A DNA stretch of 64,000 bases from positions 124,001 through 188,000 of the forward strand of contig NZ_WNJO01000001.1 of the NCBI RefSeq assembly GCF_009720675.1, written 5' to 3'. Every line of letters starts with the position of its first letter. The first letter of the stretch is position 1. The DNA is from Secundilactobacillus folii. GTDB taxonomy: Bacteria > Bacillota > Bacilli > Lactobacillales > Lactobacillaceae. A model generated the notes under the pieces. It was not told the DNA's origin. It was given only the letters and a program-made list of their open reading frames with translations, and ran no database searches. Position numbers and translations under genes: made by a program. Positions 1 to 64,000 of this stretch are shown in pieces.

Positions 1-1
1 C

Positions 2-973
2 AGTATGCTGGGTTATCAAGAGATCGTCACTAACCAGATCTATCACAATCAAATCATCGTTTTTTCTCAGCCAATTATTGGTAGCATCGGCATTTCTCAC
101 GATAGTTACGAATCAATATTACCGACTGCTAAGGGAATGGTGGTACGCGACGTCACTGATATTTCTAAGAATCGGCAGCGTTCACTTTCCCTAGATCAGT
201 TTTTGAAGCAGCATAATATTCCAGGAATTAGCGGCATCGATACCCGTCACCTGATTAGACAACTGCAGCAGACTGGTACGATCAAGGGCAGCATTGTTGA
301 CGTGGCCGATGACCATGCATTTGATCAGCTTCACGCGACCGTCCTGACCAACCAGCAGGTGGCCCAAGTTGCTACGCCGCGACCTTATCCGAACCCTAAT
401 CAGGGGTATAACGTGGTGGTGATTGATTTTGGGCTAAAACATGGGATCCTGCGACAGCTTTCAAAGCGCGACTGTAACGTGACGGTGTTGCCATGGGACG
501 CGACTGCTCAAGACGTGATCAACCTGGATCCAGACGGCGTGTTGCTGTCAACTGGCCCGGGTTCTCCATTGGACTTACCTGAGAGTGTTTTGGATATGAT
601 TCGCACGATTGAGGAACGAATCCCGCTTTTTGCCATTGGCTTGGGACATGAATTATTTGCACTGGCGAACGGGTCAGAAGTGAAAAAATTAAAGCTGGCC
701 CACCACGGAGCTAACCACCCAATTCGAACGATTATCACAAATGAAATTATTTACGCCACCGAAGGACAAGAATACGTCGTGGATCCCGATTCCGTTGATC
801 GCGACCGTTTAATTACCACCTATGTGGACTTAGTTGACGGCTCGATTCAGGGGTTACGGCACCGGGACTACCCAGCGTTTTCAGTGCAATTTTTCCCGGA
901 TGGGGCGCCAGGACCTAATGACTCCGTTGATTTATTTGATGAATTTATGGAGACTATGGGCACACGGGAGTGA
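2..973 (+). CDS. CarA-like carbamoyl-phosphate synthase small subunit, catalytic triad lost (5' end outside window)
   Basis: The reading frame is open to the window edge, so the N-terminus (about 40 residues by family comparison) is missing. Counting the Met at nt 5 as residue 1, residues 1-110 match the CarA N-terminal domain (GYQEI, SGIDTRHL) and about 135-322 match a class I glutamine amidotransferase domain (LSTGPGSP, HHGANHP). In working CarA the nucleophile lies in G-[IV]-C-L-G-H-Q; here the motif is AIGLGHE, with Gly212 in place of Cys. The partner motif GHPEASPGPHD is FFPDGAPGPND, so His becomes Phe297 and Glu becomes Asp299. All three triad residues are therefore replaced and glutaminase activity is not expected. 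The frame is otherwise intact. The CarB-like gene starts 4 bases after the stop, which implies translational coupling. Family membership is certain; the function is unknown. Confidence 0.85.
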   Translation, partial: SMLGYQEIVTNQIYHNQIIVFSQPIIGSIGISHDSYESILPTAKGMVVRDVTDISKNRQRSLSLDQFLKQHNIPGISGIDTRHLIRQLQQTGTIKGSIVDVADDHAFDQLHATVLTNQQVAQVATPRPYPNPNQGYNVVVIDFGLKHGILRQLSKRDCNVTVLPWDATAQDVINLDPDGVLLSTGPGSPLDLPESVLDMIRTIEERIPLFAIGLGHELFALANGSEVKKLKLAHHGANHPIRTIITNEIIYATEGQEYVVDPDSVDRDRLITTYVDLVDGSIQGLRHRDYPAFSVQFFPDGAPGPNDSVDLFDEFMETMGTRE

Positions 974-977
974 TGAG

Positions 978-3500
978 ATGGATAATGCAATTCAAAAAAT
1001 ACTCATAATCGGTGGTGGTCCCACTGAAATTGGTCACGAAACCGAGTTGGATGCAGCCTGTGTACAAGTGATTCAAGCCTTTAAGAAGCAGGGGATCAGA
1101 CCGCTCTTAATTGACAATAATCCATTTTCCTCAGCTCTGGAAAGTGTTCAGCCTACCAACATGTTTATTCAAGCGGTGACCGCTGATAACGTCCAACGGA
1201 TCATTGAAAAGGAACACCCAGACGCAATTTTGCCAACCGTTGGTGGTGTCTTGGCAATCAGTGTCATTCAAGAACTTCAAGAAAATGGGGTGCTGGCGGA
1301 TAACAACGTTCAGACCCTAGGCATTCCAGGCAATGCCATTATGGATATTAATAATCCCGACCGTCTCAATAGTGTTTTGAAGCATGTCGGCGTGCCGATA
1401 ATTGCTTCTGAAACGGTTGGCACTTTGGATGAAGCAGTCAACGTGGCTGCGTCAATTGGTTATCCGGTCATTGTTAAACCGATTGCGCCACGAATTGATA
1501 CGAACCGAATCCTGTGTGAAAGTGAAGCTGAATTGATCAGTGCTGTGACCCGGGGCTTTTCGTGGTCGCGGTTTAAACAGTGTGTGATCGAGCAAAGTAT
1601 CGTTGGTTATAAAGAAGTCGAACTAGTCTCTGTTCGCGACGCAATGGGCACGCAGGTCCTGATTGCCGGTCTGGAAAACATTGATCCAATCGGCATTCAT
1701 TCTGGGGATTCGATGGTGGTCACACCAACTTTGACTTTAAGTAACGCGGAATATCAGGAGTTACGCGATACTGCATTTGCCATCAACAATCAGTTTAATT
1801 TTACTGGTGTGGTTCACACGCACTTTGCGTTACAGACTAATCCGGAAAATTTTTACGTGACCAAGGTCACACCTTACAATGATCGCGGGACTTCACTAGC
1901 GGCTTGTGCAACTGGGTATCCAATTGCTTACGTCGCTGCTAACCTCTATTTAAATCAGCGCTTAACAGAAGTCCGCTTACCTGATATCTATCATTTTAAA
2001 CAAACCGCGTTATTGGAACCAAGTCTAGATCACGTGGTGGTTCGAATTCCGATTTGGCCGTTTGAAGATGTCCCCAATGCTGATCAGCACCTGGGAACGG
2101 TCATGAAATCCGTTGGCTCTACGATTGGCATTGGCCGAAGCACCGAAGAAGCAATCTTAAAAGCCATTCGTTCGTCACAGTTTAGCCCTAAGGATGAGCT
2201 GCCATCAATGAGTGATCTCAGTGATTCTCAGATCATCTCGCAATTGATTCATCCGCGGTCTAGCAGGATATTAGTGCTGCTTGAAGCACTTCGCCGTGGT
2301 TATCAAGTCGATGAGCTGACTGAATTAACCAAAATTGATCCGTTTTACTTTGTCATTTTACAGCATATTTTGGACGTTCGAGAAAACGTCCAATCTCATC
2401 CACTGGATCCGTTAGCTTTAAAGCAGGGTCGTTACTATGGTTTTGGTGATGGTATGATTGCTCGGATGTGGCAAGTAGACATTGATACCGTCCGCTCAAT
2501 AGGTCGCGGAAATAACATTTTACCCACTTATAAGGGAATTGAACCTTCTGCTGGAGAATTACTTAAATCACCAACCGGTTATTACAGCACCTTTGAATTT
2601 GAAAACGAAAGTGAACAGCTTTCTGATCACACCGTGCTCGTATTGGGACGTGGCGGCAATCAGTTGGGGCCTAACGCTTCGGCCGATTATTTCACTGCCG
2701 AGATGTTAAAGCAGTTGCATAAATCAGGTTATGAAACCGTTATTATGAATACTAACCCTAACGCGGGTTCATTAACTTCCATGCTGACGGATAAACAGAT
2801 CATTGATCCTGTTCAGTTGGGTGACATTATGAACGTGATCAATATGGAACATCCGGTTCGAATTTTTGTTCCTGGCAACCGACACTTTCTCACCCGCGAA
2901 TTACGTCGCCGAAAATTTCCGGTTTCGGTTTTACCACCCGATCAAGAAGGCCGCAGTGAACTGCTTACGGATCACGCTACCATTGGCTTAGATCTATTTG
3001 TCACTGAACATCACGTGGTGCCGATTTTAGCAAGTGACTTGCGTTCAGATGAAGGAATTGCAACCACTCTCGCACAGATCACGCTTATGCGAGCACCTGC
3101 CAGTGTGAATCCACAACAGTTGAGCCAATTGCTTGATCACGCCAATGAATATCTAGCTAGTCATAAACGAACTGGAATGGTGCAACTGCTGTATACAACT
3201 AATGGTTCTCAGCCCCCAGTTTTTGTGGGTGTCCGGCCAACCCGTTTGACGACGATTGCTTTTTTGAATAAGGTTACTGGGATCAACTGGGTCAGAATGC
3301 TGGTTCGACAAGCATTGGGAGAAATTGACGAGGATCTGATTGCTAAACTAGACATTGATATCCGCTCAGATCGTCGTTCCCAAATGCGAGGCACTTTCCC
3401 ATTCAAACAACTCCAGCTGCCAGATCAGCTCGGGCTGACGACTCAAGAAGTCGGCGCAAGGATCAGTTTTGGAACCTTAGATCCAGAACCTGATGAATAA
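978..3500 (+). CDS. CarB-like carbamoyl-phosphate synthase large subunit, shortened and lacking both ATP sites
   Basis: ATG at 978 follows a GGGAG site at 966-970, giving 840 residues against about 1060 for normal CarB. The architecture is still CarB: Rossmann-like start (IIGGGPTEIGHE), first ATP-grasp half with ENIDPIGIHSGDS, a linker with GYYSTFEFE, and a second half beginning VLVLGRGGNQLG. In the first half the Mg/ATP motif E-x-N-P-R is KVTPY (Lys296, Thr298, Tyr300), and the glycine-rich loop after PVIVKP is gone. In the second half E-V-N-P-R is GVRPT (Gly751, Arg753, Thr755) and the central ATP-grasp region is much shortened. The C-terminal allosteric (MGS-like) domain is absent; the protein ends at SFGTLDPEPDE. 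There are no internal stops or frameshifts over 2.5 kb, so it is probably a maintained protein with a new role rather than a decaying synthase. Confidence 0.87.
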   Translation: MDNAIQKILIIGGGPTEIGHETELDAACVQVIQAFKKQGIRPLLIDNNPFSSALESVQPTNMFIQAVTADNVQRIIEKEHPDAILPTVGGVLAISVIQELQENGVLADNNVQTLGIPGNAIMDINNPDRLNSVLKHVGVPIIASETVGTLDEAVNVAASIGYPVIVKPIAPRIDTNRILCESEAELISAVTRGFSWSRFKQCVIEQSIVGYKEVELVSVRDAMGTQVLIAGLENIDPIGIHSGDSMVVTPTLTLSNAEYQELRDTAFAINNQFNFTGVVHTHFALQTNPENFYVTKVTPYNDRGTSLAACATGYPIAYVAANLYLNQRLTEVRLPDIYHFKQTALLEPSLDHVVVRIPIWPFEDVPNADQHLGTVMKSVGSTIGIGRSTEEAILKAIRSSQFSPKDELPSMSDLSDSQIISQLIHPRSSRILVLLEALRRGYQVDELTELTKIDPFYFVILQHILDVRENVQSHPLDPLALKQGRYYGFGDGMIARMWQVDIDTVRSIGRGNNILPTYKGIEPSAGELLKSPTGYYSTFEFENESEQLSDHTVLVLGRGGNQLGPNASADYFTAEMLKQLHKSGYETVIMNTNPNAGSLTSMLTDKQIIDPVQLGDIMNVINMEHPVRIFVPGNRHFLTRELRRRKFPVSVLPPDQEGRSELLTDHATIGLDLFVTEHHVVPILASDLRSDEGIATTLAQITLMRAPASVNPQQLSQLLDHANEYLASHKRTGMVQLLYTTNGSQPPVFVGVRPTRLTTIAFLNKVTGINWVRMLVRQALGEIDEDLIAKLDIDIRSDRRSQMRGTFPFKQLQLPDQLGLTTQEVGARISFGTLDPEPDE

Positions 3501-3545
3501 AAAGGGCATTAAAATGACGGCGAATCGTCACATCATTTAAATACA

Positions 3546-3598
3546 AAAGCGATACCAGATGACTTCCTCAGCTTGGAAATTTCATCTGGTATCGCTTT
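3546..3598. terminator. Two-way terminator between the convergent carB-like and rqcH genes
   Basis: A perfect 17-bp inverted repeat (3546-3562 with 3582-3598) begins AAAGCGATACC and ends in TTT, with a 19-nt loop that can itself pair TTCC with GGAA. A-rich and T-rich flanks on both sides suit termination from either direction. Confidence 0.75.
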
Positions 3599-3722
3599 CT
3601 TGATTCTAATAAGCGGCACGATCTCATTTAAGTCTAAATAAAAAACAGTCAGTTTGATTCAATCCTTCAAAAGCTTGGGTTAACCAACTTGGATTGAGCT
3701 CCAATTAAGTAAGCCGCATAGT

Positions 3723-5447
3723 TTAAGCCCGTTGATTTGTCGGACTGAGCCCTTCAACAAATTCACGATCAGGCGTGACATACAGGGTCCGCTGACCTTC
3801 GTAAATCACGAAGCCAGGCTTAGTGCCATTTGGTTTCCGAATTTTTTTAACCTGAACGTAATCTACCGGAACGGAACTCGATTGTCGTGCCTTGGAATAG
3901 TAGGCCGCAATGTTTGCAGCTTCCAAGAGTGTGGTCTGTGAGGGGTCTGGGTCGTGGACAATGACGTGTGATCCAGGCATATTTTTCACGTGTAGCCAAT
4001 AGTCGGTCTTAGCCGCACTGTGTAACGTCAGCTTTTCATTTTGTAGGTTATTCTTGCCAACTTCAATTTTTGTGCCATCGCTAGCCTGAAAAACTTCTGG
4101 CTTTGACACTTGATGTCGCTTCTTCTTTCCGCTACGATGCTGTTCATGATCTCGTAAATAACCGCCTTGCTGTAATTCCAGCTTAATATCGACCAGGTCC
4201 TTCGGCGCCGCCAGTTCGATTTGACTGCTGACATTTTCCAAGTAGTCGATCTCGGCGTTAGTTTTGGCCAATTGGTCATTGACGTAAGTGACCGAATTCT
4301 TCATTTTATTGTATCGCTTAAAGTATTTTTGGGCGTTTTGAGAAGGGCTGATCTGATTTGACAGGGCAATATTTAAAGGTTTTTCGTTTTCGTAAAAATT
4401 AGGTAACGTAATACTTGTCATACCGCGTTTAACCTGGGATAAATAGGTCATTAACAGTTCGCCTTTGATTCTAAATTCATCGGCTCCCTCTGCGGATTTT
4501 AAAGTTGATTGCAACTTCTTGAGCTTTGTCCGGTTTTTTTTCAGTTCGTTACGAACCACGTGAATCAGGGTACTGCCCTGTTGTTGAACCCGATCTCGTT
4601 CCGCACGGTCTTGATAATAAAAATCAAGCATGGCACTCAGCGAGTCAAAGGAACGGCTAGAAACTTCGTCTTGTTGGTAGGGAAAGGCGCTAAATGCTGT
4701 TTTGCCATTTGCTGCCGTGACTAAAGTCGGGTCCGGATGATTAAAACGTTCGAAAAAGTTTGAGAAATTTTGTTCAGGCTTTCCTGGTTGATGAAGGGCT
4801 TTAGCCAGTGCCAGCCCGGTATCCTGTCCTAATCCCTGATAATTATGTCGCAGTTCTTGAGCCAGGACGTCTTCATTTGGATAATCACGAACTAATTCAA
4901 CCACCCGTTCTTTTGCTTCTGGCTGAAAGGGGTCGATCAGATCCTGAGCCGGCGGATTAATATAGTGGCCGCCAGGCAATAATGTCCGGTAGCGGTTCTG
5001 ATCTGAACCAACGTGTTTAATAGCGTCCAGGATCGTCATCGAAGCCAAATCAACTAAAATCACGTTACTGTGACGAGCCATGATTTCGATGATCAACCGC
5101 AGAGCAACTTGGTCTCCCAGTTCATTTCGACTCGTAAAGTCGAGGTAAACGACCCGGTCATTTGCGGCTTGACTAACTGTTGTCAGGATCGCACCACTCA
5201 GATACTTACGCATCATCATGGTGTAGTTAGTTGGCGTTGCCGGATTCACATAGGGAATATCCGTAATTTGAATACGCGCAAAGGTTGGGTTGGCTGATAA
5301 TAATAGGGGCAAGCTCTTATGATTTGCCCGAATGGTTAAAATAACTTCATTATTATAAGGCTGATTGATTTTTGATACCCGACCACCATTAAGTTGCCGA
5401 TCAAGTTCACCGACCATTGCGTGGGTGAATGCACCATCAAATGACAT
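3723..5447 (-). CDS. rqcH: RqcH/NFACT family ribosome quality-control protein
   Basis: 574 residues with the NFACT layout: the N-terminal domain starts MSFDGAFTHAMVGEL, a coiled-coil middle (about 280-420) is rich in Lys, Glu and Leu, and the NFACT-R domain (about 445-560) carries MPGSHVIVHDP and YYSKARQSS. Bacterial RqcH binds the 50S subunit of stalled ribosomes and adds C-terminal alanine tails to the trapped peptide; older annotations call the family fibronectin-binding protein (FbpA). ATG is preceded by AAGGAAGTGA. The gene is monocistronic on the minus strand and converges with the carB-like gene. The family assignment is firm; the quality-control role is taken from characterised Bacillus and eukaryotic relatives. 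Confidence 0.93.
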   Translation of the reverse strand: MSFDGAFTHAMVGELDRQLNGGRVSKINQPYNNEVILTIRANHKSLPLLLSANPTFARIQITDIPYVNPATPTNYTMMMRKYLSGAILTTVSQAANDRVVYLDFTSRNELGDQVALRLIIEIMARHSNVILVDLASMTILDAIKHVGSDQNRYRTLLPGGHYINPPAQDLIDPFQPEAKERVVELVRDYPNEDVLAQELRHNYQGLGQDTGLALAKALHQPGKPEQNFSNFFERFNHPDPTLVTAANGKTAFSAFPYQQDEVSSRSFDSLSAMLDFYYQDRAERDRVQQQGSTLIHVVRNELKKNRTKLKKLQSTLKSAEGADEFRIKGELLMTYLSQVKRGMTSITLPNFYENEKPLNIALSNQISPSQNAQKYFKRYNKMKNSVTYVNDQLAKTNAEIDYLENVSSQIELAAPKDLVDIKLELQQGGYLRDHEQHRSGKKKRHQVSKPEVFQASDGTKIEVGKNNLQNEKLTLHSAAKTDYWLHVKNMPGSHVIVHDPDPSQTTLLEAANIAAYYSKARQSSSVPVDYVQVKKIRKPNGTKPGFVIYEGQRTLYVTPDREFVEGLSPTNQRA

Positions 5448-5568
5448 GGTCTCACTTCCTTCGTTCTTTTTTCACACGATTACTAGTATACCGGTGTTTC
5501 AACGCAGAGTAAAGCAGATCGACTAGAATTAATTAATGCAATCCGTAGGTATTTAAACTAAAAAGATG

Positions 5569-5574
5569 TATAAT
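5569..5574 (+). promoter_or_regulatory. Probable -10 box of the MarR-family gene
   Basis: A perfect TATAAT lies about 20 bases before the AAAGGAGGT site at 5592-5600. The apparent upstream ATG start of the frame (5566) sits directly on this box, which argues against it as a start. The -35 is weak. Confidence 0.55.
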
Positions 5575-5607
5575 ACAAGTAAATTAAATTTAAAGGAGGT
5601 ACCTGCT

Positions 5608-6048
5608 TTGGAGGGAATTTTGGATAATTTAAGCTTGGCTGCCAAATCATTGCAGGTCCAAACAACTAAAATCACACGCCATTATCACGTTACCATTGCT
5701 GAATGGCGCCTGCTACGCCAGATCGATGCCAAAGTCATCACGCAGGATTCAATGGCAGATGCACTGCAACTTGACACCTCAACACTTAGTAGGCAGTTAA
5801 AAAGTCTGACGACAAAGGAATTAGCCAGTAAGACTGCCGTTGGTAAAGATCGGCGTCAGCTAGAGTATGCGTTAACACTAAAGGGACAAGAGACTCTGAA
5901 AAATATCAACCAAGGTTATGATGCTTTAATTGATGCTGTTTTCCATTACTGGCCAGAAGATGAGCAGCAAATGATGAAGATTATGTTAAACCGCTTAAAC
6001 CGCAGTTTGGACCGGGCCAGCGGATTTTTAGCTGAACAGCAGAAATAG
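5608..6048 (+). CDS. MarR-family transcriptional regulator
   Basis: TTG at 5608 is chosen because AAAGGAGGT ends 7 bases before it; the ATG 42 bases upstream overlaps the -10 box. This gives 146 residues, normal for MarR. A winged-helix region spans about 35-110: the recognition segment has MADALQLDTSTLSRQLKSL and the wing has KDRRQLEYALT. MarR proteins bind palindromic operators as dimers and often control nearby efflux or stress genes. The next genes on the same strand (DegV, oleate hydratase) are both linked to fatty acids, so a lipid-responsive role is possible, but nothing in the sequence proves it. Confidence 0.88.
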   Translation: MEGILDNLSLAAKSLQVQTTKITRHYHVTIAEWRLLRQIDAKVITQDSMADALQLDTSTLSRQLKSLTTKELASKTAVGKDRRQLEYALTLKGQETLKNINQGYDALIDAVFHYWPEDEQQMMKIMLNRLNRSLDRASGFLAEQQK

Positions 6049-6179
6049 TGGTCAATTGTAGCTTACAAGCATTAATGACTTACAATAATGCTTCCTTGCT
6101 TTCGGCACTCGTATTCGTTACAATTAATCCCAGACATTTTTATCCAGCAATTAATCTGAAATAGAAACGGGTGTTTACA

Positions 6180-7046
6180 ATGAAAATAGCTGTCGTCACT
6201 GATAGTACCAGCTATTTATCGGCAGAAGACGTTGAACGCTATCACATTCACGTTGTTCCCATACCAGTGGTGATTGACGGTCGTTCTTATAATGAAGGGG
6301 TCGATATCACTGCTACTGAATTCTGGGAGAAACTACGTACCTCGAAATCCTTTCCAAGCACTTCGCAACCGCCACTTGGTGAGATGATCGAACTGTACCA
6401 GAAGCTTGGCGATGAAGGTTATGACACGATTATCAGCATTCACTTAGCAAGCACTATTTCCGGGTTTGTTAACTCACTAAGACAAGTCAACGAACATTTA
6501 ACCAATACCCACGTGGTCGTCTACGATTCACAAATTACGGTTAAGCTGATGGGGTATTTAGCGATTGAAGCGGCCAAAATGGCAGCTAATGGCCAAGATG
6601 TTGATGCCATCATCAAGCGACTAGATGAAGTTCGGGCAACAATCGATGAAGTGTTTGTCGTGGATGACTTGCAAAACCTAGTCCGGGGTGGCCGGCTTTC
6701 AAACGCTTCAGGTTTCATTGGTAGTATTTTAAAAATCAAGCCGCTATTGACTTTTGATGACCAGAGTCACGAAATTGTTGCCTTTGAAAAGGTCCGTTCC
6801 CGCAAAAAGGCGCTGTTGCGAGTTGAGGATATTTTTGCGGACGCCGTGTCACAGGTCGATTATCCTTTACGCGCACTGGTAATCGACGGTAATGATCCTG
6901 AAGGCGGCGATAACTGGGTCAAGCAGATCAAGACAAAGTTTCCCGGAATTCCGATTGAACATAGTTATTTTGGCCCCGTCATTGGGACTCATTTGGGTGA
7001 AAAGGCGCTGGCATTAGCCTGGTTGCTTGATACCAATAAAGCGTAA
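6180..7046 (+). CDS. DegV family fatty-acid-binding protein
   Basis: ATG at 6180 gives the standard DegV start MKIAVVTDST; GTG at 6171 is the alternative. The 288 residues show the family marks: TDSTSYL near the N-terminus, an FPSTSQPP segment around 65, and a C-terminal region with YFGPVIGTHLGEKALALAW. DegV/FakB proteins bind a fatty acid and can hand it to the FakA kinase for phosphorylation and membrane lipid synthesis. It is followed by its own terminator and then by oleate hydratase, which acts on host- or food-derived unsaturated fatty acids. A second DegV protein lies at 41794-42639. Ligand preference cannot be read from sequence. Confidence 0.9.
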   Translation: MKIAVVTDSTSYLSAEDVERYHIHVVPIPVVIDGRSYNEGVDITATEFWEKLRTSKSFPSTSQPPLGEMIELYQKLGDEGYDTIISIHLASTISGFVNSLRQVNEHLTNTHVVVYDSQITVKLMGYLAIEAAKMAANGQDVDAIIKRLDEVRATIDEVFVVDDLQNLVRGGRLSNASGFIGSILKIKPLLTFDDQSHEIVAFEKVRSRKKALLRVEDIFADAVSQVDYPLRALVIDGNDPEGGDNWVKQIKTKFPGIPIEHSYFGPVIGTHLGEKALALAWLLDTNKA

Positions 7047-7077
7047 TTAATGTTTTGCTATTATCATATTGATTATG

Positions 7078-7107
7078 AAAGTCTCAGTGATAATTGAGGC
7101 TTTTTTT
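7078..7107 (+). terminator. Terminator after the degV gene
   Basis: A 9-bp stem (AAAGTCTCA with TGAGGCTTT, one G-U pair) with an 8-nt loop is followed by seven T residues. Confidence 0.8.
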
Positions 7108-7293
7108 GTGGCTTTAGAAACTAACTTTCTTGGTGGCTTTGTCAAGGTTAAAGGGTATATCCTATTCAGCATGCTTTTTTAACCAATTTTTGAAATGCTG
7201 TCCATTATGTTTGTGTCTTTCCATGACTTATCAAGGAATTAATGATTAGATTAAAATCTCCACTCTAGCATTTTGTTTTTGGTGTCAGCGCTT

Positions 7294-7299
7294 TATAAT
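7294..7299 (+). promoter_or_regulatory. Probable -10 box of the oleate hydratase gene
   Basis: TATAAT lies about 27 bases before the AGGAGG site of the gene. A TTGTTT at 7273-7278 is a possible but badly spaced -35 (15 bases), so control by an activator is possible. Confidence 0.45.
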
Positions 7300-7339
7300 T
7301 AAGATGAATCGATAACAGACAACTAGGAGGCGTTTATTC

Positions 7340-9034
7340 ATGGTTAAGACAAAAGCAATTATGATTGGTGCCGGACTGGCAAATATGGCCAGCGCAGTTT
7401 ACCTCATTCAAGAAGCACATTGGGCTGGCAGTCAAATCACTTTTTATTCAATTGATGATCATGGTTCAAATGATGGTGATGATGCAGAGCACGCAAAGGA
7501 TGACTACTGGAATCAAAATCATCCGACCGAGAATCATGAAGGCTTTATTGCCCGTGGTGGACGAATGTTAAATTATCGCACCTATGTAGACCTGATGGAT
7601 CTGCTAGGACGAATTCCATCCGCTACTGAAACAGGCATGACGGCTGCCGAGGATACCCGTAACTTCGATGCCCACCATCGAACTTTTGATAAGGCACGTC
7701 TGATGGAGGGCGGTAAAGGGATTATTAACGGTGGCAAGTTAGGTCTCAGCAATAAGGATCGTTCTTTGCTGACAAAGCTAGTTTTGATGCCAGACAGTGA
7801 AGAAGAACGGTTAGATAACGTCACCATTGCTGATTATTTTGAAGAAGATCCACACATTTTCCAAACTAATTTCTGGTACATGTGGGAAACCACATTTGCC
7901 TTTCGAATTCAAAGCTCAGCTCAGGAACTGCGACGTTACATGCACCAAATGATTTACGAATTTACACAAATTGAACACTTGGTAGGGGTTAACCGGACCC
8001 GTTACAACCAATTTGAAAGCATTATGTTACCGCTGATCAATTATTTGAAGGATCAGGGTTGCAAATTTGTTCTCAATCGCCGGGTAACCGATTGGCACTT
8101 TAAAAACACCAAGCTGCAAGATGAGATCACGGTTACTGGACTCGTGATGACTAATACTGAAACGGGTGAAGAGGAAACGGTTGATGTGGATGAACAAACA
8201 GCCGTTATCTTTACCAACGGCTCCATCACCGACTCAGCCACTATTGGAGATTTCAATACTCCGGCTGAAGAGAATATGGACTATGGTGCCGCATCCAGCC
8301 TCTGGAAAAAAGCCACTGAGCACTTTTATAACCTTGGCAATCCAGACAAGTTCTTTGCGGATCGAATTGCCAGCGAATGGGTCAGTTTTACGTTGACCAC
8401 CAAAAACCATTTGTTATTAAATGAGATTACCCGCATCACAACGCAGGTACCAGGGAACGCCCTGAATTCGTTTCTTTCGACACAGCCAATCACCGAGCTG
8501 GGACAAAAAGATGTGAATATGTCGATTGTTGTTCACCATCAGCCACACTTTACTACCCAGAAGCCTAACGAATCCGTTATCTGGGGATACTTCTTATACC
8601 CACGTCGGCATGGCGAATTTGTTGAAAAACCCTACATTAAAATGACCGGTAAAGAAATGGCTGAAGAATTGATTGGGCAGCTTTCGAAGGTCGATCCAGG
8701 TCCTGGCAACATTATGGATAAAAAAGACGCCATTATGGATAGCATTGTTAATAACATTCCAGCCTATATGCCATACGCTTCAGCTCTGTTCAATAATCGA
8801 GCAAAGACTGATCGGCCGAAAGTCATCCCAGACCACAGCACAAATTTAGCCTTCACCGGCGAATTTGCCGAGCAGCCTTACCAAATGGTCTTTACGGAAC
8901 AAAGTGCGGTGCGTTCCGGAGAAATTGCCGCGTATCACTTTACTGGAATTCCAATGTCAAAACTAGTCTCCACACCTCGCTATGACAAGGATATCAAGAC
9001 TTTAGCTCGAGCTACAAAAAAGATGTTTTCATAG
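7340..9034 (+). CDS. ohyA: Oleate hydratase (67-kDa myosin-cross-reactive antigen family)
   Basis: 564 residues, preceded by AGGAGG. The N-terminal FAD-binding motif is IGAGLANMASAVYL, with the family motif ARGGRM near residue 78 and FTNGSITDSA around 295. The enzyme adds water across the cis-9 double bond of oleic or linoleic acid to give 10-hydroxy fatty acids, a detoxification and gut-lipid-modification activity. In the Elizabethkingia enzyme the RGGR motif is followed by a catalytic Glu; here that position is Met. I recall the same RGGRM form in other 564-residue lactobacillar proteins, so this may be a subclass rather than a defect. The gene is monocistronic, with a long hairpin downstream. 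Confidence 0.93.
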   Translation: MVKTKAIMIGAGLANMASAVYLIQEAHWAGSQITFYSIDDHGSNDGDDAEHAKDDYWNQNHPTENHEGFIARGGRMLNYRTYVDLMDLLGRIPSATETGMTAAEDTRNFDAHHRTFDKARLMEGGKGIINGGKLGLSNKDRSLLTKLVLMPDSEEERLDNVTIADYFEEDPHIFQTNFWYMWETTFAFRIQSSAQELRRYMHQMIYEFTQIEHLVGVNRTRYNQFESIMLPLINYLKDQGCKFVLNRRVTDWHFKNTKLQDEITVTGLVMTNTETGEEETVDVDEQTAVIFTNGSITDSATIGDFNTPAEENMDYGAASSLWKKATEHFYNLGNPDKFFADRIASEWVSFTLTTKNHLLLNEITRITTQVPGNALNSFLSTQPITELGQKDVNMSIVVHHQPHFTTQKPNESVIWGYFLYPRRHGEFVEKPYIKMTGKEMAEELIGQLSKVDPGPGNIMDKKDAIMDSIVNNIPAYMPYASALFNNRAKTDRPKVIPDHSTNLAFTGEFAEQPYQMVFTEQSAVRSGEIAAYHFTGIPMSKLVSTPRYDKDIKTLARATKKMFS

Positions 9035-9114
9035 ATGCTGATGAGCAGCCAGTGTAAGGCGTTGAAGTTGAAAAATTAACCTAAAATGATTTAAAAACCG
9101 CTTATATTAACAGC

Positions 9115-9167
9115 AAGGCGTTACCGGATAAATTTCCCCAACTTTGAAATTTATCTGGTAACGCCTT
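9115..9167. terminator. Long two-way hairpin between convergent ohyA and xerS
   Basis: A 21-bp stem with a single G-U position (arms 9115-9135 and 9147-9167) and an 11-nt loop. The stem starts AAGGCGTTACC. The following sequence is moderately T-rich. It lies between two genes that end facing each other. Confidence 0.65.
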
Positions 9168-9306
9168 ATTTGACAAAATGTGGTTAAATCATCAACTAGC
9201 TAGCTTGAAACTAGGCAGATTCCACTTTGACCATTAGAAATGTTGAATCAAAAGTTGTCATTTGCTCTCAAGAAACTGATAGTTTTGTCATCGGCTGTGA
9301 AACGTA

Positions 9307-10404
9307 TTAAGAAGGTTTCTTTTGATTGTCGTGTAATGCATCTAAAGCCGCTCGCTGTTTAGTATCGACTACGTGCGTATACAACCCAGTTGCACTGGTG
9401 GAACTTTGCCCTAGTTGAGTAGCAACGAGATGTTCATCTTTCGTTTCTAGGTACAATTTTGAAGCAAGGGTGTGTCGCAACTTATGGGGTGTGATCCGAA
9501 CGTGGTTGAAGGCCTGCGAATACTTTGCTACCAAGAGTTCAACCGTTGCAGTAGTGATTCGTCTTGGTTGGGCTGTCCCCTTGGTTAAAAATAGCGCTGG
9601 TGTGTCTTCAGTGGCAAGGTATCGAGCCTGACGAATTTTTAAGTACTCTGCGATATAGGGTAGGACCCATTTGGCAATCGGCACGGAATCCCACTTGCCA
9701 CCTTTGCGTCTAATTTGAACGCTACCGTTTTTTAAATTGAGATGTTTTAGATCCATATTTGTGAGTTCAGAAACTCGAATTCCAGTTCCCAGCATAAGCG
9801 CGTTGATTGCGACGTCACGTTCCCGGTCGCGTTCATAATACCGCTGGTGCCGACTGTCTAAATTTTGACCGTACCGCGTGTTAATGAATGTTAGGTAATT
9901 ACGATCCTGGTCTCCGAGCATGAGCTGATCTTTAATTGCTTTGGTTCGTGTTGCGTATGTCTCACCATCACGGACTAGAGCGATTTTCTGCATAACATTA
10001 CGATAAAAATACGGCTCACCATTAGCACTTTCTGATTCAGACGTTAAGTATTTGAACAGTGCTGATAAAGCATTTAGTGACCGATTAACCGTTCTATGCG
10101 ATAGCGCACCTTTGGGATGTTTCGCTGTTTGCTTGCCACGGTTCAAAAGGGCTGATTTATAAAGTTCAACATCCTGTTTTTTTAAATGCTCTAGTTCAGT
10201 CAGCGATATTTGCCTGACGGAGGCAGCCTGTGAGATTCCCGACGCAATTAGCCAATTAAAAAAACGGTTGAATTCATTCAAATATTGATATAGCGTGGCC
10301 GGAGAAAGTGGCACAGTAGATTTAGCCAAATAATAATCACCAACGTAAGCCGGTAAACTGCGAATGATCTTTTCGTTTTGCGCAACATAGTCTGCCTGAT
10401 TCAA
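9307..10404 (-). CDS. xerS: XerS-like tyrosine recombinase under SOS control
   Basis: TTG start with GGAGAG upstream; 365 residues. The N-terminal SAM-like core-binding domain (about 20-130) has LYQYLNEFNRFFNWL and the segment EPYFYRNVM, as in streptococcal and lactococcal XerS. The catalytic domain (about 180-355) shows Arg in GTGIRVSEL, Lys in RRKGGKWDS, HKLRH and the Tyr nucleophile in GLYTHV. The usual second His (LGH) is Gln (LGQSS). XerS with its difSL site replaces XerC/XerD in streptococci; here both XerC and XerD are also encoded, so this copy probably has another or overlapping task. I found no difSL-like site beside it. Its promoter carries a perfect LexA-type operator. Confidence 0.85.
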   Translation of the reverse strand: MNQADYVAQNEKIIRSLPAYVGDYYLAKSTVPLSPATLYQYLNEFNRFFNWLIASGISQAASVRQISLTELEHLKKQDVELYKSALLNRGKQTAKHPKGALSHRTVNRSLNALSALFKYLTSESESANGEPYFYRNVMQKIALVRDGETYATRTKAIKDQLMLGDQDRNYLTFINTRYGQNLDSRHQRYYERDRERDVAINALMLGTGIRVSELTNMDLKHLNLKNGSVQIRRKGGKWDSVPIAKWVLPYIAEYLKIRQARYLATEDTPALFLTKGTAQPRRITTATVELLVAKYSQAFNHVRITPHKLRHTLASKLYLETKDEHLVATQLGQSSTSATGLYTHVVDTKQRAALDALHDNQKKPS

Positions 10405-10427
10405 GAAGATCTCTCCTTTACTATAGG

Positions 10428-10439
10428 GAACATATGTTC
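10428..10439. promoter_or_regulatory. LexA (SOS) operator in the xerS promoter
   Basis: GAACATATGTTC is a perfect 12-bp palindrome identical to the core of the Bacillus-type SOS box. It begins 2 bases downstream of the xerS -10 box, across the expected transcription start, where bound LexA would block RNA polymerase. Confidence 0.85.
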
Positions 10440-10441
10440 AC

Positions 10442-10470
10442 ATTATACCTAAAATAGTCCAAATTTTCAA
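10442..10470 (-). promoter_or_regulatory. xerS promoter
   Basis: Reading the minus strand, TTGAAA (10465-10470) and TATAAT (10442-10447) are separated by exactly 17 bases. The -35 overlaps the stop codon of the upstream membrane-protein gene. Confidence 0.8.
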
Positions 10471-12437
10471 CGCAGAAATTCGTAAACGAAAGACCAGTAG
10501 CGATGGTTTTGATGGTTAATATACAATGGATGTGGGGCCAACCAGTAGGATCGAGTCTTCGTCAACAGAACTGATTGTGGTCGCTGCAGATCGTTTCTTA
10601 ATTCGATGCGATAACGACCTGTTTTTAGCGGCCGTGTTAGTACCAGCGCACTTTCTGTTCTAAGCAGTGCATAATGCTGTTTTGTCTGTTCATTGACTAA
10701 GTAACCACTTAATTCAGCAGCGGGTGCTAAGGAAACGGAAAAGTGGGTAGCTACATGGTTTAAAGTAACCCTTTGACTCAGTGTATCAAAGGGCTTGACC
10801 CAGGTACGTCTAGCGTCAAATTGAAGGGATAACTGGCTCAATTGGCCGGCAACAAGAACGCCCCTTGTCTGGTAGAGAGCCTGTGGTGAAACAATATAGA
10901 CCAATAGGGTGGCCACGACGCCAAGCCCTGAAACCATTCCAGCTAAGTGCCCACGGGGTATCGGTTGCCGTTCACTAGTCGTTGCTAAACTTGGTACTGC
11001 GCATAAAATGCCCAGCAGAGGAATCATGACTTGGCCGTACCGACTTTCAGTTTCCCATAGCAGGGTATGAAAAGCTAGGTAACCTAAAGCCGTTAGAATT
11101 GTCAATGTCAATCGCGGATCAACTTCTGGTGCTACTGTGCGCGTTCGCCATAGCCGTAAGCAACGTAGCAGCGTTTCAGCATAGAGCAAAATAAAACCGA
11201 TCCGCATGATGATTTGACCAAATACAGCTAATGGGACTTCAACTCGCTGGTAAAGCTTAGGTGCTGAAATAAAGCCACCAGTGTAAGCACGGGACATAAA
11301 CGATACGTTTAACAAGATTCCCGCCTTTTGAAACCAACGTTTGACAATTCCCAGCGGGCCTAACCGTTTCAAACGTGCCGGCAAAGCTTTTTTAAGGTAG
11401 GCTTGCTTGGCTTTTTTACCCTGAATCGAACTTAACGTCAAGACATCGTGAAAATCATACCGGCCGGAGGCACTCGGATTATAACTCATCCAGACCCAGT
11501 GCATGGTCGGAAAGGCATACTCATTGTTATTTTTAAAATGACTGCTGGATTTTAACCCCGCTGAGACTGGACCGGCTAGAATAAAGCCTAAGGTAATTAA
11601 AATTAGGGGTCCTTTAAGGATATTTAACCATTTTCGGTCCACGGTCATTAACCAGATTGAGAGCAGTGCAACAGCCACCAGCAAAACGATTAAGTTAGGT
11701 TTAACCACTTCACCAATCACAATCGATAAGACGAGGACTGTTCCGGCAAGAATCTTTTTAACGCGACCAAAACCGTGCCAACCGACCAAAACGTTAAAAG
11801 TGATGCCAAGACAGATTAGGGTAGGTAAGTCAGAATAAAAAACCTGTAAGTAGTACGTATAAGCAAACGGGCTGAATAAGAAAAACGATCCGGCCAGTAA
11901 AACACCGCCATGCTGGCGACTTAAGCGCCGAACGGATCGCAAAATAGCAACGATAAAACCATCTAGCATGATGAATGACAGCACGTGGATACTGGCTGAA
12001 GTACTCATATGGAGCAAGTTCGTCAATCTTAACCAATAGCTGAGCAAAACGGTCAGGGAGACGTTGTTAGGAAAACGCCAGAAATAAACCGATTCACCCC
12101 AGTTGAAATCGCCGTGACTCAGCTGTTCCGCTTGAACCAAGACCCGAAATGGATCATGGTAAACGGTTGCCGGCGTAAATCTAAGGACCCAGATTTGGAC
12201 GATCATCATCAATCCAATAATTGTTATCAAGATCTGAGTAACTTGGTGTTCAGACAGGCGACCCGCCCATTTCAGGTAGATCGGTTTCGCATACCACGCA
12301 GCGATCACCCCCAGTAAAACTAAACTGGTAACCTTTAAATTCAAGGGAATAACAACGTTGGAAACGATCCCAATCAGCATGGCAAATGCTAGTAATAACC
12401 CCAAGGTTGCAGTAACGTTGATTTTTCTGCTCCGCAT
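10467..12437 (-). CDS. Large polytopic membrane protein, GT-C-like glycosyltransferase
   Basis: 656 residues with about 12 hydrophobic segments, beginning at residues 8-50, then 85-105, 125-190, 195-290 and 385-510. A soluble, beta-rich tail covers about 540-656. The early extracytoplasmic loop contains VYHDPFRVL, consistent with the acidic residue of GT-C (GT39/GT83-like) transferases that use polyprenyl-phosphate sugars. A TMHWVWMSYNP motif follows near 310. The next gene upstream is a PAP2 phosphatase that could recycle lipid phosphates, which supports a cell-envelope role. Substrate and product cannot be inferred. ATG follows GGAGG. Membrane topology is my estimate from hydrophobicity by eye. 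Confidence 0.7.
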   Translation of the reverse strand: MRSRKINVTATLGLLLAFAMLIGIVSNVVIPLNLKVTSLVLLGVIAAWYAKPIYLKWAGRLSEHQVTQILITIIGLMMIVQIWVLRFTPATVYHDPFRVLVQAEQLSHGDFNWGESVYFWRFPNNVSLTVLLSYWLRLTNLLHMSTSASIHVLSFIMLDGFIVAILRSVRRLSRQHGGVLLAGSFFLFSPFAYTYYLQVFYSDLPTLICLGITFNVLVGWHGFGRVKKILAGTVLVLSIVIGEVVKPNLIVLLVAVALLSIWLMTVDRKWLNILKGPLILITLGFILAGPVSAGLKSSSHFKNNNEYAFPTMHWVWMSYNPSASGRYDFHDVLTLSSIQGKKAKQAYLKKALPARLKRLGPLGIVKRWFQKAGILLNVSFMSRAYTGGFISAPKLYQRVEVPLAVFGQIIMRIGFILLYAETLLRCLRLWRTRTVAPEVDPRLTLTILTALGYLAFHTLLWETESRYGQVMIPLLGILCAVPSLATTSERQPIPRGHLAGMVSGLGVVATLLVYIVSPQALYQTRGVLVAGQLSQLSLQFDARRTWVKPFDTLSQRVTLNHVATHFSVSLAPAAELSGYLVNEQTKQHYALLRTESALVLTRPLKTGRYRIELRNDLQRPQSVLLTKTRSYWLAPHPLYINHQNHRYWSFVYEFLR

Positions 12438-12460
12438 CCGTTTTGCTCCTCCAAAGTAAT

Positions 12461-13105
12461 TTATTGTGTCTTGACAGGGTAAACATGTTTGCTCGATACT
12501 CTAATTACTGCCCACCAAGCAAGTGCTAAAAGAAGACCGCCTAAAACGTCACTTGGGTAATGAACGAAAAGGTAGATTCGATCAAATCCCATTAATAATA
12601 GCCAAACAATCGCAAGTGACGAAATTATTAGTCGAGGGAATCTGCCTTCAATTAGTGGCACTACCAACAAGCAAATAATCAAGACCATGACGGCAGTGCT
12701 ACTGGTGTGCCCGCTTGGAAAACTAAAACCACCTTGAGCGACTAATTTATCCAGTGGACGTGGACGCTGAACTACCTCTTTAAAAAATGAAGTTAAAGTA
12801 TCAATACCAACTTGAGCAGTTAACGCCCAACTCGCTAAAAAATGATATTTGTGATGCCAAAACCAGCCGGTAATTACGAAACAAATCAGCATGTTAACTG
12901 TCGGTGTGCCAAACAGCGCTAATAAAGTAAAAAAATGGGTTAATTGCGGCGTTCGAATTACATGGGCAAACTGCTGGAAAACCGCGTCAAAATGGCTGAC
13001 CCAAATGAACTGTTGGTTCACACTGAAGGCGATGATTAAAAAACAAATCGCTGAGATACTCCCTAAATACCACCAATACTTAACATGATTGTCTTGATTG
13101 CTCAT
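12461..13105 (-). CDS. PAP2-family membrane phosphatase
   Basis: About 214 residues from ATG 13105 (an ATG at 13114 is the alternative; neither has a strong ribosome site). It has the three PAP2 signature blocks: KEVVQRPRP, FPSGHTSS, and DRIYLFVHYPSDVLGG, embedded among six hydrophobic segments. Such enzymes dephosphorylate undecaprenyl pyrophosphate, phosphatidic acid or related lipids on the outer face of the membrane. It stands 23 bases upstream of the GT-C-like gene on the same strand, so the two probably form an operon. The exact substrate is unknown. Confidence 0.88.
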   Translation of the reverse strand: MSNQDNHVKYWWYLGSISAICFLIIAFSVNQQFIWVSHFDAVFQQFAHVIRTPQLTHFFTLLALFGTPTVNMLICFVITGWFWHHKYHFLASWALTAQVGIDTLTSFFKEVVQRPRPLDKLVAQGGFSFPSGHTSSTAVMVLIICLLVVPLIEGRFPRLIISSLAIVWLLLMGFDRIYLFVHYPSDVLGGLLLALAWWAVIRVSSKHVYPVKTQ

Positions 13106-13431
13106 TCTACCCATCCCTATTCGCCCTATTCGAAATATTCAGTTTGAATCATTCACTCAACAATTTGATTATATCGGTTTTGGCTCACAATAAATTTAAT
13201 ATTAACTTAAAATTGGCTTGTTTTTAACTGTCTAGCCCATTTTTTCATAGTATTTTCATTAAATTCTTAATAAGAAATATCAACAATGAATTTCATTTTT
13301 AAGTAGAATCGGTTATAATACGAATATTAGATGGGACACTTCTAAAAATAGTTCTATTTTAAGAAATATATTATGTATCTGTTTCTGTTTACAATGGAAT
13401 TGTTCTAAAAATCCGAAAGGGTGAAATTTGA
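13106..13431. promoter_or_regulatory. Divergent intergenic region between the PAP2 gene and folD
   Basis: AT-rich, no open frame of note. It holds a TATAAT on the minus strand at 13168-13173 (toward PAP2) and a TATAAT on the plus strand at 13314-13319 (toward folD, which would give a leader of about 105 bases). Neither has a clear -35. No other element was recognised. Confidence 0.5.
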
Positions 13432-14301
13432 ATGATCATCAACGGTAAGAAAATCTCCAATGAATTAGACGCTAGTATGAAAAAAGAAGTTTTATCTTTG
13501 AAGGCCAAGGGAATCGAACCGAAACTGGTAGTGATTCTCGTGGGTGATGATCCTGCGAGTCAAATCTACGTTCGAAATAAGCATCGCAAAGCTATCAAAC
13601 TCGGCATTAAGTCAATCGTTGATCGACGTTCGAAAACCTTTTCACAAAATGAATTACTTGATTTGATCGACACTTACAATCGTGATGAGAGCGTTCACGG
13701 CATTCTGGTTCAGTTGCCGCTGCCTAAACAAATCGATGAAACGGCGATTATTCGTGCGATTGCAGCCGCCAAAGACGTTGATGGCTTTAGGCCTGAAAAC
13801 GTGGGTAAGCTATTCGCTAATAGCAAGGAACACTACCCCGTTTCATGTACACCAAAGGGTATCATGACCATGCTTGATTATTATCATATCGATCCAAAGG
13901 GGCAGCATGCCGTCATCGTCGGAGACTCAAACATCGTTGGCAGGCCAATGGGCGCTCTGTTGCTCAACGCTGGCGCAACCGTCACCTATACGCATATCCT
14001 AACCAAAAATTTGTCTGAATTTACCAGAACAGCAGATATTCTCGTCGTTGCTACTGGCGTCGCCCATTTAATCAAGGGTAGTGATGTTAAACCAGGGGCA
14101 ACCGTGATCGATGTTGGGATGGATCGTGATGAAAATGGTAAGTTAGTCGGTGACGTCGATTTTGAAGCTGCGCAACACGTTGCTGGGGCAATCACGCCGG
14201 TACCCGGTGGTGTAGGCCCAATGACGATTACAACACTTATGCAGCAGACACTAGAATTAACTAAAGCAGCTAATCGACGTCAGTTACAAACTGTCCGTTG
14301 A
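13432..14301 (+). CDS. folD: Methylenetetrahydrofolate dehydrogenase / methenyltetrahydrofolate cyclohydrolase
   Basis: 289 residues. Visible family motifs are the substrate-site Lys-containing stretch VRNKHRKA near residue 45, HGILVQLPLPKQ near 90, the NADP-binding stretch VIVGDSNIVGRPMG near 165, and the C-terminal TPVPGGVGPMT. FolD interconverts 5,10-methylene- and 10-formyl-tetrahydrofolate, feeding purine and thymidylate synthesis. ATG is preceded by GAAAGGGTG. It stands alone with its own terminator, away from folA-thyA at 43.7-45.1 kb. Confidence 0.96.
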   Translation: MIINGKKISNELDASMKKEVLSLKAKGIEPKLVVILVGDDPASQIYVRNKHRKAIKLGIKSIVDRRSKTFSQNELLDLIDTYNRDESVHGILVQLPLPKQIDETAIIRAIAAAKDVDGFRPENVGKLFANSKEHYPVSCTPKGIMTMLDYYHIDPKGQHAVIVGDSNIVGRPMGALLLNAGATVTYTHILTKNLSEFTRTADILVVATGVAHLIKGSDVKPGATVIDVGMDRDENGKLVGDVDFEAAQHVAGAITPVPGGVGPMTITTLMQQTLELTKAANRRQLQTVR

Positions 14302-14344
14302 TATTTGAAATATTAAAAATCGTCTGTTATCCAGCTTACTCATT

Positions 14345-14370
14345 AAAAAGCCGTAACTAGACGGTTTTTT
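14345..14370 (+). terminator. folD terminator
   Basis: AAAAAGCCGT pairs with ACGGTTTTTT around a 6-nt loop, ending in a T run. Confidence 0.8.
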
Positions 14371-14486
14371 ATTTTCGAAAAAGCGGTCTATCTCCCCGAA
14401 CTTATTTAATTGAAAATGCATTTTTAGCTTTCACAAACCGTTAATTTGCGGTAACGTAAAAGCATGCTAAAAGTTGGGGGATTATT

Positions 14487-15941
14487 ATGAGTTGGACGTT
14501 ATTAAATTGGTTTATTATTATCATCTTCAGTATCAACACCATTGCAGCTATTATCACTGTTTTTCGTGAAAGACGGGATATTGCAGCTACCTGGGCGTGG
14601 CTGTTGGTGTTAAATCTATTACCAATTTTAGGCTTTTTAATTTATGCTTTTTTTGGTCGAAAATTAACCCATCGACAATTAAATCAGGTGCAGCGACAAC
14701 CTGATCCTGAATTAACGGGTGCCTTAAAGCGCCAACAGGCGGCTTTACCACCATTCTCCGCTGATGATACCCATCAAGAATCATCCGTGAAGAATATGAT
14801 CGCGTTGTTCCAAAATATCGACCATTCATTCGTAACCTCCAATAACCAAACAAAATTGTTCATCGATGGCAGTCAGTTGTTTAAAGATATGCAGCAAGAA
14901 ATATTAAATGCACAACACGTCGTCTATATTGAATTTTATACATTTTATAATGATCAGCTTGGTCGCGAAATACTAAGTACCTTGGTCGAAAAAGCTCAGG
15001 AGGGCATTGAAGTTCGAGTCCTATATGATTCTTGGGGTTCGATGGGGACACATCGAGACTTCTTTGAGCCACTTCGTGAAGCTGGTGGGTTTGCCGAACC
15101 ATTTTTGGGCATTCATTCTAACTGGCGTGATTTTCGTTTGAACTTTAGAAATCACCGGAAAGTTGTTGCTATCGATGGCTGGACTGGCTATATTGGCGGT
15201 TTTAACATTGGCGACCAGTACGTTGGCCGTAGTAAAAAATTCGGTAATTGGCGTGATACCCACATTAAAGTTGTTGGTGATGGTTCCCTAGCACTTCAGC
15301 AACGATTCATTCAAGACTGGAACGCTACCGTTTCTGAAACTGAGTTAGATATTAACCAAAGTCACTTTCCAAAGAAGAATGATCGGCTAGGCGATACCAT
15401 GATTCAAATTGTTGATAGCGGTCCTGATTCAGACCTTCAGCAAATTGAAATGGGCTATTTAAGAATGATCAACAGTGCTCGTAAACGACTGTATATTCAG
15501 ACACCATACCTGATTCCAGATGATAGTGTGTTAACAGCACTTAGAAGCGCTATCTTGGCAGGTGTTGATGTTCGGATTATGGTCCCGCACATGCCGGATC
15601 ATCCATTTGTATACCGAGCTACTCAGTATTACGCACGTATTTTAGCCGAAGATGGCGCTAAAATTTACTTTTATGAAAAGGGCTTTCTGCACTCCAAAGT
15701 GGTGACCATAGATGATGGCATTTCTTCAGTCGGGTCAGCTAATTTAGATTTTCGGAGTTTTAAACTCAACTTTGAGGCGAACTCGTTCATCTACGATTTC
15801 AAAGTTGCTAAGGAACTTCGAACCATTTTTGAAGAGGATATGAAGCACAGCAGGCTGATCACGATTAAAGATTTTCACAAAATGTCGCTTTGGCTTCGCT
15901 TTAAACAAGGTTTCTCACGCTTACTATCACCCATTTTGTAA
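14487..15941 (+). CDS. cls: Cardiolipin synthase
   Basis: 484 residues. Two N-terminal membrane helices (about 5-25 and 35-52) precede two phospholipase-D catalytic motifs: HRKVVAIDGWTGYIGG near 225 and HSKVVTIDDGISSVGS near 405, each with the H-x-K-x4-D signature. The enzyme condenses two phosphatidylglycerol molecules to cardiolipin and glycerol at the membrane. GGGGGATT lies before the ATG. The length matches the Firmicutes Cls family, and both active-site halves are complete. Confidence 0.95.
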   Translation: MSWTLLNWFIIIIFSINTIAAIITVFRERRDIAATWAWLLVLNLLPILGFLIYAFFGRKLTHRQLNQVQRQPDPELTGALKRQQAALPPFSADDTHQESSVKNMIALFQNIDHSFVTSNNQTKLFIDGSQLFKDMQQEILNAQHVVYIEFYTFYNDQLGREILSTLVEKAQEGIEVRVLYDSWGSMGTHRDFFEPLREAGGFAEPFLGIHSNWRDFRLNFRNHRKVVAIDGWTGYIGGFNIGDQYVGRSKKFGNWRDTHIKVVGDGSLALQQRFIQDWNATVSETELDINQSHFPKKNDRLGDTMIQIVDSGPDSDLQQIEMGYLRMINSARKRLYIQTPYLIPDDSVLTALRSAILAGVDVRIMVPHMPDHPFVYRATQYYARILAEDGAKIYFYEKGFLHSKVVTIDDGISSVGSANLDFRSFKLNFEANSFIYDFKVAKELRTIFEEDMKHSRLITIKDFHKMSLWLRFKQGFSRLLSPIL

Positions 15942-15958
15942 TTTTATTAAGAAAGCCT

Positions 15959-15990
15959 TAAGTCGACTGAATATCGGTCGACTTATTTGT
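15959..15990 (+). terminator. cls terminator
   Basis: A 9-bp stem TAAGTCGAC with GTCGACTTA, 9-nt loop, followed by TTTGTTTT. Confidence 0.75.
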
Positions 15991-16107
15991 TTTGGACTAG
16001 TCCAAATGGCATAATGTCATCTGTTAAGTTATTGCTAGCTTAACTGCCGCTAGCCACTGATCGTTTCAATCGATCATGACCAAGACAATTAAGGAGAAAT
16101 TCATCTT

Positions 16108-16704
16108 ATGAACGACGAAATGTCATTTTTTTTGAGCCGCGACCCTGAATTCACACGAATCGTTGAACTCGCTCAAGATTTCTACCAAAAGCATCGGAGT
16201 CCCAAACGGGTTTTTAAGATTCACCAACTTGCTATTTCAGAATTGAGGGAGCTCGCGCAAAAGGCTGCAGTATCAGTTGAAGTGGCTAAATCATTATTGT
16301 ATGCCATTGATACCAAATCTGTTGCTAAACCACAGATGTTTGGCCATTTTCAGTGTTCAGGCCATTTAAAAAATGATATTTCACCACAAGCGATAATTGA
16401 GCTTGGAACTGCCGAGGAGGCAATTGAAGAGGGTGAACTGCCGGCAAAAATTCGCCACGCGTTAGATAATGTTGAACTCGCTGTCTTCTATGCTTTTTGC
16501 AAATTAGAAGATCAGTCAGGCGTTCAATTTGACCGCATTATTTTAGATAATGAACAGGAGCAAAATCACGCAGTAGTGGAGATAGGAGCAGGTCATTATA
16601 AATGTTTCGTGGAACGGATGAGCGAAATGCATCGAATCAATTTAGAACAGCGTCTCCTAACGGCGGTATCTGCCGGCAGATTTTGGCAGCAAGTCTACAG
16701 TTAA
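16108..16704 (+). CDS. Protein of unknown function
   Basis: 198 residues, ATG with AAGGAG 11 bases upstream. I do not recognise the family. It has no membrane helix or signal peptide. The N-terminal half is helical and charged (RDPEFTRIVEL, ISELRELAQKAA), the centre has an acidic stretch TAEEAIEEGELPAKI, and it contains three Cys (about residues 89, 131 and 171). It is flanked by terminators on both sides (15959 and the hairpin at 16780), so it is probably a single-gene unit. The base composition is like its neighbours, and the complete frame with a good ribosome site supports it as a real gene. Confidence 0.75.
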   Translation: MNDEMSFFLSRDPEFTRIVELAQDFYQKHRSPKRVFKIHQLAISELRELAQKAAVSVEVAKSLLYAIDTKSVAKPQMFGHFQCSGHLKNDISPQAIIELGTAEEAIEEGELPAKIRHALDNVELAVFYAFCKLEDQSGVQFDRIILDNEQEQNHAVVEIGAGHYKCFVERMSEMHRINLEQRLLTAVSAGRFWQQVYS

Positions 16705-16779
16705 AATTACTGGGAATAAATTTACTAGGAAAATGTTAATGTGGGTTGGAAATATGTGTCAAATATAGGCTTTGGCCTT

Positions 16780-16826
16780 GTAAATAGCGTTGTAGATTCC
16801 TGGCTGGAATCTACAACGCTATTTAC
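16780..16826. repeat. Perfect 21-bp inverted repeat with 5-nt loop
   Basis: Arms 16780-16800 and 16806-16826 are exactly complementary; the loop is TGGCT. Unlike a normal terminator it is not followed by a T run on either strand. It lies between the unknown gene and the aldo/keto reductase. It could be a transcription barrier, an RNA processing or stability element, or a protein-binding cruciform. Confidence 0.85.
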
Positions 16827-16950
16827 TTAGAGTCTGGCATCTAAGCGAGTTTTGTCCGATTCTTTGTTTTAAACCAGCACAAAATGTTTGACTTAGAGTT
16901 AACTACAAGGTTTATGATGAATCCTATTCTAATAAGAAAAGGTGAAAAGA

Positions 16951-17795
16951 ATGCAGAAAACATTTAAATTTGATGAACAATTGACGGTTAATCGCTTAGG
17001 TTACGGGACCATGCAATTGCCAGGTAAAGGTGTCTGGGGTCCATCAACTGATGTTGATAATGCTGTTAAGGTCATTACAACTGCAATTGATGCCGGTGTC
17101 AATTTTATAGATACTGCAGACGCGTATGGTCCGTTATTTGCTAACCAGTATCTCGGGTCAGCACTTAAACAGCGCCCGGACAGTCACGTCATGGTCGCAA
17201 CTAAAGTTGGCTTTACTCGACAGGGGCCAAACATTTGGACTGAGTTAGGCAACCCAGCTTATCTCCGTCAGCAAGTTGAATTAAACTTGTTTACATTAGG
17301 TCTAGATCACCTAGATTTATTGCAGTTGCATCGAATCGACTCTAACTATACGATTCAAGAGCAAGTCGGGGAATTAGCTAAGATGCAAAAAGAGGGAAAG
17401 ATCAAGCATATTGGTTTGAGCCAGGTTAGTGTTGATCAGCTCAAAGAAGCCCAAAAGGTGGCACCAATTGTTTCTGTTCAAAACCGGTATAATTTAATTG
17501 ACCGCGCTGATGAAGATGTTTTAAATTATGCAGACGCAAATCACATTGCTTTCATTCCGTGGTTCCCACTAGCAACTGGTCAGTTAACCGAGGGTGATAC
17601 ACTGACAACTATTGCACAAAAATACAATGCATCTCCAGCCCCCAAATTGCACTGGCTTGGTTGCTGAAGCGTTCAGATGTGATTCTGCCAATTCCAGGAA
17701 CGTCAAACGCAGATCACGTCCTTCAAAATATTAAGGCGCAAGATATTGAATTAAGCGATGAAGACTTTGAAACTCTGAATCGGCTTAATAAATAA
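16951..17795 (+). pseudogene. Aldo/keto reductase with a frameshift in a C run
   Basis: From ATG 16951 (AAGGTG upstream) the frame encodes a normal aldo/keto reductase with the tetrad residues visible: Asp and Tyr in DTADAYG, Lys in VATKVG, His in LLQLHRID. At a run of five C (17639-17643) the frame breaks and stops at 17667. The remaining C-terminus, beginning QIALAWLLKRSD and including ILPIPGTSNADH and ending at 17795, continues in another frame. Three or six C residues would restore the expected A-Q-I-A-L-A-W junction. This is either a real frameshift mutation, a phase-variable tract or a sequencing error. The family resembles YdbC-type oxidoreductases; substrate unknown. Confidence 0.85.
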
Positions 17796-17940
17796 CCACC
17801 GAATCAATTAAGATAATCCATGGGATTGCAATCGTTTAGTAAATCATTCTAGACGGTTGTATTTTTTAGCGCACAAATTTGATTAGCTCAACATAACAGC
17901 CTTTGTTATACTGGTTTCAGAAAGAAATGGAGGAATTCTT

Positions 17941-18555
17941 ATGTCAGATGAACAGCATAATGGTGAACTTTATTTGCCTGATAATCCTAAAATACTGAAG
18001 GAGCAGCAGTCGTATCTAGATTTAATGTACGATTATAATCGATTGAGACCATCGCAAGATGCCCAACGGCAGACCCTGCTAAAGAGAATGTTAGCAGAAA
18101 TGGGGACTGACTGTCATATTGAAGCGCCATTTTACTCCAATTGGGGTGGTCATCATGTGCACTTGGGTGACCATGTTTACGCTAACTTCAATCTTACAGC
18201 TGTGGACGACACACATATCTACATTGGCAACAACACGATGATTGGACCCAACGTCACACTTGCTACGGCGGCACACCCAGTTTCGCCGGAACTAAGAGCA
18301 GCAGCCTATCAGTACAATATGCCTATTCACATCGGGGTCAACTGTTGGCTAGGCGCAAATGTCACAATTTTACCTGGCGTGACAATTGGTGAAAATACCG
18401 TTATTGGGGCAGGAAGCGTGGTTACCAAGGATATGCCTGCAAATGTTGTGGCATTCGGAACACCATGTAAAGTCATTCGACCAATTGGTGAACGAGATAG
18501 GGAAACCTATTTCCGCGGACGTAAAATTGACTGGTCAAAATTACCACTCGATTAG
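17941..18555 (+). CDS. maa: Maltose/galactoside O-acetyltransferase family protein
   Basis: 204 residues with a left-handed beta-helix built from hexapeptide repeats (about 75-190). The pattern is visible in IGNNTMIGPNVTL, HIGVNCWLGANVTILPG and VTIGENTVIGAGSVVTKDMP. The catalytic His lies in the TAAHPV segment around residue 112. The family transfers acetyl groups from acetyl-CoA to maltose, glucose or galactosides. GGAGG precedes the ATG. The sugar substrate cannot be read from sequence. The last gene before the decayed region. Confidence 0.92.
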   Translation: MSDEQHNGELYLPDNPKILKEQQSYLDLMYDYNRLRPSQDAQRQTLLKRMLAEMGTDCHIEAPFYSNWGGHHVHLGDHVYANFNLTAVDDTHIYIGNNTMIGPNVTLATAAHPVSPELRAAAYQYNMPIHIGVNCWLGANVTILPGVTIGENTVIGAGSVVTKDMPANVVAFGTPCKVIRPIGERDRETYFRGRKIDWSKLPLD

Positions 18556-18595
18556 CAAATCATTCATAGGTAAGTTAGATTTGGTTTCCAAAGTC

Positions 18596-18607
18596 GAACA
18601 TATGTTC
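18596..18607. promoter_or_regulatory. Orphan LexA (SOS) operator
   Basis: GAACATATGTTC, with C before it, is the same perfect 12-bp palindrome found in the xerS promoter and matches the Bacillus consensus. No intact gene follows on the plus strand within 1 kb, and the gene on the other side points toward it, so the target appears to have been lost or unrecognised. Confidence 0.7.
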
Positions 18608-18721
18608 AACAATTAAAGCTTAATAAATTTACATCACAGGTTCATGACAGAAATGTAGAGGATCCGTAAAAAAATCAGTAGATTTAATTAGTATTAGTGT
18701 TTAAATAAGTAGGTTTCAAGA

Positions 18722-18755
18722 TAAACTTAATAAAATAGTACTTTTATTAAGTTTA
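18722..18755. repeat. Perfect 14-bp AT-rich inverted repeat
   Basis: Arms 18722-18735 and 18742-18755 (TAAACTTAATAAAA and its complement) with loop TAGTAC. Could be an operator or weak terminator; no T run follows. Confidence 0.7.
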
Positions 18756-18778
18756 CTAAAGTTCGCAAATTATCTTAG

Positions 18779-18818
18779 AAAGCCCCCCTGCAAGATTATT
18801 ACGCTTCAGGGGGACTTT
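18779..18818. terminator. GC-rich hairpin, probable terminator
   Basis: AAAGCCCCCCTG pairs with CAGGGGGACTTT (one mismatch) around a 16-nt loop. The T tail is short. Confidence 0.5.
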
Positions 18819-19696
18819 GATGTTGGTTTAGGCTAGCAAAAAGATGCCAGTTAACTCAAATCAGTATAAATTAGCAACTAAAACGGTGTTTTTAGTGGTT
18901 AATTCAGCACAGACGCGTTGACGTTTAAAATTGCTCTTCGTAAATAAGTGAAATACGAGCGCCACAACGCATATTTGATGAGTGCTTTAAATTATTTATT
19001 TGAAAATAAAACGCACTGACATTATCGTCTTAGAAACGTATGGGAGACACACGTTCGTCAATTCATAAGGACAGATGATCATCAACAGCCGCCAATCGTT
19101 TTCTAAGTTAACATAACTGATTAGTTCGAAACAAATTTCGTGTAGGCAATCCAGTAATTGATTCGACTGGTTAATTGAGAGGGGGAGACTTTCATTAATG
19201 ACTTAAAAGAACAGCTAATAATCAATTTCTCTCTACTTTACATAATATATATTATTCAAAGTAGACGATGAAGCCAAATAACCTGTGTTATTAATACTTA
19301 TCTTCATTGAATTATTCCAACACCCATGACATCTCTCTTTAATTTTAAAAACCACATTCTTTCTGTTTACTCTAAAGTCTAAACAAAAATCAGTGAACTT
19401 AAGCGGCCGAACCATAATCGTTAACGACCATCATTAATTATCAATACAAATTGAATACTTAAGTGAATTTTGCTGTTCTTCATATTAGTTTTTAAATCGA
19501 ACACTCGGTTAAATGTTCTTCTAAGTTTTACCGCTGTTCAACATAGGATATCGGTAGTTTTTGCGTAATTCACGCGTTATTCATCGTAATTTATAACATA
19601 AATTAACTTGGTGTTTTTTCAATCCTCAGATCCGTACTAAATCAGTTCCGTACTAAAGCTTGTTGTATCTTGGGTTTTAACTTTTCTTGATTAGAT

Positions 19697-19975
19697 ATTA
19701 AAATTCTAGGTACTGAGTACGGGCGATTAGTAACCATCAACGTTTCAGAACAAGGCACCTCAATTGATGGGAAACACGTCTCTGATACTAAGTTGCAGGA
19801 TATTGTTGCGGAATCAAGCCAAGTGATCGATTTTAAGATTCGGACTTTGGATAAGTTTCCTAAGGGCGGCATTAATTTATTTGGCCACCAGTTTGGTGAT
19901 TATCCCCAAGATATCAATGTTCGCTTCGCATATAAAAATCAGGATTCAGCACTGTTAGAAGGCTCTAAAAATTAA
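19697..19975 (+). pseudogene. 3' remnant of an unrecognised gene
   Basis: An open frame of about 93 codons follows an in-frame stop and ends at TAA 19975; it has no start codon with a ribosome site. Its product reads like real protein (GTEYGRLVTIN, IDFKIRTLDKFPKGG, FGDYPQDINVRFAYKN), alternating polar and hydrophobic residues as in a beta-rich domain. Base composition is richer in G and C than the surrounding DNA. I do not recognise the family. Probably the surviving C-terminus of a deleted gene. Confidence 0.5.
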
Positions 19976-20134
19976 TTTGGCCATTGATATAAACCTTATT
20001 TTGGCCATTTTTAAGCTAAATACCCTTTTATAAACCTGATGAAACGTTTTTTCTGGTAAAAATATCACTCATTTCTGCACGACTATCCAACTTAAATCGG
20101 TACTCAATCGTAGATCGTGTACCTGGAACAAAAC

Positions 20135-20170
20135 AAAAATTGAGTTCCCTGGACTGGGAACTCAATTTTT
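20135..20170. terminator. Strong hairpin terminator of the 4-TM protein gene
   Basis: A perfect 15-bp stem (AAAAATTGAGTTCCC and its complement) with a 6-nt loop. T runs occur on both sides, and it sits 5 bases past the stop codon of the minus-strand gene. Confidence 0.85.
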
Positions 20171-20174
20171 TAGT

Positions 20175-20540
20175 TTAACTCTTTTTAGACTCAACTTTTT
20201 GAAATTTGTTATTGAACCAAATTGCCAGTACGCCAGCAACAACACCAATCAAACTGATCAACAGTAACAGCACCATGATAAAGCCGTGATATTTCACTAT
20301 CGCGCTATACATTAACCCTAGCATCATTACCGTTGCCAGAATATTGACTAATGTTAACACGATTTTTTCGGTGGAGTTATTTCGCGACAGGTAGATTGAT
20401 ATCGCATACACACCGATGTAACTGACCACAGCCACCAGCGTTTCATAGTTGAAGTTACTTTTGACAGCAGCAATAATCAATGTGACTAAACAAAGACAAG
20501 TGGCTACAATTGCTGATGTAATAACCGTTTTCTTGTACAA
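20175..20540 (-). CDS. Small four-helix membrane protein, unknown function
   Basis: TTG at 20540 is chosen because GAGGAG lies 8 bases upstream; the GTG at 20549 directly abuts that site. The 121 residues consist of four hydrophobic helices (about 6-26, 34-54, 60-82, 86-108) and a lysine-rich C-terminal tail (KFQKVESKKS), which suggests a cytoplasmic C-terminus. No family was recognised. It is a single-gene unit with its own strong terminator. Confidence 0.75.
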   Translation of the reverse strand: MYKKTVITSAIVATCLCLVTLIIAAVKSNFNYETLVAVVSYIGVYAISIYLSRNNSTEKIVLTLVNILATVMMLGLMYSAIVKYHGFIMVLLLLISLIGVVAGVLAIWFNNKFQKVESKKS

Positions 20541-20617
20541 GACGAACACTCCTCTATAACCTATACTGGAGTCTATTATTCGTTACTTATCAAGATTTTG
20601 CAACCGGTTTTATTAAC

Positions 20618-21061
20618 TTAATGAAACAAATCTTGGTATTCACCGTAGCCGTTTTGTGCTAGCTGGTCAGCAGGAATAAACTTCAACGCCGCGCCGTTAA
20701 TGCAATAGCGAAGTCCACCAGCTTCCTGAGGCCCGTCAGTGAAGACGTGCCCAAGATGTGAAGCGGCTTTAGATGAAGTGACTTCAGTTCGAAACATGCC
20801 ATGAGAGGTATCGATATGCCGTTTAATTGATTTTTTCTCAATTGGCTTCGTAAATGATGGCCAGCCACAGCCGGCGTCGTACTTATCCAGTGAACTAAAA
20901 AGTGGTTCACCACTGACGATATCAACGTAAATGCCTGGTTGGTCGAACTGATCGTATTCGCTACTGAACGGCGCCTCAGTTGCCGCGTGTTGCGTCACTT
21001 CATACTGGGTCGTTGATAACCGGTTTTTTAGGGTTTCATCTTTTTCTACTTTTTCAGTCAA
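20618..21061 (-). CDS. msrB: Peptide methionine-R-sulfoxide reductase MsrB
   Basis: TTG at 21061, with AAGGAG 9 bases upstream, gives 147 residues, the usual MsrB size; a GTG at 21103 would add an atypical extension. Family motifs are [17 protein letters not shown] and the catalytic Cys in [10 protein letters not shown]. The enzyme reduces R-sulfoxide of methionine in proteins and protects against oxidative damage. The extra zinc-binding CxxC pairs of some MsrB proteins are not present. Confidence 0.95.
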
Positions 21062-21138
21062 TTCAGTCAGCTCCTTAACATATTGCCAAAATAGATTGTA
21101 CACAACTAATTAACTTTATTATAGCAATCACAGTATGA

Positions 21139-22290
21139 TTAGCAACTTTTTTGAATTTTAACTACTAGTCGAGAAATATTTTCAGCAGTTCGACTTAAGT
21201 TAAATGACGCCTCTTGCAATGCATCAGATAACGCTGAAACCCCCTGAACAGTTGGGAAAATCGCATCGATACCAGAATCACCGTATAAATCATTAATTTG
21301 ACGACCAACGTTACCCGCCAGCGCAATCACCGGTGCTTGAGGGACAACCGATTTCGTAGCCTGTGCCACGCCAATTGGTGCTTTTCCAAACTGGGTCTGT
21401 GAATCAACGCTACCCTCACCGGTAAACACCAAATGAGCGCCCTTTGCCTGCTCTTTAAGGTGCGTGTATGCCACCACTACTTGCACACCCGGTCGAATAT
21501 TAGCATCGGTAAAGGCCAGCAAGCCAGCTCCAAGTCCGCCGGCAGCTCCGGCACCAGGTGTTTGAGCAACGTCAACGTGCAACTGTTGTTTCAAGACGGC
21601 CGCATAATGGGTTAGATTATGATCCAATTGATGCCGCATTTCATCGTTAGCACCCTTTTGTGCGCCGAAAACGATTGAGGCTCCCTTGGGGCCAATCAAC
21701 GGATTAGTGACGTCAGATGCAATTACCATCTCGGTGTGTGTAATTCGAGAATCAATGTGGGATGTATCAACCGTTGCTAACTGCGCTAATTGTCCGCCAC
21801 CAAAAGATAACTCATGACCCGATTGATCTAGCAAATGCACCCCAAGTGCCTGCACCATCCCCGCACCGCCATCATTAGTTGCACTGCCACCGAGGCCCAG
21901 GATGATCCGTTTAACACCGTGATCCAGTGCATCTAGTATCAATTGACCGGTACCATACGTAGTGGTGATCCTAGGATCAGCCGTTGACGCCGTTGTAAAT
22001 TGAAGGCCACTGGCCGCTGCCATTTCAATAACGGCAGTCTGATGATCGCCCAAAATACCATATCTGGCGAGGGTGACCCGGTTAAATGGGTCTTTGACTG
22101 CTGCTCGAATAAACTGACCACCCGTGGCATCTACCAGTGATTGAACGGTGCCCTCACCACCATCGGCCATGGGCACTTTGACACACTCAGCCTCAGGTAT
22201 AACTCGCTTGATACCGGTCTCAATTGCATCAGCAGCTTGTTTAGCCGTTAAACTACCCTTAAAAGAATCTGGGGCAATGACAATCTTCAC
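21139..22290 (-). CDS. glxK: Glycerate kinase
   Basis: GTG at 22290 (GGGAG 8 bases upstream) gives the typical start KIVIAPDSFKGSLTA and 383 residues. The conserved GLGGSATNDGGAGM segment lies near residue 120, and PGAGAAGGLGAGL near 260. It phosphorylates D-glycerate to 2- or 3-phosphoglycerate, feeding lower glycolysis. It is transcribed in the same direction as ppaC but a terminator separates the two. The position of phosphorylation is not resolved from sequence. Confidence 0.93.
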   Translation of the reverse strand: MKIVIAPDSFKGSLTAKQAADAIETGIKRVIPEAECVKVPMADGGEGTVQSLVDATGGQFIRAAVKDPFNRVTLARYGILGDHQTAVIEMAAASGLQFTTASTADPRITTTYGTGQLILDALDHGVKRIILGLGGSATNDGGAGMVQALGVHLLDQSGHELSFGGGQLAQLATVDTSHIDSRITHTEMVIASDVTNPLIGPKGASIVFGAQKGANDEMRHQLDHNLTHYAAVLKQQLHVDVAQTPGAGAAGGLGAGLLAFTDANIRPGVQVVVAYTHLKEQAKGAHLVFTGEGSVDSQTQFGKAPIGVAQATKSVVPQAPVIALAGNVGRQINDLYGDSGIDAIFPTVQGVSALSDALQEASFNLSRTAENISRLVVKIQKSC

Positions 22291-22314
22291 AATCAGCACT
22301 CCCTGTATTTAGAC

Positions 22315-22346
22315 AAACAAAAAGCGTCGCAGTTGACCCACAACGC
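22315..22346 (-). terminator. ppaC terminator
   Basis: On the minus strand GCGTTGT pairs with GCGACGC (two G-U pairs) around a 9-nt loop and is followed by TTTTTG. Confidence 0.7.
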
Positions 22347-22361
22347 CATTTGAACTAACTA

Positions 22362-23291
22362 TTAACCTTCAAAAGCTTCCTGAAGTGGCGGTACCACTTG
22401 CTTCTTTCGGGATACCACGCCCGGCAAACTAGCACGATCGTCTTTCAAAGTCGTCTTAAAGGCTTTTTCAACCATGTCTTTTGGTTCACCGAAGACGAAA
22501 AGTTCGGAATTACTGTCCAAAACGTTAGTTGCTAATACAAGGAACAAATCATAGCCTTCCTTAGCAGCTTCATCCTTCATGGCTTTTTTAATGCCATCTT
22601 CGCGACTAATAACGTCGTTCAGGTCAACCGTATTAATTTGGTCGATCCGAACACTCTTGCCGCCCATGGTAAATGATTTAGCATCACCAGAAACTAATTC
22701 TGCGTCGGACTTTGCTGATAAATTAGTGCCGGCTTTCAACATCTGAATACCATAAGTTTCGTAATCAATATCAGCAATTTCTGCCAAAGCCTTAACTGCT
22801 TCACGGTCCTTGTCAGTAGTGGTTGGCGACTTCAGTAAGAGCGTATCAGAAATAATTGCTGACAGCATCAAACCAGCCAATTGAGCTGGAATATCGATTT
22901 TGGCTTCTGCAAACATGTTGGTGATAATGGTGCTGACACAGCCAACGGGTTCAGCGCGGTAATACAGTGGTGCAGCAGTGTTGAAACCATTGATCCGGTG
23001 GTGATCAACAACGTGAGTCACTGTAACGTCCGCAATATCATCGGCACTTTGCTGCGGTTCGTTATGGTCGACTAACATTACTGAATCAACTTCGTTTGAA
23101 ACGGTTTTAACGACCCGTGGAGCCGGTTCGCTGAAGTAGTTCAAGACGAAGTTAGTTTCCATGTTAGGTTCGCCCAGTGCGACGGCTTCAACGTCATAAC
23201 CTAATTTTGACTGTAAATAGGCGTATGCTTTGGCTGCCACAATGGCATCAGTATCAGGACTTTTGTGCCCAAAAACAAGTTCTTTTGACAT
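22362..23291 (-). CDS. ppaC: Manganese-dependent inorganic pyrophosphatase
   Basis: 309 residues of the DHH phosphoesterase superfamily (family II pyrophosphatase). Metal-binding motifs are GHKSPDTDA at residue 8, MLVDHNE at about 72 and the DHH core VVDHHRI at about 92. The DHHA2 C-terminal domain ends in the substrate-binding SRKKQ segment. It hydrolyses the pyrophosphate made in DNA, RNA and protein synthesis. Length and motifs are complete. Confidence 0.96.
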
Positions 23292-23339
23292 AGACTTATC
23301 GCTCCTCAGTGCATTTAGAATTATACAATATTAATAATA

Positions 23340-24302
23340 CTATTTATTTTGCTCAATTTCCTGTAAACGAGACAAATAATCCTTAGTTTTCAGATATTGA
23401 TCAAACTGTGCTAAGAAATGTCCGATGCGTGGAATTTTATCCTTACCCGTCCGGAAGACAAAGGCTAGTTCGAAACGAATATTAGGTTCAAACCTTGCCG
23501 TCCATGTATTGTCCTGTTCACCTTGACCAACCACGAATGAATTTGGCAACGCCGTGTAAGCACCAGTCTGCTTCGAGAACTTCAGTAATTGCTCAGGAGT
23601 TGTAAACTGGGCAACACTAATTGGTAAATCAACCATGGCATTCTTGTAAGCTTCGCGCATGACGTGATTCAAATAGTAATTAGTTGGGTAGGTTGTCCAA
23701 GGCTTATTTGGCGTATCAGCAAACTTGATCCGCTTCTTCTTAGCCAGTTTTTCATCATGGTGGATAAACAGTAAGTCATCACTAATAATTTGCTTTGATT
23801 CGTATGGCTTCCAGTTCTTAATTGATTCGTCTGGTAGATACATGATGGCAAGATCGATCTGGTTATTTTCAAGTTTGTCCCAGATCTCTTTACGAGTCAG
23901 CATGTGTAAGGTGATTTTGACATCGGGATTTTCACGGTACGACTGAATCGTAAAGTCTTCAAAGACACTGTCTTCAACAGAGGCCAGCAAACCAATGTTA
24001 ATGTCACCCTGGGTAGCACTAGTTGATTGCTGAATCTCGTCGGTCGCCTGGTTGAGCACATCGTAGATCTGATGCGTTGCATCTAGCATGGTGTAGCCGG
24101 CGTCAGTTAAACGTAATTTCTTACCCACCGAGTAAAATAACCGAGCGCCAACTGTCCGTTCCAACTTTTTGATCTGTTGGGTCAAGGCCGGTTGAGTAAT
24201 GCCTAAAATTTGTGCTGCTTGAGTGTAATTCATCGTCTCTGACAACTGTAAGAAGTACGTCAGAGTCTTAGAAGAAAAGATACTTTCTTGTTTCGTTTTC
24301 AT
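23340..24302 (-). CDS. LysR-family transcriptional regulator
   Basis: 320 residues. The winged helix-turn-helix lies at about 15-75 (MNYTQAAQILGITQPALTQQIKKL), slightly further in than usual because of a polar N-terminal extension. The effector-binding domain covers about 100-305 (DINIGLLASVED). LysR proteins typically control a neighbouring operon in response to a small molecule. Here the downstream neighbour on the same strand, 48 bases away, is ppaC, a housekeeping gene, so the target is not evident. AGGAGG precedes the ATG. Confidence 0.9.
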   Translation of the reverse strand: MKTKQESIFSSKTLTYFLQLSETMNYTQAAQILGITQPALTQQIKKLERTVGARLFYSVGKKLRLTDAGYTMLDATHQIYDVLNQATDEIQQSTSATQGDINIGLLASVEDSVFEDFTIQSYRENPDVKITLHMLTRKEIWDKLENNQIDLAIMYLPDESIKNWKPYESKQIISDDLLFIHHDEKLAKKKRIKFADTPNKPWTTYPTNYYLNHVMREAYKNAMVDLPISVAQFTTPEQLLKFSKQTGAYTALPNSFVVGQGEQDNTWTARFEPNIRFELAFVFRTGKDKIPRIGHFLAQFDQYLKTKDYLSRLQEIEQNK

Positions 24303-24416
24303 GGGATAAGCCTCCTAGTAGGTTGTCCTTAATGTTTTATTATCAAAGCTATAATAACCATCTTTGACGAAATACGCAATTATTGTAATCCGAAAATAAC
24401 GAAATACTAATAAAAA

Positions 24417-26861
24417 TTAAGACAATGTTAAAGTCACCGGCTTATTCCGTAACATTTCTGGGGTTCCTTCAGATTCTGTATCCACAATAAATGACCCGTT
24501 TGAATAACGGTTGCTAAGTGGTTGTTCAGCAGGCAAAATGTCGTGCATTCGCCGTCGATCCGTAATGATTTCCAGTGGTGTCGACTCATCCTCAAGCTGT
24601 AAGAAATCAACAACTTCGTGTGGTTTAGTCTTCAGGGCATGGAGGACTTGAACGCCCTTTCTAGCTCGGCTAGTCACTGGAATTTCACTTGCTCGCATCT
24701 TCTTAAAGGCACCGCGTTGCGTGATCAAAGCAACTTGATCATCATCAGTAACAAGCTGCAGATCAACTACCCGATCACCATCGCCCAATTTCATCGAGCG
24801 AACTCCGGTAGTTCGTGCACCGTTGATTGAAACTTCAGCGACGTCATAACGTAGGGCTAACCCCAAGCGAGACATCAATAGAACTGACGTTTTAACAGGC
24901 TGTGGCAGGTACATGACCCGCACAACCTTAGTCTCCTTAGACTTCAGTTTTTCATAAACTTGAGCTCTTGATTTATAAGTTCTGCCTGGTAATAGGTTTT
25001 CAAATTCGATTCGCTTAATATAACCATCATCGGTCGCAACTAGAAATTCACCCGGAGCTTTCAAGTTGTCAAAGGCAAAGGTGGCAATAATTTGCTCATC
25101 ATCAGCTAAGCCAATTGTCTGTGAAATATGTTCACCGGTGTCTTTCCAACGGGCATCAGTAATTTCATACACTGGGCGGTAAATCAGATTACCCTTATTT
25201 GTAAACATGTAAAGGTGATCCAAGGTACTTAATTTAGCCGTAAAAATCGGGTAATCTTCATCCTTTAAACCGTTATCCTCTGGGTCAGAAGCGTTATATG
25301 AACGAACGCCACTGCGCTTTAGATACCCATCTCGACTAACGAGTACAACGACCTCTTCATCTGGAACTGTGACCTCAGTGGAGATCTTCAACGGCGAAAT
25401 TTCAGCTTGAATCTCAGTGCGACGATCGTTTCGATACTGCTTATTGATCTCGCGTAACTCTTTACGGAGCACCTTATTTAAAGCTTTCGGATCGGCTAGA
25501 ATTTGTTTATAGTTAGCAATATTAGTCGCTAACTCAGCCGCTTCCTTTTCAAGGGCGGTCACATCGGTATTAGTTAACCGATACAGTTGTAGAGCAACGA
25601 TCGCATCAGCCTGTTCTTCCGAGAAGTCATAGGTTGAAACTAAGTTGTCACGGGCATCCTTGCGGTTCTTGCTGGCCCGAATAGTGGCAATGACTTGGTC
25701 TAAAATTGACAGTGCCTTGATCAAGCCTTCGACAATGTGCTGTCGTTTGGTAGCTTTGTCCAAATCGAACTTGGTGCGCCTGGAAATGACGTCTTGCTGG
25801 TGTGCCAAATAAGAAGTCAAAATAGTCTTTAAACCAACGTGTTCTGGACGCCGGTGGTTGATGGCCACCATGTTGAAATTATAAGTGACTTGCAAATCGG
25901 TATTTTTAAACAAATAGTTCAAAATTCCCTTTGCATCAGCATCGCGTTTTAGTTCAATGGCAATCGACAGGCCTTCACGGTCAGATTCATCACGGACTTC
26001 AGCAATGCCATCAACTTTTTTCATCAACCGGAGTTCGTCGATTCGCTTAACGAGGGCGGCTTTATTCACTTCATAAGGAATCTCGCTGACCCGAATAAGT
26101 TGCTTATTACCGCGCAAATCTTCAATTTCCGTCCGTGAACGAACAACGACCCGGCCACGACCCGTTTCATAGGCCTTCTTGATGCCATCGATACCCTGTA
26201 AAATACCGCCAGTTGGGAAATCAGGACCCTTTACAAATTTCATTAAAGCGTCTAGTTCTGCTTTGGGGTGGTCCAGCAAATAAAGCAGTGCATCGATCAC
26301 TTCACCCAAGTTATGCGGCGGAATATCGGTTGCGTACCCTGCCGAAATACCAGTCGCACCATTAACCAGTAAATTCGGAAATTTAGCTGGCAGAACGGTT
26401 GGCTCGTACTCGGTATCATCAAAGTTGAGGACCATATCAACGGTTTCTTTATCAATGTCACGCAGCATTTCACCCGCAATTTTACTTAAGCGGGCCTCGG
26501 TATAACGCATTGCGGCAGGCGGATCACCATCCATCGAACCATTATTGCCGTGCATTTCGACTAATGGTTCCCGTACCTTCCAGTCTTGACTCATACGGTT
26601 CAAGGCTTCGTAAATTGAACTATCACCATGGGGGTGAAAGTTACCCATGACGTTTCCGACCGCCTTAGCAGACTTTCGAAACGGTTTATCATAGGTGTTG
26701 CCATCCTTATTCATTGCAAACAGAATCCGTCGTTGAACTGGTTTTAACCCATCACGGATGTCTGGCAGTGCCCGTTCTTGAATAATCGATTTTGAATACC
26801 GGCCGAAGCGGTCACTCATGACTTCTTCTAGTGTCAGTTCCTGAATCTTAGTTCCAGCCAC
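24417..26861 (-). CDS. parC: DNA topoisomerase IV subunit A
   Basis: 814 residues. The N-terminal breakage-reunion domain has [17 protein letters not shown] at 31 and the catalytic Tyr in AMRYTEARL. The C-terminal beta-pinwheel covers about 490-800. The quinolone-target positions are Ser81 and Glu85 (equivalents of S. aureus GrlA Ser80 and Glu84), the susceptible form. With ParE it separates replicated chromosomes. It lies 42 bases downstream of parE in the same operon. Confidence 0.97.
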
Positions 26862-26902
26862 TCAAAGGACTCCTTTCTGCTGACTGTAATTTAACTTCAT
26901 TT

Positions 26903-28885
26903 TTACTTAGTCGTTGTTGGTTCATGAGCTGAGTTAGCAAGCTCATTGTCTAAAATACTGCCCTCTTCTTCCATGGTGAAGGCAACGTTGTCTTCGATCC
27001 ACTTCCGGCGTGGTTCAACCTTATCACCCATCAGCGTTGTTACCCGACGCTCTGCTAAAGCAGCATCATCAATTCGAACGCGGACTAGAGTTCGGCCTTC
27101 CGGGTTCATCGTGGTGGCCCACAACTGTTCAGCGTCCATTTCACCAAGACCCTTGAAACGTTGGAGCTTGTAACTTTTTAGACCCTTAGTTTTCTTTGCC
27201 AGTTCTTCATCGGTCCAAGCGTATTCATCGACTTGTTTCTTGCCACTGCCCTTTTGAATCATGTATAGCGGCGGTAAAGCAATGTAGACTCGTCCAGCGT
27301 TGATCATTGGGCGCATATACTTATAAAAAAAGGTTAACAGCAACGTTTGGATATGAGCACCATCATCATCAGCATCGGTCATGATAATGATCTTGTCGTA
27401 ATTAGCGTCATCAATATTGAATTCAGAACCCACACCTGCGCCGATCGTATAGATCATGGTGTTTAACTCTTCGTTTTTCATGACGTCTTCGAGCTTTGCT
27501 TTTTCCGTGTTCAAGACCTTCCCACGTAATGGCAAGATAGCTTGAAACTTTCGGTTTCGCCCCTGCTTAGCAGAACCACCGGCTGAATCACCTTCGACCA
27601 GGAATAGTTCATTCTTATCGGCATTCTTGGATTGTGCTGGAGTCAGCTTTCCAGATAGCAGGCGTTCCTTACGCTTATGCTTTTTACCGGAACGACTTTC
27701 ATCCCGCGCTTTTCGGGCCGCTTCACGTGCGGAACGGGCACGCAACGACTTATGAACTAACATCTGCGCAAATTCGCCGTTTTCCATGAGGTAGTAACCC
27801 AACTGTTCACTGACCACGTTGTCCACAATGGCACGCGCTTCGGGAGTCCCTAATTTTTCTTTAGTTTGGCCTTCAAATTGCAAGATCGATTCCGGAATTC
27901 GAAGTGAGATAACAGCCGATAAACCTTCACGTACATCGGAACCTTCCAGATTTTTATCCTTATCCTTTAACAGACCAACTTTGCGGGCATACTCGTTGAA
28001 CGCTTTCGTCCAGGCACTTCGCATCCCCGCCTCATGAGAACCGCCATCAGGTGTCCGGACATTATTGACAAATGACAGCAGCGTTTCGGAATACCCGTCA
28101 TTGTATTGCGCAGCGACCTCGACTTCAACGCCCTGCTTACTGCCGTCAAAGTACATGATGTCGCCCAGCGTTTCTTTATCCTCGTTCAGATAGGCCACAA
28201 ATTCTTTGATCCCATCTTCATAATGGAACACTTCTTCTTGTTCTTGGTTGGCCCGTTTGTCAGTCAGTGTGATTTTGACGCCTTTAAGTAAAAAGGCTGA
28301 CTCACGTAACCGTTCAGCCAAGGTGTTGAAGTTGAAGACGGTCGTCGTAAAGATCGTTCTATCAGGCTTAAAATGCAGTTTGGTTCCCGTATGTTTCCTA
28401 GTGTTGCCCTTTTTGATCAAGGTGGTGATCGGGTGCCCACCATCTTTAAATTTTTGCTCATATAACTTACCGTCACGGACGATATCGACTGTGAGTTCGG
28501 AGGACAGCGCGTTAACAACACTCGCCCCTACTCCGTGCAAACCACCAGAGGTTTTATAGCCGCCCTGGCCAAATTTACCACCGGCATGCAACACGGTTAA
28601 GATCACTTCAGGGGTGGGCTTGCCGGAAGCGTGCATCCCCACTGGCATCCCCCGACCTTGATCGGTAACGGTAATACTGTTATCCGCTTCGATCACAACG
28701 TTGATCTCATCACCGTAACCGGCTAGTGCCTCGTCAACGGCATTATCAACAATTTCATAAACTAAATGATGTAAACCTCTCGCATCGGTAGAACCGATGT
28801 ACATTCCAGGTCGTTTTCGAACCGCTTCGAGCCCTTCTAAGACCTGGATGGATGAATCATCATAAGTTGGCTTTTTACTCGCCAC
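26903..28885 (-). CDS. parE: DNA topoisomerase IV subunit B
   Basis: GTG at 28885 (GGGAG 8 bases upstream; a TTG at 28888 is nearly as good) gives about 660 residues. The GHKL ATPase domain has EIVDNAVDEALAG and GLHGVGASVVNALS; the TOPRIM domain has EGDSAGGSAKQGR and DADDDGAHI. It supplies ATP hydrolysis for topoisomerase IV. plsY is divergent on the other side, an arrangement common in lactobacilli. Confidence 0.96.
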   Translation of the reverse strand: MASKKPTYDDSSIQVLEGLEAVRKRPGMYIGSTDARGLHHLVYEIVDNAVDEALAGYGDEINVVIEADNSITVTDQGRGMPVGMHASGKPTPEVILTVLHAGGKFGQGGYKTSGGLHGVGASVVNALSSELTVDIVRDGKLYEQKFKDGGHPITTLIKKGNTRKHTGTKLHFKPDRTIFTTTVFNFNTLAERLRESAFLLKGVKITLTDKRANQEQEEVFHYEDGIKEFVAYLNEDKETLGDIMYFDGSKQGVEVEVAAQYNDGYSETLLSFVNNVRTPDGGSHEAGMRSAWTKAFNEYARKVGLLKDKDKNLEGSDVREGLSAVISLRIPESILQFEGQTKEKLGTPEARAIVDNVVSEQLGYYLMENGEFAQMLVHKSLRARSAREAARKARDESRSGKKHKRKERLLSGKLTPAQSKNADKNELFLVEGDSAGGSAKQGRNRKFQAILPLRGKVLNTEKAKLEDVMKNEELNTMIYTIGAGVGSEFNIDDANYDKIIIMTDADDDGAHIQTLLLTFFYKYMRPMINAGRVYIALPPLYMIQKGSGKKQVDEYAWTDEELAKKTKGLKSYKLQRFKGLGEMDAEQLWATTMNPEGRTLVRVRIDDAALAERRVTTLMGDKVEPRRKWIEDNVAFTMEEEGSILDNELANSAHEPTTTK

Positions 28886-29022
28886 CAAAAAGACTCCCTT
28901 CAAACTTCGGATAGTATTGTGACCACGTTATCCCTAACATCTAAAAATAATTCTGATAACTCTTATGAAACATGCTAAAATATTAGCCGTGACACGTCAT
29001 CATGACAATGGAGGAATGGAAC

Positions 29023-29655
29023 TTGAAACTCGCACTTTTATTATTAATAGCCTACCTCTTAGGCGCAATTCCTAACGGTGTGTGGATCGGCAAACGCTTC
29101 TTTCACACGGACATCAGGGCTGAAGGTTCCGGCAACATTGGAACGACGAATACCTTTCGGGTACTCGGACCGGTCGCCGGCAGCGCTGTCTTGATCCTCG
29201 ACCTCGCTAAGGGAACGGTCGCAACACTTTTACCAATATGGTTTCATATTACCACAAACTTTTCTTCGCCCATGTTGCTACTTTTTGGCCTGATGGCGAT
29301 TCTTGGCCACACCGTTTCGATCTTCGACCACTTTAAAGGTGGTAAAGCGGTTGCGACCAGTGCTGGCATGCTGCTTGCGTACAACCCGATTCTGTTTGTG
29401 ATTGCGGCAGCATTATTTGTTAGCCTTATCTATTTAACCAGTATGGTAAGCCTGGCGTCAATGGTAAGTTTTACGATCATCACGATTTTATGCTTCGTGA
29501 TCCACGATGTTTACCTGTCAATTTTAGCGGTTGGCCTGACGATTTTTGTCTATTGGCGTCACCGTGCCAATATTAAACGAATCATCAATGGCACTGAAAA
29601 TATGGTTCCATTCGGGCTAGGCTATAAACACCGACAACGGCAACAGGAGAAATAA
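29023..29655 (+). CDS. plsY: Acyl-phosphate glycerol-3-phosphate acyltransferase PlsY
   Basis: TTG at 29023 is chosen because GGAGG ends 8 bases upstream; the ATG at 29002 lies before that site. The 210 residues have about five membrane helices and three family motifs: GSGNIGTTNTFR, GHTVSIFDHFKGGKAVATS, and the C-terminal WRHRANIKRI. It transfers the acyl group from acyl-phosphate to glycerol-3-phosphate, the first step of membrane phospholipid synthesis with PlsX. Confidence 0.96.
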   Translation: MKLALLLLIAYLLGAIPNGVWIGKRFFHTDIRAEGSGNIGTTNTFRVLGPVAGSAVLILDLAKGTVATLLPIWFHITTNFSSPMLLLFGLMAILGHTVSIFDHFKGGKAVATSAGMLLAYNPILFVIAAALFVSLIYLTSMVSLASMVSFTIITILCFVIHDVYLSILAVGLTIFVYWRHRANIKRIINGTENMVPFGLGYKHRQRQQEK

Positions 29656-29696
29656 ATTTTGTACTGTGCGCACTCACAAATCTAAGTCTATAAGTA

Positions 29697-29739
29697 AAAG
29701 CGGAGCTATGTCAAAGTTATTTTGGCATAGCTCCGCTTT
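29697..29739. terminator. Two-way hairpin between convergent plsY and the mutarotase-like gene
   Basis: A 19-bp stem with one G-U pair (arms 29697-29715, 29721-29739), beginning AAAGCGGAGC, with loop GTTAT. Confidence 0.75.
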
Positions 29740-29753
29740 GATCTCGTAAATCA

Positions 29754-30635
29754 TCAAAAAAATCTGATTTGATAACCAGCGTTAAACGCACTTTGCGGTG
29801 CGGCTAGCTGCAGACTCATTTTATTTAAAAATTCACCGTCAGCATTGACGTTATCAGCAATACCCCACCATGGTTCAAGACAGACGAACGGTGCCCGCTT
29901 TGGATATGGTGACCAGATCCCCACGTACGGGGCGTTCTGCAAGGTGAGTGCCACTCCATGATCGTTCAGTTGGGTACTCAGCAACAACGTCGTCTCAACG
30001 TGATCCAAGTCGAGGATCAGTGCGTCACGGTCAAATAAATCATGGTCAAGAACCATGGGCGTCGTTAAATTCAGCATCTTTTCGTGTTGAACATCATTAT
30101 AGGGTCCGTTCAGCGGAATTTGCGGGTAAGTTTTCTTTGGTGCGACGGTCACTGAATAGTTTTCAAACCCGCCTTCCTCAGGAATCAGAGGCACATTGAA
30201 AGCTGGATGACCACCAATCGAGAACGGCAAGGTTTCATCTGAACTAGGATTAGTCACAGTATAATGCACCGAAAGTGTATGCTCATCCAGTTCAAAGGTG
30301 ACGCGCAAATCAAAATCAAACGGATATTTAGCCTTTGTTTCAGCAGTCGCGTTAAGTTGAAAAACGGCGTGGTCATCTTCATGTTCAACCACCATAAAGT
30401 CCATATCACGGGCAAAACCATGCTGGGTCATGTGATACGTCTGACCATTAAGACGATATTGGTCGTCTTTTAAACGCCCAACGATTGGAAACAAGATTGG
30501 TGCGTGTCGGCCCCAAAATTTAGGGTCAGCTTGCCAGAGGTATTCAAGGTGGTCGTCAACGCTCATGACGCTACTTAATTCAGCACCATGTTCGTTGATT
30601 TGGACACGCAAAGCATCATTTTTTAATTCAATCAC
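29754..30635 (-). CDS. Aldose 1-epimerase family protein (LacX/YeaD-like)
   Basis: 293 residues. The galactose-mutarotase fold is visible in the conserved beginning VQINEHGAELSSV, the WGRHAPILFPIVGRLKD segment near 45 and SIGGHPAFNVP near 145, whose His is one of the catalytic pair. The C-terminal segment FVCLEPWWGIADN holds the acidic residue. Members interconvert sugar anomers. No sugar-utilisation genes are adjacent, so the substrate is open. Confidence 0.88.
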   Translation of the reverse strand: MIELKNDALRVQINEHGAELSSVMSVDDHLEYLWQADPKFWGRHAPILFPIVGRLKDDQYRLNGQTYHMTQHGFARDMDFMVVEHEDDHAVFQLNATAETKAKYPFDFDLRVTFELDEHTLSVHYTVTNPSSDETLPFSIGGHPAFNVPLIPEEGGFENYSVTVAPKKTYPQIPLNGPYNDVQHEKMLNLTTPMVLDHDLFDRDALILDLDHVETTLLLSTQLNDHGVALTLQNAPYVGIWSPYPKRAPFVCLEPWWGIADNVNADGEFLNKMSLQLAAPQSAFNAGYQIRFF

Positions 30636-30826
30636 TATTCAAGACCCCGTCTTTCTTGGATTTTAATAATTAGTATAGACCACTTGTTCCCCTTTTTCAA
30701 GCAAAAGTGCATCATGTCGGTCTTAATAGAAACTATTCAAGACGTACAAAAGCTTGCTTTGGAGATGATTCGTGACTACAATTAACTTGAAAACAATGCT
30801 AAATCAATCACAAGAGGCGATTAAAA

Positions 30827-31873
30827 ATGACATCTGCTGTTGCTAATTTACCGACCACCATGAAGGCCTGGGCAGTTACAGAACCCGGCCCCATCGACGG
30901 TCCAAAAAGCCCGTTGACGTTTACGACTAAACCAGTGCCAACGCCACAACGGGGAGAAGTCTTAGTCCGAGTCTTGACCTGTGGTGTCTGTCACACCGAT
31001 TTACACGTTGCTGAGGGCGATTTACCAGTCCATCAAGCTCACGTTACCCCTGGACACGAAATTGTCGGCGAGGTAGTCGCAATGGGTCCTGACGCTAACC
31101 GGTTTAAGTTGCATGACCGAATCGGTGTCCCGTGGTTGCGTTGGACTTGTGGTGTCTGCAAGTTTTGCCGTTCAGGTCGTGAAAATCTGTGCCCGTATTC
31201 CAAATATACGGGGTGGGATCACGATGGTGGCTACGCTGAGTTCACCACCGTTCCCGAAGGCTTTGCTTACAGGATTCCAGAACGCTTTGATTCGCAAACT
31301 GCCTCACCACTGCTCTGTGCAGGCATTATTGGCTACCGAGCATATCGGCGGGCTAACGTCCCTGCTGGCGGTCGCTTAGGCCTTTATGGGTTTGGTGGTT
31401 CAGCCCACATTACCGCCCAACTGGCAATCGATCAAGGCATCGAAGTCCACGTTTTGACCCGTGGTGCGGACGCCCGCAAGTTTGCTTTAAAATTAGGTGC
31501 TAAATCAGCTGCTGGGGCGTATGACATGCCACCAGTCAAGCTCGATTCCTCAATTATTTTTGCCCCCGTGGGTGATATCGTACCGACCGCGCTAGCAGCT
31601 CTAGCACCAGGTGGTACTCTGGCTTTGGCTGGGATTCACTTAACTGATATCCCGTCATTAAATTACCAGGATCACATTTTCCACGAAAAGAACCTGACCA
31701 GCGTTGAAAGCAACACCCGTCGTGACGGCGAAGAATTTCTAACCTTGGCTGACCGCTTAGACATTCACCCACAGACGATGCCATATGCATTTGACAAAGC
31801 GGATGAAGCTCTGCGCTACGTTAAGAAAGGTGACATCAGCGGCGCTTGCGTTCTGAAGATCGGTGAAGATTAA
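30827..31873 (+). CDS. adhA: Zinc-dependent alcohol dehydrogenase
   Basis: 348 residues of the medium-chain dehydrogenase family. Catalytic zinc ligands are Cys in CGVCHTDLH (near 57) and His-Glu in GHEIVGE. The structural zinc site is CGVCKFCRSGRENLCP with four Cys. The cofactor-binding turn is LYGFGGSAHI rather than the common GxGxxG, as in a subgroup annotated as alcohol dehydrogenase AdhA/AdhP-like. It interconverts alcohols and aldehydes with NAD(P)H. GAGG precedes the ATG. Substrate range is unknown. Confidence 0.9.
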   Translation: MTSAVANLPTTMKAWAVTEPGPIDGPKSPLTFTTKPVPTPQRGEVLVRVLTCGVCHTDLHVAEGDLPVHQAHVTPGHEIVGEVVAMGPDANRFKLHDRIGVPWLRWTCGVCKFCRSGRENLCPYSKYTGWDHDGGYAEFTTVPEGFAYRIPERFDSQTASPLLCAGIIGYRAYRRANVPAGGRLGLYGFGGSAHITAQLAIDQGIEVHVLTRGADARKFALKLGAKSAAGAYDMPPVKLDSSIIFAPVGDIVPTALAALAPGGTLALAGIHLTDIPSLNYQDHIFHEKNLTSVESNTRRDGEEFLTLADRLDIHPQTMPYAFDKADEALRYVKKGDISGACVLKIGED

Positions 31874-31951
31874 TTTACTGACAAGCAAATAAACATTCGC
31901 ATGTCTAATATCATAGTTTAAAGTGCTTAATTAGATTTCCAGCACAACAAT

Positions 31952-32000
31952 AAAGCGATATCAAGCAATTTTCCTCTGAAAATTCCGCTGATATCGCTTT
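31952..32000. terminator. Two-way hairpin between convergent adhA and hslU
   Basis: AAAGCGATATCA pairs with TGATATCGCTTT; after a one-base bulge and small internal loop, TTTTC pairs with GAAAA. A TTTTTA tail follows on the plus strand. Confidence 0.75.
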
Positions 32001-32046
32001 TTAGTTGTGTGAATTTAGTCAATTAAGTGCCACTCTCGATTTAACA

Positions 32047-33459
32047 TTAGAGAATGTAGCGAGACAAATCTTTATTCTTAACGATGTTACCAATTTTATC
32101 ATTAACGTAGTTTTCAGTAATGGTAATATCACCCATCTGCATGTCAGGTCCCTCATACAACAGGTCTTCTAGTAATTTTTCCAAGACGGTGTGTAATCGA
32201 CGAGCACCAATATTTTGGTTTTCATGGTTCAACTGATATGCCAGTTCAGCAATTCGATTGATGGCTTCGATAGTAAAGGTGACCTTCACGTTATCAGTGC
32301 CAATCAAAGCAATATACTGCTTGATCAAAGCATTATTAGGCTCAGTTAAGATCTTCACGAAGTCTTCTTGGCTCAGTTCTTCGAGTTCAACACGAATTGG
32401 GAAGCGACCTTGCAGTTCGGCAATTAGGTCACTTGGTTTGCTTTCGGAAAATGCACCAGCAGCAATGAACAGAATGTGATCCGTATTAATTGCCCCATAC
32501 TTCGTTTGAACTTGAGTACCTTCAACAATCGGTAAAATATCGCGTTGAACACCTTCACGAGAAACCTCACCACTATTTTGCTGTGACTTTGAGGTAATTT
32601 TATCAATCTCATCTATGAAAATGATGCCAGTATCTTGCGCCCGTTTGATGGCATCGTGATTGATGTCACCTTCGTTAACTAAGGTTTCAGATTCTTCCTG
32701 GATCAGAACTTCCCGCGCTTCAGAAACCGGCATATTTCGTTTAACACGCCGTTTGGGCATCATTTGACCCAGCGTATCGCTCAAATCGATGCCCATCTGG
32801 TTCATCATCGGGTTATTGCCAGCCATTGCTTGTTGCGGATCATCCATCTCTATTTCAACTTCCTGATTTTCCAGCAAGCCATTAGCAAGCTGGTCAGACA
32901 CTGACATACGTTGGTTTTTGACCTCGTCAGTGACTTCTTCTGTTGGCTGATCAGCTGCCGGTGCTTTACCCTGTTGTAACTGAGAAAACATGTTCATCAG
33001 GTTAGAGAAATCTGCTTGCTGATTTTGCTTGGGCTTTTTACCTGGTACCAGCAATTTCACTAACCGGTTATTAGCCCGTTTAGTAGCTTCCGCCCGAACG
33101 TTTTCGAACTGCGAGTCCTTCTCCATTTTCACCGAAACGTCGACTAAGTTACGAACCATTGATTCAACGTCGCCACCAACGTAGCCAACTTCAGTGAACT
33201 TGGTAGCTTCAACTTTCACGAACGGTGCTTTTACGATCTTGGCGAGACGGCGGGCAAGTTCAGTTTTACCAACCCCAGTCGGTCCAATCATCAGCATGTT
33301 TTTAGGTGTGATCTCATCTTGCATGTCCTGCGACAGCTGCATACGACGATAACGATTACGAAGTGCAATGGCAATCGACTTTTTCGCCTCGTCTTGGCCA
33401 ATGATGTACTGGTCAAGCAGTGACACAATTTCGCGTGGTGTTTTTGTAATTGGGTCCAA
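32047..33459 (-). CDS. hslU: ATP-dependent protease ATPase subunit HslU (ClpY)
   Basis: 470 residues. AAA+ Walker A is GPTGVGKTELARR near 57 and Walker B is IIFIDEIDKI near 275, with the variable intermediate (I) domain between (about 110-245, rich in Gln, Met and acidic residues). The C-terminus ends KDLSRYIL, the tail that docks in HslV. It unfolds substrates and feeds them to HslV. It lies 33 bases after hslV in the same operon. Confidence 0.96.
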   Translation of the reverse strand: MDPITKTPREIVSLLDQYIIGQDEAKKSIAIALRNRYRRMQLSQDMQDEITPKNMLMIGPTGVGKTELARRLAKIVKAPFVKVEATKFTEVGYVGGDVESMVRNLVDVSVKMEKDSQFENVRAEATKRANNRLVKLLVPGKKPKQNQQADFSNLMNMFSQLQQGKAPAADQPTEEVTDEVKNQRMSVSDQLANGLLENQEVEIEMDDPQQAMAGNNPMMNQMGIDLSDTLGQMMPKRRVKRNMPVSEAREVLIQEESETLVNEGDINHDAIKRAQDTGIIFIDEIDKITSKSQQNSGEVSREGVQRDILPIVEGTQVQTKYGAINTDHILFIAAGAFSESKPSDLIAELQGRFPIRVELEELSQEDFVKILTEPNNALIKQYIALIGTDNVKVTFTIEAINRIAELAYQLNHENQNIGARRLHTVLEKLLEDLLYEGPDMQMGDITITENYVNDKIGNIVKNKDLSRYIL

Positions 33460-33492
33460 ATTGAATCCCTACTTTCTATTCAGTCTATGCGT

Positions 33493-34035
33493 TTATAATT
33501 CTTCTGAAATAATGTTGTGGTTGGTGAAAATATCGATGTCCCCGGCAATTCCGATGGCAGTTTCGGCAATTTCACGAGCCGACATATCTGGTGCGTGGTG
33601 GTGTAAAGCAACCGCTGCCGCCTGGGCGAAGTTACCGCCTGATCCGATGGCTAAAATGTCATCGTCTGGTGCGATAACTTCGCCAGAACCTGAAACCAGT
33701 AACATATCCTTATCGTTCATGACGATCAACAGCGCTTCTAGCTTTTGCAGGTTCTGATCAGAACGCCAATCCTGTGCTAATTCAACGGCTGCCCGTTCAA
33801 GGTTGCCACTGAATTCGTTTAATCGGGATTCAAATTTTTCTTCAAGTTTAAAAGCGTCCGCAACACTGCCGGCAAAGCCAACGACCACTTGATCGTTGTA
33901 GATGCGGCGAACCTTGTGTGCGGTACCCTTCATAATCACTTTTTCACCCATCGTAACTTGACCGTCACCGGCCATGGCGTTGTGGCCGTTATGGCGTACC
34001 GCAACAATGGTTGTTGCTTCAAATTTAACTGGCAT
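33493..34035 (-). CDS. hslV: ATP-dependent protease peptidase subunit HslV (ClpQ)
   Basis: 180 residues of the proteasome-like peptidase family: [21 protein letters not shown] with conserved GSVADAF and the metal-site C-terminal region. In the Escherichia coli enzyme the nucleophile is the N-terminal Thr after Met removal. Here six further residues follow Met (MPVKFEATT) before the conserved Thr pair, and the residue after Met is Pro. Bacillus ClpQ has a similar extension starting with Ser. Activity here would need processing to the Thr, or a different start. It lies between xerC and hslU, as in many Firmicutes. Confidence 0.95.
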
Positions 34036-34055
34036 CTGTTATACCCCTGCTTTCT

Positions 34056-34967
34056 TTAATCATGAGTGGCACGTGGAAAGTAACGTCGGTAATCGCGTTG
34101 CAGCTGGGACTTAGTTACATGAGTGTAAATCTGGGTCGTCGACAAACTGCTGTGACCCAGTAACTCTTGCACCGTCCTTAAATCAGCCCCGTGGTTAAGC
34201 AAATGCGTTGCAAATGTATGCCGCAACATGTGCGGATGAATGTCACCCGTTAAACTGCTTCTGGCAATCATTTGATTCAACACATACTCAACACCAGTTG
34301 ACGTGATTGGATCCCCGTAGTGGTTGATGAACACCACCTCATGCTGCTTGTGAAACCGCTCCATAAGTGCTTTTCGGGCTCCTGATAGGTACTTTTCAAG
34401 GGCGTCCTTTGCATAATGACCGAATGGCACGTAGCGTTCTTTATTACCCTTCCCATGAATCAGCATTAACTGACCGTCAAAATCAACATCGGCTAACGTT
34501 AACCCACAACACTCGCTCACCCGAATGCCTGTGCCGTATAGCACTTCCAAAATCGCACTGTCCCGCTCAGCAAGCTGAGAATTGGGATTTTGCGTTGCCG
34601 CCTTAAACAGCGCAGTCATTTCTTTCTCGTAGAAAAAACGGGGTAAAGGTGCTGGCCGCTTTTTAAGGGTGACGTAAGCAAACGGGTTCGTTTGCATCAG
34701 ATCTTCGCGAATCAAAAAATCGTAGAACGAACGTAAACTCGAAATTTTGCGGGCAATGGTCGTACGCGCTTTATGGTCATCGTAAAGTTGACTGAGGTAA
34801 ACTTGAACGTCCAACTTGGTAACTTGCTTGAGGTCGGCGTTACCACCAGTATTGCTTAAGAAGCTTTGAAACGCCTGCAGATCTTCGCGGTAGGCCTTCA
34901 CCGTATCCGCCGAATACTGCCGTTCACTTTCCAGGTAGGTGATAAACAATTGGACTGGTGTTGCCAT
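34056..34967 (-). CDS. xerC: Tyrosine recombinase XerC
   Basis: ATG 34967 follows GGAGG by 8 bases (an ATG at 34982 overlaps that site). 303 residues: N-terminal core-binding domain (about 5-90, TVKAYREDLQAF) and catalytic domain with Arg in GTGIRVSEC, Lys in HGKGNKERY, HMLRH, LGHSS and the Tyr in QIYTHV. All catalytic positions are present. With XerD it resolves chromosome dimers at dif. The operon order xerC-hslV-hslU is classical. Confidence 0.95.
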   Translation of the reverse strand: MATPVQLFITYLESERQYSADTVKAYREDLQAFQSFLSNTGGNADLKQVTKLDVQVYLSQLYDDHKARTTIARKISSLRSFYDFLIREDLMQTNPFAYVTLKKRPAPLPRFFYEKEMTALFKAATQNPNSQLAERDSAILEVLYGTGIRVSECCGLTLADVDFDGQLMLIHGKGNKERYVPFGHYAKDALEKYLSGARKALMERFHKQHEVVFINHYGDPITSTGVEYVLNQMIARSSLTGDIHPHMLRHTFATHLLNHGADLRTVQELLGHSSLSTTQIYTHVTKSQLQRDYRRYFPRATHD

Positions 34968-34995
34968 GTAAATCGCCTCCATGATGGTAATTTAA

Positions 34996-35037
34996 CAAAA
35001 AACCAACCCTGATGCAATACATTTGGTCAAGGTTGGT
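34996..35037 (-). terminator. topA terminator
   Basis: On the minus strand ACCAACCTTGA pairs with TCAGGGTTGGT around a 14-nt loop, followed by six T. Confidence 0.75.
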
Positions 35038-35058
35038 CAAACTTAATCTATTTGTAAC

Positions 35059-37158
35059 TTATTTTTGAATAGCTTCTTCATAATCACCGTTTGGACAAAC
35101 GACTTGAATGCCACCCTTGATCTTCTTCTCGACAAGGAAATGACCATCTTTTGGACAGTCGCGTCCTACTGGTTTGTCCCAACTAACGAAATCACAGTCC
35201 GGATATCGAGAACAACCGTAAAATAACCGGTTCTTCTTCGATTTACGTTCGATGACTTGACCTTCATGACACTTCGGACAGATCACACCAATTTCCTTGA
35301 CGATCGGTTTTGTATTGCGACAGTCAGGAAAACGGGAACAAGCGTAGAACTTCCCGTAACGGCCCATTTTTACCACCATTGGTGCACCACAGATATCGCA
35401 GTCAAATCCAGCTGGTTCATCCTTGATCTGAATCTTTTCGATCGTATCTTGAGCGTGGCTCACTTCATGAGAGAATGGTTTGTAGAAACTGTCCACCACT
35501 TTGACCCAGTTTTGATCGCCTTCTTCGATACCATCAAGTTCCTTTTCTAAACCAGCAGTAAAGCCGATGTCAACGATGTCTGGGAAATAGTCTTGAATGA
35601 TCGAGTTGACGATTTCTCCCAGTTCAGTGGGTTCAAAACGGCGGCCAACTAATTTGACGTAATACCGTCTTTGAATCGTATCCAGCGTTGGCGCGTAAGT
35701 TGATGGCCGACCGACACCGTTTTCTTCCAGCGCTTTGATCAAGTTAGCTTCTGAATAACGGGCAGGCGGCTGAGTAAAGTGTTGCGCCGGATCAGTCTTA
35801 GCGAGTTTCACCTGATCGCCCTCTTTTAAGTCAGGCAAAAGATTATCCTTTTCCTTGCCATCCTTATAGAGTTTTAAGAAACCTTCAAACTTAAGCTTTG
35901 AACCATTAGCTTTAAAAGTTACACCGTTTTGTTCGATAGTCACAGCCATGGTATCCATCACTGCGTTGGTCATTTGACTTGCCATGAACCGGTTCCAGAT
36001 CAACGAGTACAGTTTGTACTGATCATTGGTCAGATACTGCTTTAAATCGGCAGGAGTTCGGTAAACAGATGATGGCCGAATTGCTTCGTGAGCATCTTGG
36101 GCACCCTCAGGTAATTTACCTTTGATTGGCTTAGTGGCAGCGTATTCGGCGCCGTATTTTTCGTGAATAAATGACGACGCTTCGTGCTTGGCAATCACCG
36201 AGATTCGGGTTGAATCAGTCCGCATATAGGTAATTAGCCCCTGTGAGCCTTCCTTACCGATATTGATACCTTCGTAGAGCTGCTGAGCGGCCATCATGGT
36301 CTTGCGAGTTCGGAAATTTAGCCGTTTATTGGCTTCCTGTTGCATTGCCGAAGTGGTAAACGGTGGTTGTGGGGTCCGACGACGTTCCTTGCGAGTAACC
36401 TTAGTAACGTCAAATGGTTTGTCACGATCCAACTGGGCGAGTACTTTTTGAACCTCATCGTTGTCCGGCAACGGATGTTTCTTACCTTTTAAACCATAAA
36501 AACTAGCGTTGAACTTGGTGCGTTTGAGTTTAAATTCAGAATCGATCGTCCAATACTCTTCAGGCACAAAGGCCTTAATTTCGTTTTCACGGTCAATAAT
36601 CAGCTTGAGCGCGATCGATTGCACTCGGCCAGCACTAAGTCCCTTTTTAACTTTTTTCCAAAGCAGCGGTGAGATCGAATAACCCACTAACCGGTCGAGA
36701 ATTCGACGCGCCTGTTGAGCGTCAACTAGGTCCATATCAATACTGCGCGGGGACTTAAAGGCGTCCTTTACCGCATCCTTTGTGATTTCATTAAAAACGA
36801 CCCGGTTTTTAGCCTTCGGATCTAAGTTAAGTAAGTGAGACAGGTGCCAGGCAATCGATTCGCCTTCACGGTCCGGGTCAGCTGCCAGGTAGACTTGCTT
36901 GGCTTTTTTGGCCTCGGAGCGTAACTCTTTAATCACGTCACCCTTACCACGGATGGAGATGTAGTGTGGATCGTAATCATTGTCTACATCGACACCCATT
37001 TTACTTTTTGGCAGGTCACGCACATGACCTAAACTAGCCATGACCTTATACGTCCGCCCCAAATATTTTTCAATGGTTTTTGCTTTTGCTGGTGATTCCA
37101 CGATCACCAATTTTTTTTGAGGCTTTCGCTTTTTACTTTTTTTCGTTGATGTTGCCAT
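35059..37158 (-). CDS. topA: DNA topoisomerase I
   Basis: 699 residues. The TOPRIM domain starts [17 protein letters not shown] and contains [14 protein letters not shown]. The active-site Tyr is in [12 protein letters not shown] near 315. Three C-terminal zinc-ribbon-like segments follow from about 580: CDICG...CSRFPDC, CPKCH...CSRYPDC, and a degenerate third with two Cys. It relaxes negative supercoils. It follows dprA on the same strand, 169 bases downstream. Confidence 0.97.
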
Positions 37159-37327
37159 CCAATTACCCCTTTTAACGAGTTCTCAATATTTAGTGATTTG
37201 TTAATACTAAATCTTTCACATCATATTTCATTAAATTTGGATTGTCAACTAAGAAAGATTTGAGAATCTTCTATTATATACCGAATATTGATGTCGGTTA
37301 GGGGTCATACAAATCAACGAATCTGGC

Positions 37328-38221
37328 CTATACCACCTGTCTAGGCGGGTATTCCTCCAAAATATCTTTAGCGGTCAAAACGGCCTTTGCACCCGCTTGA
37401 ATTAATTGATTACAGCCCGTAGAAAGCGGGTCATCTATCCGGCCAGGAAAAGCCATAACTTCACGATTATTTTGCAGGGCTAAATTAGCGGTGATCAAGC
37501 TGCCACTTTTTTGGCGAGCCTGAACGACCACTGTAGCTTGGCTTAAACCTGCGATAATTCGATTTCGTTCAACAAAGTGGTATTTTTTACCGACTTCGTC
37601 CAGCGGGTATTCGGATAAAACGAGCTCGTGTTTAGCCATATACTGCTGTAGACGCTGACTGCTAGCTGGATAACTGAGATTTAATCCGGTCGCAATCACC
37701 CCAATCGTATGGCCACCTTCCCGTAACGTCAGTTGGTGACTGAGACTATCAACACCGGTGGCCAAGCCAGAAACGATGACAATCTTTTCTTGAATCAGTT
37801 CGGGCAGGATGTCCCGTAACGTTGTCTGTGAATATTGGCTGTTTTCGCGGCTCCCCACAATACTCAGTAAGCGATCTGCGTTCAGTAGATCGAGGTTGCC
37901 CTGGTAAAATAAAACGACTGGCGGTAACCAACTTTCCTGAAGCATTAGCGGGTATTGAGGGTCGAACATGGTGAGATACTTGGTTTCTTGCTCATGTCTT
38001 TCTAACTCTTGAGTGACCTTGCGACTCATAAAACTCGTCTCAAAAAGTTTTCGAGTTCGACTGGTTAAGCCGGCAATCTCACTGATTTCTTGGGGCAATA
38101 GACCCTTTAACCGCCCTGGGTTCGCAGCCAGCCACTGGGCAACTAAATAACGACCCTTGATCCCGATACCGGGTGTTAAATGCAGTCGGAGCAAAAATTG
38201 ATTTAGATTCACTGATGCCAC
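37328..38221 (-). CDS. dprA: DNA-processing protein DprA
   Basis: 297 residues. The Rossmann-like core has SIVGSRENSQYSQ near 117 and VSGLATGVDSLSHQ near 160, and the motif NRIIAGLSQATVVVQA near 218. The C-terminal winged-helix domain found in some DprA proteins is absent. DprA loads RecA onto incoming single-stranded DNA in natural transformation; many lactobacilli keep it without being known to be competent. Upstream lies rnhB, 33 bases away. Confidence 0.94.
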   Translation of the reverse strand: MASVNLNQFLLRLHLTPGIGIKGRYLVAQWLAANPGRLKGLLPQEISEIAGLTSRTRKLFETSFMSRKVTQELERHEQETKYLTMFDPQYPLMLQESWLPPVVLFYQGNLDLLNADRLLSIVGSRENSQYSQTTLRDILPELIQEKIVIVSGLATGVDSLSHQLTLREGGHTIGVIATGLNLSYPASSQRLQQYMAKHELVLSEYPLDEVGKKYHFVERNRIIAGLSQATVVVQARQKSGSLITANLALQNNREVMAFPGRIDDPLSTGCNQLIQAGAKAVLTAKDILEEYPPRQVV

Positions 38222-38254
38222 CTCGTAGTTTCTTTTAAAAATAACTACGAGAAA

Positions 38255-39034
38255 TCAGTTAAAATAGTTCGACACCGGTGCAAAGGTTTGACGGTGAATC
38301 GGACAAGGCCCCAGACTGTCTAGCCCCTGTAAATGGGCTTTTGTGCCATAACCCGCATTGTGCGTGAATCCATATCCAGGATACATGACATCGTAAGTCT
38401 GCATTAAATGATCTCGAAAAACCTTTGCGACAATACTGGCAGCCCCAATTGAGACACTTTTGGCGTCGCCGTGGATTAGTTTAAGCTGAGGGATTGGTGA
38501 ATCAATTTGCATGGCATCAATCAGCAGTTGATCTGGGTGAACTTGAAGCTGCTTCACAGCGGTCAGCATTGCTACTCGCGTTGCCTGATAGATATTCAAC
38601 TGGTCGATCTGCTGATTTGAGACCACGCCAATACCGACTGAAACGGCTTCATTTAAAATTTGAGGGTAAAGCGTTTCTCGTTGATGATCCGACAACTGTT
38701 TAGAATCGTTAACCTCAATCACGTCAAAGTCTGCCGGCAAAACGATGGCGCACGAGACAACTGGGCCAGCTAACGGTCCACGGCCCACTTCATCGATCCC
38801 CGCGATGCATTGATAGCCTTTTTGTCGCGCCTGTTGCTCATAAAAAAAGCGCTGCTTAAAAGCGCGCTTTTCAACGGCTAATTTTGCCAGTCGCTGATGA
38901 GTGGCTTGAATCAACCTTTGAACACCAACCCTTGGATCATCAGCATACTGGTTAAACAGCGAGTCATTAGTCGAAGTGACCATTTTGAATGCTTGGCGAA
39001 GTGTACTGATCGAAGGCGCTTTACTCAAGGTCAT
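38255..39034 (-). CDS. rnhB: Ribonuclease HII
   Basis: 259 residues. An N-terminal extension of about 75 residues (Arg/Gln-rich helix) precedes the catalytic domain, as in other Firmicutes RNase HII. Active-site acidic residues are in [13 protein letters not shown] (Asp, Glu), and further motifs are NDSKQLS and [16 protein letters not shown]. It removes ribonucleotides from DNA. It overlaps the end of rbgA by 14 bases, implying coupled translation. Confidence 0.95.
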
Positions 39035-39875
39035 CAGCCCCCATTCGATTCAATGTGTAACGGCCAAGTTTACCCTTCCGAACGTCCAAAATAAGACGGT
39101 TACTTGCCCTTTCGTAATCATCTTTCATCCCAAATTGTTTGGTCAATTTTAATAGAAGATCAACATCACTCAAAGCAAAATCTGCTTCACTTAATTTATA
39201 GCGAGTGATCAGCGCTTGCGGATAATACCGTCGGAAAAATTTCAGTGCGTATAGTGCCACATCATCGCTAGCAAATCGCTGATCCTTAATTGCCCCGGTC
39301 AATGCTAATGCCTGGCCAGTCTCTTCATCTTCGAACTTGGGCCATAAAATGCCTGGAGTATCCAGTAGTTGTAATTTCGACGATGAACGCAGCCACTGCT
39401 GCCCCTTGGTCACTCCTGGCCGGTCACCAACTTGAGCTGCACGCTTGTTGACTAAACGGTTAAGTAAGGTGGATTTACCGACGTTCGGAATTCCAACTGT
39501 AATCGCACGAATTGGTCGTTCTTTCAACCCTTTTTGTTCTTCGTGGACCAACTTATCACCCAGAATGTCCTGGGTAATATGAGTAATAGTTTTAGTGGTA
39601 ATGTTAGCTTTTGAGTCCACCGCAATCGCTGGTAAACCACCCTTTTTAAACGATTTGATCCAGTTTTTAGTCTGTTCTGGGTCAGCCAAGTCGCTTTTAG
39701 TCATAATGATCAGGTGTGGCTTATCCTTAATAATGCGTTCAATTTCTGGATTACGCGATGACTGTGGAATTCGTGCGTCCACCAGTTCAAACACAATATC
39801 TACCACGTGTAAATTTTCTTCCAGCTGACGGATGGCCTTTGCCATGTGACCTGGAAACCATTGAATTGTTGCCAT
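39021..39875 (-). CDS. rbgA: Ribosome biogenesis GTPase RbgA (YlqF)
   Basis: ATG 39875 follows AAAGGAG and gives the standard start [14 protein letters not shown]; 284 residues. The GTPase motifs are circularly permuted: G4 as TKSD near 67, then G1 [10 protein letters not shown] near 128 and G3 DTPGILWP near 173. A C-terminal helical domain binds RNA. RbgA matures the 50S subunit. It opens the rbgA-rnhB-dprA-topA series. Confidence 0.96.
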
Positions 39876-39891
39876 AAATGACTCCTTTCTG

Positions 39892-40116
39892 CTAGTCTTG
39901 ATCGCACTCTTGATACATTCTCCACGCCTCATCAAACACCGTCATGGAAGGCAGATACGAAGCATTTTCCTCTAAATACTTAGATAATGGATCAAAATGC
40001 GTCTCCTGCTTTGGAAAGCTCTGATCGTAAAATGCGTTATTAGCAAATTCTGCTACCGGTTCATAATCTTCTGGATTGCGCTGCGTCATCAGGAATTGAT
40101 AAAAACTTTGTCGCAT
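39892..40116 (-). CDS. yozE: YozE family small protein (UPF0346)
   Basis: 74 residues from ATG 40116, with GGGGG upstream. It matches the YozE SAM-like helical family: SFYQFLMTQRNPED at the start, FANNAFYDQSFPK in the middle and MTVFDEAWRMYQ at the end. It is small, acidic and cytoplasmic; the family's role is unknown. It lies between ypmS and rbgA on the same strand. Confidence 0.9.
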   Translation of the reverse strand: MRQSFYQFLMTQRNPEDYEPVAEFANNAFYDQSFPKQETHFDPLSKYLEENASYLPSMTVFDEAWRMYQECDQD

Positions 40117-40135
40117 CAATAATCCCCCTTTATGA

Positions 40136-40771
40136 TTACGTCTTTGGTACTAAGACTTTAAATTCAAAGTGACCGGCACCCGCCATATCAATCTTTTCAG
40201 CGCGGTACTGGACCCCCTTAGTTCTGAACTGATGAAGATTCATGGTAATTGTTTTTTGTTTGGTGTTCAATTCGACCCAGTTGGGCAGATTATACTGGGA
40301 ACGGATGTAACTCATCACCGTTTTCACAGGTACGTTTAACTGACCCACGGCCAATTTCTTAGCTGTCAGTTGCACATCGCCATTGGCAAGCACTTTTGGC
40401 GTTAATGATAGCCCAAAGTTGACTGGTAATCCCAGTAATTTAGTCTGCCCAGTAATGACCACATCATCGTTGACTTCAAACTTATAAGTAACTTTTTTCT
40501 GACTCTCATTTTGGTAGCGATTTAGATAGTAAGCTGCCATGGCGTTAAGCTGCTGTTTATTTAAATTGACGTTAAAACTAGCTGCCGTTGGTTTCTGGGC
40601 GGTTTGGGTCGTCGTCACTTTTGGTGCTGAATAGATTTTCACCGCGGTGAACCCAATTCCTAATACTAAGACTATCACCAGCGCAATAAACCACCATTTC
40701 CAGGGGTTAAAGCCTCTTTTTGAAACTGTTTGCGTGCTGCGATGTTGCTGTCGACTCGTGGTTTCTTTCAA
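40136..40771 (-). CDS. ypmS: YpmS family membrane-anchored protein
   Basis: 211 residues. A basic N-terminus (about 1-25) is followed by one hydrophobic helix (about 28-48), then an extracytoplasmic domain with the family pattern NKQQLNAMAAYYL, DDVVITGQTKLLG and QTVTPKV-like beta strands, ending EFKVLVPKT. The DUF2140 family is of unknown function. It lies 21 bases downstream of the GDSL lipase gene, an order also seen in Bacillus (ypmR-ypmS). Confidence 0.87.
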   Translation of the reverse strand: MKETTSRQQHRSTQTVSKRGFNPWKWWFIALVIVLVLGIGFTAVKIYSAPKVTTTQTAQKPTAASFNVNLNKQQLNAMAAYYLNRYQNESQKKVTYKFEVNDDVVITGQTKLLGLPVNFGLSLTPKVLANGDVQLTAKKLAVGQLNVPVKTVMSYIRSQYNLPNWVELNTKQKTITMNLHQFRTKGVQYRAEKIDMAGAGHFEFKVLVPKT

Positions 40772-40792
40772 AATGTCACCTCAATATTTAAA

Positions 40793-41710
40793 TTACCGGC
40801 TCCGCCAAGTTACATGCTTAGATATGGCCTGCATGAGCTTATTGGCCATTACCTGATAACCCTTTCGATTTGGGTGGAAATGGTCGTGCGTAGACAGGTA
40901 AGCGTTCTTTTCCTTACTGTCCTGCGTCTGGAGTAATTTCTCAACTTTTGTGGGATCTACAAAGGCTTGATTATTAGAGCGATCCTCAGTTTGTAATTTG
41001 GCCTGTGCACTGGCTGATTGATACTGGCCATACGTTAACTGTTGGTTGACGTTCACAAAATACGTTCGTGGCATTGTTTCAGCCACAGTTTGGTTGACAC
41101 GGTTCCATTGATTGACCTGCGTACTGATCATCTTAGCATTTGTAAAGTAAACGTAAACCGGATTATAAATACCAAACAAGTAAATCTGAGCGCGAGGATT
41201 AACTGTCCGCACGTCACGTATCATATTGGTCAGTTTCTGCTGATATTGGGTCTTTAATGGCGCCATTTTCTTGGTTAACTGAGAATCGCTGCTGACCAGA
41301 ATGTTTTTCTCGAGATTTTGCAACAGATCATTCCCACCGGCAGTTAATGTGACAATATTAGCACGCCGCATGCTTTGCCGCAATTTAGTATTTTGACGAA
41401 TTCGCTTATCAATTTGATCACTGCGCTGACCACCAATGCCATAATTAGCAGTTCCAGTTTTGACGTAGTACTTTTTATTCAATGCCTGTTTTAAAATCGG
41501 TAAGTAACCTTGATGATCATTATCGTAGCCAATCCCTTGGGTCAGTGAATCTCCCACTGCTACGATCCGCACCGTTCGTGGCTTGATTACCCTTTTTACT
41601 GCTGCTGGCATTGATGAACTGGTCTGCTGAGACTGCCACCAAAACCAGCCACCTGCAAGGACGGCCAGAACAACTACGATGCCAATTATAAATTTATACA
41701 AACGTCGCAT
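40793..41710 (-). CDS. SGNH/GDSL-family lipase/esterase (YpmR-like)
   Basis: 305 residues. An N-terminal membrane anchor (about 6-26) precedes an SGNH hydrolase domain with the nucleophile block VAVGDSLTQGIGY near 52, the Gly block IGGQRSDQ, the Asn block TAGGNDLL, and the C-terminal Asp-His pair in DHFHPNRKGY. It is expected to be an extracytoplasmic esterase anchored at the membrane. The natural substrate is unknown. Confidence 0.9.
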   Translation of the reverse strand: MRRLYKFIIGIVVVLAVLAGGWFWWQSQQTSSSMPAAVKRVIKPRTVRIVAVGDSLTQGIGYDNDHQGYLPILKQALNKKYYVKTGTANYGIGGQRSDQIDKRIRQNTKLRQSMRRANIVTLTAGGNDLLQNLEKNILVSSDSQLTKKMAPLKTQYQQKLTNMIRDVRTVNPRAQIYLFGIYNPVYVYFTNAKMISTQVNQWNRVNQTVAETMPRTYFVNVNQQLTYGQYQSASAQAKLQTEDRSNNQAFVDPTKVEKLLQTQDSKEKNAYLSTHDHFHPNRKGYQVMANKLMQAISKHVTWRSR

Positions 41711-41740
41711 TTTAAAACCCCTTCACTTTAAAGATAACAA

Positions 41741-41766
41741 ATGAGATGGTCGCTTGGCCATCTCAT
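41741..41766 (-). terminator. Terminator after degV
   Basis: ATGAGATGG pairs with CCATCTCAT around an 8-nt loop; on the minus strand TTTGTTATCTTT follows. Confidence 0.65.
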
Positions 41767-41793
41767 CAGCTAATTATCGGATTCAACTCTCAA

Positions 41794-42639
41794 TTAATCG
41801 TCAAAATAATACACTAGTGCAAACGCCCCAGGTCCACCGTGAGTTGCAATGATCGGCACGGTTTCACGAACCAGAATATGAATATCTGGGAACATTGGTT
41901 GGATATGTGACACCAATTTTTCGACCATCGGTTCCGCGTGAACGTGCGAGATCCCGATAGCCTTGATATTCGGGGTATTTTTCATCTGTTCATAAACTTG
42001 GTCGTAAAATCTGTCAATGGTCTTCATCCCACGACCCTTAGTACGAATGTTGAGTTGGCCATCCCCAACCTGTAAAACGATTTTAATGTTTAACAAGTTT
42101 GAGATTGCACCCGTCATGCGATTGATTCGACCGCCCTTAACCAGATTATCAAGGGTCATCACGCCCATGTACAGGCGGGTGTGTGCCTGCACACGCTTTG
42201 TACCAGCCACGACCTCGTCCACAGAAGCACCCTTTTCGGCTAATTTAGCGGCCTCTATACACTGGAAAGCTAGTGCCCGATCAGTTGTGCCACTATCGAC
42301 CACCGTCACGTCAGACTTGGAAATTTTGGCTGCCTGTTCTGCAGTGTGAACCGTACCGCTGATAGCCTCCAACATGTTCAAACAAACCACCGGACTGCCA
42401 TCAGCACCTAACTCATCAAAGACCTTAATAAAGTCTCCCAACGGCGGCTGGCTAGTCTTAGGAAACGACTTGGAGTGTTCCATTTTATTAATGAATTCTT
42501 CATTGGTGATAGTGTGCCGTTCCACGTAAACGACATCATCGATCATAACCGTTAAAGGAACGATCGTAATGTGGTACTTTTCAACTTCCTCGTCGGTCAA
42601 GCCAGCCGAAGAATCTGTTACAATTTTAACAGTTGCCAT
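41794..42639 (-). CDS. DegV family fatty-acid-binding protein
   Basis: 281 residues. The family start MATVKIVTDSSAGLT, FPKTSQPPLGDF near 58, and the C-terminal segment VPIIATHGGPGAFALVYYFDD are present. Members bind a long-chain fatty acid and can present it to the FakA kinase. This is the second DegV in the window and the two sequences differ clearly, so they probably prefer different fatty acids. It is transcribed alone. Confidence 0.9.
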   Translation of the reverse strand: MATVKIVTDSSAGLTDEEVEKYHITIVPLTVMIDDVVYVERHTITNEEFINKMEHSKSFPKTSQPPLGDFIKVFDELGADGSPVVCLNMLEAISGTVHTAEQAAKISKSDVTVVDSGTTDRALAFQCIEAAKLAEKGASVDEVVAGTKRVQAHTRLYMGVMTLDNLVKGGRINRMTGAISNLLNIKIVLQVGDGQLNIRTKGRGMKTIDRFYDQVYEQMKNTPNIKAIGISHVHAEPMVEKLVSHIQPMFPDIHILVRETVPIIATHGGPGAFALVYYFDD

Positions 42640-42846
42640 GATTGATTATAACCACGCTTTCTTCCCCATTGTAGGTGTTTTCATGCTACAATTATCTTTG
42701 TTCCATGAAAACGATTCGTAAATAGTATAGCAGATGAACCAATGTGTAACAAGGCAACGAATCGCCCTTTCAAGGCTTATGCCAGTCAACTTTAACGTAC
42801 ATATTGCAGTTGATCAGCCATCAATTTACTCTGGGAGGTATGACGT

Positions 42847-43512
42847 GTGATTCATCCAAAACATCTGACAGCGATGCCAAAGGAATCTCGTCGCTATCAA
42901 ATTATTAACGAAGTTCTGAATTCTGTGACCCACGGTATTGGGGTCGCTTTAGCCATTGCCGGCTTAGTCATCCTAGTAATCAGAGCAGTTCACGAAGGTG
43001 GCGCCATGCGCATTACCGCATTTTCAATTTATGGTGCGCTGCTGGTGATTTTTTACCTGGCATCGACGCTCTTTCACAGCCTGTACTTTACCCGCGCCAG
43101 CCACCTCTTCCAAATCTTTGACCATTCCGCCATTTATTTGTTGATTGCCGGCACTTATACACCATACTGCTTGGTAGTGATCAAAGGAACGCTGGGATGG
43201 GTCATTTTCAGCGTCATCTGGGTCATGGCAATTCTGGGGGTCATCTACAAATCGATATGGCTGGGCAAATACCAAAAAGTTTCAACTATTATTTACGTGG
43301 TTATGGGCTGGTTTTGTGTCCTTGGTTTCAAGCAACTCTATAACGGGCTTGGAATTCCAGGCTTTACCCTGCTGGTTCTCGGGGGCGTTGCGTTTACCGT
43401 GGGAGCAGTTATCTATAGTTTTAAAGGCATTAAATTTGGCCACGTTATTTGGCATTTATTTGTTTTGCTGGGAACCGCTCTCATGTATTTTTCAGTTCTG
43501 TTATACGCTTAA
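42847..43512 (+). CDS. Hemolysin III / TrhA family membrane protein
   Basis: 221 residues, GTG start with GGGAGG upstream. Seven hydrophobic helices follow a short basic N-terminus. Family motifs are NSVTHGIGVALAIAG near 30, STLFHSLYFT near 77, FDHSAIYLLIAGTYTPY near 95 and the C-terminal HVIWHLFVLLG. The His/Asp pattern resembles the PAQR receptor superfamily. Despite the name, the function in bacteria appears to be membrane homeostasis; this is family knowledge, not shown here. Confidence 0.92.
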   Translation: MIHPKHLTAMPKESRRYQIINEVLNSVTHGIGVALAIAGLVILVIRAVHEGGAMRITAFSIYGALLVIFYLASTLFHSLYFTRASHLFQIFDHSAIYLLIAGTYTPYCLVVIKGTLGWVIFSVIWVMAILGVIYKSIWLGKYQKVSTIIYVVMGWFCVLGFKQLYNGLGIPGFTLLVLGGVAFTVGAVIYSFKGIKFGHVIWHLFVLLGTALMYFSVLLYA

Positions 43513-43598
43513 ATCATTAGAATCGTCGGCGTTTTCTGAAAATTCTTACTGAAATAAACATTTAAATTTCCATTATAAGTGAAGAAATCTATAAAATT

Positions 43599-43641
43599 AA
43601 AGTAGCGTTAAGTCTCGCACGTGCGAACTTAACGCTACTTT
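43599..43641. terminator. Two-way hairpin with palindromic tip, between convergent hlyIII and folA
   Basis: A perfect 15-bp stem (AAAGTAGCGTTAAGT and complement). The 13-nt loop itself contains the palindrome TCGCACGTGCGA after one bulged C, so the whole element can fold into a nearly continuous 20-bp hairpin. TTTATTGTTTT follows. Confidence 0.75.
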
Positions 43642-43679
43642 ATTGTTTTACGAATCCAATTAGGCCATCGCGACATTTA

Positions 43680-44174
43680 CTAGTGCTGTTTACGTTCCCA
43701 ACGCTCAAACGTTAAGCCATACTGATTTTTTTCATCTGCCGGGTGCGAGGTCGAGCTCACGAGCTGAAATTGGTCATAGTCAATTTCCGGCATGTAAGTG
43801 TCAGCTTTAAACGTGTGCTGAACCCGCGTTCGAATCAGCGTATCAACGTATGGTAACAAGCTTTTGAAGACCTTGGCTCCGCCACTAATGATTACCTTTT
43901 CATTGGGGTGAGCATGCTCATAAGCTACGACATCGTCCACGCTGTGCAAAACGGTCACATTGCTGGGATAATCAGTTTCCGTTCGGGTCGTGAGAACCAC
44001 GTTTTTACGGTTTGGCAACGGCTTCTTGTAACTAGCAAACGTTCGACTGCCTGAGACGAGTGTATGACCAGTTGTGGTCTGCTTAAAAAAGGCCATGTCG
44101 GCAGGTAAATGCCAGGGTAGCTGTCCTTTATGACCGATTGCGTGATGCTGGTCTTCTGCCCAAATAAAAATCAT
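43680..44174 (-). CDS. folA: Dihydrofolate reductase
   Basis: 164 residues. Recognisable by FIWAEDQHHAIGHKGQLPWHLPADMAFFKQTT at the start (family pattern; Asp of the active site in LPADM), SGSRTFASYKKPLPNRKNV and ISGGAKVFKSLLPYVD. It regenerates tetrahydrofolate from the dihydrofolate made by ThyA. It begins 9 bases after the thyA stop, so the two are one transcription unit. Confidence 0.96.
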   Translation of the reverse strand: MIFIWAEDQHHAIGHKGQLPWHLPADMAFFKQTTTGHTLVSGSRTFASYKKPLPNRKNVVLTTRTETDYPSNVTVLHSVDDVVAYEHAHPNEKVIISGGAKVFKSLLPYVDTLIRTRVQHTFKADTYMPEIDYDQFQLVSSTSHPADEKNQYGLTFERWERKQH

Positions 44175-44183
44175 GATTTGCTC

Positions 44184-45134
44184 CTATACAGCCACTGGGG
44201 CTTTGATTGGTGCTGCTGGATGATAGTTTTTAACGCTGATGTCAGTCATATCATAATCAAAAATGCTTGATTTATCAGGATTTAAAACGAGTTGCGGAGC
44301 TGGGGCTGGCTTGCGTGACAGCTGCGTCTTAACTTGTTCAATGTGGTTGCTATAAATGTGAGCATCACCAAGCGTATGAACAAATTCACCGGGTTTCAAG
44401 CCAACTTCTTTTGCAATTAAGTTAGTCAAAAGTGCGTAACTGGCAATGTTGAACGGGACACCCAAGAAAATATCTGCCGAACGCTGATAGAGTTGACAAC
44501 TCAATTTGCCGTCGTTCACGTAAAATTGGAACATGGTGTGGCACGGTGGTAACGCCATGCTGGGAACATCTTCTGGATTCCAGGCCGTTACGATCATTCG
44601 TCTTGAGTCGGGATGCGTCCGGATGGTGTCGATGACGTTACTCAATTGATCAATTGTTTCTCCCTTACTGGTCTTCCAAGCGCGCCACTGAGCACCATAA
44701 ACGTTGCCAAGCGTCCCATACTTAGCCGCAAACGCGTCGTCGCTGACGATCCGTTCACAAAACGCGTTCATTTCGCGCTTATAATCCTTATTAAACTCTG
44801 CATCAACCAGGGAACGCCGACCAAAATCAGTCATGTCAGGGCCGTGGTAATCAGCGGATTGCACAAAGTTTTTAAACGCCCATTCGTCCCAGATATGATT
44901 ATGATGTTTGAGTAAAAATTGAATGTTGGTGTCACCGTGTAAAAACCATAGCAACTCACTCTTGATCAGGCCAAAGGGCACTTTTTTAGTCGTCAATAGT
45001 GGAAATCCTTGACTCAGATCAAAGCGCATCTGATAGCCAAATGTGGAAATGGTCCCCGTTCCCGTCCGGTCACTTTTATGGTGACCATTTTCTAATACGA
45101 AGCGTTCCAAGTTTAAGTAAGCGTCTTCTAACAT
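44184..45134 (-). CDS. thyA: Thymidylate synthase
   Basis: ATG 45134 follows AGGAGAGG; 316 residues. The catalytic Cys lies in [13 protein letters not shown], the phosphate-binding Arg in [18 protein letters not shown], and [12 protein letters not shown] near the C-terminus. It includes the roughly 50-residue insertion (after KNF) typical of lactobacillar and Staphylococcus ThyA. It methylates dUMP to dTMP using methylene-tetrahydrofolate, supplied by FolD (13.4 kb). Confidence 0.97.
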
Positions 45135-45165
45135 TGTACAACCTCTCCTATCACTTTTTGACCAG

Positions 45166-47058
45166 TTATTCTGCATACTGGCTAAGGTAATCCCAACGAG
45201 CCATTTTTTCATCCAGTTCATGATCTGTGGCTTCGAACTCAGCTTGTAATGTAGCTAATTTATCATAATTATCGCCGTTTTGGTTCATTTGTGACTGCAA
45301 ATCTGATTTTTTATTTTCCAAAGCGTCAATTTCGTCCTCGATGCCGTCCCATTCCTGCTGTTCCTTGTAAGTCAGCTTGGTCTTTTGCTTTTTAGCGGGC
45401 TTATCAGTTTCATTAGAAACCTTAACAGCCGTTTTTTTATTACTGCCGCTTGACTGTACTGGCTGTTTTTGCTGCGCTAAATAGTCGGTAAACAGGCCAC
45501 TGTAACGTTCGATGCGGCCGTTACCATCAAAAATTAACAGTTTGTCAGCTACTTTATCCAGAAAATAACGGTCATGAGAAACGGTGATCACGGTGCCGTT
45601 AAAGTGTTTGACGTAATCTTCCAGCACGGTCAAGGTGGAGATATCCAAATCGTTAGTCGGTTCATCAAGAAACAAAACGTTTGGCTGACCCATCAATAAT
45701 TTGAGCAAATACAGTCGGCGCTTTTCGCCCCCGGACAGCTTGCGAATCAACGTTCCGTGCATGAAACGTGGAAACAAAAATTCTTCTAGCAACTCCGAGA
45801 CAGAGATTGAATCGCCATTTTTATCCGTCACGTGTTGCCCGACTTCACTGAGATAGTTGATGATGCGCTTATCGCCTGGAATCGGCTCGGTTCGTTGCGT
45901 ATAATAGGCCATTTTAACCGTTTCGCCAATTGTGATCGTCCCGGAATCCAACGGTAGCCGCTGTGCCAAAACGTTCAGCAGCGTGGTTTTCCCGGCACCA
46001 TTTTCACCACTGATGCCAATCCGGTCACCCGCCTGCACTAACAAGCTGAAATCTTTTAAAATCAGGTGATCATCTAAGGTTAAATTGGCGTCCTTTAATT
46101 CGATGACCTGTTTGCCCAACCGCGACTGACCTAGATCGATTGAGACGTCTTGTTCGCTGGGCGTTGTCCCAACGGTTTCTTTGATTTCATTAAACCGGTT
46201 GATCCGAGCCTGCTGCTTGGTCGAACGCGCTTTTGCCCCAGTGCGCATCCAGGCAAGCTCTTGTTTATAGAGCCGTTGCTGTTTATGCTCCTTAGCGGTC
46301 TCTTGTTCAACACGTTCCGCTTTTTGAGCCACGTAGTCTTGGTAATTACCATCATAGTTAAACAGCCGCCCAAAGGACAGTTCCCAAATATGATTGGCAA
46401 CTTGATCCAAAAAGTAACGGTCATGAGTCACAACAAGTAAAGCACCTTTATAATTGGCCAGGTAATTTTGCAGCCAGTCAATTGAGTCGAAGTCCAAGTG
46501 GTTGGTCGGTTCATCCAACAACAAGAGATCCGGTGCTTGAATCAAGACTTGAGCCAAGCCGACTCGCTTCCGCTGACCACCTGACAATGTCCCCATCTGC
46601 TGGTTAAGGTCAGTGATGTGCAACTGAGTCAAAATAGTTTTGACGTCGCTTTCAGCATTCCAGGCATCAGCCTCATTCATCTGTGCTTCAGCATCCATGT
46701 ACTGCTGTTGTTTTTGTTCATTTTCTGGGTCTTGACTGTAAGCTGCCAAAACGTCTTCATAGTGCCGAATGATTTTAAACACCTTTTGAGAACCAGAAAA
46801 AACGGCGTCCATCACAGTCTTTTGGTCGTTAAATTCTGGTTCCTGCTTTAAATAGGCAATTGAATAATCGTTTGGGGTAATGATCTCACCATCATATTGT
46901 GCGAGACCTGCTAAGGTATTCAATAACGAGGTCTTACCACTCCCATTGGTGCCAATCAATCCGATTCGATCGTTTTCGTTAATAATAAAGTTAACCGAAT
47001 CAAATAGCGTTTTTTCACCGTATGTCCGGGTTAACCCTTCTGCTCGTAATGTTTGCAT
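45166..47058 (-). CDS. ABC-F family ATPase (Uup-like)
   Basis: 630 residues with two ABC domains and no membrane helices. First: [37 protein letters not shown]. Second: [37 protein letters not shown]. The inter-domain linker is about 80 residues, basic, and a C-terminal coiled coil (about 540-625) follows, as in Uup. ABC-F proteins act on the ribosome or, for Uup, affect DNA and ribosome stability. No feature points to antibiotic resistance specifically. It lies 5 bases after cca. Confidence 0.92.
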
Positions 47059-47062
47059 CTTG

Positions 47063-48277
47063 TCACGCTTTCTCGTTTAAATAATTGATTGCAGCTGCTT
47101 TTAAATCACTGCTCTGATTTGCTAAGTGACCATCTACCACTTGCCGTTCAATATAATCAAGCGCCTGCCCTAATTGTGGACCCGGCTTAATACCCGCTGC
47201 CATTAAATCTTGACCGCCAATTTCCAACTCTTTCTTCGAATGAATCGACAAGTTTTCGTAAGCCGTTATCAGTTCTTTTGTAACATATCGGGTCGTTCCA
47301 AGTTGACCTGCCACTTCATTTGCGACCGACAGAAGCTGTCTCCCAGTTTGATACAGTGTCCAGTCATCCACACTGCCCGCTTGTATTGCCCTCACAGCCT
47401 TCACCGCTGTTCGGGTATCTGAGATCAACTGGTTCGCTGATTTCCAGTCCTTTAACAAGCGGTCGATCTGGTTACCCGTCAGTGATAATTTGCTTGCTAT
47501 TAAGGTCCATACAGCCGTCTCGCTACTCATTCCGGTTTTCAGTTGATGTTGTAGTTGACTCAATTGATCTCGGTATTGGTCAAAGTCAGGACAGTACTGG
47601 TATAAACCCGTTTGAAGAAAGACGTCAAGTCCCTTGGCCGGCCATTTGCCAAGAAGTAATTTAACAAATTCAACGTGAATTCTTTCCACCGCAATTTTGG
47701 TCAGCAACTGGCCATGATGTTCAATTCCTGTAACTGTCGCTGGGTCAATGACGAAGTTGAGCTGACTAGCAAATCGCACGGCTCGCATCATGCGCAAAGC
47801 GTCTTCGTTAAAGCGTTTTTCAGGGTCACCAACTGCTCGAATACGCTCCGCTTTCAAGTCGTCTAGACCATCAAAATAATCGATGATCGTCCCATCAGTC
47901 TTCAAGGCCAGCGCATTGATCGTGAAATCACGACGGTTTAGGTCCTCTTTTAAGGAGCGCACAAATTGAACCGAGTCGGGTCGCCGATAATCTTGATAAC
48001 CCGATTCAGTTCGAAACGTAGTGGTTTCATACCCCGTTCCGTGATCCAGAATCATAACGGTACCGTGTTCAATGCCAGTATCCACAGTCCGTTTAAACAA
48101 TGATTTGACCTCTTGCGGATAGGCACTTGTGGCAATGTCCACATCATGAATTGGTAACCCCAGCAAAGTGTCTCTCACTGACCCGCCAACGTAATAGGCC
48201 TCAAAACCGGCAGCTTCAATTGTGTCAATGATTGGCTGCGCCTTAACAAATTCTTCTGGAAGTGTTTCAATTTTCAT
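47063..48277 (-). CDS. cca: CCA tRNA nucleotidyltransferase
   Basis: 404 residues, class II. The head has YYVGGSVRDTLLG with the metal-binding DVDIATSA, followed by RRDFTINALAL and RFNEDALRMMRAVRFAS. The C-terminal body and tail are helical. It adds or repairs the 3' CCA end of tRNA. The gene is first of an operon with the ABC-F ATPase; the divergent neighbour is the YitT-family gene. Confidence 0.95.
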   Translation of the reverse strand: MKIETLPEEFVKAQPIIDTIEAAGFEAYYVGGSVRDTLLGLPIHDVDIATSAYPQEVKSLFKRTVDTGIEHGTVMILDHGTGYETTTFRTESGYQDYRRPDSVQFVRSLKEDLNRRDFTINALALKTDGTIIDYFDGLDDLKAERIRAVGDPEKRFNEDALRMMRAVRFASQLNFVIDPATVTGIEHHGQLLTKIAVERIHVEFVKLLLGKWPAKGLDVFLQTGLYQYCPDFDQYRDQLSQLQHQLKTGMSSETAVWTLIASKLSLTGNQIDRLLKDWKSANQLISDTRTAVKAVRAIQAGSVDDWTLYQTGRQLLSVANEVAGQLGTTRYVTKELITAYENLSIHSKKELEIGGQDLMAAGIKPGPQLGQALDYIERQVVDGHLANQSSDLKAAAINYLNEKA

Positions 48278-48438
48278 TTTTAATCGACCCTTTATTTGAG
48301 TTAGATAATTAGATTCAATTTTCAGTCTATTTCAGTTTACCAGATAACGGAAACAGAACCAACTGCTAGCGATTTGAATATGATATGATAATGAACGAAT
48401 AGCCATGCAGATAACAAATACAGTTGGGAGGGATCAAT

Positions 48439-49332
48439 GTGACAAATAGTGTAGAAGAAAAAATTCGGCCGTTCGACTTATTAATGATCACGATTGGCTG
48501 TGCAGCCTATGCATTTGCACTGATCATGTTTAACATTGCCAATCAGTTAGCTGACGGTGGCATCAGTGGCGTGACCCTGATTTTACGCGCATTATTCCAT
48601 TTTGATCCAGCCTACTCAACCATTTTGATTAACATCCCGCTAATTTGGATCGGGTACCATTTCCTGGGGCGGCGATCAGTCATCTACACGCTTTATGGAA
48701 CGATTATGCTAGCGGTATTTTTGTGGGTCTGGCAACGGGTGCCAATCAGCATTGATCTGCATCACGACTTATTTTTGGCCGGAATGGCTGCTGGCATTAC
48801 CGGCGGTGCTGGAAGCGGCTTGGTCTATCGGTACGGCGGCACCACTGGCGGAACTGATATTGTGGCGCGAATATTTGAGCGCCTACGTGGTGTGCCAATG
48901 GGACAGACCCTGCTGTGGCTTGATGTGATCGTTTTATTTGCCTCATTGGTCTACATCGATATTCGCCATATGGCCTATACCCTGCTTTGCACGTACGTAT
49001 TCTCGCGCATCGTTAACTTCTTGTTAAGTGGAACTTATGCTGCCAAGGGCGTGCTCATCGTCAGCAAAGAGTCCCAGCGAATCATTGATGAAGTGATGGA
49101 TGATTTGGAACGCGGTGTTAGCATCTTACACGGTGAAGGCGGTTATTCTCATCAGGATCGTCCCATCCTGTACGTGGTGGTCAGTCCAAGTGAACTGCAC
49201 GATTTACAGATGATTGTGAGTGATCTCGATAAAAATGCATTTATGACCATTTTTGACGTCAACGAAGCGATTGGTGAAGGCTTTACTTATTCACGTCCCG
49301 CTAGAAGGTCGATTTTCAAACGTTCCCGCTAG
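48439..49332 (+). CDS. YitT family membrane protein
   Basis: GTG 48439 follows GGGAGG; 297 residues. About five to six hydrophobic helices (13-35, 50-75, 78-98, 104-130, 150-200) are followed by a cytoplasmic DUF2179 domain (about 215-285, SHQDRPILYVVVSPSELHDLQ). The membrane half has glycine-rich motifs (GGAGSGLVYRYGGTTGGTDI). Members are widespread in Firmicutes and of unknown function. Confidence 0.9.
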   Translation: MTNSVEEKIRPFDLLMITIGCAAYAFALIMFNIANQLADGGISGVTLILRALFHFDPAYSTILINIPLIWIGYHFLGRRSVIYTLYGTIMLAVFLWVWQRVPISIDLHHDLFLAGMAAGITGGAGSGLVYRYGGTTGGTDIVARIFERLRGVPMGQTLLWLDVIVLFASLVYIDIRHMAYTLLCTYVFSRIVNFLLSGTYAAKGVLIVSKESQRIIDEVMDDLERGVSILHGEGGYSHQDRPILYVVVSPSELHDLQMIVSDLDKNAFMTIFDVNEAIGEGFTYSRPARRSIFKRSR

Positions 49333-49425
49333 TTGTGGGTTTGTTTTTGGTTTTTTAAGTTAAAGTAACTTTTTATTATTCTCTAACATTAACGACAACC
49401 TGAATTTTTCCTTTCAAGACATAAC

Positions 49426-49463
49426 AAAAAGACCATCGACCTTCGCCGACAGTCTTCGTCTTT
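49426..49463 (-). terminator. Terminator after the TPR protein gene
   Basis: AAAGAC pairs with GTCTTT with an inner TCG/CGA pair, then TTTTTG on the minus strand. Confidence 0.55.
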
Positions 49464-49476
49464 AAAATCTAACTCA

Positions 49477-50742
49477 TTAAAAATCGTTCAACTGTTCTTC
49501 AGCCAGCATATCTGCCATTTCGACATCATCAGGTACCACTTTAACGTACGCCTTTAACAGTGACATCATTTGATCGTGCTCACCCATCTCACGGAAGAAA
49601 TAAATCGCTGGTTTTAAGAAGTCCGGCTGATCCATAAAGTACGGTGCGGCTGCTTGATAATAGCGGTCAGCCTCATCGTATTTTTCCAAATGAGTATCCG
49701 AAACTGCTAAATTCCAATATAGTTGGGGATCAACATTATCCTGCCCCACGTAATCGGCCAAGAAATCAACGTTTTCCTGGAAACGTCCCTGCTTCACGTA
49801 GAGATTAGATAGCTTAATAACAATGTCTAGATCTTCCGCATCAAGGTCATGGCCCTTTTTTAGATACGTTTCTGTAAGTTCTTCGTTATCCAGTCGAGCA
49901 GCAATATCTGCCGCGTAAGACCACAGCTTTTCGTTATACTGGTCAACACCCAACCCCTCTTGAAGGGTCTTCAGGGCATCATCTAGCCGATTTTCAGCCA
50001 CTAATGCCTGACCTAGGTACGGGTAAAGACTCGTGTACTGCGGATCGGTATCCTTCAATTCTTCTAACAGCGAAATGGCCGGCTTATAATCCTTTAACTG
50101 CAAATACGTGAAACCAGTCTCAAATTTAACATCAGGTGTCATATCACCAGAATGAATTTGCTTCAAATACCCGATTGCCTGTTCAAAACGGCCGGCGTTA
50201 GCGTAGGCAACCCCAATTCGTTCTACCAAGTTAACACTGCTGAATTCGGGAATCCCCTGCTTGATCAAACCGAGATATAGCGGAATAGCACGCTTGAATT
50301 CGCGCATGGTAAAGTATAATTCGGCCAGCGCAAACTGAATTGCCGGCTCATCAGGAGCCAGATCCAGCGCCTCTAACAGCTTTTGTTCACTCACTTCAAA
50401 CAGCTCTTGAGTTTGATAAAGATCCGCCGCCACCATCAGTGCCCGCACGTAGGCAGGAGAATCCTTCGATACTTCGTTCAGCAATTCTAATGCCCGATCG
50501 TTTTGATCATCATCGATCAGGACGTCAGCCAAATTGACCCTAACATCATCTTCATCAGGATAACGTTCCAGTAGTTTTTCATAAATTCGACGTGCTTGAT
50601 TTAAAAACCCTAAAGAATAGAGTTCTTCCGCCAAATTATAGAGTGTTTCGTCATCATCATGGCGCAAAGCACTCGCGTATGTTTTTTTAAATTCATCCAC
50701 CTGACCGCGTTCAAGTTGGTCAAGGGCTTGCTGTGAATAGCT
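49477..50742 (-). CDS. TPR-repeat protein (YpiA-like)
   Basis: ATG 50742 follows GGGAGG; 421 residues. It is built almost entirely of tetratricopeptide repeats, recognisable in LYSLGFLNQARRIYEKLLERYPDE-type units and in AYANAGRFEQAIGYLKQI. It is very acidic. TPR proteins act as protein-binding scaffolds; the YpiA family lacks a known function. It lies near HU on the same strand. Confidence 0.88.
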   Translation of the reverse strand, partial: SYSQQALDQLERGQVDEFKKTYASALRHDDDETLYNLAEELYSLGFLNQARRIYEKLLERYPDEDDVRVNLADVLIDDDQNDRALELLNEVSKDSPAYVRALMVAADLYQTQELFEVSEQKLLEALDLAPDEPAIQFALAELYFTMREFKRAIPLYLGLIKQGIPEFSSVNLVERIGVAYANAGRFEQAIGYLKQIHSGDMTPDVKFETGFTYLQLKDYKPAISLLEELKDTDPQYTSLYPYLGQALVAENRLDDALKTLQEGLGVDQYNEKLWSYAADIAARLDNEELTETYLKKGHDLDAEDLDIVIKLSNLYVKQGRFQENVDFLADYVGQDNVDPQLYWNLAVSDTHLEKYDEADRYYQAAAPYFMDQPDFLKPAIYFFREMGEHDQMMSLLKAYVKVVPDDVEMADMLAEEQLNDF

Positions 50743-50880
50743 CATATGAACCTCCCAATCCTTATTCATGACAATCCATGTTAGCACGTTAGTGGCGCTA
50801 CCTCAAGCAGTAACCCTTCAGATAAAATGTTCAGCTATCCAGAACAAAACACCGATAGTTTCAAAAGATCAGTAATCAAA

Positions 50881-50908
50881 AAACCAGCCCGAAAAATCGG
50901 ACTGGTTT
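50881..50908 (-). terminator. HU gene terminator
   Basis: AAACCAGTCCGA pairs with TCGGGCTGGTTT (minus strand, one G-U) around a TTTT loop, followed by TTT. Confidence 0.75.
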
Positions 50909-50927
50909 AAAACTGTTAATAATCAAA

Positions 50928-51203
50928 TTATTTAACAGCATCCTTCAAAGCTTTACCAGGCTTAAATGCTGGTACTTTGCTTGCAGGGATTTGGATCTCA
51001 GCACCCGTTTGTGGGTTACGACCCTTACGAGCTGCACGTTCGCGAACTTCGAAGTTACCAAAGCCGATCAGTTGAACCTTTTCGCCCTTAGCCAAAGTTG
51101 CTTGAACTGAATCAAATACTGCGTCAACTGCTGAAGTTGCATCCTTCTTAGTTAAGCCGGTTGCAGCAGCAACATCGTTGACAAGTTGAGCTTTATTTGC
51201 CAT
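50928..51203 (-). CDS. hup: DNA-binding protein HU
   Basis: ATG 51203 follows AAGGAGG; 91 residues. Complete HU: helical N-terminus [22 protein letters not shown], the [21 protein letters not shown] arm region and the C-terminal [14 protein letters not shown]. It bends and compacts DNA. Its strong ribosome site suits an abundant protein. Confidence 0.97.
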
Positions 51204-51447
51204 GAATGATTCGCCTCCTTGGATAAAATATGATGAGTACACGTTCATCTCATCTAGCCGATCAACAAGTCAATCAGGCCATGAAATAATAACGGGTTCC
51301 CGCATCATTTCTGTTTCCAAGATAGCACACAAAGCCTATCAGGGCAAGGTTTTTTGCCGTTTATAAGCATTTATTATGCCAAAAACGCGATTTTTCTCGT
51401 ACAAACCTGAAAAAGAGGCGGAAAACCACGATAGATTAAGCATCCGA

Positions 51448-52755
51448 CTACTTTCGATGACGCTCAATAATGTGAATCGGTGTGCCGGTAAAATCGAAGT
51501 GTTCCCGAATTTGATTTTCCAAATAACGTTCATATGAAAAATGCATCAGTTCTGGATCATTCACAAAAAGGACAAAAGTTGGCGGCTGAATTGCCACCTG
51601 AGTCGCAAAGTAAACCCGCAAACGCCGACCGTTATCATTTGGGGTTGGATTCATGGCGATTGCGTCCATTAAAACGTCATTTAAGGTTGATGACTGAACG
51701 CGTTTAGCATGGTTAGTCGCAACTGTTTTAATTAATTTTGGTAGTTCACTGAGTCGCTGATGGGTCTTGGCTGACACAAAAACAATCGGTGCATAGGCCA
51801 GATACTGGAATTCTTCGCGGACATGAACCTCAAAATCATGGAGGGTTTGGTTATTCTTTTTTAGTGTATCCCACTTGTTGACCACAATAATGATTCCGCG
51901 GCCAGCTTCATGGGCGTATCCAGCCACCCGTTTATCCTGTTCCCGAATGCCTTCCTCGGCGTTCAACACAAATAAGACCACGTCAGAATTATCAATGGCT
52001 TTCATTGCGCGCATGACACTGTAACGTTCAGTATTTTCGTAAACTTTACCACGTTTTCGGATCCCAGCGGTATCGACCATCGTAAAATCAGTGCCATCAG
52101 CCACAAATTTTGTATCAATGGCGTCACGGGTCGTCCCCGCAATTTCAGAAACGATGACCCGATTTTCTCCCAGTAACGCATTCACTAACGAGGACTTACC
52201 AACGTTTGGCCGGCCAATTAAACTGAAACGAATACTCTGGTCATCAGGCTCACCCGTTTTATCAGGAAAGGCTTTGATCACAGCGTCCAGTAGGTCACCT
52301 AGTCCGAGTCCGTGAGCACCAGAAATGGGGTATGGATCACCGAATCCCAGTGAATAGAAATCATATATTTCCTGACGTAGTTCAGGATTATCAGCCTTAT
52401 TAACGGCCAGGACCACCGGTTTATTAGCTCGGTATAGGATCTGGGCAACTTTTTCATCGGCGTCAGTAATCCCCTCACGAACACTAACGACAAATACAAT
52501 GACGTCTGCTTCATCAATGGCAATTTCAGCCTGCTGAGTGATTTGTTTTAAAAACGGTTCGTCACCCATATCAATACCACCGGTATCGATCAGACTAAAA
52601 GTCGTTCCTAGCCACTCACCATGGGCGTAAATTCGATCTCGCGTAACCCCTGGTGTATCTTCCACGATTGAGATGCGGTCACCAGCAATTCGGTTAAAAA
52701 TCGTTGACTTCCCTACATTTGGTCGGCCGACAATGGCAATTGTTGGCATACTCAT
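51448..52755 (-). CDS. der: Ribosome biogenesis GTPase Der (EngA)
   Basis: 435 residues with two GTPase domains in tandem. Domain 1: [26 protein letters not shown]. Domain 2 (from about 178): [31 protein letters not shown]-like C-terminal domain follows (about 355-435). It is needed for 50S assembly. ATG at 52755 or 52749 are both possible. Confidence 0.97.
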
Positions 52756-52802
52756 ACAACATCCCTCTTTTCCATAATCATTTTACTTATCATGATAGCA
52801 AT

Positions 52803-52843
52803 AAAAAAGTCATCTTGAAACTGGCATTCCGTTCCAAAATGAC
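52803..52843 (-). terminator. rpsA terminator
   Basis: GTCATTTTGGAA and TTTCAAGATGAC pair with wobble positions, followed by TTTTTTATT on the minus strand. Confidence 0.65.
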
Positions 52844-52889
52844 ATTCTTTATTTAATCACAAATTTCGGTTTTGAAACTTAACGTTTGA

Positions 52890-54149
52890 TCAGTTGTTAT
52901 CTGAATCTGAACCCTTTTGGGCGTTTTTCAGTTGGTCACCAACCAAATCACCTAACGTAAAGCCAGAGTCATCATCATCAGTTGACATCTGACTAGGTGC
53001 CGATTGCTTACGAGGTGCACGATGCTTTGGCTGCTCATCGTTGTTATTATTGCTGCCAGCCGGCTTCTCCTTCAATGCTTTGATTGAGAGTGCCAAACGG
53101 TGAGCGTCTGGATGAACTTCCAAGACCTTGACCTTAACCTTTTCACCAGTGGATAAGACATCATTTGGTGTGGCAATATGCTCGTGGGCAATCTGAGAAA
53201 TGTGAACTAATCCTTCAACGCCAGGGAAGACTTCTACAAACGCACCAAAACTGGTCAAACGCTTAACGGTTCCTTCAAGAACAGCCCCTTCTGGCGCCTT
53301 TTCTTCAATCCCATCCCAGGGTTCAGGCAATGTTTGCTTGATTGAAAGGGAGATCCGGTTACGGTCTGGATCAACTGATAAGACCTTCACCTTAACCTCT
53401 TGACCGACTTTCAAAACATCGGAAGGCTTTTCAACCCGTTCGTAAGCAATTTCAGAAACGTGAACCAAACCATCAACACCACCAAGGTCAACAAAGGCAC
53501 CAAAGTTGGTCAACCGAGCAACCTTACCTTCAACCGTATCGCCAGCCTTTAAAGTACTCATGATCTCTTCACGTTTAGCAGCCTTTTCTTGTTCAACCAG
53601 GGCACGGTGGGACAAGATCAAACGGTTTTCACTTGGTTCAATTTCAATAATCTTAAAGGTCATTGTCTGGCCCTTAAACTGGTTCAGATCTTCAACAAAG
53701 TGGTCACTGATCATCGAGGCAGGCACAAAGCCACGCACCCCAGCATCAACAACTAAGCCACCCTTAACCACTTGGGTAACAGGTGCTTCGATGTTTTCAC
53801 CAGCTTCATACTTCTTTTGAATTTCGTCCCAAACTTTGCGGGCTTCAAGACGACGAACAGATAACAGGTAGCTGCCGCCCTCTTTGTCATTACCAATTTT
53901 TGAGATAACAACCAAATCAAGAGTATCGCCAACCTTGACGACATCATTGATATCCGAAACGGGCTTTGTTGAAAGTTCCTTTTGTGGTACCACACCTTCG
54001 ATACCGGTGCCTTCGATACCAACGATTGCTTGCTTGTCGTCATCAATGGCGAGAACCTCACCCTTTACGACGTCACCAACATTCACCGTTTCAATGCTGT
54101 TTAAAGCATTTAATAAATCGTTGTTCTCATTGTTATTGTTTTCACTCAT
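52890..54149 (-). CDS. rpsA: 30S ribosomal protein S1 homologue
   Basis: ATG 54149 follows AGGAGG; 419 residues. Four S1 RNA-binding domains (about 22-90, 108-172, 192-262, 277-346), with repeated signatures GAFVDLGGVDGLVHVSE and GAFVEVFPGVEGLVHIS. An Asn-rich start and a low-complexity acidic end frame them. The four-domain form is usual in lactobacilli, against six in E. coli S1. It helps mRNA binding to the 30S subunit. It lies 80 bases downstream of cmk, as in other bacteria. Confidence 0.95.
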   Translation of the reverse strand: MSENNNNENNDLLNALNSIETVNVGDVVKGEVLAIDDDKQAIVGIEGTGIEGVVPQKELSTKPVSDINDVVKVGDTLDLVVISKIGNDKEGGSYLLSVRRLEARKVWDEIQKKYEAGENIEAPVTQVVKGGLVVDAGVRGFVPASMISDHFVEDLNQFKGQTMTFKIIEIEPSENRLILSHRALVEQEKAAKREEIMSTLKAGDTVEGKVARLTNFGAFVDLGGVDGLVHVSEIAYERVEKPSDVLKVGQEVKVKVLSVDPDRNRISLSIKQTLPEPWDGIEEKAPEGAVLEGTVKRLTSFGAFVEVFPGVEGLVHISQIAHEHIATPNDVLSTGEKVKVKVLEVHPDAHRLALSIKALKEKPAGSNNNNDEQPKHRAPRKQSAPSQMSTDDDDSGFTLGDLVGDQLKNAQKGSDSDNN

Positions 54150-54229
54150 ACGAACTTTTCCTCCTTGCGACAACTCTAATATAGATTTTATCCGAAAACT
54201 GTTAATAATACCAGTAGCATGACGCACAT

Positions 54230-54916
54230 TTATTCGATTTCTTTTCGTTTTTGTACAATTATGTCACTAATCTTAGCCACCACTTCGTCAATTGACAGTG
54301 CAGTGGTGTCCAAACGAATGGCATCTTTAGCCTGGGTCAGTGGTGAGATGGCCCGCGTCGAATCCTTATGATCACGGGTTTCAATCTCTTTTTTCAGGGT
54401 CTCGATCGGTGTATGGATTCCCTTTTCAGCATTGTCCTTAAACCGTCGCTGAGCGCGTTCCTCAACACTGGCCACCAAAAAGATTTTAACTTCGGCATCG
54501 GGCAGTACCGAGGTGCCAATGTCACGACCATCCATGACGATCCCACCCGCTTCGGCAATTTGTCGCTGACGGTTCGTCAAATCAGCGCGCACAGTGCCCT
54601 GTGCCGCTACTGTTGACACGTTATTGGTCACGTCAGGCTGCCGAATAGCCATCGTAACTTCTTGACCATCAAGAAAAACTAATTGTTCGGGATTTCCAGG
54701 TTTAAAGGTAATTTCGGTTTTTGTTAACATTTTAGCTAATGCCTCGGGATCATCAAGGGCAACGTTTTCACGCATGGCCTTTAAAGTTACCGTGCGATAC
54801 ATTGCCCCCGTATCACAGTAGACATACTTAAAACGGTGTGCAATCTTTTTTGCCACCGTACTTTTACCAGCCGAAGCTGGGCCGTCAATTGCGACTTGTA
54901 ATTCTTTTTTTGACAT
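54230..54916 (-). CDS. cmk: Cytidylate kinase
   Basis: ATG 54916, GGTGG upstream; 228 residues. P-loop [17 protein letters not shown] at the start, [12 protein letters not shown] at about 37, and [20 protein letters not shown] near 130. It phosphorylates CMP and dCMP. The gene lies 22 bases after the LysM protein gene and before rpsA in the same direction. Confidence 0.96.
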
Positions 54917-54937
54917 CCTAACCACCTATATCACTAA

Positions 54938-55609
54938 TTATTTAACGCGTAATTTTTGTCCCGGGGTTAAAGTTGCGTTAGCTGATAACCCGTTCAGCTC
55001 TTTAAGTCGCTGCACCGAAATACCGTTATTAACAGCCACCCGATACATGCCTTGCCCTTGACCGACAGTCGCGTATTGACTGCTAGACCCAGAGGCCTTG
55101 CTGGTCGACTTTTTCGCTGATGAAGCAGTACTAGACTTAACACTGCTTGTCGCTTGACTAGTTGAACTAGCCTGGGTAGTTTGCTGCTGAGCTGCACTTG
55201 CGGCTTGTTTGGAACTCGCACGTGCCACTCTTGCCGCTTTAACAGACGACGTCGAAGCGGATTCAGCAGCTTTGGAAGAAGAGGCAGCACTGACAGACGA
55301 TGCCTTTTCCGACGCTGATTTAGCGGCTTTTTTATGCGAAACTGATGATTGTGAACTAGTCTGTTCGCTGGAAACACTCATTGAACTTTCCGGCTTATTC
55401 ATCGCACTTTGACGTGCCAGGCCATAAATTAATGAGCCCACCGCAATAATAATAATGATTGCAACTAAAATAATGGTGACCAGCCGATTATTATGACTCT
55501 GGCGATGCCGTTTAGTTCGAGACAGATTGCCCTGGTCGTCTCGATCGTCCGCAAACGATTGATCCCAAGGCTTCGTGCCATTCGATTGATCGTCTTTCTT
55601 TGGATCCAT
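54938..55609 (-). CDS. LysM-domain membrane protein
   Basis: 223 residues. An acidic N-terminus is followed by a single helix (about 43-65, LVTIILVAIIIIIAVG). A long Ser/Ala/Lys/Thr-rich stretch (about 75-175) acts as a flexible cell-wall spanner, and a LysM domain is at the C-terminus (about 178-223; YRVAVNNGISVQRLKELN, LTPGQKLRVK), binding peptidoglycan. It is probably a type II membrane protein at the cell surface. AGGAGG-type site upstream. Its role is unknown; a similar gene beside cmk is common in lactobacilli. Confidence 0.88.
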   Translation of the reverse strand: MDPKKDDQSNGTKPWDQSFADDRDDQGNLSRTKRHRQSHNNRLVTIILVAIIIIIAVGSLIYGLARQSAMNKPESSMSVSSEQTSSQSSVSHKKAAKSASEKASSVSAASSSKAAESASTSSVKAARVARASSKQAASAAQQQTTQASSTSQATSSVKSSTASSAKKSTSKASGSSSQYATVGQGQGMYRVAVNNGISVQRLKELNGLSANATLTPGQKLRVK

Positions 55610-55697
55610 CTCATTTTACCTCCTCAAAAACTTTCATAAGAAATTGTACCATAGCTCATCACCGAGTGGTAATTTTTTTAAAACCGGTTAGCAAAGG

Positions 55698-57134
55698 TTA
55701 TGAGAAATTAAATAATTGTGCAATGATCGTCTGCCAGTCAGCCTGTTGAGTCCCTGATGAGACTGGGGTGCTCACTAACAATCCCAGTTGCTGAAGATCT
55801 AATCCTTCCGAATCATTCACACAGCATTGCGAGACCTTGGAAGCTATCGGTTGACCAAAATAGCCCTGAATAAAGGCGCGCTTGCACGTCGGTATTCGAA
55901 CGTAAGTCATCAGTTGACTCAGTGCCAAGGCCCGCTGTTCACGTCGCTTAGTAAACGCCAACTTGATCTGCTCTTCACGGTAACCATGCTGTTTGTAAAA
56001 CCAGATCAGATTGGCCTTTTCGGCACTGTTTTCTTGTGGCTGATGCTTAAAATAATAACTGATCTCATCATCTTGGGGCACCGTTGCGTCACTTAAAAAC
56101 TGACTCAGCTGCTCGTCACCAGATAAATAAAGCAGGATCGCCACACTTTGCTGTCCATCACGGCCAGCGCGGCCAATCTCTTGCCAGTAGCTTTCCAGAT
56201 CCCCAGGCAGGTGGTAATGGATCACAAACCGGATATTATTTTTATCGATCCCCATGCCAAATGCACTTGTGGCGCAAATAACGTCCAGTTGATCCTGCAT
56301 GAACTGCTGCTGAACTTTAAAGCGCGTTTCCGCATCTAGATCAGCGTGATAAGCAGCCACTCTACAGGACGTTTTGGCATTCAGCAATTCAGCCATTTCA
56401 TTGGCCTTTTTCTTGCTAGAAAAGTAGATCACACCGGGAGTTCGCAGCTCACTGACCAGTTCAACTAAACGGGCGTCTTTATCGTCTGCGGCTTCAAAAC
56501 GTTCCACATCCAAAAAAATATTTGGCCGGTCGACTGGTTGAATGATCTCAGCTGCTTTCGACAACTGCATTTTTCGTTTAATATCTGCTTTTACACGGTT
56601 CGTCGCTGTTGCCGTCGTCATTAACGTCAGCGGGTCACCAAGTTGATGGCGAATCTGGCCTAACAATAAGTATTCAGGACGAAAATCGGGCCCCCAAGTT
56701 GAGATGCAGTGCGCCTCATCGACGACCAATAACCCGGGTTTAACCGCTTTGACTGCTGCTAATACCTGTGGTTGACTCAACATTTCGGGCGACACGAATA
56801 AGTAGCGGTAAAACTTTAAATGATTCACGACCCACTGGTGCTCTGATCGGCTCATTTGAGAGGTCAACGCCGCGGCGCGCTTTTCACCCCGGACATTCAG
56901 AGAAATCACTTGGTCTTGCATCAGTGAAATGAGTGGTGAAACCACTAACACTAACTGGTGAGTAACCGCACCGTACAGTTCATAGATGAGTGTTTTCCCC
57001 GCACCAGTTGGCAGTACTGCTAACGTGTTTTGACCACTGGCAAGCGACGTCAAAGCTTCCAGCTGCCCCGGTCGAAAGCTGTCAAAACCAAACCGGAGTC
57101 GTAGTGTTTGATAGAATTGGTCATTGCTGATCAT
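55698..57134 (-). CDS. recQ: RecQ-type ATP-dependent DNA helicase
   Basis: 478 residues. Motif I VLPTGAGKTLIYELY, II VDEAHCISTWG, helicase C-terminal ATSAFGMGIDKNNIR and QEIGRAGRDGQ, then the Cys-containing zinc segment. It lacks the HRDC domain, as do the short RecQ forms of many lactobacilli. It unwinds DNA 3' to 5' in recombination and replication-fork repair. Its start overlaps the YpbB-like gene by 14 bases. Confidence 0.93.
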   Translation of the reverse strand: MISNDQFYQTLRLRFGFDSFRPGQLEALTSLASGQNTLAVLPTGAGKTLIYELYGAVTHQLVLVVSPLISLMQDQVISLNVRGEKRAAALTSQMSRSEHQWVVNHLKFYRYLFVSPEMLSQPQVLAAVKAVKPGLLVVDEAHCISTWGPDFRPEYLLLGQIRHQLGDPLTLMTTATATNRVKADIKRKMQLSKAAEIIQPVDRPNIFLDVERFEAADDKDARLVELVSELRTPGVIYFSSKKKANEMAELLNAKTSCRVAAYHADLDAETRFKVQQQFMQDQLDVICATSAFGMGIDKNNIRFVIHYHLPGDLESYWQEIGRAGRDGQQSVAILLYLSGDEQLSQFLSDATVPQDDEISYYFKHQPQENSAEKANLIWFYKQHGYREEQIKLAFTKRREQRALALSQLMTYVRIPTCKRAFIQGYFGQPIASKVSQCCVNDSEGLDLQQLGLLVSTPVSSGTQQADWQTIIAQLFNFS

Positions 57135-58161
57135 CCGTTTGTTTACTCCTTAATATTTCAAATAATCGAAACTGCCAAAATGCCACTTGCGTGTTGGACA
57201 ACTGGTTGAACTGCCAGTCGTCTAAGTTCTGAGTGGCAAACTGATCCGATAGCTCGTTTTGCAACTGCGGTGTTAAGAGTTTCTCATACGGAAATTGATC
57301 GACTGGTAGCATAATTGCGGCTTCCAAGAGATGTTCTTTAACCGTACTGACCTTCAAACGGCGCTGATGACCAATTTCTTCGAGTGCTTGACCTGCCTGA
57401 AACCGGTTTAAAGTATTCAGTGCACTTTCGCTGATTGGTTGGCGCGATAGACCCGCCAACAATGCCTTAACACTAGAGTCTGACTGAGCGCGTAAAAAGT
57501 GCACGAACTGGCACGCTAGATCAGTTAACATTAGGTGCGCTTCACTACTTGAAAGCCCATTTTGCTGGGCTAACTGCAGCAGAGTTTCGCCTGGTCGATC
57601 ATGGCCAACCAGCAAGCGACTAAAAAAGGTGGCCTCACGCACCGCCAACTGCTTCAAAAACCGAGTCAGTACGGCATTGAATTCAGCACTTAAGTCGGCG
57701 CTATAAAATTGCTGGTACCACTTCTTGATCATCTGTTTAACTGGCCAGGCAACCTGCAACGGATAATACTTTCGGGTTTGATAACTCTGCTCTGATACCA
57801 CTTGAGTAGCCAATAAAAAACGTTGCCAAAAGGTGTCTAAGTCAACCGTCAGCCGAACCGGCAGTGCCTTCGGCTGATACCGAGTCTGTCTGAGCACTTG
57901 CTGTCGCTCAGCTCCCTTTTTAGTCAACACCGCGTTCGTGTCTGTTACTGACAGCAAACCGTCATGCACCAAGCGTTCAACGTGGCCGTCCATTGTTTGA
58001 CGCGTCAGCTGCTTATCATATCCCAGCCATGCTAGCTGGTGGTAACGCATGCCCCAGTACAAAGTTGAAACCGTCCGCTTACCGATTAAAATATTTTCAA
58101 TCACTCGCAGACGCCGTGGTTTGGTTGGCGATAAGTAACCAATCAGTTCTGCCGCATCCAT
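57121..58161 (-). CDS. YpbB-like protein with helix-turn-helix C-terminus
   Basis: ATG 58161 is chosen for the AGGTG site 9 bases upstream; longer starts to 58239 lack one. 346 residues, mostly helical. The C-terminal part (about 255-310: SALNTLNRFQAGQALEEIGHQRRLKVSTVKEHL) matches the helix-turn-helix seen at the end of RecQ proteins (HTH_40). In many Firmicutes YpbB precedes recQ and overlaps it, as here, so a partner role with RecQ is likely but unproven. Confidence 0.82.
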   Translation of the reverse strand: MDAAELIGYLSPTKPRRLRVIENILIGKRTVSTLYWGMRYHQLAWLGYDKQLTRQTMDGHVERLVHDGLLSVTDTNAVLTKKGAERQQVLRQTRYQPKALPVRLTVDLDTFWQRFLLATQVVSEQSYQTRKYYPLQVAWPVKQMIKKWYQQFYSADLSAEFNAVLTRFLKQLAVREATFFSRLLVGHDRPGETLLQLAQQNGLSSSEAHLMLTDLACQFVHFLRAQSDSSVKALLAGLSRQPISESALNTLNRFQAGQALEEIGHQRRLKVSTVKEHLLEAAIMLPVDQFPYEKLLTPQLQNELSDQFATQNLDDWQFNQLSNTQVAFWQFRLFEILRSKQTDDQQ

Positions 58162-58278
58162 CGTTTCTTCACCTACCATCAAAGTCCGTTTGCAAACCAC
58201 CACTGGACTCCACAAAAGTCTGTTCTCATTTTCCCACACGCAGCAAGGACTGTCTAGTGACGATCAACAGCTAACAAT

Positions 58279-58312
58279 TAAAAAGATCCACGGCCGTTTA
58301 GCTGCAGATCTT
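58279..58312 (-). terminator. ribU terminator
   Basis: AAGATC pairs with GATCTT with an inner GC-rich helix, followed by TTTTTAATT on the minus strand. Confidence 0.65.
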
Positions 58313-58360
58313 CCTTCATTTTCGTCTAAAATGGATTAAATTCAGTTTTAATTACTACGC

Positions 58361-58948
58361 TCACAGCAGATCTGACTGCTGACGCAAGAAGTGCTTCATT
58401 CGGTCGGTGCACAACACAAATACCAGCCCAACCACAACGCCCTTGATCAAATTAAATGGTACTACACCAAACAATACCAGTTGCGCCAATGGCACGGTGA
58501 TCTTCATGCCCAAAACAGCCATGTACATCGGAATCAAAACGAGCCAGTTTAACAGTGCCATCACAATTGACAAAGTGATCGTTCCACCCACAACCCCTAA
58601 AACAAGTCTGGTCACAAGTTTTTTACCGGTAACGTGCTTCAAAACCAGGTAGATTGGCATCATAAAACTGACTGAAGCAATGAAATTAGCAACGACACCA
58701 ATTAAATTACCTAGGCCGACACCAGTGATCAGCCAGTATAACAGACCCTTGATCGCGGCAATTAAAATGCCTCCTACCGGGCCAAACATGACCATTCCTA
58801 AAAGAATCGGAATGTCAGAAAAATCAATTTTCATGTATGAGACCATCGGGATTATCGGAAACGAAATAAAGTAGAGCAAGTACGAAATACCAGCAAATAA
58901 CGACATGATCACAACTTGACGAATACTGAATGTTTGACTATGTTCCAT
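58361..58948 (-). CDS. ribU: Riboflavin ECF transporter S component RibU
   Basis: ATG 58948 follows GGGAGG by 9 bases; a frame extension to 59032 runs into the terminator and is not translated. 195 residues with six hydrophobic helices, the ECF S-component pattern ISFPIIPMVSYMKIDFSDIPILLG and GNLIGVVANF. It binds riboflavin and works with a shared EcfAAT energising module, not encoded here. The FMN riboswitch directly upstream confirms the vitamin. Confidence 0.94.
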   Translation of the reverse strand: MEHSQTFSIRQVVIMSLFAGISYLLYFISFPIIPMVSYMKIDFSDIPILLGMVMFGPVGGILIAAIKGLLYWLITGVGLGNLIGVVANFIASVSFMMPIYLVLKHVTGKKLVTRLVLGVVGGTITLSIVMALLNWLVLIPMYMAVLGMKITVPLAQLVLFGVVPFNLIKGVVVGLVFVLCTDRMKHFLRQQSDLL

Positions 58949-58994
58949 TAGAAATTCCTCCCAAAAGGCGGCCATCTTCATCCGAAAACCCAAA

Positions 58995-59038
58995 CAAAAA
59001 ACCGAATTAATTTTCTCCAGAGAAAAAACCAATTCGGT
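58995..59038 (-). terminator. Riboswitch-controlled terminator
   Basis: ACCGAATT pairs with AATTCGGT, and inside it GAGAAAA-like and TTTTCTC-like arms pair again around a 2-nt loop; six T follow on the minus strand. It lies between the FMN aptamer and the ribU start, so it should form when FMN is bound. Confidence 0.88.
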
Positions 59039-59063
59039 CGCACAATTTATTTGCGTTAACCCA

Positions 59064-59178
59064 ATCTTCTTTATACCAGACTTTACTGTCGGTCTCGGGA
59101 TTACACCGAGTCAACTACTTAACAAAGTAGGTCGCGGACTTTTACCGCCGGTCGGGAATTGCACCCTGCCCTGAAGAT
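59064..59178 (-). promoter_or_regulatory. FMN riboswitch (RFN element)
   Basis: Minus-strand consensus blocks occur in order: ATCTTCAGGGCAGGGTG, ATTCCCGACCGGCGGTAAAAG, TCCGCGACC, GACTCGGTG, GACCGACAGTAAAGTCTGG. The closing P1 helix pairs ATCTTC (59173-59178) with GAAGAT (59064-59069). The layout is the standard six-helix FMN aptamer, upstream of ribU. Confidence 0.96.
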
Positions 59179-59237
59179 GAAACCTTATTATTTAATTTAC
59201 AATAATAATTGTAAGGGGTTTACTTACAAATTGCAAG

Positions 59238-59966
59238 TCATTTGTCTAGCTTCACTAGTCGTTTCAGTTCCTTAACTTCGTCAGCCTTTAATTCGCGAAA
59301 GTCACCCGGCTGGACACCCTTTAGCGTCAAAAAGGCATAGCTTTCCCGTTTTAACTTGATCACCGAGTGGCCAACCGCTTGCAGCATCTTTTTCACCTGA
59401 TGGTTTTTACCCTCATGGATCGTAACTGAAACGATAGCTGTTTGTTTCTGTTGATCACTTGATAAAAGTTTTGACTTTGCCGGTGCTGTAACTTTACCCT
59501 CGATAGTCACCCCTTGACGAAGGTGTTTCAGCTCGTCATTAGTAGGAATGCCCTGGACTTTTGCGACGTAAGTTTTATCAACCTCGTATCGCGGATGGGT
59601 CAACTGATTAGCCAACTGACCGTCATTTGTTAGTAACAGCAGGCCAGTTGTGTCGTAATCCAACCGACCCACTGGATAGACCCGTTCTTTAACCTCGTCA
59701 TTGAGGAGGTCGATCACTGTTTTACGGTGCTTATCATCCGATACCGTTGACACGACCTGACGAGGTTTATTCATTAAAATATAGACTGGCGCTTCGGTTT
59801 GAATCGGCACTTCATCCACGGTCACATGGTCGTGGTGACCAACTTTGACTCCTAACTCAGTTACCGTCTCACCATTGACTTTCACGTGGCCAGCAGTGAT
59901 TAATTTTTCGGCACCTCGTCTGGACGCAACACCAGCGTGCGCCATGACTTTTTGCAATCGTTCCAT
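59238..59966 (-). CDS. rluB: Pseudouridine synthase RluB
   Basis: 242 residues. The S4 RNA-binding domain at the start (RLQKVMAHAGVASRRGAEKLI) is followed by the catalytic motif GRLDYDTTGLLLLTNDG with its Asp, and the C-terminal KNHQVKKMLQAVGH. It isomerises uridine in 23S rRNA helix 89 region by family function. The gene starts 3 bases after the scpB stop, and is the last of the xerD-ribT-scpA-scpB-rluB group. Confidence 0.94.
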   Translation of the reverse strand: MERLQKVMAHAGVASRRGAEKLITAGHVKVNGETVTELGVKVGHHDHVTVDEVPIQTEAPVYILMNKPRQVVSTVSDDKHRKTVIDLLNDEVKERVYPVGRLDYDTTGLLLLTNDGQLANQLTHPRYEVDKTYVAKVQGIPTNDELKHLRQGVTIEGKVTAPAKSKLLSSDQQKQTAIVSVTIHEGKNHQVKKMLQAVGHSVIKLKRESYAFLTLKGVQPGDFRELKADEVKELKRLVKLDK

Positions 59967-59969
59967 AGG

Positions 59970-60557
59970 TTATTTTTCCTCCGCATTAAGCTGTTTATTA
60001 AATCGTTTCATAAATAGGTCGCCAGAAGTAACTTCTTCCTCTGAGGTTTGGGCCTCGGGCAACGGTGGTAGGTCAGACAGATCATGTAAACCAAAGTAGT
60101 CCATGAAGTAGTCCGTTGTCTTATAAAGTTTCGGCCGCCCAGGAGTTTTCCGCCGGCCCGCTTCCGTGATCAACTGTCGAAGGAGCAGTTTATTAAGCGT
60201 CCCTGAGCTTTGAACCCCACGAATCTCGTCAATCTCGATTCGCGTGATCGGTTGGTTATACGCAATGATCGCCAAAACCTCCAGAGAGGCCTGAGAAAGT
60301 CCGGTGGAACTCGGTGCTTCAAAATACTGACTGACCGTATTGGCGAGGCTTTCCTTTGTTGCCAGACGAACCCGATCGCCACTCTTTAAAATAACTAGCG
60401 CGCAATCTTGGTCATTAGCGTATTTTTGATTGAGCTTTGTCAATGACTGATTGACCGCGGGGATCATCGAACCCGTCAACGTTGCTAATTCCTGAATGGT
60501 CAGACCAGATTCGCCACTCACAAAAAGCAGCGCCTCTAATTGTTGAATCTTTGTCAT
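59970..60557 (-). CDS. scpB: Segregation and condensation protein B
   Basis: 195 residues. Two winged-helix domains are evident: QLEALLFVSGESGLTIQEL at the start and LEVLAIIAYNQPITRIEIDEIRG near 95, with the GRPKLYKTTDYFMDYFGL segment later. It bridges Smc with ScpA in chromosome compaction. It overlaps scpA by 4 bases (ATGA), a translational coupling. Confidence 0.96.
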   Translation of the reverse strand: MTKIQQLEALLFVSGESGLTIQELATLTGSMIPAVNQSLTKLNQKYANDQDCALVILKSGDRVRLATKESLANTVSQYFEAPSSTGLSQASLEVLAIIAYNQPITRIEIDEIRGVQSSGTLNKLLLRQLITEAGRRKTPGRPKLYKTTDYFMDYFGLHDLSDLPPLPEAQTSEEEVTSGDLFMKRFNKQLNAEEK

Positions 60558-61309
60558 GCTTGAGCCCCCAAATTTGCCGGTTTGACCGTGATTGGCAGCA
60601 CCCGGTTGGGTTGATCGATAGCCACCTCATGCTGCTTCGTCATTTCTAGTAGGGCCAAAAAGGTGGTCACTAGTTCTTCCTTATCCGGTTGCTGATCAAA
60701 TAACTGACCAAATGGCACTGCCACCTTAACTTGACTTAGTTTGAACCGAATTTTTTTGATCTGGGTTTTGACAGTATACTGTTCAGCATGGATCAGCCGC
60801 ATCGGTAATTCCGGCTGACGCTGTCGTTGCAGCAGATCTACCAGCACCCGCTGAAGATCAGAAATCTTTAGACCTGGTGCAAGCTTACCTAAACGAATAC
60901 CGGCAGGAACAGCCATCTCAGGACGCGTAAAAAACTTTTGCCGCGCCTCAGATTGCTGTTTAAACCAGCTGGCTGCCTGTTTGTAGCGCTGGTATTGAAT
61001 CAGCTGACTGACCAGTTGATCCTGCATGTCAGCCAAGCTGGGTTCATCGTCATCATCAGCTGGTACTTCTGGTTCCGGCAACAATAACTTGGCCTTCATT
61101 TTCATGAGCGTCGCGGCCATTACAAAGTAGTCACCAGCGACATCGAGCTGATGGTCTTGCATCTGCCGTAAGGCTTTCATGTACTGATCAGTGATCGCCA
61201 CAATTGGAATATCGTAAATATCAATGGAGGCGGATTTGATCAAATGCAGTAACAGGTCCAGCGGCCCTTCAAAGTTTTGAACGTGAATCAACACTGGCTG
61301 TTCACTCAT
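60554..61309 (-). CDS. scpA: Segregation and condensation protein A
   Basis: ATG 61309 follows GGGAGG; 251 residues. The kleisin N-terminus VQNFEGPLDLLLHLIK, the YFVMAATLMKMKAKLLLPE segment near 65 and the winged-helix C-terminus (VTTFLALLEMTKQ) are present. It closes the Smc ring together with ScpB. It overlaps the ribT end by 8 bases. Confidence 0.96.
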   Translation of the reverse strand: MSEQPVLIHVQNFEGPLDLLLHLIKSASIDIYDIPIVAITDQYMKALRQMQDHQLDVAGDYFVMAATLMKMKAKLLLPEPEVPADDDDEPSLADMQDQLVSQLIQYQRYKQAASWFKQQSEARQKFFTRPEMAVPAGIRLGKLAPGLKISDLQRVLVDLLQRQRQPELPMRLIHAEQYTVKTQIKKIRFKLSQVKVAVPFGQLFDQQPDKEELVTTFLALLEMTKQHEVAIDQPNRVLPITVKPANLGAQA

Positions 61310-61658
61310 GTCGAGCCTCCCATCTGGCAATCACCGCCGTATTTTCCAACGTCCCCATAATGCGCTGATCAGGGTACATGTCCTGCAGTTCATCGAGGAT
61401 CGTGTTGGTCTGATTCTCATCTCTGACGGCCGGCGTTAAAGCAATCAGCCGCACAATGACAAACTTGGGCCGAATCTCAACGCCGACGATTCCTGAAAAA
61501 TCCTGGTTCATATCCTTCCAAAGCAGCAACTGGCGCGCATCACTATCTTGATACCACTGCAATTCTGCCTGTAAGCGATCGATCTTCTTCAACGTTGGTA
61601 CAAAGGAGAGCAGTCCCATTGCCACTTTTTCATAATCTGCTCGATATTTAAGTAACAA
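61302..61658 (-). CDS. ribT: RibT-like N-acetyltransferase
   Basis: TTG 61658 follows GGAGGG by 6 bases; a GTG 18 bases upstream overlaps that site. 118 residues. The start YRADYEKVAMGLLSF and the segment VIVRLIALTPAVRDENQ resemble RibT, a small GNAT protein that in Bacillus sits at the end of the riboflavin operon. No rib biosynthesis gene is adjacent here; in lactobacilli ribT is often found between xerD and scpA. Substrate unknown. Confidence 0.83.
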   Translation of the reverse strand: MLLKYRADYEKVAMGLLSFVPTLKKIDRLQAELQWYQDSDARQLLLWKDMNQDFSGIVGVEIRPKFVIVRLIALTPAVRDENQTNTILDELQDMYPDQRIMGTLENTAVIARWEARHE

Positions 61659-61677
61659 ATTGATCCCTCCTGTCACT

Positions 61678-62565
61678 TTATGCCCGTGGATGGGCTTTCC
61701 GATAAACCTCTGCTAAGCGTTTTTGAGAAATATGAGTGTAGATCTGAGTGGTCGAAATGTCTGAGTGCCCCAGAAGTTCTTGCACGATCCGTAAGTCCGC
61801 CCCGTTTTCCAAAATGTGGGTGGCAAATGAATGACGAAGTGTATGCGGCGTCACGTGCTTTCGAATCCCCGCAACACTCACGTAAGTTTGAATTTTTTGC
61901 CAAATACTCTGACGGCTCAAGCCACCGCCATGGGCATTTAAAAATAGGTATGGTGAGGTGCGCTGCTTGAGTAAGAACGGTCGACTCTGGTTCAAATAAC
62001 GGTTGATCCAGTCAATGGCTACGTCACCGATTGGAATAATGCGTTCTTTGTTGCCCTTACCGATGGTTTGAATCAGCCCCATTTCCAGGTGTAATTCACC
62101 CATTTTTAAATGCACGAGTTCACTGACCCGCAGACCAGTCGCATACATGACTTCTAATATCGCTCGGTCACGAATTCCGTATTTGTTAGTGGTATCCGGT
62201 GCAGCCAGTAAGGCAGTCACTTCTGCAACCGTTAAGACCTGCGGCAAAGGACGACCCTTCTTGGGCGCCTTAACCTCGGCCATTGGATCCACCTGAAGCC
62301 GTTCATTTTGAACCTGATACTGGAAAAAGCGACGTAACGTGGACACCATTCTGGTCACACTGCTACGCGCTTTACCCGCAGCTTGCTGTTGTTTAAGGAA
62401 GTTTAGAATCGTCAGCTGATCGACCTGCTTGATCTGACTGATTTTTTGCTGCTTCAAAAAAACCGCAAATTCCTGCAGGTCCAGTCGGTAAGACGCAATG
62501 GTGTTGGCTGATAAACCACGCTCGATCTTTAAATCGTGCAGGTAATCCTCAATCAGTTCGTCCAT
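61678..62565 (-). CDS. xerD: Tyrosine recombinase XerD
   Basis: ATG 62565 gives 295 residues, the normal XerD length (a GTG at 62574 is possible). N-terminal core-binding domain (ERGLSANTIASYRLDLQEF) and catalytic residues Arg in GLRVSELV, Lys in GKGNKERII, HTLRH, LGHSD and Tyr in QIYTHI. With XerC it resolves dimers at dif. It overlaps the end of cvfB by 17 bases. Confidence 0.95.
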   Translation of the reverse strand: MDELIEDYLHDLKIERGLSANTIASYRLDLQEFAVFLKQQKISQIKQVDQLTILNFLKQQQAAGKARSSVTRMVSTLRRFFQYQVQNERLQVDPMAEVKAPKKGRPLPQVLTVAEVTALLAAPDTTNKYGIRDRAILEVMYATGLRVSELVHLKMGELHLEMGLIQTIGKGNKERIIPIGDVAIDWINRYLNQSRPFLLKQRTSPYLFLNAHGGGLSRQSIWQKIQTYVSVAGIRKHVTPHTLRHSFATHILENGADLRIVQELLGHSDISTTQIYTHISQKRLAEVYRKAHPRA

Positions 62566-63451
62566 CGTGATCACGTCCCGCTTCTGTTAACCATAAGTAA
62601 CCGTCGTGCTGTGCAGCGAACCGTTCCTTCATCAAATGGCCAACGGCACGCTTAAATTGCCCCTTGCTGATCCCAAAATAATCCTGGATGTCCTCCGGGG
62701 CACTCTTATCTGTAAAATTGATTTTGCCCTCAGGAGCGTGCTGTAAAGTTGCCAGTAACATCAGCGCATCATCACCAATGGCTTCGTACGCCCGTGGACG
62801 CAAGGACAATTTCAAGGTACCATCCGGATACTGACTAATAACGCGAGCCTGAAGCTGCTGCCCCAGGCGCGGTTCTTGATCCCGTTCAGACGGGTCAATG
62901 AAGCCCAGGTGATAATCACTGGTGATCACCATTGTCCCAGCCAACTTTAGCCGGTAAGCAGTCGCCACCACGTCTTGGTTGTTCATCTTCTTAGTGACCG
63001 GCTGTGCAATGACGCGAAATAAGCCTTCGTCAGCTAAATCGCCCCACATCCGGCCCTTTTTATCCAGCTTAATGGCTAGCATCAATCGGTCACCCCGTTG
63101 TGGCCATAACGATGCCATTTCTGGCAGGTCGTCCAGTGAAACAACTAGGTCTTTATTAGGTAACCCAATGTTGACAAAGACACCTAGACCATGCTGGACA
63201 CGTACCACCTCACCAATAGCGTAGTGATCCACCATCACTTTGGGGGCGTTACGCGTCATTTGCAGGTGGTGACCTTCGTTTTCATACGCGAAGCCAGTGA
63301 AATGACTGCCATGCTTGAGTGGCTTTTTAATCTCTGTCTTATCCAATTGAAAAGTCAGTCCACTGACCTGCACAAAGTATTCCTTATCATTTTCATCAGT
63401 TACTTCCCCACTGATTAGTCGGCCAAGTAGCTGTTCTCCTTCATTATTCAT
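62549..63451 (-). CDS. cvfB: CvfB-like S1 RNA-binding protein (YitL family)
   Basis: ATG 63451 follows CGGAG; 300 residues. Successive S1-like beta-barrels (about 1-60, 65-130, 145-215: EVVRVQHGLGVFVNIGLPNKDLVV, GFIDPSERD) are followed by a C-terminal winged helix (ISKGQFKRAVGHLMKERF). In Staphylococcus CvfB binds RNA and influences virulence gene expression; in lactobacilli the role is not defined. It is the first gene of the xerD-rluB operon. Confidence 0.92.
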   Translation of the reverse strand: MNNEGEQLLGRLISGEVTDENDKEYFVQVSGLTFQLDKTEIKKPLKHGSHFTGFAYENEGHHLQMTRNAPKVMVDHYAIGEVVRVQHGLGVFVNIGLPNKDLVVSLDDLPEMASLWPQRGDRLMLAIKLDKKGRMWGDLADEGLFRVIAQPVTKKMNNQDVVATAYRLKLAGTMVITSDYHLGFIDPSERDQEPRLGQQLQARVISQYPDGTLKLSLRPRAYEAIGDDALMLLATLQHAPEGKINFTDKSAPEDIQDYFGISKGQFKRAVGHLMKERFAAQHDGYLWLTEAGRDHDGRTD

Positions 63452-63703
63452 CCTTGTAACTCCGTTCATTTAAGTTAACATACCTCATGATATTATCGCA
63501 CATATTGACATCAGGTGGTAGCGGTTTGTGAGCTAGGTATAAATTAAGTGATTTCAGTTCTGGCTACCCTTTATCATGAAGCTTAAGTTTTGAATGTCGT
63601 TAGTACACAATTCCAATTGCAATTCTCCGCTCGGTACTTGGTAACATCAAATAACATCAAACAATTAGGTGGATCGATAACTACAGATCAACTTTTACGA
63701 AAA
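63452..63703. promoter_or_regulatory. Intergenic region between pyk and cvfB
   Basis: About 250 bases without a convincing gene. It should hold the promoter of the cvfB-xerD-ribT-scpAB-rluB group. I saw no clear operator or hairpin other than the pyk terminator at its edge. Confidence 0.4.
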
Positions 63704-63730
63704 TAAAAAGCCCGGCACAAATGCCGAGCT
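63704..63730 (-). terminator. pyk terminator
   Basis: AGCTCGGCA pairs with TGCCGGGCT (one U-G) around a TTTG loop, followed by TTTTTATT on the minus strand. Confidence 0.85.
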
Positions 63731-63749
63731 CTTGAATCGTAAATTAAGT

Positions 63750-64000
63750 TTACAGTGCGTTTGAAGCACCATGGTAAACAACACCACGACGCGAATCAAC
63801 AGTGATCAATTCACCGTCAGAAATCTTGTCAGTTGCGCCTTCAGCACCAACAATAACTGGAATTCCCATGGAAATACCAACTACGGCAGCGTGTGAAGTT
63901 AACCCACCGTTTTCAACGATGATTGCGCTAGCCTTTTCAATGGCTGGCAAGTAGTCCTTGTCAGTGTTCTTAGTAACCAAGACACTACCTTCAGTAGTCT
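63750..64000 (-). CDS. pyk: Pyruvate kinase, C-terminal part (5' end outside window)
   Basis: Only the last ~83 codons are visible; the frame remains open to the window edge. They encode the extra C-terminal PEP-utilising-enzyme domain found in pyruvate kinases of Bacillus and lactobacilli: [26 protein letters not shown], with the His that in PEP synthases carries phosphate. In pyruvate kinase this domain is not catalytic. The product ends [11 protein letters not shown]. The call rests on this domain plus the lactobacillar context; another PEP-utilising enzyme is less likely. Confidence 0.82.

Follow-up and report, generated by a model that had tools for sequence, protein, structure and literature searches.

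The window, the 64,000-nt stretch of Secundilactobacillus folii DNA that was analysed, opens with two genes resembling those for the small and large subunits of carbamoyl-phosphate synthase (CPS), and the locus raises the question of why a synthase whose catalytic residues appear to be gone has been kept. We refer to the genes as carA´ and carB´ and give the coordinates of their features in Table 1.

A CPS-like gene pair with altered catalytic sites

carA´ starts 98 bases ahead of window base 1 (contig C1:123903) and encodes 356 aa at full length; its frame is uninterrupted, and a gap of 4 bases separates it from carB´. Both folds are recognised by Pfam and NCBIfam models, in agreement with the sequence-only reading of this DNA, which had described an unbroken, coupled CarA-CarB pair. 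The 322 aa of CarA´ inside the window score above two CPS small-subunit cut-offs (390.4 vs 221 and 319.3 vs 307.35). For CarB´ the score is 520.6 bits vs the TIGR01369 cut-off of 1027, with a match that spans only positions 4-635 of 1052. Structures were predicted for the two subunits separately. The CarB´ model matched E. coli CarB (1jdb_B) with a TM-score of 0.90 (Foldseek, query-normalised), and the CarA´ model was weak overall (pTM 0.53), its top Foldseek match being 1cs0_B with an E-value of 3.8e-38 and a TM-score of just 0.52. A check for a separate intact carAB in the same genome found one on contig C10.

Table 1. Features of the carA´B´ locus (window positions; substitutions in E. coli numbering, residue numbers in brackets as in CarA´ and CarB´).
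Feature	Position	Strand	Basis or conservation
carA´, pseudo small subunit	1..973	+	3´ 973 bases; Pfam CPSase_sm_chain and GATase
Remodelled nucleophile elbow of CarA´ glutaminase	638..652	+	Cys269>Gly, Gln273>Glu
CarA´ Cys269>Gly (residue 246)	codon 638-640	+	Gly in 51/51 main-clade copies
CarA´ Gln273>Glu (residue 250)	codon 650-652	+	Glu in 50/51 main-clade copies
CarA´ His353>Phe (residue 331) and position 355 Asp (residue 333)	893..901	+	Residue comparison
carB´, pseudo large subunit, 840 aa	978..3500	+	Foldseek and family models
CarB´ Gly179>Arg, former Gly-rich loop (residue 177)	1506..1508	+	Arg in 48/50 main-clade copies
K-loop region kept in ATP-grasp 1, ENIDPIGIHSGDS (E. coli 235-247)	1674..1712	+	Alignment
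Lost metal/phosphate ligands, CarB´ ATP-grasp 1	1815..1877	+	N283, E299, N301, R303 replaced
CarB´ N283>H	1815-1817	+	H in 46/50 main-clade copies
CarB´ E299>K	1863-1865	+	K in 46/50, R in 4/50 main-clade copies
CarB´ N301>T	1869-1871	+	T in 20, S in 15, N kept in 6 of 50 main-clade copies
CarB´ R303>Y	1875-1877	+	Y in 40/50 main-clade copies
Shrunken second synthetase half (residues 546-840)	2613..3497	+	Models, Foldseek, alignment
rqcH-like gene	3723..5447	-	Flanks the ancestral pyr operon on its right, by locus order

Substitutions in the window copies were called against the true CPS of the same genome and numbered as in E. coli, at positions catalytic in the E. coli enzyme. CarA´ carries C269G, Q273E, H353F and E355D, and the triad reads G-F-D. 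Cys269 and Gln273 are present in 33/33 intact-type CarA copies (excluding G024 and G405, described below), and Cys269 is retained in one of 64 dead-locus copies, which is without the His and the Glu. None of the 51 main-clade CarA´ copies retains His353. Asp occupies position 355 in 25 of 34 intact-type rows as well (a tally that includes G405, later found dead), so only the His change is telling in this region. A role as a glutamine sensor, one of several put forward earlier, loses ground because Q273 and N311, both glutamine contacts, are also altered in the main clade (Q273E in 50/51 copies, N311 kept in only 2/51).

In ATP-grasp 1, the window CarB´ shows R129P, R169K, N283H, Q285H, E299K, N301T and R303Y and has lost the Gly-loop; it retains E215, R222, D223, E235, G241, H243, D246 and S247. 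Within the K-loop, E235, D246 and S247 are conserved in 50/50 main-clade copies, G241 in 48/50 and H243 in 47/50. The second ATP-grasp is shrunken on top of its mutations, with R675 and R715 deleted (both positions are gaps in 50/50 main-clade copies) and E761, H788, Q829, E841, N843 and R845 replaced, and there is no MGS-like allosteric domain. The earlier claim that all active sites had been lost stands for the triad and in so far as both ATP-grasp halves are hit, but not for the retained residues of ATP-grasp 1. That exactly the catalytic residues had been removed was too strong a statement: the catalytic sites are hit, but many other invariant positions have changed too. Enrichment of losses at catalytic sites (p < 0.05, uncorrected) was seen in 6 of the 14 rows for CarB and in 2 of the 7 for CarA, and their concentration exactly at catalytic residues is only weakly supported. 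A passage of PMC4655335 places the human K-loop at residues 654-662, the correspondence with CarB´ being set by alignment offset.

Family-wide retention under purifying selection

Of 60 Lactobacillaceae genomes sampled, 52 carried dead pairs, representing 35 of 40 genera; the carB´ frame proved open at 63 of the 64 dead loci that were fetched, in 34 genera. In the closest pair of sequences, dN/dS is 0.011 for CarA´ and 0.021 for CarB´, values far from those of decay. CarA´ has a median dN of 0.111 vs 0.193 for true CarA from the same 6 genomes, and CarB´, with a median dN of 0.237, evolves more quickly than true CarB (0.154). The pair shows neither broken frames nor relaxed selection, the hallmarks of a pseudogene, and displays those of a pseudoenzyme in its sequences: a kept fold, lost catalytic residues and purifying selection. 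The open frames across the family, the low dN/dS and the separate intact carAB bear out the proposal of the sequence-only reading that this is a retained, repurposed pseudo-enzyme rather than a product of decay. To judge from the residues, the pair is almost certainly non-catalytic and conserved.

The pair at the site of the ancestral pyrimidine operon

Among the 52 dead-pair loci, rluD was upstream in 50 and pyrR in 43, and rqcH lay inside the fetched stretch in 37; the right-hand neighbour of carB´ in the window is rqcH-like. An active-type pyr operon is found at the same site in 7 of the 60 genomes and in other Lactobacillales families, and one genome of the 60 (G042) lacks a dead pair and has no ancestral operon mapped. 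The dead-pair site was shown, on comparison of these sequences, to be that of the ancestral pyr operon. By the same kind of comparison, pyrB, pyrC, pyrD, pyrF, pyrE and mostly pyrP are gone from it, with carAB left and, in most loci, pyrR. In a set of 80 named loci, the best 80 of 229 relatives, pyrR is immediately 5´ of the pair in 75, and the five without adjacent pyrR are all from Paucilactobacillus. Nine of the 52 loci showed no pyrR next to the pair; in one of them, G046, the pair sits at the end of a contig, and pyrR, together with the end of pyrP, closes another contig. The copy at the locus in G024 was considered as an intact synthase (1327 bits) and rejected when the residue check showed it to be dead.

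Cys269>Gly, R129>P and the loss of E299 were also observed in 4/4 genomes, of one shared ancestry, from one genus of another family; G405, from outside Lactobacillaceae, was at first classed as intact-type and was found dead by a later residue check. As judged from its sequences, this other-family genus is one that reached the dead-pair state independently. A concatenated CarA and CarB tree united 18 dead lactobacillar rows and G024 with 100% support, the rows being long, and a neighbour-gene tree, built after leaving out 13 rows from two genera, interleaved dead and intact loci with weak deep support. For the tree with outgroup CarA, 12 dead rows were dropped beforehand, and 12 of 23 fetched outgroup proteins were extracted, one of them left out of the tree; outgroup row L219 belongs to Lactobacillaceae g12, that is, to the same family rather than another.

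Candidate partners

A full-length intact CarB is missing from 15 of the 60 genomes (G253, with an intact-type CarB split across two frames, is outside the 15), and the dead pair is kept in 15/15. True CPS is therefore not its general partner, and the suggestion that the pair regulates the genuine CPS fails as a general role. The pair is likewise kept in 12/12 of the genomes, among the 60, that lack ATCase (no PyrB over the cut-off). Among 397 screened genomes, four (G031, G246, G299 and G330; residues and locus checked) keep the pair with PyrR undetected, so PyrR is not the sole partner in every lineage, and PyrR as the only partner everywhere was rejected. No intact CPS, ATCase or PyrR was detected in G031 (87% complete), and the three further PyrR-less genomes are also without intact CarB.

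The PyrR of the locus is the only PyrR in the genome of the window, and a leader resembling a PyrR site precedes pyrBC elsewhere in that genome (47.1 bits, cut-off 54). Of the six partial comparisons run against each control gene, the correlation between CarB´ and PyrR distances was the strongest, with partial r of 0.80 and 0.77 (20 loci with non-independent rows, no significance test). At the thresholds used, we found no positions that set the locus PyrR apart from ordinary PyrR. The PyrR leader (RF00515) was matched at the gathering score in 0 of 10 pair-bearing loci, one true operon (L121) also being without a match; the search over 12 loci gave a single match, inside a true pyr operon, and no leader was seen at E-values up to 5 in L007, L070 and L081.

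A passage of PMC3582564 reports that pyr control by PyrR2 of L. plantarum responds to inorganic carbon, and one of PMC7911632 gives lp_1782 as pyrR2 and lp_2704 as pyrR1. In one Lactiplantibacillus, the PyrR copies of the two loci are 64.6% identical, and by elimination the one directly upstream of the pair is PyrR2. PyrR2 is the regulator itself, and carA´B´ is the pair downstream of it, unmentioned in the passages on PyrR2 from these two papers. Our literature search turned up nothing on expression, ligand binding or a phenotype of the pair, and a search by locus tag yielded nothing either. A proteome of Limosilactobacillus reuteri reports a "carbamoyl-phosphate synthase large chain", the copy not being stated.

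Possible roles of CarA´B´

The catalytic sites are lost, yet the pair is strongly preserved, and it is therefore probably a sensor or regulator that is still labelled an enzyme in databases. We give a probability of roughly one half to the reading that CarA´B´ serves pyrimidine control as a ligand sensor or a regulator. In this scheme, the pyr-operon CPS of lactobacilli would have become a non-catalytic ligand-binding complex in which CarA´ and CarB´ presumably still assemble. The Mg/triphosphate ligands have given way to the basic residues Arg179, His283 and Lys299, with the K-loop and its flanks kept, and ATP-grasp 1 may bind, but not convert, a nucleotide or some other metabolite that is phosphorylated or anionic, possibly together with bicarbonate and K+. 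The ligand state could then be relayed by protein contact, most probably to PyrR acting in trans on the pyr genes, perhaps with a link to PyrR2 in Lactiplantibacillus; PyrR as a direct partner is a tentative proposal. More speculative is a family-wide, convergent pseudo-CPS that binds its old ligands (bicarbonate, K+, a nucleotide or a carbamoyl-phosphate-like anion) without turnover and reports to a pyrimidine regulator, in L. plantarum as the missing inorganic-carbon sensor behind PyrR2.

The pair could instead be a new enzyme with an activity unrelated to carbamoyl phosphate and a pocket remodelled around Gly246 and Glu250 of CarA´ and Lys296, Arg177 and His280 of CarB´, and the near fixation of the replacing residues in the main clade is what a new active site would need. 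Retention in G031 and in the three other genomes without PyrR or intact CarB fits this too, but no new catalytic motif was seen, the Mg ligand Glu299 has become Lys or Arg in 50/50 main-clade copies and the second ATP-grasp is gutted. Other lineages carry different replacements at the same sites, and loss of catalysis therefore fits better than the gain of one reaction; we regard a new enzyme as unlikely. An equally doubtful alternative is a regulatory or scaffold subunit of a pyrimidine-independent complex, for example with true CPS, carbamoyltransferases or an unlinked target. Although the genomes that keep the pair without detectable PyrR or without PyrB over the cut-off would be explained, the linkage to pyrR at most loci speaks against it, as does, for true CPS, retention in all genomes without full-length intact CarB.

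Slow decay of a redundant CPS copy, a pseudogene in progress, could account for the many changes at non-catalytic invariant positions and for CarB´ being fragmented in one assembly (G013), shortened to 643 aa in G035 and read in frames of 661-668 aa in genus g10. It is highly improbable against the near-universal open frames, the dN/dS of the closest pair, the slower evolution of CarA´ than of true CarA, the fixed novel residues and the separate second case in another family. Least probable of all is a still-active, ammonia-dependent synthetase: a pair that had lost nothing but the glutaminase Cys would resemble CPS1-type enzymes (as described in part of PMC4655335) and the outlying copy G034 keeps the checked ATP-grasp 1 residues, but the metal/phosphate ligands are lost in both main-clade ATP-grasp sites, and R675 and R715 fall in gaps.

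Relation to known systems and implications

The glutamine-dependent CPS, CarA/CarB (PyrAA/PyrAB; TIGR01368, TIGR01369), has the same fold, gene pair and ancestral locus as CarA´B´, and the domains of both run in the same order as far as the second synthetase half. Unlike CarA/CarB, CarA´B´ is without the nucleophile, the Mg/ATP ligands and the allosteric domain, its second ATP-grasp is shrunken and its CarB´ falls below the TIGR01369 cut-off. In human CPS1, which is ammonia-dependent, the S2 domain is described as an inactive glutaminase (a passage of PMC4655335), and both systems carry a dead glutaminase domain; however, CPS1 keeps both phosphorylation domains and the allosteric domain, which in CarA´B´ are dead or absent. 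Pseudoenzymes generally combine a conserved fold and lost catalysis with a regulatory role, and CarA´B´ shares their sequence hallmarks but differs from typical cases in being a whole two-subunit ATP-grasp/GATase complex, with three sites inactivated, that is kept family-wide. Within the collection of papers searched, partly by title, no paper on a CPS pseudoenzyme in lactobacilli was found.

The window CarA´ passes two curated models for the working small subunit, and in 15 of the 60 genomes there is no further full-length CarB of intact type. Food and gut bacteria can therefore be misannotated, and their metabolic models and predicted auxotrophies can be in error. The second case in another family provides a natural replicate of an ATP-grasp/amidotransferase complex that loses catalysis yet is kept. 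For L. plantarum, the questions of why a second PyrR ties inorganic carbon to pyrimidine genes, and of whether the reported phenotype is due to PyrR2 or to the downstream pair, become testable; if the proposed carbon-sensing role is true, the pair would be part of the cause of CO2-dependent growth.

A carbamoyl-phosphate synthase pair predicted to be catalytically dead

Profile searches identified both proteins at the start of the window as carbamoyl-phosphate synthase (CPS) subunits, and the coordinates of the genes, here carA´ and carB´, bore out the coupled pair with open frames and a 4-base gap described in the sequence-only reading. That reading had also raised the matter of a separate intact carAB, and one was found in the same genome, on contig C10. 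Relative to this true CarA, CarA´ carries Cys269>Gly, Gln273>Glu and His353>Phe (E. coli numbering), as well as Asp at 355, a change with little meaning because Asp is present in 25 of the 34 rows of the intact-type tally. Relative to the true CarB, and with E. coli numbering taken from the alignment, CarB´ carries Arg129>Pro, Arg169>Lys, Asn283>His, Gln285>His, Glu299>Lys, Asn301>Thr and Arg303>Tyr; its Gly-rich loop is gone, and the second half of the protein has deletions at Arg675 and Arg715 and other residues at the metal-ligand positions. We take these CarA and CarB positions to be catalytic. The replacements are near-fixed in the main clade of dead lactobacillar copies: Gly at 269 (51/51) and Glu at 273 (50/51) in CarA´, and Arg at 179 (48/50), His at 283 (46/50) and Lys or Arg at 299 (50/50) in CarB´, for which the fragmented G013 copy was excluded. 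Residues are more varied in the 13 copies outside this clade.

The dead CarA´ of the window exceeds two NCBIfam cut-offs (NF009475 and TIGR01368), so automatic annotation would label it a working glutamine-hydrolysing subunit. The intact CarB of the window's genome (locus L008), like the true CarB proteins in G000, G001, G002, G004, G005 and G007 and the second CarB copies of G331, G083 and G055, matches the family profile only to ~936-971 of 1052, which suggests that this active-type lineage may have a divergent allosteric domain.

Features located in the window, elsewhere in its genome and in other lactobacillar genomes
Feature	Location	Size	Remarks
carA-like gene	window 1-973 (3´ 973 bases); start C1:123903, 98 bases before window	356 codons	
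carB-like gene	window 978-3500	840 codons	GGGAG motif before ATG
Transposase-like ORFs (by eye)	L008:8773-10143		adjoin intact carAB of the window's genome, small contig
Intact-type CarB, two overlapping frames	G253:C1:765001-767900	676 + 355 aa	
Intact-type CarB, one internal TAG	G042:C1:715884-719021 (L119)	853 + 207 aa	
G024 CPS pair, in the locus pyrR-pyrP-carA-carB	L239:6472-10754	full length	1327 bits

Purifying selection on the pair

The earlier reading had weighed simple decay as an explanation, and dN/dS values far below 1 speak against it: for the closest pair of the genus we obtained 0.011 for CarA´ and 0.021 for CarB´, compared with 0.008 for PyrR, 0.050 for LspA and 0.020 each for RluD and Fhs, most other genome pairs being saturated in dS. 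In the six genomes where both forms were comparable, CarA´ had a median dN of 0.111 and true CarA one of 0.193; the values for CarB´ and true CarB were 0.237 and 0.154. Nor are the orthologues full of stops. Of the 64 dead loci fetched, 63 have an uninterrupted carB´ frame (34 genera), the sole broken frame belonging to the low-quality assembly G013; the open frame of G035 stops at 643 aa. The case for a pair that is dead and selected for is strong.

Distribution and retention without CPS, ATCase or PyrR

A query with the divergent C-terminal part matched all 15 Secundilactobacillus genomes, the G013 copy being fragmented, and 226 of 397 Lactobacillaceae genomes, an undercount since copies that have diverged further escape it. 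In a 60-genome set spanning the 40 sampled genera, a census combining the CPS large-chain profile with residue checks of fetched copies found the dead pair in 52 genomes (51 plus G024) and in at least one genome of 35 genera. Seven genomes have an intact-type operon at the rluD site (G025, G026, G038, G043, G044, G063 and G257), and one more, G042, is without a dead copy, its site being left out of the seven. Among the 52 dead loci, rluD lies upstream in 50 and pyrR in 43, and rqcH falls inside the fetched stretch in 37. In the best 80 of 229 relatives, pyrR is directly upstream in 75 of the 80 named loci, the exceptions being the five Paucilactobacillus among them. CarB´ is extremely reduced in genus g10 (G023, locus L103; G061; G091; G117), with frames of 661-668 aa scoring 89-95 bits; the G023 copy still has CarA´ and a divergent PyrR alongside.

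All 15 of the 60 genomes with no full-length intact CarB carry the dead pair (14 with no CarB over the cut-off, plus G046, in which the only one over it is dead). We left G253 out of the 15 because its intact-type CarB is split over two frames, possibly a frameshift or a split gene. The pair is likewise present in all 12 of the 60 genomes with no PyrB over the cut-off. PyrR was undetected in 11 of 397 genomes at E up to 1e-12; outside genus g29 these are G031, G246, G299 and G330. All four have a pair with Cys269>Gly beside rluD and lack an intact CarB. Retention in all of these genomes indicates that the pair persists where true CPS, ATCase and even PyrR have gone, with the caveat that G031 is only 87% complete. 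In g29, PyrR is absent from all seven sampled genomes; in the five near-complete ones the only CarB matches lie over the cut-off, with none below it and hence no dead pair, and the other two, 65-68% complete, gave no CarB match.

A retained half-site

The claim that all metal and ATP motifs are replaced held for E299, R303, R675 and R715, which are lost, but not for R222, D223, E235, D246 and S247, which are invariant in all 50 main-clade CarB´ copies; E215 and G241 are kept in 48 and H243 in 47. The pattern is less regular outside the main clade, where 9 of 13 copies retain H243 and the three PyrR-less g37 genomes have all lost it. By alignment offset, the retained stretch matches the K-loop of human CPS1, which holds a potassium ion and touches the bound nucleotide, Arg721 being a conserved arginine that contacts phosphate (PMC4655335). 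R303, the Arg721 equivalent by offset, is lost in the main clade. There, then, the part of the bicarbonate site that faces K+ and the nucleotide persists, and the Mg-triphosphate side has turned basic. The AlphaFold model of CarB´ (mean pLDDT 85.4, pTM 0.88) matched E. coli CarB with a Foldseek TM of 0.90; the CarA´ model was weaker (pTM 0.53).

A possible link to pyrimidine control

Only one PyrR is encoded in the window's genome, in the carA´B´ cluster, the other match being only 29% identical; ahead of pyrBC, on a different contig, a leader resembling a PyrR site scored 47.1 bits (E 0.0026), below the 54-bit cut-off. Each of the three Lactiplantibacillus genomes in the 60-genome set encodes two PyrR (64.6% identical in G331), one heading the true pyr operon and the other the dead pair. 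Deletion of pyrR2 reportedly gives a high-CO2-requiring phenotype. In L. plantarum, pyrR1 belongs to the pyr cluster lp_2697-2704, whereas lp_1782 is pyrR2 (PMC7911632); the operon responds to inorganic carbon through control by PyrR2 (PMC3582564). By elimination, the PyrR of the dead-pair locus would be PyrR2.

The most economical reading, to which we give a probability of about 0.5, is that carA´B´ would act as a ligand-sensing regulator in the PyrR circuit. This draws on the linkage, the half binding site kept in the main clade and a weak distance correlation, and is weakened by the PyrR-less genomes that keep the pair and by the fact that PyrR at dead-pair loci looks ordinary. No report of such a dead CPS pair was found in the accessible parts of the open-access literature, subscription papers falling mostly outside the search.

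A second case in another family

In genus g49 of f2, a second Lactobacillales family, the only CPS-like large chain per genome (E up to 1e-60) scores low in G405, G439, G467 and G521 (1221, 1152, 1156 and 543 bits); G418 of this genus gave none at that threshold. All four pairs (loci L251, L269, L270 and L271) have Cys269>Gly, His353>Asn/Gln and R129>Pro and have lost E299 and R303; R222 and E235 are kept in all four, and E215, H243, D246 and S247 in three. With their only CPS-like large chain dead, carbamoyl phosphate must come from elsewhere. The pair sits inside an otherwise complete pyr operon in G405 and G521 and a nearly complete one, with no pyrB seen, in G439 and G467. The four genomes, belonging to one genus, count as one event, and in the concatenated tree G405 joins another outgroup (93%) rather than the lactobacillar dead clade, which points to an independent origin of the g49 pair.

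Origin from the ancestral pyr operon

In other Lactobacillales families and in the seven intact genomes, the rluD site holds pyrR-(pyrP)-pyrB-pyrC-carA-carB-(one ORF in some)-pyrD-pyrF-pyrE, some operons being without single genes, with rqcH following wherever the fetched stretch extended to it. At some dead pairs, pyrR and carA´ are separated by a putative uracil-permease-like gene, which has a matching place in intact operons. The shared rluD site and this leftover gene indicate that the dead pair is a remnant of the old operon, stripped of pyrB, pyrC, pyrD, pyrF, pyrE and mostly pyrP. In the CarA tree, dead copies group with those from other families and from the intact-locus genome G025, separate from active copies sampled at other sites, and form one side of a branch with 78/89 support. 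The concatenated tree unites the dead rows with G024 (100%) and places them next to those from the intact loci in G025, G026, G063 and G038, with weak support (71%). Inactivation within Lactobacillaceae may have occurred once or several times: long branches are present, and in a neighbor-gene tree dead and intact loci are interleaved.

The G024 pair has catalytic residues changed at all three sites, with the rest well conserved: C269G, Q273E and H353D in CarA, and R129H, N283S, Q285H, E299A, Q829K, E841A and R845N in CarB. A second, intact-type CPS copy lies elsewhere in this genome. The G024 pair is at an early stage of inactivation, an intermediate for studying the transition from active to dead CPS.
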